Shown one piece after another: positions 1 through 22,951 of a DNA stretch of 22,951 bases; position 1 is the stretch's first letter; the number at the start of each line of letters is the position of its first letter. Position numbers and translations under genes: made by a program. The notes below the pieces were generated by a model that ran no database searches, was not told where the DNA came from, and saw only the letters and a program-made list of their open reading frames with translations. This DNA comes from a virus. The DNA lies in the IMG/VR virus record IMGVR_UViG_3300025930_000262, positions 1 through 22,951 of that record; one strand, written 5' to 3'.

Positions 1-1
1 C

Positions 2-40
2 CTGGGGATGGAGCGCGAGTGGAAGGTGGTGCCGCGATGA
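2..40 (+). CDS. 3' end of an upstream gene (partial)
   Basis: The first bases read as an open frame that ends at TGA 38-40, giving a C-terminus LGMEREWKVVPR. The stop overlaps the ATG of the next gene (37-39) as ATGA, the junction style used repeatedly in this arm (715, 2293, 2820). That arrangement is the main reason to treat it as a real gene end and not a chance frame. Only about 12 residues are present, so no function can be assigned. Confidence 0.4.
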   Translation: MGMEREWKVVPR

Positions 41-276
41 TCCGCTTCAAGGTCAGCCGGCACATCTTCCGGGACATCGAGGTTGTTGAAATATGGTGGA
101 AGGACAGGTTCATCGCGACGGTGGTCCCGCCACCCGATGGGTACGGGGGTGCTGCCGTCACGATCGTCAGCAAGCACATCCAGACCGACAAGGTGGTGAT
201 CGACGACACGAAGGACCCGCGTGTTGTGATGGTGACGTTCGACGCAGAAGGCCGGGATGAACGTCCTGGGGGTTGA
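37..276 (+). CDS. small phage protein of unknown function (79 aa)
   Basis: I do not recognise this protein. The predicted product has 79 residues, is rich in beta-forming stretches (IEVVEIWW, FIATVVPPP, KVVIDD, RVVMVTF) and ends in a charged tail GRDERPGG. It has no signal peptide or membrane segment. I chose the ATG at 37 because it overlaps the preceding stop as ATGA and has GGAAGG at 21-26 at a suitable distance; an in-frame GTG at 19 would add six residues. The 3' end overlaps the resolvase start at 257 by 20 bases, so the two are likely translated together in the replication operon. It is probably an accessory replication or early protein, by position only. Confidence 0.6.
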   Translation: MIRFKVSRHIFRDIEVVEIWWKDRFIATVVPPPDGYGGAAVTIVSKHIQTDKVVIDDTKDPRVVMVTFDAEGRDERPGG

Positions 277-718
277 CCCCGGCGCCACCGGCGCCTTTGC
301 CTTGTATGAGAGCGAGCTGGATTTGCTCCTTGTCGGGGATATGCCCAGCGGTGTCGTCAACGGGCGGCGACAGGTCAACGAAGCCGCTCTGGCCGGCATC
401 CTGCGGGGCTTTCAGCCCGACGTTGCGTGGATCGAGCGGGTCCACGCGATGCCCAAGCAGGGGGTCACCAGCGCCTTCAGCTTTGGCGTCAGCTACGGGA
501 TCGTCCGCGGCATCCTGGTGGCCCTGAAAGTGCCGACCAACCTGGTGACCCCCAACGAGTGGAAGCGTCACTTTCGGTTGGGCTCGTCCAAGGACGAGGC
601 CCGCATCATCGCCAGCCGGCAGTTCCCCGAGCTGGCGAACCGCTTTGATCTTAAGAAGGATCACGGCCGGGCCGAGGCGGCGCTGATCGCGTTGTTCGGC
701 GCCCAGCAACACGCATGA
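257..718 (+). CDS. RuvC-like Holliday junction resolvase
   Basis: A 153-residue protein with the RNase H-like fold signature of RuvC-type crossover junction endonucleases, which cut four-way DNA junctions using metal ions held by acidic residues. Visible motifs are the first strand NVLGVDPGATGA with catalytic Asp7, the second acidic motif AWIERVHAMP with Glu60, and the C-terminal helix KDHGRAEAALIALFG with Asp135, His136 and Glu140. The length is typical for RuvC. In phages such enzymes resolve recombination or replication intermediates and debranch DNA before packaging. The gene starts inside the end of the previous gene, and its TGA overlaps the ATG of the next small gene. Family assignment is firm; the exact substrate is inferred from the family. 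Confidence 0.9.
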   Translation: MNVLGVDPGATGAFALYESELDLLLVGDMPSGVVNGRRQVNEAALAGILRGFQPDVAWIERVHAMPKQGVTSAFSFGVSYGIVRGILVALKVPTNLVTPNEWKRHFRLGSSKDEARIIASRQFPELANRFDLKKDHGRAEAALIALFGAQQHA

Positions 719-798
719 CGTGGACCTGGTTACCGGCTCTCGCGGTCAGCCTGGGGCTCTGGGCGCTTATCATCTGGCTGATTTTGTTGGCTGTGTAG
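715..798 (+). CDS. 27-residue single-span membrane peptide
   Basis: ATG 715-717 overlaps the resolvase stop (TGA 716-718) and opens a 28-codon frame ending at TAG 796-798. The product starts MTWTWLPALAVS and continues as an almost unbroken hydrophobic helix through LGLWALIIWLILLAV with no charged residue. That is enough for one membrane span. Coupling to an upstream stop by ATGA is how many genes in this arm begin, which supports translation. There is no Shine-Dalgarno match of its own. Single-span phage peptides of this size can be holin-like, superinfection or host-modulating factors, but nothing here identifies which. Confidence 0.5.
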   Translation: MTWTWLPALAVSLGLWALIIWLILLAV

Positions 799-827
799 TC
801 CTGTTGTCCCGTGTTGTCTTTTGTCTC

Positions 828-857
828 TTGACACGCCGCGCGACAACGCTCCAAATT
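828..857 (+). promoter_or_regulatory. possible sigma-70-type promoter ahead of the helicase gene
   Basis: TTGACA at 828-833 is a perfect -35 hexamer in an A+T-richer gap between the membrane peptide and the helicase gene. With 17-18 base spacing the -10 would be CCAAAT (851-856) or CAAATT (852-857), which match the consensus poorly. Two TGTTGTC copies (802-808 and 812-818, 10 bases apart) and an inverted GACAAC (842-847) flank it and could be a repressor site. The gap, the -35 match and the repeats support a control region; the -10 is weak. Confidence 0.35.
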
Positions 858-878
858 AGCCCCGGTCAAACCAAAGGA

Positions 879-903
879 CTGTTGAGAAATCAACAGCTTG
901 TTG
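879..903 (+). promoter_or_regulatory. alternative hairpins in the helicase leader
   Basis: CTGTTGA (879-885) and TCAACAG (890-896) form a perfect 7-bp stem closed by a GAAA tetraloop. The same CAACA (891-895) can instead pair with TGTTG (899-903), which abuts the GGGAGGGGG ribosome binding site at 903-911. The two structures exclude each other. A T-run (913-918) follows but lies 16 bases past the first stem, so this is not a standard terminator. A translational or attenuation switch for the helicase gene is an inference. Confidence 0.4.
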
Positions 904-916
904 GGAGGGGGCTTTT

Positions 917-2296
917 TTGTCCGACACACCGGCACCACAACTTCGCGACTATCAGGACCAAGGCGTAGACTGGATCATCCGGCGGTTTCAGGAGGACAAC
1001 AAGGCGGTCCTGCTGGCCGACGAAGCCGGTCTCGGTAAAACCCTCCAGGCCCTGCAAGTCGCCGTCGACCTCACCGCCGCCAGCATCCTGGTGATTTGTC
1101 CCGCCGGGGCGCGGCGCGTCTGGCTGCACGAGATCATCAAATGGTTCCCGGGCTGGTCCCGCTGGGTGGTCCTCCTGGAGCCCGGCGCGAAGCTCCGCCC
1201 GGAGAGGCTGGCATCGGCGGACCCGATCTTTCTGATCGTCGGCTACGACGAGTTGTCCAACTCCAGCTCGAACGTCGCGTCCCAGCTGCAGGGCCGGTCC
1301 TGGGACCTCCTGGTGATCGACGAGGCCCACTACCTCAAGAACCCGTCCAACCGGACCTACGCCGTTTATGGCAAGCGCGGTTCGGACGAAGGCGTCCAGT
1401 CGTCGGCCGGCAAGGTCTTGTTAATGACCGGGACCCCGACCCCCAACCACGCCGGCGAGCTGTGGCAGCACTACCGGACTTTCTGGCCCGGGGTGTTCGA
1501 GCGGCGGCTGTCCCAGGACCAGTTCGAGGAACGCTTCACCCGCTACCGGGACACCGTCTTCGGCCGCCAGGTGATCGGCTCGAAGAACCAGGACGCTCTC
1601 CGCCAGGCGCTCGGCCCGGTGATCCTGCGTCGCCGCAAGGACGAGGTCCTCGACGAGCTGCCGCCGCTCCAGCTGCAGGACATCCCGCTCGCTCCGGTCC
1701 CGCATTGGCGGGACAGGCTGAGCTTCGAGAGCCGGACCGTGGTGGCTAAGCTCGGCTGGGTCGAGAGCGGTGACGAGCATCTGCTCGCCGCGATGCGCAA
1801 CCCCGAGGCCAAGGTCGCGACGATGCGGCGCGAGCTAGGCGAACTCAAGGTCCCGTCGACCTGCCTGTGGGTCCAGGAACGGATGGAGAGCACCGAGAAG
1901 CTCCTGATCTTCGCCTGGCACCGCTCAGTCATCGAAGCCCTCCGGGAGGGCCTCCTGGAGTTCAATCCGGAGGTCGTCACCGGCGACACGCCGCCCCAGG
2001 CGCGGGCCTTGGCGGTCGAAACCTTTCAGACAGACCCGCAGGTCGGGGTCTTTATCGGCCAGATCCTTGCTGCCGGGACCGCGATCACCCTGACCGCCGC
2101 CAGCGAGGTCGCGATCGTCGAGCCCAGCTGGGTCCCCGGCGAGAACGTCCAGGCGATCTGCCGGGCGCACCGGCTGGGCCAGCGCGACAGCGTCCTGGCC
2201 AGCTTCCTCTACCTGCCCAACACGCTCGACGAGCGGATCATGCAGGTCTTCCGCCGCAAGGCTTCCGAAATTGCCGAACTCCAAGGAGAGAAATGA
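917..2296 (+). CDS. SNF2-type superfamily 2 helicase/translocase
   Basis: A 459-residue DEAD/DEAH-fold ATPase of the Snf2 group, which moves along or remodels DNA using ATP. In order: Q-like start RDYQDQGVDWI, Walker A DEAGLGKT (35-42, Lys41), Walker B DEAH (135-138), motif III MTGTPTP (near 171), and in the second RecA domain motif V-like ILAAGTAITLTAAS followed by motif VI QAICRAHRLGQ (412-422) with Arg416 and Arg419. It is compact, with only the two motor domains and no visible extra nuclease or zinc domain. The start is TTG at 917, supported by a strong GGGAGGGGG ribosome binding site at 903-911. In phage replication modules such proteins accompany a DUF2800 nuclease, an Enc34 SSB and a PolA-type polymerase, as here. 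The specific role (fork remodelling or unwinding) is inferred. Confidence 0.92.
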   Translation: MSDTPAPQLRDYQDQGVDWIIRRFQEDNKAVLLADEAGLGKTLQALQVAVDLTAASILVICPAGARRVWLHEIIKWFPGWSRWVVLLEPGAKLRPERLASADPIFLIVGYDELSNSSSNVASQLQGRSWDLLVIDEAHYLKNPSNRTYAVYGKRGSDEGVQSSAGKVLLMTGTPTPNHAGELWQHYRTFWPGVFERRLSQDQFEERFTRYRDTVFGRQVIGSKNQDALRQALGPVILRRRKDEVLDELPPLQLQDIPLAPVPHWRDRLSFESRTVVAKLGWVESGDEHLLAAMRNPEAKVATMRRELGELKVPSTCLWVQERMESTEKLLIFAWHRSVIEALREGLLEFNPEVVTGDTPPQARALAVETFQTDPQVGVFIGQILAAGTAITLTAASEVAIVEPSWVPGENVQAICRAHRLGQRDSVLASFLYLPNTLDERIMQVFRRKASEIAELQGEK

Positions 2297-2823
2297 TGCA
2301 GGCGACTATCAACTTCGACCTGACCGACGCCGTCGATCGGGGGTTCTTCCTGACAATGCTGGGACAACTGGGCGTGCCGGGCACTAGCGCCCTGACCGGC
2401 GCCCTGACCGGCGCTTTGATCTCGGCAGCTGAGACAGCCGAGACTACCTCCGCCGCCGACATGCAGAAGAAGGTCAACCAGCAGGCCGCCGCGGCCAAGG
2501 CCCGCGCCGCCAAGGCCGCAAAGACGTCGCCCACCCCGGTCGAAGATGTCCTGGGACCAGCCGAACCCCCGCCCGAAGCCAACGGCGCCGGCGACCAGGT
2601 CGATGATCTGGGCCTGATCGACCCCAGCATGTCCCCGGCCGAGGCCAAGGAGCAGGGGCTCGTCCTGGTGCGCGAAGTCTACGCCGCCGGCAAGGTCGCC
2701 GAGGTCAAGGCGCTCCAGAAAGAGTGGCAGGTCGCCAAGTTCTACGATGTGCCCGACGCGAAGGGCCACGAGTTCTTCGCGCGCGTGATGAAGATGGCGG
2801 TCGAGACCGGCATCCGCAAATGA
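2293..2823 (+). CDS. Ala-rich protein of unknown function in replication module (176 aa)
   Basis: I do not recognise a family. The ATG at 2293 overlaps the helicase stop as ATGA and has AAGGAGAG at 2283-2290; a second ATG follows directly at 2296. The N-terminal part is hydrophobic with a duplicated ALTGALTGAL. The middle is low-complexity Ala/Lys (AAAAKARAAKAAK) followed by a Pro/acidic linker. The C-terminal 65 or so residues look folded and helical (SPAEAKEQGLVLVREVYAAG, then KALQKEWQVAKFYDVPD). The layout resembles a small binding partner with a flexible linker. It lies between helicase and nuclease with overlaps at both ends, so it is probably a cofactor of one of them. The function is not shown by sequence. 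Confidence 0.75.
   Translation: MMQATINFDLTDAVDRGFFLTMLGQLGVPGTSALTGALTGALISAAETAETTSAADMQKKVNQQAAAAKARAAKAAKTSPTPVEDVLGPAEPPPEANGAGDQVDDLGLIDPSMSPAEAKEQGLVLVREVYAAGKVAEVKALQKEWQVAKFYDVPDAKGHEFFARVMKMAVETGIRK
2387..2410 (+). repeat. 12-bp tandem duplication in coding sequence
   Basis: GCGCCCTGACCG occurs twice in tandem (2387-2398 and 2399-2410), producing the ALTGALTGAL duplication in the protein. It keeps the reading frame. It is most simply a replication-slippage product. Confidence 0.8.
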
Positions 2824-3998
2824 CCGAGCCGGCCCACTCGCTCCTGGGTGCGTCCTCTGCGCACCGCTGGCTCAGCTGCCCGGGCAGCTTCAAGCTCTCG
2901 CAGTCGGCGCCGCACCGTCCGGCTTCGATCTATGCCGCGACCGGGACCCTGGCGCACGAGTTCATCGAGCAGCAGACCAAGAGCCAGGGCTTCTCGCGGC
3001 TGCCGGTGGGCGAGCTGGGCCAAACCTACCAGCGCGACGGGCACTCGATCACGGTCGATCGGGAGCTGATCGACGGCGTCAACCGGATGCTCGACTACCT
3101 GTTTGACGCGGCGGTCTCGGCCGACTGGGTCGACATCGAGTTCCGGGTGGATTTGGCCGGCTATTTCCCCGAACCGCCGCCGGTCCCGGTGTTCGGCACG
3201 GTCGATGCCGCGGCGCTGATCTCGCCGGTCCTGGAGGTCATCGACTACAAGAACGGCGCCGGGGTCATGGTCACCCCGGTCGAGAACCCGCAACTGATGT
3301 TTTACGCGGCCGGGGTCCTGGACCTGCTGCCGCAGGCCGCGCGCGACCAGGTCGAGCGGATCAAGCTGACCGTCGTGCAGCCGCACGCTATCGGAGTTCC
3401 CCCGGTGCGGAGCTGGGAGATCAGCGTCATCGACCTCCTGCTGTGGGTCGACGAGGTCCTGGTCCCCGGCGTCGCACACTGCGCCCGGGACGATGCCCCC
3501 CTCGTCCCGGGCGACTGGTGTCGGTTCTGCCCGGTGGTCCACGCCTGCCCGGCGCTTTATGGCGCCGCAGTTAAGGCGGCCCAGTCAGAGTTCGGCGATG
3601 ACGATCCGCCTACCGATCCGGGCGACCTGGCCCACTGGCTTGACGTCGCCGAGCGCGCCGAGCTGTGGATCACACGGCTGCGCGAGCACGCGGTCGATCA
3701 GCTCGAACACCAGGTCCGCATCCCGGGCTGGGGCCTGGTCCCGACCCGCGCCACCCGCCAGTGGCTCGCCCCCGACAGTGACATCGCCGAGAAGCTCCAG
3801 GAGCTGGGCGCCACCCATGACGAGGTCTGGGAGACCCGGGTGCGTTCGCCGGCCCAGATCGAGAAGCAGCTCAACCGCACCCGCAAGGGAAAGCGGGTCT
3901 GGGACATGGCGCGCAGCCTCGCCGAGGCGCGCTCGTCCGGGGTCAAGCTCGGCCGCGATACCTCTACCAACGCGCGAGAGGATTTCACCGATGAGTGA
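2820..3998 (+). CDS. PD-(D/E)XK nuclease, DUF2800/Cas4-RecB-like, with Fe-S cysteines
   Basis: A 392-residue phage nuclease of the DUF2800 type, in the RecB/Cas4 branch of the PD-(D/E)XK fold. Landmarks are SSAHRWLSCPGS with Cys20, GTLAHEFIEQ with His46, FGTVDAA with Asp129, and EVIDYKNG with Asp142 and Lys144 as the D-x-K catalytic core. A C-terminal WCRFCPVVHACPAL supplies Cys234, Cys237 and Cys243. One N-terminal plus three clustered C-terminal cysteines is the pattern that holds a 4Fe-4S cluster in Cas4 and AddB. The family processes DNA ends, usually as an exonuclease. ATG 2820 overlaps the previous stop as ATGA with no clear ribosome site of its own, implying coupling. Its stop overlaps the next gene by 8 bases. 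Fold and cysteine pattern are seen; polarity and partner are inferred. Confidence 0.88.
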   Translation: MTEPAHSLLGASSAHRWLSCPGSFKLSQSAPHRPASIYAATGTLAHEFIEQQTKSQGFSRLPVGELGQTYQRDGHSITVDRELIDGVNRMLDYLFDAAVSADWVDIEFRVDLAGYFPEPPPVPVFGTVDAAALISPVLEVIDYKNGAGVMVTPVENPQLMFYAAGVLDLLPQAARDQVERIKLTVVQPHAIGVPPVRSWEISVIDLLLWVDEVLVPGVAHCARDDAPLVPGDWCRFCPVVHACPALYGAAVKAAQSEFGDDDPPTDPGDLAHWLDVAERAELWITRLREHAVDQLEHQVRIPGWGLVPTRATRQWLAPDSDIAEKLQELGATHDEVWETRVRSPAQIEKQLNRTRKGKRVWDMARSLAEARSSGVKLGRDTSTNAREDFTDE

Positions 3999-4341
3999 CC
4001 AGGACAACCGCCCGCCGACCGCGGAGTGGGTCTGCATAGAGGCCGCCCGCCTGGTCGGTGGTCCCCGGCAGGCAACCCACGGGGACAAGACGATCAACTT
4101 CAAGAACATCGCCGATCTATGGAACGCCTGGCTGGACATCCGCTGCCGCGCCGATGACGGCTTTTTCGGGTTCACCGCCGGCGACGTGGCCGAGCTGATG
4201 GAGCTGTTCAAGATCGCCCGCCGGCACTCCGGCGCCTTCAACCCTGACGATTACATCGACGCCGCCGGTTACGCCGGCTGCGCCGCGCAAGTCCGCTCCG
4301 AAACTCGTCCCACCAACTCAGGAGAAGAACATGGCTGCTAG
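3991..4341 (+). CDS. DUF6378-type phage protein (116 aa)
   Basis: A 116-residue protein matching my recollection of the DUF6378 family of phage proteins. Key stretches are EAARLVGGPRQATHGDKTINF, in which the GxRQxxxGDxxxNF pattern is the family hallmark, then LWNAWLDIR, a central helix DVAELMELFKIARRHSG, and NPDDYIDAAGYAGCAAQV. The conserved acidic and Asn residues in helices resemble all-alpha nucleotide pyrophosphohydrolase folds (MazG-like), but I cannot show catalysis. GAGAGGA upstream gives a ribosome site for ATG 3991, which lies 8 bases inside the nuclease gene. The last 11 bases overlap the SSB gene. The context suggests a role in nucleotide supply or DNA replication. Confidence 0.75.
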   Translation: MSDQDNRPPTAEWVCIEAARLVGGPRQATHGDKTINFKNIADLWNAWLDIRCRADDGFFGFTAGDVAELMELFKIARRHSGAFNPDDYIDAAGYAGCAAQVRSETRPTNSGEEHGC

Positions 4342-4912
4342 TTTGCGCACCCCGATCGGGGTCCTGTCCTTCCCGGTGCTGTTCAGCCCGCGGCCCCGCG
4401 CCCCGGGCGGCGAGCCGGTCTACCAGTGCTCCCTGCTGTTCGACGAGGCGGCCCAGCGCGACCCCGCCTTTATGGCCCTGCGGCGTGCCGCGGCTGCTGC
4501 GATCGACGAAGCCAACGGCGCCGGCAAGAGCGCCGACCGCACCTTTATGGCGGGGGTCCGCTCGCCGTTCCGCCCGACCGGCGAGAAGCAATACAAAGGC
4601 TATAATATCCCAAACGGGATTTTCATCTCGCCGTGGACCAAGTCGCGGCCGGGGGTGGTCGACGCCCAGCTCAACGAGATCATGGTCGCTGACGATGTCT
4701 GGGCCGGGCAATTGGCCCGAGCAACGGTCCAGCCCTTCTGGTATCACCAGGCCGGCAACCGCGGCGTCAACTTCGCCCTCAACAACCTGCAGATCTGCCG
4801 CGCCGATGGCGAGCGGCTCGACGGCCGCCGCGCCGCCAAAGATGACTTCGACGCCTTTGCCGGGGCCGGCGCGGCGGTCATGGCGGCGGCCGATGACGAC
4901 ATCCCGTTCTGA
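4331..4912 (+). CDS. single-stranded DNA-binding protein, Enc34/DUF2815 type
   Basis: A 193-residue protein of the DUF2815 (Enc34 ssDNA-binding) family, which coats single-stranded DNA during phage replication. The opening is typical (TPIGVLSFPVLFSPRPRAPG, then YQCSLLFD). The centre KQYKGYNIPNGIFISPWTKS and GRATVQPFWYHQAGNRGVNFALNN-like segments (the sequence reads ARATVQPFWY) are the OB-fold strands seen in this family. An acidic end AADDDIPF resembles the partner-binding tails of SSB proteins. GGAGAAG sits just before ATG 4331. The gene overlaps its upstream neighbour by 11 bases and the next small gene by 20. Its place between a DUF2800 nuclease and a PolA-type polymerase is a known phage arrangement. 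Confidence 0.88.
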   Translation: MAASLRTPIGVLSFPVLFSPRPRAPGGEPVYQCSLLFDEAAQRDPAFMALRRAAAAAIDEANGAGKSADRTFMAGVRSPFRPTGEKQYKGYNIPNGIFISPWTKSRPGVVDAQLNEIMVADDVWAGQLARATVQPFWYHQAGNRGVNFALNNLQICRADGERLDGRRAAKDDFDAFAGAGAAVMAAADDDIPF

Positions 4913-5108
4913 CCGGATCGACCTTTCGCTGGTCTGTGGTCCCGGCCTGGAGGTCACCGTCCATCACGCCGACTGCCCGGAGGTTCGCCGGGCAGCCGCC
5001 GAGGGCATCCCGGTGCTGACCATGCTGGACTGTCAGGTGATGCCGGAACGGGACCAGCACCTTTGGCACTCGTGCATGGAGGCCCCTGATGACAACACGC
5101 CAATATGA
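4893..5108 (+). CDS. small Cys/His-rich protein (71 aa)
   Basis: ATG 4893 lies inside the SSB gene and opens a 71-residue frame. The product has Cys15, His24, His25, Cys28, Cys47, His56, His59 and Cys61, a density that suggests a small zinc-binding fold; the pairs are TVHHADCPEV and LDCQVM...HLWHSC. Similar HHxDCPxVR proteins occur, from memory, in phages and genomes of alphaproteobacteria, without known function. There is no strong ribosome site, so translation is probably coupled to the SSB gene. The last 20 bases overlap the low-G+C gene at 5089, and the native C-terminus may have been altered by that insertion (the tail DDNTPI is encoded in the overlap). Confidence 0.6.
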   Translation: MTTSRSDRIDLSLVCGPGLEVTVHHADCPEVRRAAAEGIPVLTMLDCQVMPERDQHLWHSCMEAPDDNTPI

Positions 5109-5631
5109 ACGTCGCCGTGCGCGGAAGTCCGTACTGGTAGAAGGCTCCGCTTTTTCTAAACCAGCAACAACGAACCTTGAGCTACTGGAAGCGTTCAAGA
5201 CCCTTACGGCTTTGATGCTTCAAGAGAAGATGCAGCAGCAAACTCCTTTGAGCATGACATTAGCTCACTGCCTATCCCTCCTTATAAAAGAAGGGTTCCG
5301 TGCGATGGGTATCCCAATGGAGTATCAAGCATGGTTGCACGACCCGAACAGGGATAACGAGGAGTTGTTGCCACTATTAGGGCGTTGCTGGTCAGCGCCA
5401 GGTTACCCAGAAGAAACAGGCGCGTTCTGGCCTCCCCCCAAGATGAACGCATTTGAGGCACGGCTTTGGCCCGAACAGATTGCTGCATTAAAGCAACACG
5501 CTCTGTCAGTAGACGACAGGACTGTCGCGCATACTTGCGTTGATCTCGCGATATTTCTGGAGACTTGTTATCAACATCGGATGCAGGCGGGCTTACAGCG
5601 TAATCGAAAAGTGCCTTCACCCCCGCACTAA
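5089..5631 (+). CDS. low-G+C inserted gene of unknown function (180 aa)
   Basis: A 180-residue protein of no family I recognise. It is mainly helical: a basic N-terminus (MTTRQYERRRARKS), a central helix LEAFKTLTALMLQEKM, a segment LSMTLAHCLSLLIKEGFRAM, a Trp/Pro-rich middle (AWLHDPNRD, FWPPPKMN) and a C-terminal helix CVDLAIFLETCYQHRM. GGAGG at 5078-5082 is well placed for ATG 5089. Base use differs sharply from its neighbours: two 60-base lines inside it (5101-5220) count to about 50% G+C, with many A/T third positions. That points to recent acquisition (a moron) or a host-interaction gene. It sits between the SSB and polymerase genes. It could be an anti-defence or takeover factor, but this is position and composition only. 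Confidence 0.75.
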   Translation: MTTRQYERRRARKSVLVEGSAFSKPATTNLELLEAFKTLTALMLQEKMQQQTPLSMTLAHCLSLLIKEGFRAMGIPMEYQAWLHDPNRDNEELLPLLGRCWSAPGYPEETGAFWPPPKMNAFEARLWPEQIAALKQHALSVDDRTVAHTCVDLAIFLETCYQHRMQAGLQRNRKVPSPPH

Positions 5632-7563
5632 GTGATGCGCCTGGTTTTAGACCTTGAGACCTCGTCCACCGCCGACCTGAGAAAGACCGGCGCGCACGCT
5701 TACGCCCAGCACCCGGACACCAGGGTCACGGTCCTGTGCTACGCCATAGATGACCGTCCGGTCGAAACCTGGATACCCGGGGTCTCGGGATTAGCGCCGC
5801 CCTGGGACTTCTCCCTGGCCGTCAACGCCGGCGCCACGATCGTCGCCCATAACTACCTTTTCGAGCACGCGATCTATTTCAACCAGCTGGTCCCGGCAGG
5901 CTGGCCGCCGATCCAGCTTAGTCAGTGGAGCTGCACGATGGCCCGCGCCCTGGTGGCGGGCTACCCGGCCTCGCTGGACCTGGCAGGGACCGCCCTCGGG
6001 CTCCTCCAACAAAAAGACCGCACCGCGCACGGCTTGATGCTCAGGTTCGCCCGGCCCCGGTCGCTCAACCCGACGACATGGTGGCACGAGACCGACCCCG
6101 AGCGGTTCCAGCAGCTGTGCGATTACTGCGCCCAGGACGTGCGGACCGAGCGCGAGCTGGACAAGCGGGTCCCCGAGCTGTCCCCGCGCGAACGTCAGGC
6201 GTTCGAGCTGGACCACCAGATCAACATGCGCGGTCTGGGTATCGACCGGATGCTGGTCAACGAGCTGGCCCTCGTGGCCGACGACGCCCGGGACAAGCTG
6301 ACCCAGGACATCGTGCGGCTGACCAACGGCCTGGTCCGGTCCCTTAATCAGGTGGCGCAGCTGCGCCTGTGGCTCATTTCCCAGGGCAAGTATATGGAGG
6401 ACTTGAAGCGTGCCACGGTGCAGGCGGCGCTCGCCGATACAACCCTCACAGGACCGCCCAGGACGGCCCTGCAGGCCCGTCTCGATGCGTCGCGGTCCTC
6501 CACGGCCAAGCTGACCGCCATAGCGTCGGCGTGCTCCCACGACGGAAGGGTGCGCGGTGCCTTTCAGTATTACGGGGCCTCGCGCACCGGGCGCTGGGCC
6601 GGCCGGCGGGTGCAGCCGCAGAACCTGTTCCGCGGCTCGATCAAGGACGTGCCGGCGGCGCTGCGGGTGATCCGCGCCGGCGCTCCGCCGGAGGACCTCG
6701 ACCTGCTGTTCGAGGACAGCGCGTTGGGGGTGGTCGCCAGCTGCTTGCGCTCGACGATCGTCGCGGGACCGCTGGGCCGGCTGGTGATCGCCGACTTCTC
6801 GCAGATCGAGGCGCGGGTACTGGCGTGGCTCGCCGGACAGGACGACGCGCTTGATGTTTTTCGGCGCGGCGAGGACATCTACGTCAAGACCGCGGCGGCG
6901 ATCGGCTCGTCGAGCCGCACCCTGGGGAAGGTCCTGGTCCTGGCCTGCGGCTTCGCGATGGGCCATGAACGCTTCCGGCAAACCGCACTGACCTATGGTC
7001 TGGTCCTGACCGAGGCAGAGGCAGCTGCTGCGGTAGACGCCTGGCGGGACCTCAACTTTCGGATCGTCCTGCTGTGGTGGGACACCCATCGCGCCCTGCT
7101 GCAGGTCACCCAGGCCGGTCCCGGCGCCGCGATGAAGTGCGGCTACGTCACTTTTATCCACCGCCCCGGGGCGATCCTGGCGCGCCTGCCGAGCGGCCGG
7201 CACCTGGTCTACCGCGACCCCAAGATCGAGACGATCCAGCGAAACGAGAAAAGCTACCCCGAGTTCACCTACATGGGGAGCCTGGGCGGCGGCTGGACGA
7301 GGCTCAGATCCTGGCCCGGCAAGATGGTCGAGAACCTCACCCAGGCCACCGCGCGGGATGTCATGGTCGAGGCCATGCTGGGCCTCAAGGACCTGCCGCT
7401 GATCGCCACCGTCCACGACGAGCTGATCGCCGAGGTCGACGAGGACGACGCCGAACTGGTCCGCGACCGGATGCTCAAGACGATGCGCCGGACCCCGGCT
7501 TGGGCATCCGGGTTGCCGGTCGACGCTGCCGGCTTTATCGTCCGCCGCTACCAAAAAGGATGA
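5632..7563 (+). CDS. family A DNA polymerase with 3'-5' exonuclease domain
   Basis: A 643-residue replicative polymerase. The proofreading domain shows exo I LDLETSS (Asp7, Glu9), exo II VAHNYLFEHAIY (Asn74, with Glu78 where Asp is usual) and exo III YCAQD (Tyr165, Asp169). The polymerase domain shows RTGRWAGRRVQPQN (near 318-331), motif A ADFSQIEAR (Asp388, Glu393), an O-helix RTLGKVLVLACGFAMG (Arg429, Lys433, Phe441) and motif C VHDE (His595, Asp596). Four residues after Lys433 is Leu where Pol I and T7 have Phe or Tyr, as in related phage polymerases I recall. There is no 5' nuclease domain. The start could be GTG 5632, directly after the previous TAA, or ATG 5635; neither has a clear ribosome site, perhaps because the upstream gene was inserted. 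Confidence 0.95.
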   Translation: MMRLVLDLETSSTADLRKTGAHAYAQHPDTRVTVLCYAIDDRPVETWIPGVSGLAPPWDFSLAVNAGATIVAHNYLFEHAIYFNQLVPAGWPPIQLSQWSCTMARALVAGYPASLDLAGTALGLLQQKDRTAHGLMLRFARPRSLNPTTWWHETDPERFQQLCDYCAQDVRTERELDKRVPELSPRERQAFELDHQINMRGLGIDRMLVNELALVADDARDKLTQDIVRLTNGLVRSLNQVAQLRLWLISQGKYMEDLKRATVQAALADTTLTGPPRTALQARLDASRSSTAKLTAIASACSHDGRVRGAFQYYGASRTGRWAGRRVQPQNLFRGSIKDVPAALRVIRAGAPPEDLDLLFEDSALGVVASCLRSTIVAGPLGRLVIADFSQIEARVLAWLAGQDDALDVFRRGEDIYVKTAAAIGSSSRTLGKVLVLACGFAMGHERFRQTALTYGLVLTEAEAAAAVDAWRDLNFRIVLLWWDTHRALLQVTQAGPGAAMKCGYVTFIHRPGAILARLPSGRHLVYRDPKIETIQRNEKSYPEFTYMGSLGGGWTRLRSWPGKMVENLTQATARDVMVEAMLGLKDLPLIATVHDELIAEVDEDDAELVRDRMLKTMRRTPAWASGLPVDAAGFIVRRYQKG

Positions 7564-7566
7564 GCC

Positions 7567-7824
7567 ATGGCCGAGTTCGTCAACACGTCGGTCGGTCTGA
7601 TAAACGTCGCGCACATCCTCCGGGTCTGGCCGATCGCTGGTCCCGCACTGCGCGGCGAACGCGAACCCGGCCCCAACGACAGCGGCGTCCAGCTGGTGGA
7701 CGGGCGCACCCTGACCTGCGAGATACTAGGGTCGGTGGAGTGGCCGTCAGCGCCGGATGTCCCGGCGGCAAAAAGCGATGACGAGGCATTGCGCCGAGCG
7801 TTGTTGCGCTCTGTGAGATACTAG
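7567..7824 (+). CDS. small unknown protein with altered C-terminus (85 aa)
   Basis: An 85-residue protein of unknown function, starting at ATG 7567 three bases after the polymerase stop, with AAAAGGA as ribosome site. The N-terminal part (FVNTSVGLINVAHILRVWPI, VQLVDGRTLTCEILG) looks like a small beta-rich domain of the kind that lines up residues for a ligand or DNA. The C-terminal part ALRRALLRS is helical. A 95-bp duplication of the 3' end changes the reading frame, so the protein now ends SVRY at TAG 7822-7824. The second copy preserves what is probably the ancestral ending SQRGSV (stop at 7923). It is the last gene of the right-going arm. Confidence 0.65.
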   Translation: MAEFVNTSVGLINVAHILRVWPIAGPALRGEREPGPNDSGVQLVDGRTLTCEILGSVEWPSAPDVPAAKSDDEALRRALLRSVRY

Positions 7825-7907
7825 GGTCGGTGGAGTGGCCGTCAGCGCCGGATGTTCCGGCGGCAAAAACCGATGACGAGGCATTGCGGCGTGCGTTGTT
7901 GCGCTCT
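7720..7907 (+). repeat. tandem duplication, 95-bp period
   Basis: Bases 7720-7812 and 7815-7907 are 93-base copies offset by 95. They differ at four positions (7761/7856, 7775/7870, 7794/7889, 7797/7892). In the gene's frame three differences are silent and one changes Ser to Thr. As 95 is not a multiple of three, the second copy is out of frame with the first. Confidence 0.95.
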
Positions 7908-7925
7908 CAGCGCGGGAGCGTGTAG
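7815..7925 (+). pseudogene. detached second copy of the gene end
   Basis: Read from 7815, this copy encodes EILGSVEWPSAPDVPAAK, then TDDEALRRALLRSQRGSV and a TAG at 7923-7925. It has no start codon or ribosome site of its own and is cut off from the preceding frame by the stop at 7822. It is best seen as the original 3' end of the small gene, stranded by the duplication. Confidence 0.7.
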
Positions 7926-7981
7926 GGCGTACCGACAAACCCGGGGTGTGCGGAACTGTGCGAAAGGCGGGTGGAGCCTCG

Positions 7982-8004
7982 AAGCCGTTGCCGACGAACG
8001 GCTT
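7982..8004 (+). terminator. hairpin after the right-going arm
   Basis: AAGCCGTT (7982-7989) and AACGGCTT (7997-8004) form a perfect 8-bp stem with a 7-base loop, followed by TAATGT, so the T-run is short. It lies about 60-180 bases after the last right-going stop codons. A weak intrinsic terminator for the replication arm is likely. Confidence 0.45.
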
Positions 8005-8087
8005 TAATGTATCCCCCTTGGCTCTGGGTAACGTCTCGGCGGCCCCGCTTTCCCGCCCAAACTGTGCCGATCACCCAGTTTTCTGCG

Positions 8088-8119
8088 CAACACTGCACAA
8101 CAACGCCCAACACTGCACA
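8088..8119. repeat. 12-bp direct repeat spaced 20 bp
   Basis: CAACACTGCACA is found at 8088-8099 and again at 8108-8119, start to start 20 bases, about two helical turns. A related CTGTGC hexamer is at 7956-7961 and 8062-8067, and its inverse GCACAG at 8115-8120. Helically phased copies in a gene-free gap suggest a protein-binding site (operator, iteron or packaging-related), but there is no further evidence. Confidence 0.5.
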
Positions 8120-8147
8120 GCGGATAAGGGGTTAAGTGGTTGAAAAG

Positions 8148-8237
8148 TCAGGTGTCTCGTGGTCCCCGTCGCTTCCCTTTAGGGGGACAGGGAAGAGGGG
8201 ACCAGGGACCCGTAATACCTTGATCTTCCTTTGCCAT
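8148..8237 (-). CDS. possible 29-residue basic peptide
   Basis: On the minus strand ATG 8237 opens a 30-codon frame ending TGA 8148-8150. A GAGGGG ribosome site lies five bases before the ATG. The product begins MAKEDQGITGPW and ends with a Pro/Lys/Arg-rich tail (PPKGKRRGPRDT). It would be the last gene of the virion arm, 39 bases after the ejection-protein stop. The same bases form the hairpin at 8161-8203, so a non-coding explanation is equally possible. Confidence 0.3.
   Translation of the reverse strand: MAKEDQGITGPWSPLPCPPKGKRRGPRDT
8161..8203. terminator. large imperfect hairpin between convergent arms
   Basis: GGTCCCC (8161-8167) pairs with GGGGACC (8197-8203), and inside it CTTCCCT (8172-8178) pairs with AGGGAAG (8189-8195), with a 10-base loop and a small asymmetric bulge. 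It is symmetrical enough to work on both strands, and it lies where the two arms converge. There is no T-run on either side, so it may act with Rho or as an RNA-stability element. Confidence 0.4.
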
Positions 8238-8256
8238 TTTTGCCCCTCGTTTGTTC

Positions 8257-8277
8257 AGGTGTTTGATTTGCACACCT
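8257..8277 (-). terminator. small hairpin at the end of the virion arm
   Basis: AGGTGT (8257-8262) and ACACCT (8272-8277) form a 6-bp stem with a 9-base loop that touches the stop codon of the ejection-protein gene. No T-run follows on the minus strand, so termination is uncertain. Confidence 0.25.
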
Positions 8278-11200
8278 CACTGTGAGGCCCTCTTCGGCGG
8301 CGGATTTGGGTTGTTTCGGAACGGCGCGTTGCTCTCCCAGGACTTATACGCGGCATAGCCGGCGCCAGCTATGCCCGCCCCTATCTTGAGCGGCAGCGGG
8401 GCCTGGGAGATGACTGGGCCGAGGTAGCGCGATGCCGGGACGAGGAGGTCGTCGGCAAGACCCATCCCCATCTGCCACATCGAGGACCCGCCCTTCTTCT
8501 CGGTTTCGCCGCCCCCGCCGCCGCCGAGCTTGGGCATCCCGGGCATCCCCGGCAGCTTGGGTATCCCGGGCGGTGCGGGTATCCCACCGCCGCCGCCTCC
8601 CGGTCGGACTTGACCCTTGGGGCCGGACCACCACGTCGCAAAGCGGTTCGCTGCATCCGGCGAGGTCCCCCACTGGAGGGGCAACGCAAGCCCGGCCCGG
8701 CCGACCGGACCCAGGGAACTCAAGTAGCTCAGGACCAGCGCCGTCAGCGGCACCCCGATCAGGTTATAGCCCGCCTTTGCTTGGTTAAACTTGGCGGTGT
8801 TGGTGTTCGGGTCCTCCCCGGACCACTGCGGCATCAGCACTTCCTGCAGGTTCTTCGCATAAGTGTTGATGGTCGCCCCATGAACCAGCGCGGAGATGTC
8901 GGAAGCATATTTCAGGTGGTTCCAGGTCTGGAGAAGGGGGTCGAGTACCCCGTTGAGGCCCGACCGGGCAAACCCCAAATCCCGGAAATACTCCCATAGG
9001 TCACCGTCTTCCTGGTGCTTTTTTACCTGGTCCGGGGCGAAGATCAGCTGCCGCACTATCGCCATAAGCGTCGCGGCGCCGACTATAGATGCCACGATCG
9101 CGGCGGTGTTGACCCCGGCGCTGGTGAGCGCAGCCGCGCCCTTCATGCGGGCCGCGGCGGGGCTGGCCCCGCGCGCCTTGGCGGTGTCTCGGGCCTGCGG
9201 GTAGGTGTGCTCGAAGAACTCGGCGAGGGCCGGGTTTATGACGTTCTTCTGGAAGCTGTAGTTGAAGCTCTGCAGCTGGAAAGCGAGCCCGATCACCGGC
9301 ACGTCGGACAGCATCGCCCGATCGACCTTGTGCGGGTTCTGGATCATGCGGTCGACCAGCCGCTGCACCGACAGCCGATAGGCGTCGCCCATCCCGCCGT
9401 ATTTGTTCGACCTGTTGGCGTTCTGCAGCAGCTGTGAGGTCGGCAGCTGCCCCTGCAGGTCGACCAGCATCTGGGCGAAGTTTTCGTGCATGTCGTCAGG
9501 CAGCCCGAGGTCGCGGAACCAGCGCCCGGCGTTCTTCCGGGCGATCTCGGCACGGTCGCCGGTCTCTGTGGAGAGGAGATGCTGCGCCAGCTTGGTCAGG
9601 AACCAGTGGCTGGTCCCGACACTCGCCGCGCGCTGCGCGTTGGTGACTTGGGTCAGCCAGGTCGCCTTGAAGAAGTTCGACTGGATGCGGTTCGCCCGGA
9701 TGCTGTCGCTGACATCGGACCCCATCCGCGACAGCATGATGGCGTCCTGCATCGGCGACTGCACGACATGGAGGTACTCGGCCAGCGCGGTGCGGTCCCG
9801 GGCGCCGGCGGTCCCGGCCAGATGCCCGAGCCAGTAGCCGATATTGCGGAAACCGGCGGTGACTTCCCCGGTCACCATCGAGGCCGCCATCGGCTCGGTA
9901 AGGCTCGCCCAGACGGCCCGCTCCATCGTAGCGAGGGTGCCGGCGGTGAAGGCGGCGTTGTGCATCGGCTGAGCGAAACGATGCCAGCCGCCGAGATTGG
10001 CCCGGCCGGTGACATCCCGGATCAGGGTGAAAAACTTGGTGGTGTCGTCCCCGTTCATAAAGTCGATGCGGTCCAGCTTGGCCTTTGCCTCGTGCAGGAG
10101 TTCCTCGTTCGGGCCAAACAGCTTGGCCTGGGCGATACGCCGGGCGACCGAGTGGAAATAGCCCGGCAGCACGACATGCGGGTCCATGTGCAGGAACCCG
10201 CCGCGCGCCATGATCTCGTCGGCTTCCGGCGGCAGCTGCCGGGCGTTGAGATACTTCCCGGAGGGCGACGAGGTATCGAAATCCGCGAGCTGACCGCCGA
10301 CCAGGTTGGCGTGCCAGTCGGCGGCGTTGACCTCGCTGATAAAGTCCCGCAAGCCGGGGTGCGCGTCGATCGCGAGCTGCTTGGCCTCGGCCTGCAGTTT
10401 GGCCAGCTCGGTCTGCTCGGCCGCGGTCGGGTTGGGCTTGGCCTCGATCTCGCGCTGACGCCTCAAGTTCTGGTTCAGCTCGCCCATCTGGTTCGGCAGC
10501 TGGGCGTTGCCCTGCCCCGCAAGCTGCTGGCTCTCCCGCGGCAGGGTGGACCATTTTTCCCACAGCGCCTGGGGGTCGGCCCCCGGCGTTCCGACTTCCT
10601 GGTCGAACATCAGCGAGTACAGCTCGCCGGCCGCTTTCCTGAACTCTGTCGGATGAACCGCGGCCCGCGCCCGGTCGTAGATGCGTGGAAAGAACCCGGA
10701 CTTGGCGTAGCCGATGTTGAGGCCGGCTCTATCCGCCTCGTCCCAGGTCCGGTTGAGCAGGTCCCGCACGTCCCCGTGCAGATCGACGATCTTTTTAGGG
10801 ATCGTGACGGTCTGGGTCGGGTCGTTCGGGCTCGGCATCTTGGTCCCGCCGCCCGTGAGGAGATGCCGCAGCATCAGCCGCTCCTCGTAGGTGATGTCGT
10901 TGAACCGCGGGTCATAGCCGTGGTTGGTCAGGATGTTGGCGTAGTTCCCGAGCAGCTCGTTCGACTTGTCGTTGACCCGTTCCTGGAAGGTCCCCCCGAT
11001 GACACGCCCCGTGCCCGGCTGGGTCGCAACGCTGTCCATGATCGGCTGCAGGATTTTCTGCGCTTCCGGCGGCGCTCGCGCGACGATCACCTTCATCATC
11101 GAGCGATAGGCATAGACCGCGGTGCGGAACCCGTCCGCGATCCGGGTCGCGCGGCTATGCCCGGGCAGCGGCTCCGGCCGGTTCGGGTCGAGCCCGAGCA

Positions 11201-14200
11201 CCCCCTCCTTGAACTGGCGGAAGGTCAGGTTCCTGTAGCGGCTGATCTCGGCCCTGGCCTGCTTGGCGAAGTCGGTCTTGCGCGTGTTTGGGGCGGTGAT
11301 CGGCCAGTGATGCGGATCGGACGCCCCATAATCGGCAAAGTCGCCGGGCGGCTTGCCGTTGGAGAGGATCGCCTCGTTGGCCATCGCCTGGTGGACCTCG
11401 TCCCAGGCATCGAAGATCGCGTGCCGCTCGGCCTCTTTCGGGTAGGCCATGCTGAGCTGGCGGTCGACCATGTTGACATAGGCCTCGTCGGGCATCACGA
11501 AACCGCGCGGGTCGAGCCCCTGCTGCTGCATCTTGCGGCTGAGATAGGCCTCGTGGGAGCGCGCCAGCATCTCGTAAACGCTGGCCCAGTAGTCGGCCTT
11601 GCCGGGCTGGAACTGGGCGCTCAGCTTGCGGAACTCGCTGGAGTGGATGCGCAGTTTTGAGCCGGCCCCCTCCAGCTTGACCAGCTGCTCCTGGGCGTTG
11701 AGCGCCTGCTTGGTCGGGTTGCCCTGCTTGTCGACCTTGGCGGCGTCCACTTCCAGGGCCAGCCGCCGCGTCGCCAGTGCCGTGTCCTGGTAGAAGAGGG
11801 TGTTTATCAGCTTGGCGAAGGCGGCCTGGACGTTGTCAACGGTGTTAAGACCGCTGCCCCGGGCGTACTGGGACAGGAGGTTGTTCATGTGGGCCGGGTT
11901 GTTGGTGAACCGCTCGGCCAGCATGTGGTCGATCGCGTGCGTCCACTCGTGCCCGTAGGCGTTGGCGCCGCTCTGGATTTTAATGGTGCCGTCGAAAACG
12001 TACTGGCCGAACCAGTTGGTCGAGCCCTTGGGGACGTACTCCAGCGCGAGCTTGCCGTGGTTGCTGGCGGCCTCGTAGGGCAGCCCCACAGCCGCCATGC
12101 CGTCCTTGTAGGCCCGCGTCGTGTCGAGGATCGCTTCGGCCGCCTGGTGCAGCTCGACCCGAGTAGGTTCTCGACCGCCGCGGCCGGGGACGCGGACTTC
12201 GCGAAAACCGAAAAGGTCCTTCTGGTGCTGCGCCAGGATGCGGACCTGGCGGTCGATCGGGTAGCTCTGCGCCAGGTTGGGGTCGTGCCCGGCCTCCTCG
12301 AACACCGATCGGAAAACACTGGTCCCGTCGTTGAACTTGAAGTCGAGAAGATTACGCGGCCGGCCGACCGGCTCCGGTCCCTGGAACGGGACTTTCCGGC
12401 CGCCGCGGGCGGATACATCGGAGGCGCCGGCGACGTCCTCGGTGGTTCTCGGCGCGGCAGGCGGAGTGCCCTCGGTCTTGGCGATCTGTTGTTCCAGAGC
12501 CGCGATCTGCCGCTCGACCGCCTGGAACTTGCGCTGTTCGGCGGGGGTCCGGGCCTTGGAGTTTAGTTTGTCCCGGGTGGCGATGAGCTTGTCGAGCTGC
12601 TCGCGCTGCGCGGATCTGGTCCCGGGACCAGTGGCCGGCTCCGTCCGGCCTACGGGCTTTCCAAGGTCCTTCGCTGCCGGCTTGTCGGCGCCTTTCGCCC
12701 AGACGCGCGCCCGGTCCTGGTCGAGCCGTCTCGGCATCCCGACCCCGGGATAATCGACCCGACTGGTGTGCGTATCGACAGTGCGCGCGAACAGCCGATC
12801 GTCCTTGCCGGTGCCGGCGACGATCTCCCCGTCCTTGCCGGCCGCCGCGTGCAGCGCGTCGTAGATCGGCTTCTGGAGCGCGACAAGGGTCCCGTCCGCC
12901 TTGGTCCCGATCATCAGGACCTGGCCGGTATCCGGGTCAGTGACCTGGCGCTCCCAGGTCACCGGCTCGTATTTTACCCCCCGGTCGGGGGTGGTGACCT
13001 TGGTCAGCGCCTCGGACGTGACCGGCCGGGTCGGGCCGGCGGTTTTGGTCTTCTCCTGGGCCGCCGCGGCGCGCGCCAGGACATCTGCCCTGGTCAGGAC
13101 CTGGCCGGTGCCGATCCAGTTCTTGCCCTTGGTATCGGTCCCGCGAACGACGCTGCCGCTGCCGCCGCCGTCCAGCCGGAACACCGCCCCGGCTTTGCTC
13201 GGTTCGGGGGTCGGGTCGGTGCCCTCGGCATGGACGCGCCGATCGACCCGGGCCTGGTGCTCGGCCACGTCCTGTTCGTGGGGCTTGGTCGGCTCGTAGC
13301 CGGGCTGATAGCTCGCCCGGGAGGGCGGTCCCTCGGCGTTATCTCGTGCATCTGCCGCCTCTTCATACCGCTGGCGCAGCGTGTCGAGCCGCTCGGGGGT
13401 TGTCTTGGGGTCCCGCTCAGCCCGTCTCAGCGCGTTGCCGGCGTCCCTCTCGCGCTTGTCCAGCGCCTCCAGCTCGGCCTTGGTGACCGGACGCTTGGCC
13501 GGGGTCTCGGGCTCAGCCCTGGCTGCCGGGGCTTCCTCGTAGGGCGCGTTGCCACGCTTCTGCGCGTCCGCGGTGGCTGCCTCGGGGGTGGCGCCCTTGC
13601 CGACAACTTCGCCAGCTTCGTTCTTCGCGACAGACCGGGTCGGGTCCAGGTGGTCAGGTTCGGTCGTGATTTTTGGTGCAGCGGGCTCGGCGGCTGGCGC
13701 CTTGGCCCCGGCTTCCGGCGCAGCTCGCTCTACCGTGGCCGGCTTTTCAAAAGCGCGTTCTCCGGCGGCGTTGATATACGGGCGCTCCGGCAGAAACAGC
13801 GCCCCCGCGGTTTTGGCGTCGAGGCTCCCGTTCTTGCCGTTGTCGTGCGTGATAACGATCCCGTGAACTTCCCCCTCTTTGTTCCTGATGACATCCGCGA
13901 CCGTAATGCGGTCCCCCGTCATCGGGTCATGGATCACGTCCCCAGGCTGAAGCGACTGCACGGTATCCCATGCTTGTTGACGCGCCGCGTCCCTGTCCGG
14001 TGCTGCCTCGGGCGTCTCGGCACGGGGCTGTGCCTCCGGCTCCCGCGTCGTTACGGTCGTCGGTGGTGCTGCAGGAGAAGCACCTGGCGCTTCTGCTGGT
14101 GGCGCGACAGGTACAGGAGGAGCGGGCGGTGGCGGGACGATCACGGCCGGGGGCGGCTCGGCCCTGACGACCGGCGGGACGCCCGGCTGCCCGGGCATTG

Positions 14201-15485
14201 TGATCGTGATTGCGCCCGTGCGCTCGGGCGGCGGCTCGGCCTGGACCGGCGGGACCACCGGCGGGGCGGGCTCCATGCTCGGGGGGATGGGTTCCTGCCG
14301 TTGTCCCGGGACCACGGTCTCGGGCGGCGGGGTCTCGGACGGCAGCCCCGGGGCTCTTGGTCCTGTCGGCGGGGGCGGCTCGGTTCTTGGCGCGCCCAGC
14401 TCGCCCGGCGGCGTGACCACGGTGTAGTCGCCCTCGATGGTCCGCGGTTCGAGCTGGAGTGGCGCTCTTGGCGGCGGTCCCGGCGGGCGGGCCTCGGTTT
14501 CCGGCGGTCTCGGCTGGGCGCGGCCGGCGCCCAGCCCGGCGTGCAGAGCCCCGAACAGGATCGACGCTGCCAGGTCTTGACCCGCACCGCGGGTCAGCTC
14601 CTCGTTGGTCGGCTGCGGCTCGCCCATGACCATAGGCGTGGCGATGCGGTTGATCGCGCCGACCCCCGGCTGGAGGACCGTCTGCCAGAGCATCTGGCCG
14701 ATCGCGCCGCGGATCGGTCCCGGGATGACCCCGAGCGTGCTCTGCAGCCCGGAACTCACCATAGTCCGCTGGATGGCGTAGTTGACCGCGTCGTCGTGGC
14801 CCATGCCCATCTGCACGGCGTGGAGGTAGTTAGGCCGCAGATCGGCCGCGGCGGTGCCCAGGAAGGTCCCCAGCGCCGCGCCGCCGAGGGTCCCGACCGG
14901 ACCGCCCACCGCGGTCCCGCCGGCCGCCGCGCCGCCGGCCCCGGCGATGATGCCGCCGAGGTTGTGCCCCATGCCGTAGCCCAGCTCGTTCCAGAACCCG
15001 CGCTGCGGCTCGCCCATCGCCGGGCTCGGGCCAAAACTGATCTCCGGGTCCGGGACCGGCGCAAAGGCGTTGCCCGTCAGGGCGGCGCCGACATCCTTGG
15101 CGCCGGCAGGGGCGCCGGCCCCCAGCCCGGAGAAGAACCCCGAGCCCGTGTCCACCGGCTTGGGCGGCTCGATCGGCGTCGTCTGCCACGGGTTTGGGAA
15201 AGCGTCCGGGTCCATGATGTTGGGGGCCACCACTTCCGGCGCCTTCCCGTTCAGCACGCTGGGGACCACGGTCTCTTCGAGCTTTGGCCCCGGCGCAAAG
15301 ACCGCCGAGAGCCCGGCCGGCGCGGGGGCCAGCTCGCCGGTCGCGGCAGCGGTGATCGGAGCGGGCTCTGCTGGTGCCGGCGGCGGCGCAAACGAGAACC
15401 CGGCCAGCGGATCGGACTGTGCTGGTCCCGCGCCCGGCGGCGGGGCAAACGTAAACCCGGCCAGCGGGTCGTTTTGTCCCTGCAT
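8277..15485 (-). CDS. giant polyvalent internal virion (ejection) protein, 2,402 aa
   Basis: By position this is the counterpart of T7 gp16, which enters the cell with the DNA, but it is nearly twice as long. The N-terminus repeats DPLAGFxFAPPP twice. A Gly/Ala-rich hydrophobic stretch lies near 167-218, a Pro-rich linker near 322-498 and a coiled coil near 955-1015. A zincin-like module has HEWTH at 1179-1183 and Glu1305 in YEMLARSHEAYL, resembling the LPD1-type domain of phage polyvalent proteins. SGFFPRIYDRA (near 1600) is also typical of such proteins. The C-terminal third is helical, with hydrophobic segments near 2122-2148 and 2237-2265 and a Gly/Pro-rich linker near 2293-2328. No lytic transglycosylase domain is seen. 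AAGGA precedes the ATG but lies in a hairpin. Peptidase activity and exact domain names are inferred. Confidence 0.85.
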   Translation of the reverse strand: MQGQNDPLAGFTFAPPPGAGPAQSDPLAGFSFAPPPAPAEPAPITAAATGELAPAPAGLSAVFAPGPKLEETVVPSVLNGKAPEVVAPNIMDPDAFPNPWQTTPIEPPKPVDTGSGFFSGLGAGAPAGAKDVGAALTGNAFAPVPDPEISFGPSPAMGEPQRGFWNELGYGMGHNLGGIIAGAGGAAAGGTAVGGPVGTLGGAALGTFLGTAAADLRPNYLHAVQMGMGHDDAVNYAIQRTMVSSGLQSTLGVIPGPIRGAIGQMLWQTVLQPGVGAINRIATPMVMGEPQPTNEELTRGAGQDLAASILFGALHAGLGAGRAQPRPPETEARPPGPPPRAPLQLEPRTIEGDYTVVTPPGELGAPRTEPPPPTGPRAPGLPSETPPPETVVPGQRQEPIPPSMEPAPPVVPPVQAEPPPERTGAITITMPGQPGVPPVVRAEPPPAVIVPPPPAPPVPVAPPAEAPGASPAAPPTTVTTREPEAQPRAETPEAAPDRDAARQQAWDTVQSLQPGDVIHDPMTGDRITVADVIRNKEGEVHGIVITHDNGKNGSLDAKTAGALFLPERPYINAAGERAFEKPATVERAAPEAGAKAPAAEPAAPKITTEPDHLDPTRSVAKNEAGEVVGKGATPEAATADAQKRGNAPYEEAPAARAEPETPAKRPVTKAELEALDKRERDAGNALRRAERDPKTTPERLDTLRQRYEEAADARDNAEGPPSRASYQPGYEPTKPHEQDVAEHQARVDRRVHAEGTDPTPEPSKAGAVFRLDGGGSGSVVRGTDTKGKNWIGTGQVLTRADVLARAAAAQEKTKTAGPTRPVTSEALTKVTTPDRGVKYEPVTWERQVTDPDTGQVLMIGTKADGTLVALQKPIYDALHAAAGKDGEIVAGTGKDDRLFARTVDTHTSRVDYPGVGMPRRLDQDRARVWAKGADKPAAKDLGKPVGRTEPATGPGTRSAQREQLDKLIATRDKLNSKARTPAEQRKFQAVERQIAALEQQIAKTEGTPPAAPRTTEDVAGASDVSARGGRKVPFQGPEPVGRPRNLLDFKFNDGTSVFRSVFEEAGHDPNLAQSYPIDRQVRILAQHQKDLFGFREVRVPGRGGREPTRVELHQAAEAILDTTRAYKDGMAAVGLPYEAASNHGKLALEYVPKGSTNWFGQYVFDGTIKIQSGANAYGHEWTHAIDHMLAERFTNNPAHMNNLLSQYARGSGLNTVDNVQAAFAKLINTLFYQDTALATRRLALEVDAAKVDKQGNPTKQALNAQEQLVKLEGAGSKLRIHSSEFRKLSAQFQPGKADYWASVYEMLARSHEAYLSRKMQQQGLDPRGFVMPDEAYVNMVDRQLSMAYPKEAERHAIFDAWDEVHQAMANEAILSNGKPPGDFADYGASDPHHWPITAPNTRKTDFAKQARAEISRYRNLTFRQFKEGVLGLDPNRPEPLPGHSRATRIADGFRTAVYAYRSMMKVIVARAPPEAQKILQPIMDSVATQPGTGRVIGGTFQERVNDKSNELLGNYANILTNHGYDPRFNDITYEERLMLRHLLTGGGTKMPSPNDPTQTVTIPKKIVDLHGDVRDLLNRTWDEADRAGLNIGYAKSGFFPRIYDRARAAVHPTEFRKAAGELYSLMFDQEVGTPGADPQALWEKWSTLPRESQQLAGQGNAQLPNQMGELNQNLRRQREIEAKPNPTAAEQTELAKLQAEAKQLAIDAHPGLRDFISEVNAADWHANLVGGQLADFDTSSPSGKYLNARQLPPEADEIMARGGFLHMDPHVVLPGYFHSVARRIAQAKLFGPNEELLHEAKAKLDRIDFMNGDDTTKFFTLIRDVTGRANLGGWHRFAQPMHNAAFTAGTLATMERAVWASLTEPMAASMVTGEVTAGFRNIGYWLGHLAGTAGARDRTALAEYLHVVQSPMQDAIMLSRMGSDVSDSIRANRIQSNFFKATWLTQVTNAQRAASVGTSHWFLTKLAQHLLSTETGDRAEIARKNAGRWFRDLGLPDDMHENFAQMLVDLQGQLPTSQLLQNANRSNKYGGMGDAYRLSVQRLVDRMIQNPHKVDRAMLSDVPVIGLAFQLQSFNYSFQKNVINPALAEFFEHTYPQARDTAKARGASPAAARMKGAAALTSAGVNTAAIVASIVGAATLMAIVRQLIFAPDQVKKHQEDGDLWEYFRDLGFARSGLNGVLDPLLQTWNHLKYASDISALVHGATINTYAKNLQEVLMPQWSGEDPNTNTAKFNQAKAGYNLIGVPLTALVLSYLSSLGPVGRAGLALPLQWGTSPDAANRFATWWSGPKGQVRPGGGGGGIPAPPGIPKLPGMPGMPKLGGGGGGETEKKGGSSMWQMGMGLADDLLVPASRYLGPVISQAPLPLKIGAGIAGAGYAAYKSWESNAPFRNNPNPPPKRASQ
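15378..15470 (-). repeat. duplicated DPLAGFxFAPPP motif at the ejection protein N-terminus
   Basis: Residues 6-17 and 25-36 read DPLAGFTFAPPP and DPLAGFSFAPPP, a 19-residue period, encoded at 15435-15470 and 15378-15413. They sit in an otherwise disordered, Pro-rich leader. A short repeated motif at the extreme N-terminus could be a docking or packaging tag; this is inference. Confidence 0.8.
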
Positions 15486-15486
15486 G

Positions 15487-16212
15487 TCAGCCGATCCTTC
15501 GGCTCAGCGGCAGCGGCGCCCCCGGCGGCAGGATGAGCGGCTGCGGCTCCGGCTGGGCCGGCTGGGCTCCCTGGGTCAGCAGGGACCCGAGCGAGTTGGC
15601 GCCGCTGAGGAGCGGGTTGTTCTGGCTCGCCGCCATCTTGAAATAGGCCACCCGGGCGTCGGCGGCGGCCTGGGCCTGGGCCACCGCCTCCGGGTCCGGC
15701 GGCGGTCCGGCTGGTGCCGCCGGGGCAGCCGGCGGCTCCGGCGTGGACGGTATGATGTCGGTGTTCGTGTCGCTGTCCGGGGTGCGGGACAAGCCGCTCT
15801 TATAGCCCGAAGGCGCTTTTGCATAGCCCCCGCCCCCGAGCCCGCGCATCCGGCCGCCGCCTGGCGCTATCATCTCCAGGTGGTTTTCTTCCTTCGCCAT
15901 CCCGGTCAGGGGGTAGTTGACCCCGTAGTTGGAGCCGTTGGCGCGCACCCAGGCGATGACTTCCGGGTCTTTCGTCGTATCGACGGCAAAGCCGTGGCTG
16001 TGCTGGCTGTCCTTAACCTCGGGATTGACCTGGGCCTGGCGGGCCGGGGACCGGAAGCCCGAGAGGATGTTGAACTTGGCCGCGATGTTAGGCGGCATAG
16101 CGGCGTGCATCGCCAGGATGCGCCGGGCGAACTCCGAGTGGACGCCCTCGACACTGCTCAGCCCGCCCGGGACGGCGTTGCCGATCGCGATTTCGCCCAG
16201 GGTCTTTGCCAT
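15487..16212 (-). CDS. M15-type D,D-peptidase, virion-associated wall-cleaving enzyme
   Basis: A 241-residue protein whose first 120 residues match the M15 (VanY/peptidase M15A) zinc peptidases that cut peptidoglycan peptide bridges. Seen are FNILSGFRSPARQ (47-59), the SxHxxGxAxD motif as SQHSHGFAVD (Ser69, His71, Asp78) and EENHLEM with Glu108 as general base and His111 as the third zinc ligand. The rest is a Pro/Ala-rich linker and a short C-terminal tail, unlike a compact endolysin. There is no signal peptide. It lies between internal virion genes, one base upstream of the ejection protein, so it probably acts inside the virion to open the cell wall at infection. The start codon overlaps the preceding stop by one base (TAATG). 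It could be an endolysin instead, but the location argues against that. Confidence 0.8.
   Translation of the reverse strand: MAKTLGEIAIGNAVPGGLSSVEGVHSEFARRILAMHAAMPPNIAAKFNILSGFRSPARQAQVNPEVKDSQHSHGFAVDTTKDPEVIAWVRANGSNYGVNYPLTGMAKEENHLEMIAPGGGRMRGLGGGGYAKAPSGYKSGLSRTPDSDTNTDIIPSTPEPPAAPAAPAGPPPDPEAVAQAQAAADARVAYFKMAASQNNPLLSGANSLGSLLTQGAQPAQPEPQPLILPPGAPLPLSRRIG
15489..15504 (-). promoter_or_regulatory. ribosome-site hairpin before the ejection-protein gene
   Basis: On the minus strand AGCCGA-AGGA-TCGGCT forms a 6-bp stem whose loop is the AGGA core of the ribosome binding site. It ends 3 bases before the ATG at 15485. The upstream peptidase gene's TGA (15489-15487) overlaps the stem's 3' end, so a ribosome finishing that gene would open the hairpin. 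Translational coupling is the likely effect. Confidence 0.5.
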
Positions 16213-18107
16213 TACGGCATCGGGTAGACAAAGCCGTTGCGGACAACGACGCGCGTTCGCCCGTCCGCGGAGGTTCCGATATGTCCGTCAGCCGTCCCCG
16301 CCGGCGCCACGGCGATCGCCCCCGGCGGCAGCGGTGTCTGCGGCGGCACCTGCGGCGGCTGCTGGGTGCTCGGCGGCACGATGGCGGAGCTGACCGAGCG
16401 CCGCATCGTGATCGGCGGGAGTTTTCCCGCGGCGTAAGGCTGCTTGGTCTTCGGGTCGAGCAGATCGACCCGGAAATGCTCTTGCTGGGTCGGGTTCCCG
16501 TTCTTGTCGTAACCCGTCTTCATTATCGACGTGTGCCCGGAAAGGCCCTGCTGACGGGACTGCTGCAGGTTGATGTACCCTTCATCCGCCAGCTGCTGGA
16601 TCGCCTTGTCTGTCGAAGCGGCGCGGTCGCCGCGGGTCTGCGGGTCCATCCTGAAATACTGGTTCGACAGATCGAGCAGGGCGGTCGACAACTCAGGCGA
16701 GGAACCTGCCGGGTGCAGGTTGGTAAAGGTCTGCCCGCCCGGGAAACCGCCGGGGGGCACCGGCATGGCGTTGGCCAGCCGCGTGTCGATCAGGAACTGG
16801 TTTTCGTAGTTTTCGGTCGGGGTCTTTGGCGGCACGCCCGCGCCGAGAGCTGCCTGCTTGTCGCGAAGCGCCTGGGCTGTCGCCGGGTCGGGTGCGTTGA
16901 TGACAGCCGAGTTGAGGACCGCATCCCACTCGTCTTTGCTCTTGGGGACCGCTCGCAGACCCCGGGCGATGCCGTCCTTGTTTGTCGCCTTGATAATCTG
17001 GGTCGGGTTCGCGCTGTTCGGGTCGATCCACTCCGTGATCTTGTTCTCCTCGGCCGCCGCGGCTGCGCGCACTCTTTCCTGCTCGACAGCGACGGTGGGC
17101 TCGTAGGCCGGCTGTCCGGTGGCCTTGTCCCGTGTCTCGAAGGTCGCGACGCCGTTTCGGAGGACCACCTGGGGGGCCTTGTCGAACTCGTGCCGCTTCT
17201 CGTCCGCTTGTATCCGGGCCGACCCCAGCGTGCCCGCCAGGCTTTGGTCGGACCCGTAGCGAGAGGCCGCCGCGGTAATCTCATGCCCCTTGATCGACGC
17301 GTCGGCGCCGATCCTGGCCGCCCCCAGCGTGCCCTGCAGGCCAAGCTCGTGCCCCTTGACCGCCGCGGCGGCAGCAATGTCGGCGCCGACCGGCGCGGCC
17401 TGGCCGGTCGAAGCGAGAAGCTCATGGTAGGTGTGAGCGTCGATCCGGCCTTGCCGGAACGCCTCGCCGATAGCTTGCTGCCCGATCAGCCCGGCCATGC
17501 TGGCGTCATAGCCCGCCGCCGCGGCCAGCGTACCCAGCCCCTGGACGTTCAGGTTGGGCGGCAATGGCGCCGGCGAGCCGTTCGAGGCTGCCGGGCCGGT
17601 CGTCTTTAGTCCGCCGTTGGGGTCGGTGGTACTGCCAGGATGGACGCTCCCCGCGACCGGGTCGTTGCCCGGGACCGAACCATCCGACCCAGTCGTGTTA
17701 GGCGCCGGGGGCGAGACCGCCGATGGTGACGAGTACTCCGGCGGGGTGCCTGCCGTCAGGGGCGCTATCGCGGCCGGCAAGGCCTGCACGACTTGTCCCG
17801 GGCTGGGCGCAACGACACCGCTCATCGGCAGGTTAGCCGGCGGCGCCAGGATCGGCGCCGCGCCGGTCAACGGCGGCTGGGTAAAGCTGATCGGTGCCGG
17901 CGGCGCAACCCCGGGCTGCGTGGTCTGCAACAGCCGGCTGATCGCGTTCTGCTGGCCGATCAGCTTGTTGCTCTCAAGCTGCGCCTTGCGCGCCTCCGCG
18001 CCATAGTAATAGGAGTGCGCCGCCTTGCTCGGGTCGGGGAACAGCGCACCGCCGAGCGACTTGATCGCGGAGTTCCAGCCCTCTTCGCCGCTGTAGTCGA
18101 TCGGCAT
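16212..18107 (-). CDS. internal virion protein (631 aa), gp15-like by position
   Basis: I do not recognise a named family. The N-terminus (MPIDYSGEEGWNSAIKSLGG, then YYYGAEARKAQLESNKL) is helical; residues 65-190 are a Pro/Ser/Thr-rich disordered stretch. Residues 250-310 hold an internal repeat: LQGTLGAARIGADxxIKGHE (257-276) and LAGTLGSARIQADEKRHEF (290-308). A mixed region follows, with helical QYFRMDPQTRGDRAASTDKA and a C-terminal HIGTSADGRTRVVVRNG. It lies where T7 has gene 15, between a gp14-like protein and the wall enzyme and gp16-like protein, so a role in the ejection channel is likely. The start ATG has a GGGGG-rich site upstream. Confidence 0.7.
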   Translation of the reverse strand: MPIDYSGEEGWNSAIKSLGGALFPDPSKAAHSYYYGAEARKAQLESNKLIGQQNAISRLLQTTQPGVAPPAPISFTQPPLTGAAPILAPPANLPMSGVVAPSPGQVVQALPAAIAPLTAGTPPEYSSPSAVSPPAPNTTGSDGSVPGNDPVAGSVHPGSTTDPNGGLKTTGPAASNGSPAPLPPNLNVQGLGTLAAAAGYDASMAGLIGQQAIGEAFRQGRIDAHTYHELLASTGQAAPVGADIAAAAAVKGHELGLQGTLGAARIGADASIKGHEITAAASRYGSDQSLAGTLGSARIQADEKRHEFDKAPQVVLRNGVATFETRDKATGQPAYEPTVAVEQERVRAAAAAEENKITEWIDPNSANPTQIIKATNKDGIARGLRAVPKSKDEWDAVLNSAVINAPDPATAQALRDKQAALGAGVPPKTPTENYENQFLIDTRLANAMPVPPGGFPGGQTFTNLHPAGSSPELSTALLDLSNQYFRMDPQTRGDRAASTDKAIQQLADEGYINLQQSRQQGLSGHTSIMKTGYDKNGNPTQQEHFRVDLLDPKTKQPYAAGKLPPITMRRSVSSAIVPPSTQQPPQVPPQTPLPPGAIAVAPAGTADGHIGTSADGRTRVVVRNGFVYPMP

Positions 18108-19190
18108 TTAGAGCCCCCAACCATAGAAGTTCGAGCCCGTGCTGTTGACCGCCGGCATCACGGTGCTGGGCAGGCTGTAGGTGGACGTCGGCCCCTTAAA
18201 CAGCGACGAGAGGCCCTGGCCGCCGCCGTAATACGCGCCGGCCTGTATGCCCAGGTTGCCGATACCCGAGAGTATCCGGGCGCGCGACTGCGCGGCCTCG
18301 GCGTTGGCCTTGGCCTGGGCCGCCTCGTTGGCGGCGATCGTCGTCGCGTTGGACTGGCCGAGGTTGGCGAGGTCGACGGCGTTGCCGTAGCTGAGCCCCG
18401 CCGCGTCGAGCGCGTTCTGGCCGCGCGACTGCAGGAGGGTGTCGTAGGCCTGCCCCATCTGGGTCGCGCCGGTGTAGTTCACCCTGGACGGCAGCAGGCG
18501 GACATCGCTCCCCGCCCGGAGCAGCTTGTCGGCAAACGCCGCCGGCATGATCCCCGCCCGGTTGGCGGCGATTGCCGTCCCGGTCTCCTGCGGGACCGCC
18601 GAGTAGGAACCTGCCCGGGCGATCTTCGCGCCGTACTCGCGGACGTTGGTCGCCGCCTGGGCGGTGCGCCGCGCCAAGGCGGCCTGGGCCACCGGGTCCT
18701 GCACCCCGCTGTTCGGGTCGGTCGGGGCCGGTCCTGTCGCCTGGCTGTCCTGGCCTTGCTGCACGAGGGCCAGCGCCTGCTGCTCGCGATCCTTCTGCTG
18801 CGATATCTGGGCGTCGGCATTGGTCCTGGCGAGCAGGTCCTGCGACGCCTGGTCCCCGGCCCGGCGATACTCTTCGGCCCGCTGGTTCTCGGCGTTGAGG
18901 GTGTCTTGAAAACCCTGCAGCGCGTCCTGCTGCTGGCGGCGCATCTGGGTCGCCGACGTGTCCCGCGCCTCCAGGGTCTGCCGCATTGCCTCGCCTTGTC
19001 CCGCGGTCTGCTGCAGCCCGGCGTTGATGCGCTGGGTGAAGCCCTGGTTCTGGGCGAGCTGGGTCATGCGGTTCTGGTTGGCGATCGCCTGCTGGGCCTG
19101 CTGCGCCGCCTTCGACTGCTGCATCGTGCCCATCAGCGACAAGCCGGTCCCGGCCACCATCGCGATGCCCATCGAGACTGGATCGCACAT
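18108..19190 (-). CDS. internal virion protein B-like (gp14-like, 360 aa)
   Basis: A 360-residue protein starting MCDPVSMGIAMVAGTGLSL. The Met-Cys start followed by a hydrophobic Gly/Ala helix and a Gln/Ala-rich coiled coil (QQSKAAQQAQQAIANQNRM) is the layout I recall for T7 gp14, the internal core protein that forms a pore in the outer membrane during ejection. Residues 20-150 are strongly coiled-coil and Gln-rich, the middle is Ala-rich, and the C-terminus is Gly/Ser-rich and aromatic (AYYGGGQGLSSLFKG, ending NFYGWGL). The gene ends directly before the 631-residue protein's start codon. Assignment is by architecture and position only. Confidence 0.7.
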   Translation of the reverse strand: MCDPVSMGIAMVAGTGLSLMGTMQQSKAAQQAQQAIANQNRMTQLAQNQGFTQRINAGLQQTAGQGEAMRQTLEARDTSATQMRRQQQDALQGFQDTLNAENQRAEEYRRAGDQASQDLLARTNADAQISQQKDREQQALALVQQGQDSQATGPAPTDPNSGVQDPVAQAALARRTAQAATNVREYGAKIARAGSYSAVPQETGTAIAANRAGIMPAAFADKLLRAGSDVRLLPSRVNYTGATQMGQAYDTLLQSRGQNALDAAGLSYGNAVDLANLGQSNATTIAANEAAQAKANAEAAQSRARILSGIGNLGIQAGAYYGGGQGLSSLFKGPTSTYSLPSTVMPAVNSTGSNFYGWGL

Positions 19191-19193
19191 GGC

Positions 19194-20156
19194 TTAGTAC
19201 CCCCGGGTGGTGGTAGAGCCGGTGCCTCCGGGGTTGGTCCCGGCGAAGCCGCGGCTGAACTGGCCCCGGATGTCACCCGACTGGAGCCCCGAAAGGGCAC
19301 TGGCGCCGGCCCCCAAGATCCCGGCGAAGATGTTCCCCAGGGTGTTGACGGTCGGGACCGCGTTGACGCTGGAGACCACGTCGCCGGCGGTGCTCTGGAG
19401 GCCCGAGATCGCGTTGCGCTGGGTCTGCAGGGACGAGTTGATCGCCTCGTTGGTGCTGCCGGCGATCGGCGAGCCGATGCTCTGGGTCGCCTGCAGCTGA
19501 TCGAGCAGGTTCTGCTTCGAGGCGATGATGCTGCTGCGCAGCTGGTCCGCGGCGGTCTGCGCGTTGGCGGTCTGCAGATCCGCGGCGCGCCCCGCAGTCT
19601 CCTGCAGAAGACCCGTCTGGTTGACCCCGGCCTGGGACGAAGAGAGACCCTGCCGCGCCAGCTGAAAACCGAGGTCCTTGGTAGCCTGGTTCCGCTGGTA
19701 GTTGATGTCGTCCATCGCCTTGGTCATGTAGTCCCGGCGGTACTGGTCGAAGACCTTGTCGCTGCCGGTGAACCGGGCGAAGGCGCTGTTGATCGCGTTG
19801 GTCCCCTCGCTGAACTGCCGGTTGCGCCCGGCATCGTAAGTCGACTGCCGGTCGGCCTGTTCCTGGGCCTGGCGTTTTTGCTGCTCGGTCTGCTCGTTCT
19901 GTAAATTAACCTGCTTCTCGTTGAAACGCTGTTGCTGGTCGGCGATCTCGCGCTGCGCCTGGATCTGCTTGTCGCTCAGATCAGCCGCCGCCATCTGCTG
20001 GTACTGCGCGACGGTCGTCGCGCCCCGCCCGGCGTAGTCGCCCGGGACGCCCTCCTCGAACTGGATCGGGATGTGCGCGCCGGTCTCAGGGTCAACTCGA
20101 TAGCCGGTAACCATCCTGGGTCCGCTTTGGACCTTTTGGGCGCCGAAAAAGCACAT
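19194..20156 (-). CDS. internal virion protein, Gln-rich coiled coil (320 aa)
   Basis: A 320-residue protein beginning MCFFGAQKVQSGPRM. After a short beta-like part (YRVDPETGAHIPIQFEEG) it is a long Gln/Glu/Arg-rich coiled coil from about residue 60 to 120, then helices with KVFDQYRRDYMTKAMDD, and a Gly/Ala-rich C-terminus (FAGILGAGASALSGLQSG). A YRRDY segment also occurs, from memory, in T7 gp14, hinting that this and the next gene share a gp14-like origin. GGGGAGGA lies 7 bases before ATG 20156, which decides this start even though it lies 65 bases inside the upstream gene. The Met-Cys start is shared with the next gene. Confidence 0.7.
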   Translation of the reverse strand: MCFFGAQKVQSGPRMVTGYRVDPETGAHIPIQFEEGVPGDYAGRGATTVAQYQQMAAADLSDKQIQAQREIADQQQRFNEKQVNLQNEQTEQQKRQAQEQADRQSTYDAGRNRQFSEGTNAINSAFARFTGSDKVFDQYRRDYMTKAMDDINYQRNQATKDLGFQLARQGLSSSQAGVNQTGLLQETAGRAADLQTANAQTAADQLRSSIIASKQNLLDQLQATQSIGSPIAGSTNEAINSSLQTQRNAISGLQSTAGDVVSSVNAVPTVNTLGNIFAGILGAGASALSGLQSGDIRGQFSRGFAGTNPGGTGSTTTRGY

Positions 20157-20643
20157 CGTCAGTCCTCCCCTGGGTCAGATCCAGGACGTACAAAAGGAAG
20201 TCTTCGCGGTTGCGGCCGAAGCTCTTCAAGAGGGCCTCGACCTCGCCGCCGAACATCTCGATCCAGCGACGACTGTCGCTGTTGTCGGCCAGCACATAGG
20301 CCTCGATGCGGTGGTAATTGGCGTTCTGCAGGCTCGGGATGATGAACCCGCGCGCCCAGCGGGTGATCGGCCGCACCACCTTGCGCCACTTGTCGGTCCC
20401 AAAGGCGCCGCCGATCACCACCCCGGGACGCACCGGGACCATGCCGGTCGCCGCCACCGGCTCGTCGTCGAAGTACCAGAGCTTCCAAAGGTCGCCGGCA
20501 CAGGCCAGGACCTCGGAGACAAACTGGTCCTCGTCATCGGTCCAGCGCAGCGCAAAGATTTCCTGCCGGTCCCGCGCCCGCAGATGCTGCACGATGTAGG
20601 CGAGGGGCTCGCGTTCGACCTGGGAGTGACCGACCCGGCCCAT
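20092..20643 (-). CDS. T7 gp13-like GNAT-fold protein (DUF2833 type)
   Basis: A 183-residue protein resembling the gp13/DUF2833 group, which has an acetyltransferase (GNAT) fold and is needed for virion assembly in T7-like phages. It shows AYIVQHLRARDRQEIFALRW at the N-terminus, KLWYFDDEPVAATGMVPV as the central beta strands, FGTDKWRKVVRPITRWARG, and the GNAT-like ending NYHRIEAYVLADNSDSRRWI with EMFGGEVEALLKSFG. The usual acetyl-CoA loop (R/QxxGxG/A) is not obvious, so catalysis is doubtful. Its start overlaps the stop of the tail protein (TAATG), and its last 65 bases overlap the next gene. It lies exactly where T7 has gene 13. Confidence 0.8.
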   Translation of the reverse strand: MGRVGHSQVEREPLAYIVQHLRARDRQEIFALRWTDDEDQFVSEVLACAGDLWKLWYFDDEPVAATGMVPVRPGVVIGGAFGTDKWRKVVRPITRWARGFIIPSLQNANYHRIEAYVLADNSDSRRWIEMFGGEVEALLKSFGRNREDFLLYVLDLTQGRTDDVLFRRPKGPKRTQDGYRLSS

Positions 20644-22067
20644 TATTTCGTCACCCCATCCTCAATGTTGAAGTGCAGCGAGGCAAGGGTCGCCGGCCCC
20701 GGCGCCTGGTGCTCCAGGTGACACCCGATATGAGTGCCGTAGCCGGCAAACGGGATCGACTGCAGCCCGTAGGTATTGTCCTGGATCGTCGCGGCCAGCT
20801 CGAAGAGATCGGTGTTGTTGGCCAGCATCCCGACCTGCACACTCCACTGGCCCTGGCACATCACGTCGATCGACTTGATACGCTTGTTCTGGGTCGGGCT
20901 GTCGGCGCTGAGATGCGGCGTGCGGACGGTGACTTTGCAGCTGTCGAAAGTGTTCCGGTCGACACCGCCGTACAGCCAGATGTTGTTGTCGGTGTCGAGC
21001 GCATAGAGCATGTTCCCGACAATCGCGAAGCAGTTGACCGTAAAGCCGGGCTTGAAGGTGCTCCATGCCGTAATGTGCCCGGCCGGGAAGTAGCTGAGCA
21101 CATAGATCGTGTCGTCGATCGCCAGCCAGTAACGGCCCTGGATCGGCTGCACGATCGCGTCGGCCTGTTCGACCGCGGTCGGGTTCGACCGGATCACCGG
21201 GATCAGCAGCTGATCGATCGCCGACCCGACATCGCTGACCGAAGCCGCGTTGTTGAGCGCCTGAGCTTTCAGGGACCGCACGCCGCTGTCGGAGAGAAAC
21301 AGGACATCGCCGGTGCCAAACTGGAGGACCGAGCGCGGCGATACCAGGCCGATCCTTAAAAGCTGCTTGAGGCTGTCCTTGGTCGGGTCGGGGTCGAGGC
21401 TCCATATCTGGGTCTGCAGGCGCGCGAAGATCGCCATGTCGCTGTAGTAAATCTCCATCGCGATCGGGTCTTCACCTTCCGGGTCGTTGATCGAAAGGTT
21501 GATAAACCCGGCGCCCGGGTTGCTCACCGAAGCCGGGTCGTTGACCGCCGGGTTGTTGACCCCGGAAAAGCGCAGATACTTATCGTCGGTGCGGTACACC
21601 TTGCTTTTCCAGGTGCGCGCGTAGGTGCCGTGGATCAGAGCGCCGGCTGCATCGGAGACCATGATGTCGTCATAGGAGCAATAGCTCTGCCCGTCCGGGG
21701 CCTCCATACAAACGAAATATCTCGTGTCGAAAGGCTCCACATCGAGATACCGCTTGACAACCTGGCTCACCATCAGCGGGTGGTAGACGATGTTGTGCGG
21801 TATCAGCGGGGGGATCATCGCGATCGTGCCCCCGGCCGGGCCAAACACCTGCAGCGCGCCGATATAACCGATCATGTACAGCGGTGCCGGGGGGTCCGTG
21901 GTCACCTGCGCCACATAGGTAAAAGCCTGCCGCTTCTCGATCTCGCCGCCCTGGTTGAGGACCGCGTTTTCGAGGATGCGCAGGCTGCCGCCGGGCGCCG
22001 TCAGCGGGGTTTTGCGAACGTCGAGCCCGGCTTTGAAGTCGACGATCGAGAAGACTTTATGGGCCAT
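20643..22067 (-). CDS. tail nozzle-like protein (gp12-like, 474 aa)
   Basis: A 474-residue beta-rich protein, likely the tail tubular or nozzle protein. The start MAHKVFSIVDFKAGLDVRK then GGSLRILENAVLNQGGEIEK is typical of podophage tail proteins, and the body has repeated short beta motifs such as VLFLSDSGVRSL, GRYWLAIDDTIYVLSYFP and NMLYALDTDNNIWLYGG that suggest a propeller. I start it at ATG 22067; an ATG ten codons upstream (22097) lies inside the HNH gene and would precede the AAAGG site. A hairpin at 22071-22089 covers that site. It lies downstream of the inserted HNH gene and upstream of the gp13-like gene, as T7 gene 12 lies before 13. It could also be called a stabilisation protein. 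Confidence 0.75.
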   Translation of the reverse strand: MAHKVFSIVDFKAGLDVRKTPLTAPGGSLRILENAVLNQGGEIEKRQAFTYVAQVTTDPPAPLYMIGYIGALQVFGPAGGTIAMIPPLIPHNIVYHPLMVSQVVKRYLDVEPFDTRYFVCMEAPDGQSYCSYDDIMVSDAAGALIHGTYARTWKSKVYRTDDKYLRFSGVNNPAVNDPASVSNPGAGFINLSINDPEGEDPIAMEIYYSDMAIFARLQTQIWSLDPDPTKDSLKQLLRIGLVSPRSVLQFGTGDVLFLSDSGVRSLKAQALNNAASVSDVGSAIDQLLIPVIRSNPTAVEQADAIVQPIQGRYWLAIDDTIYVLSYFPAGHITAWSTFKPGFTVNCFAIVGNMLYALDTDNNIWLYGGVDRNTFDSCKVTVRTPHLSADSPTQNKRIKSIDVMCQGQWSVQVGMLANNTDLFELAATIQDNTYGLQSIPFAGYGTHIGCHLEHQAPGPATLASLHFNIEDGVTK

Positions 22068-22467
22068 CGGAACAGCCTTTACGGCTGTTATCTTCAAGCG
22101 TCAGCAGCTGGAGATTTTGGGGTGCGTGCAGCCCCAACACGGTTTCTCCGTAAAGCGGAACGATGTGGTCAACCGTCAGCCCCAGAAGCCGGGCATCTTC
22201 GTAGAACGCTGCGATTTCGTCCCGGTGGCTATGGTGCATACGCGGGATCAGCGCAGCTCGACGCAGCTTTGCTTTCACTGCCAGCTTTACTCTGGTATGC
22301 GGTTGCTTCGCCCGGTCCCGAGCCAGTTCGTTTTCACGATCCCGATACGCGGTCTTATAGGCGCGCGTGTGCGCCTTCCCCTTGGCCGACTGCCGATAGC
22401 GAGCCTTGGCTTCCAGCATCTTTTGTCGACCCCGCGGCGACTGGTTCCATCGTTGTTGCGGGGTCAC
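22057..22467 (-). CDS. HNH homing-type endonuclease (136 aa)
   Basis: A 136-residue protein with a Lys/Arg-rich N-terminal half (AKARYRQSAKGKAHTRAYK, REN.LARDRAK) for DNA binding and a C-terminal HNH nuclease motif. TVDHIVPLYG gives Asp100 and His101, then GLHAPQNLQLL gives His114 and Asn118, and LEDNSRKG gives Asn127 and Lys130. The start is GTG 22467, overlapping the upstream stop as GTGA. It overlaps the tail gene by 11 bases. Free-standing HNH genes are common insertions between phage structural genes. Its G+C is slightly lower than its neighbours (57-60% in two 60-base lines), fitting a mobile gene. Confidence 0.88.
   Translation of the reverse strand: MTPQQRWNQSPRGRQKMLEAKARYRQSAKGKAHTRAYKTAYRDRENELARDRAKQPHTRVKLAVKAKLRRAALIPRMHHSHRDEIAAFYEDARLLGLTVDHIVPLYGETVLGLHAPQNLQLLTLEDNSRKGCSDGP
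22071..22089 (-). promoter_or_regulatory. ribosome-site hairpin before the tail nozzle gene
   Basis: On the minus strand AACAGCC-GTAAA-GGCTGTT is a perfect 7-bp stem with the AAAGG ribosome site spanning loop and 3' stem. It ends 3 bases before ATG 22067. It lies within the last codons of the HNH gene (stop at 22057), so ribosomes on that gene would melt it. This is the same design as the hairpin at 15489-15504. Confidence 0.5.
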
Positions 22468-22951
22468 GAACCGGGACCACTTCCGTAATTTGGCGGGATG
22501 TAATCGAGGCCCAGCACCGGATAGCGCGCGGAACGCGACTGAGCGTCACCGCCGCCGCCGCCGATCACCACCGTGCGGGATTTGTGGCTGAACTGCCGGA
22601 CCCGGTGCCGGCGCATCGCCTCGTTGGCCTTGTTGAGCTTGAGGGCGGCGTCCTTGGCGTCGTCGCGCTGCAGGATTTCGACCGCGCTGAACAGCACGAT
22701 CAGGTTGTCCGGCAGGGTCGCCTGGTCGCTGTCGTTCACCATCTTGACGATCGTCTTGGTCCCGCGCAGCCGGACGATCGCGGCGTGCGGAGGACCGGGG
22801 ACAAAACCGCCGGCGGTTGTGTCCGGGACTGGCCAAAGCTCGAACATATTGGTGTCGGCGTTGTGCATCCACTTGCGGGTCGGCCAGGACGTAAACCCGT
22901 CCTCCGAGTTCCACAAGGTGAAGTCCTCGGGGCCGATGCCGTAGCTCAGCT
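22464..22951 (-). CDS. head-tail adaptor or tail protein, partial (C-terminal part)
   Basis: The frame is open through the window edge, so the start is beyond 22951 and about 162 C-terminal residues are present. It reads LSYGIGPEDFTLWNSEDG at the edge, then beta-rich FELWPVPD and AAIVRLRGTKTIVKMVND. A helical part LPDNLIVLFSAVEILQRDD with KDAALKLNKANEAMRRHR follows, and the end is GGGGGDAQSRSARYP then DYIPPNYGSG. A beta part followed by paired helices containing LPD is common in podophage adaptor or tail tubular A proteins, and the location before gp12-like and gp13-like genes fits. No unique motif is visible. An in-frame TTG at 22916 should not be taken as the start. Confidence 0.5.
   Translation of the reverse strand, partial: LSYGIGPEDFTLWNSEDGFTSWPTRKWMHNADTNMFELWPVPDTTAGGFVPGPPHAAIVRLRGTKTIVKMVNDSDQATLPDNLIVLFSAVEILQRDDAKDAALKLNKANEAMRRHRVRQFSHKSRTVVIGGGGGDAQSRSARYPVLGLDYIPPNYGSGPGS

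Follow-up and report, generated by a model that had tools for sequence, protein, structure and literature searches.

Short tandem duplications that form at microhomologies in DNA genomes lie head-to-tail, and their copies are identical when fresh. In enteroviruses, imprecise recombinants carry heterologous junctions that duplicate 3–321 nt, with the left side derived from one parent and the right side from the other; all of these imprecise junctions were in frame, and on passage the duplicated stretches were resolved (PMC4055744). That lambdoid phages exchange diverged sequences through annealing recombinases, by relaxed homologous recombination, is established; illegitimate events, the authors suggest, are far rarer (PMC3945230).

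Here we analysed a stretch of 22,951 nucleotides, the whole of which we call the window, from the viral record IMGVR_UViG_3300025930_000262. Behind its DNA polymerase gene lies a tandem repeat that shares head-to-tail copies and 2 bp of junction homology with microhomology duplications, but its copies differ at 5 of 95 positions. In its anatomy it is like the enterovirus recombinants (PMC4055744); enteroviruses, however, are RNA viruses with a different replication system, whereas the repeat belongs to a DNA phage and is out of frame, and the comparison is an analogy only. With phage mosaicism (PMC3945230) it would have in common the exchange of diverged sequences, and patches of difference between two strains fit this likeness; mosaicism is homology-driven, however, whereas the junction described here is out of register, with homology limited to 2 bp. 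Events of this kind are known, and nothing in the locus requires a new type of system.

Results

The repeat sits at the 3' end of an open reading frame (ORF) of 85 codons. The features of the locus are as follows.

5632..7563, plus strand: family A DNA polymerase, upstream (PF00476, E=3.3e-16; phrog_17, E=2.8e-99)
7567..7824, plus strand: small ORF (85 aa), with its ATG 3 bases after the polymerase stop codon; without a Pfam or PHROGs match
7716..7810, plus strand: copy 1 of the 95-bp repeat, which the present gene reads in frame
7811..7905, plus strand: copy 2 of the 95-bp repeat, which differs from copy 1 at 5 positions; the gene no longer reads it in its native frame
7811..7812, plus strand: junction with CT microhomology; CT also stands at 7716-7717 and 7906-7907
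7822..7824, plus strand: TAG at the start of copy 2, which now ends the gene after the tail SVRY
7906..7925, plus strand: stranded older ending (QRGSV and stop), as read from the sequence

The GC3 of the first 50 codons of the small ORF is 0.86 and resembles that of most other phage genes. Because of this composition and the start right after the polymerase, the small ORF is probably a real gene, even though it matches neither a Pfam nor a PHROGs family. After the repeat, the next gene encodes a virion-type protein of 2402 residues on the opposite strand, convergent with the small gene and ending at 8277. The phage also encodes a RuvC-like protein (Pfam match sub-threshold) and a Gp2.5/Enc34-type ssDNA-binding/annealing protein. 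Elsewhere in the window, the ORF preceding the polymerase (5089-5631, 180 aa) has a GC3 of 0.52, whereas the other replication genes have 0.85-0.89, and it matches nothing in PHROGs; it is possibly a recent acquisition. Among the virion genes, an ORF on the minus strand (22057-22467) shows by eye a likeness to HNH-type endonucleases.

The repeat is a head-to-tail pair of 95-bp copies, 7716-7810 and 7811-7905, identical at 90 of 95 positions. The duplication described in the initial annotation therefore stands, but the copies measure 95 bp rather than 93 and are not 95 bases apart; they abut directly, and 95 bases is the distance from start to start. Chance is excluded as its origin, as the match at lag 95 (90/95) is far above the levels reached in 10 codon-block shuffles (at most 51/95) and elsewhere in the window on either side (at most 59/95). 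Tandem Repeats Finder (TRF) scored the repeat 349, with a runner-up of 77. Across 739 kb of fetched loci, including L083 (IMGVR_UViG_3300009176_000490), other arrays with a period of at least 40 matched less well (72-91%), and the three that were inspected consisted of short units or low-complexity sequence. Only 2 bp (CT) are shared at the junction, so that the locus shows both the abutting head-to-tail copies and the few junction bases that characterize microhomology-type tandem duplications.

Since 95 is not divisible by 3, the gene reads copy 1 in frame and enters copy 2 out of frame. The present ORF therefore ends in ...LLRSVRY at the TAG of 7822-7824, while copy 2 in its own frame runs on to the TAG at 7923-7925 and leaves ...LLRSQRGSV stranded downstream. 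Both the novel SVRY tail of the small gene and the stranded SQRGSV had been read in this way before, and our analysis agrees. An unduplicated gene would encode 87 residues. The duplication would replace the last five of these (QRGSV) by three (VRY), which shortens the protein from 87 to 85 residues and barely changes it; that only these last residues are altered would explain why the duplication was tolerated. A programmed frameshift was also considered and rejected: the shift would have to occur downstream of the -1-frame stop at 7779-7781 but before the stop at 7822, and no slippery heptamer was seen by eye in this interval.

The five differences between the copies are C/T, C/T, G/C, C/G, and A/T. 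Read in the frame of ORF 7567-7824, four of them (TGC/TGT, GTC/GTT, CGC/CGG, and CGA/CGT) leave the amino acid unchanged, whereas the fifth is conservative (AGC Ser/ACC Thr); the conservative exchange had been noted before, with counts of four differences and three silent ones that were each one too low. With neither copy constrained, the probability of at least four silent changes among only five sites is 0.017-0.033. If duplication came first and only copy 1 was constrained, it rises to about 0.09-0.15, again for five sites only.

Both copies and the junction are found unchanged in a second contig, IMGVR_UViG_3300009176_000490 (loci L001 and L083; sample 3300009176). A literature search for this sample found no paper naming it. 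Over 10.5 kb the contig is 99.55% identical to the window, with 46 differing positions that are distributed in patches (307-421, 955-1006, 4486-4498, and 10432-10701). It begins and ends elsewhere than the window and has another small-gene cassette at window positions 23-247, joined on the left at a shared 22-bp sequence (CCTGGGGATGGAGCGCGAGTGG) and on the right just before the RuvC-like gene. The swap places window 1-256 against L083 284-939, with small genes lying between CCTGGGGATGGAGCGCGAGTGG and the RuvC-like gene. The patch at 10432-10701 has 26 differences in 270 bp (about 10%), many of them non-silent, inside the giant virion gene and near the end of the L083 contig; it is either a mosaic patch or a strain mix. 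Outside this patch, 17 of the 19 strain differences that could be classed in ORFs are silent. From 6260 to 9647 the two contigs are identical, and neither repeat copy contains a strain difference.

Even if they come from one sample or from re-assembly of the same reads, the two contigs are two genome versions that both have the junction. As the second, distinct contig carries the same duplication and junction, the comparison suggests that the event predates the split of the two strains. The patches of divergence (e.g., 10432-10701) and the replaced cassette further suggest that diverged alleles circulate and recombine in this phage group.

Relatives of the small gene were searched for in viral_contigs (with the protein and a degenerate DNA pattern), genome_contigs, phages (tblastn), and plasmids (blastn). 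The initial annotation had proposed that single-copy relatives ending in SQRGSV would support the ancestral form, but no single-copy relative was found in any of the four collections; only the same duplicated form was recovered, in viral_contigs. Neither parental allele was found on its own in these collections. Since a single-copy relative was not found, the ancestral form is one that we infer. Among the polymerase relatives whose 3' end is complete, the nearest (L004, 70% aa identity) has no such gene after its polymerase, and in Microcystis phage Mae-Yong1326-1 (polymerase 46% aa) the small genes around the polymerase have no detectable homology to the small gene. Matches of the small gene to other loci by phmmer had E-values of 0.6 or worse and were rejected as weak. 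In a related virus (L012, 3280-3450), tandem in-frame repeats of 39/78 bp with RARYSGSPKGRA-like units occur within an ORF.

Discussion

The repeat looks like a real, ordinary recombination scar and not like an assembly error. We consider it somewhat probable (about 0.58) that the 95-bp duplication arose from an out-of-register join, at a microhomology of 2 bp, between alleles of two related genomes that differed by about 5%. During co-infection two genomes of the same phage group, with alleles about 5% apart, would have met, and illegitimate recombination or template switching would have joined them out of register at the two shared bases. One allele would then have contributed the left part and the other the right part, which would place the gene end there twice. 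The recombinant could have survived because only the last five residues are lost in the present frame, and copy 2 would be leftover sequence between the small gene and the convergent virion gene.

The joining of two alleles, also proposed in the initial annotation, still fits best because the silent bias between the copies is like that of strain variation and because the patch at 10432-10701 suggests that diverged alleles exist. The RuvC-like and Gp2.5/Enc34-type annealing proteins of the phage support it as well. Against it count the small number of differences (five), the probability of about 0.09-0.15 under duplication first, which does not reject divergence after duplication, and the parental alleles, which were not found singly.

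That probability is compatible with a duplication of 95 bp within a single lineage, by replication slippage or microhomology, with later drift under purifying selection on copy 1 and none on copy 2. We regard this order of events as possible rather than probable. It is the simplest event, and its presence in two strains allows some time for divergence; however, the repeat holds five differences between its copies and none between the strains in either copy, and copy 2 has neither a stop codon nor an indel nor any clearly non-silent change. As the strains are identical from 6260 to 9647, little points to so fast a rate.

An assembly or chimeric-read artefact that joined contigs of two strains is highly unlikely, even though the population is strain-mixed and the window and L083 differ in patches. 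An artefact would be expected to be missing from other assemblies of this phage, but the duplication is unchanged in L001/L083; the same breakpoint with its 2-bp overlap occurs in two contigs that differ in their ends and in the left cassette. Chimeric reads are not expected at the same base twice, and a graph assembler requires junction-spanning reads, so a join over two shared bases would be unexpected otherwise. The genomically distinct second contig largely refutes the assembly join of two strains that had been suggested initially.

Retention for a function appears most unlikely: an ORF (VEWPSAPDVPAAKTDDEALRRALLRSQRGSV) runs from GTG 7830, five bases past the new stop, to 7925, and the coding frame of copy 2 is intact, but the ribosome-binding context is weak, no relatives were found that would show selection on copy 2, and an intact 31-codon frame is expected anyway in a young copy. 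That the arrangement is maintained to split the C-terminal tail of the small protein into a separately re-initiated 31-residue peptide is hardly credible. Two further origins were rejected: direct terminal repeats, because the locus is internal in two contigs and its copies are adjacent and not identical, and an att-type duplication, because no sequence separates the copies.

The finding is modest and ordinary, a single event in an uncharacterised small gene, seen in two contigs of one phage group. If two alleles were indeed joined, the locus would be a record from a wild DNA phage of a persisting out-of-register recombinant between diverged strains, and thereby a DNA counterpart of the imprecise recombinants of enteroviruses. 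It would make a useful test case for the tolerance of phages to illegitimate junctions.
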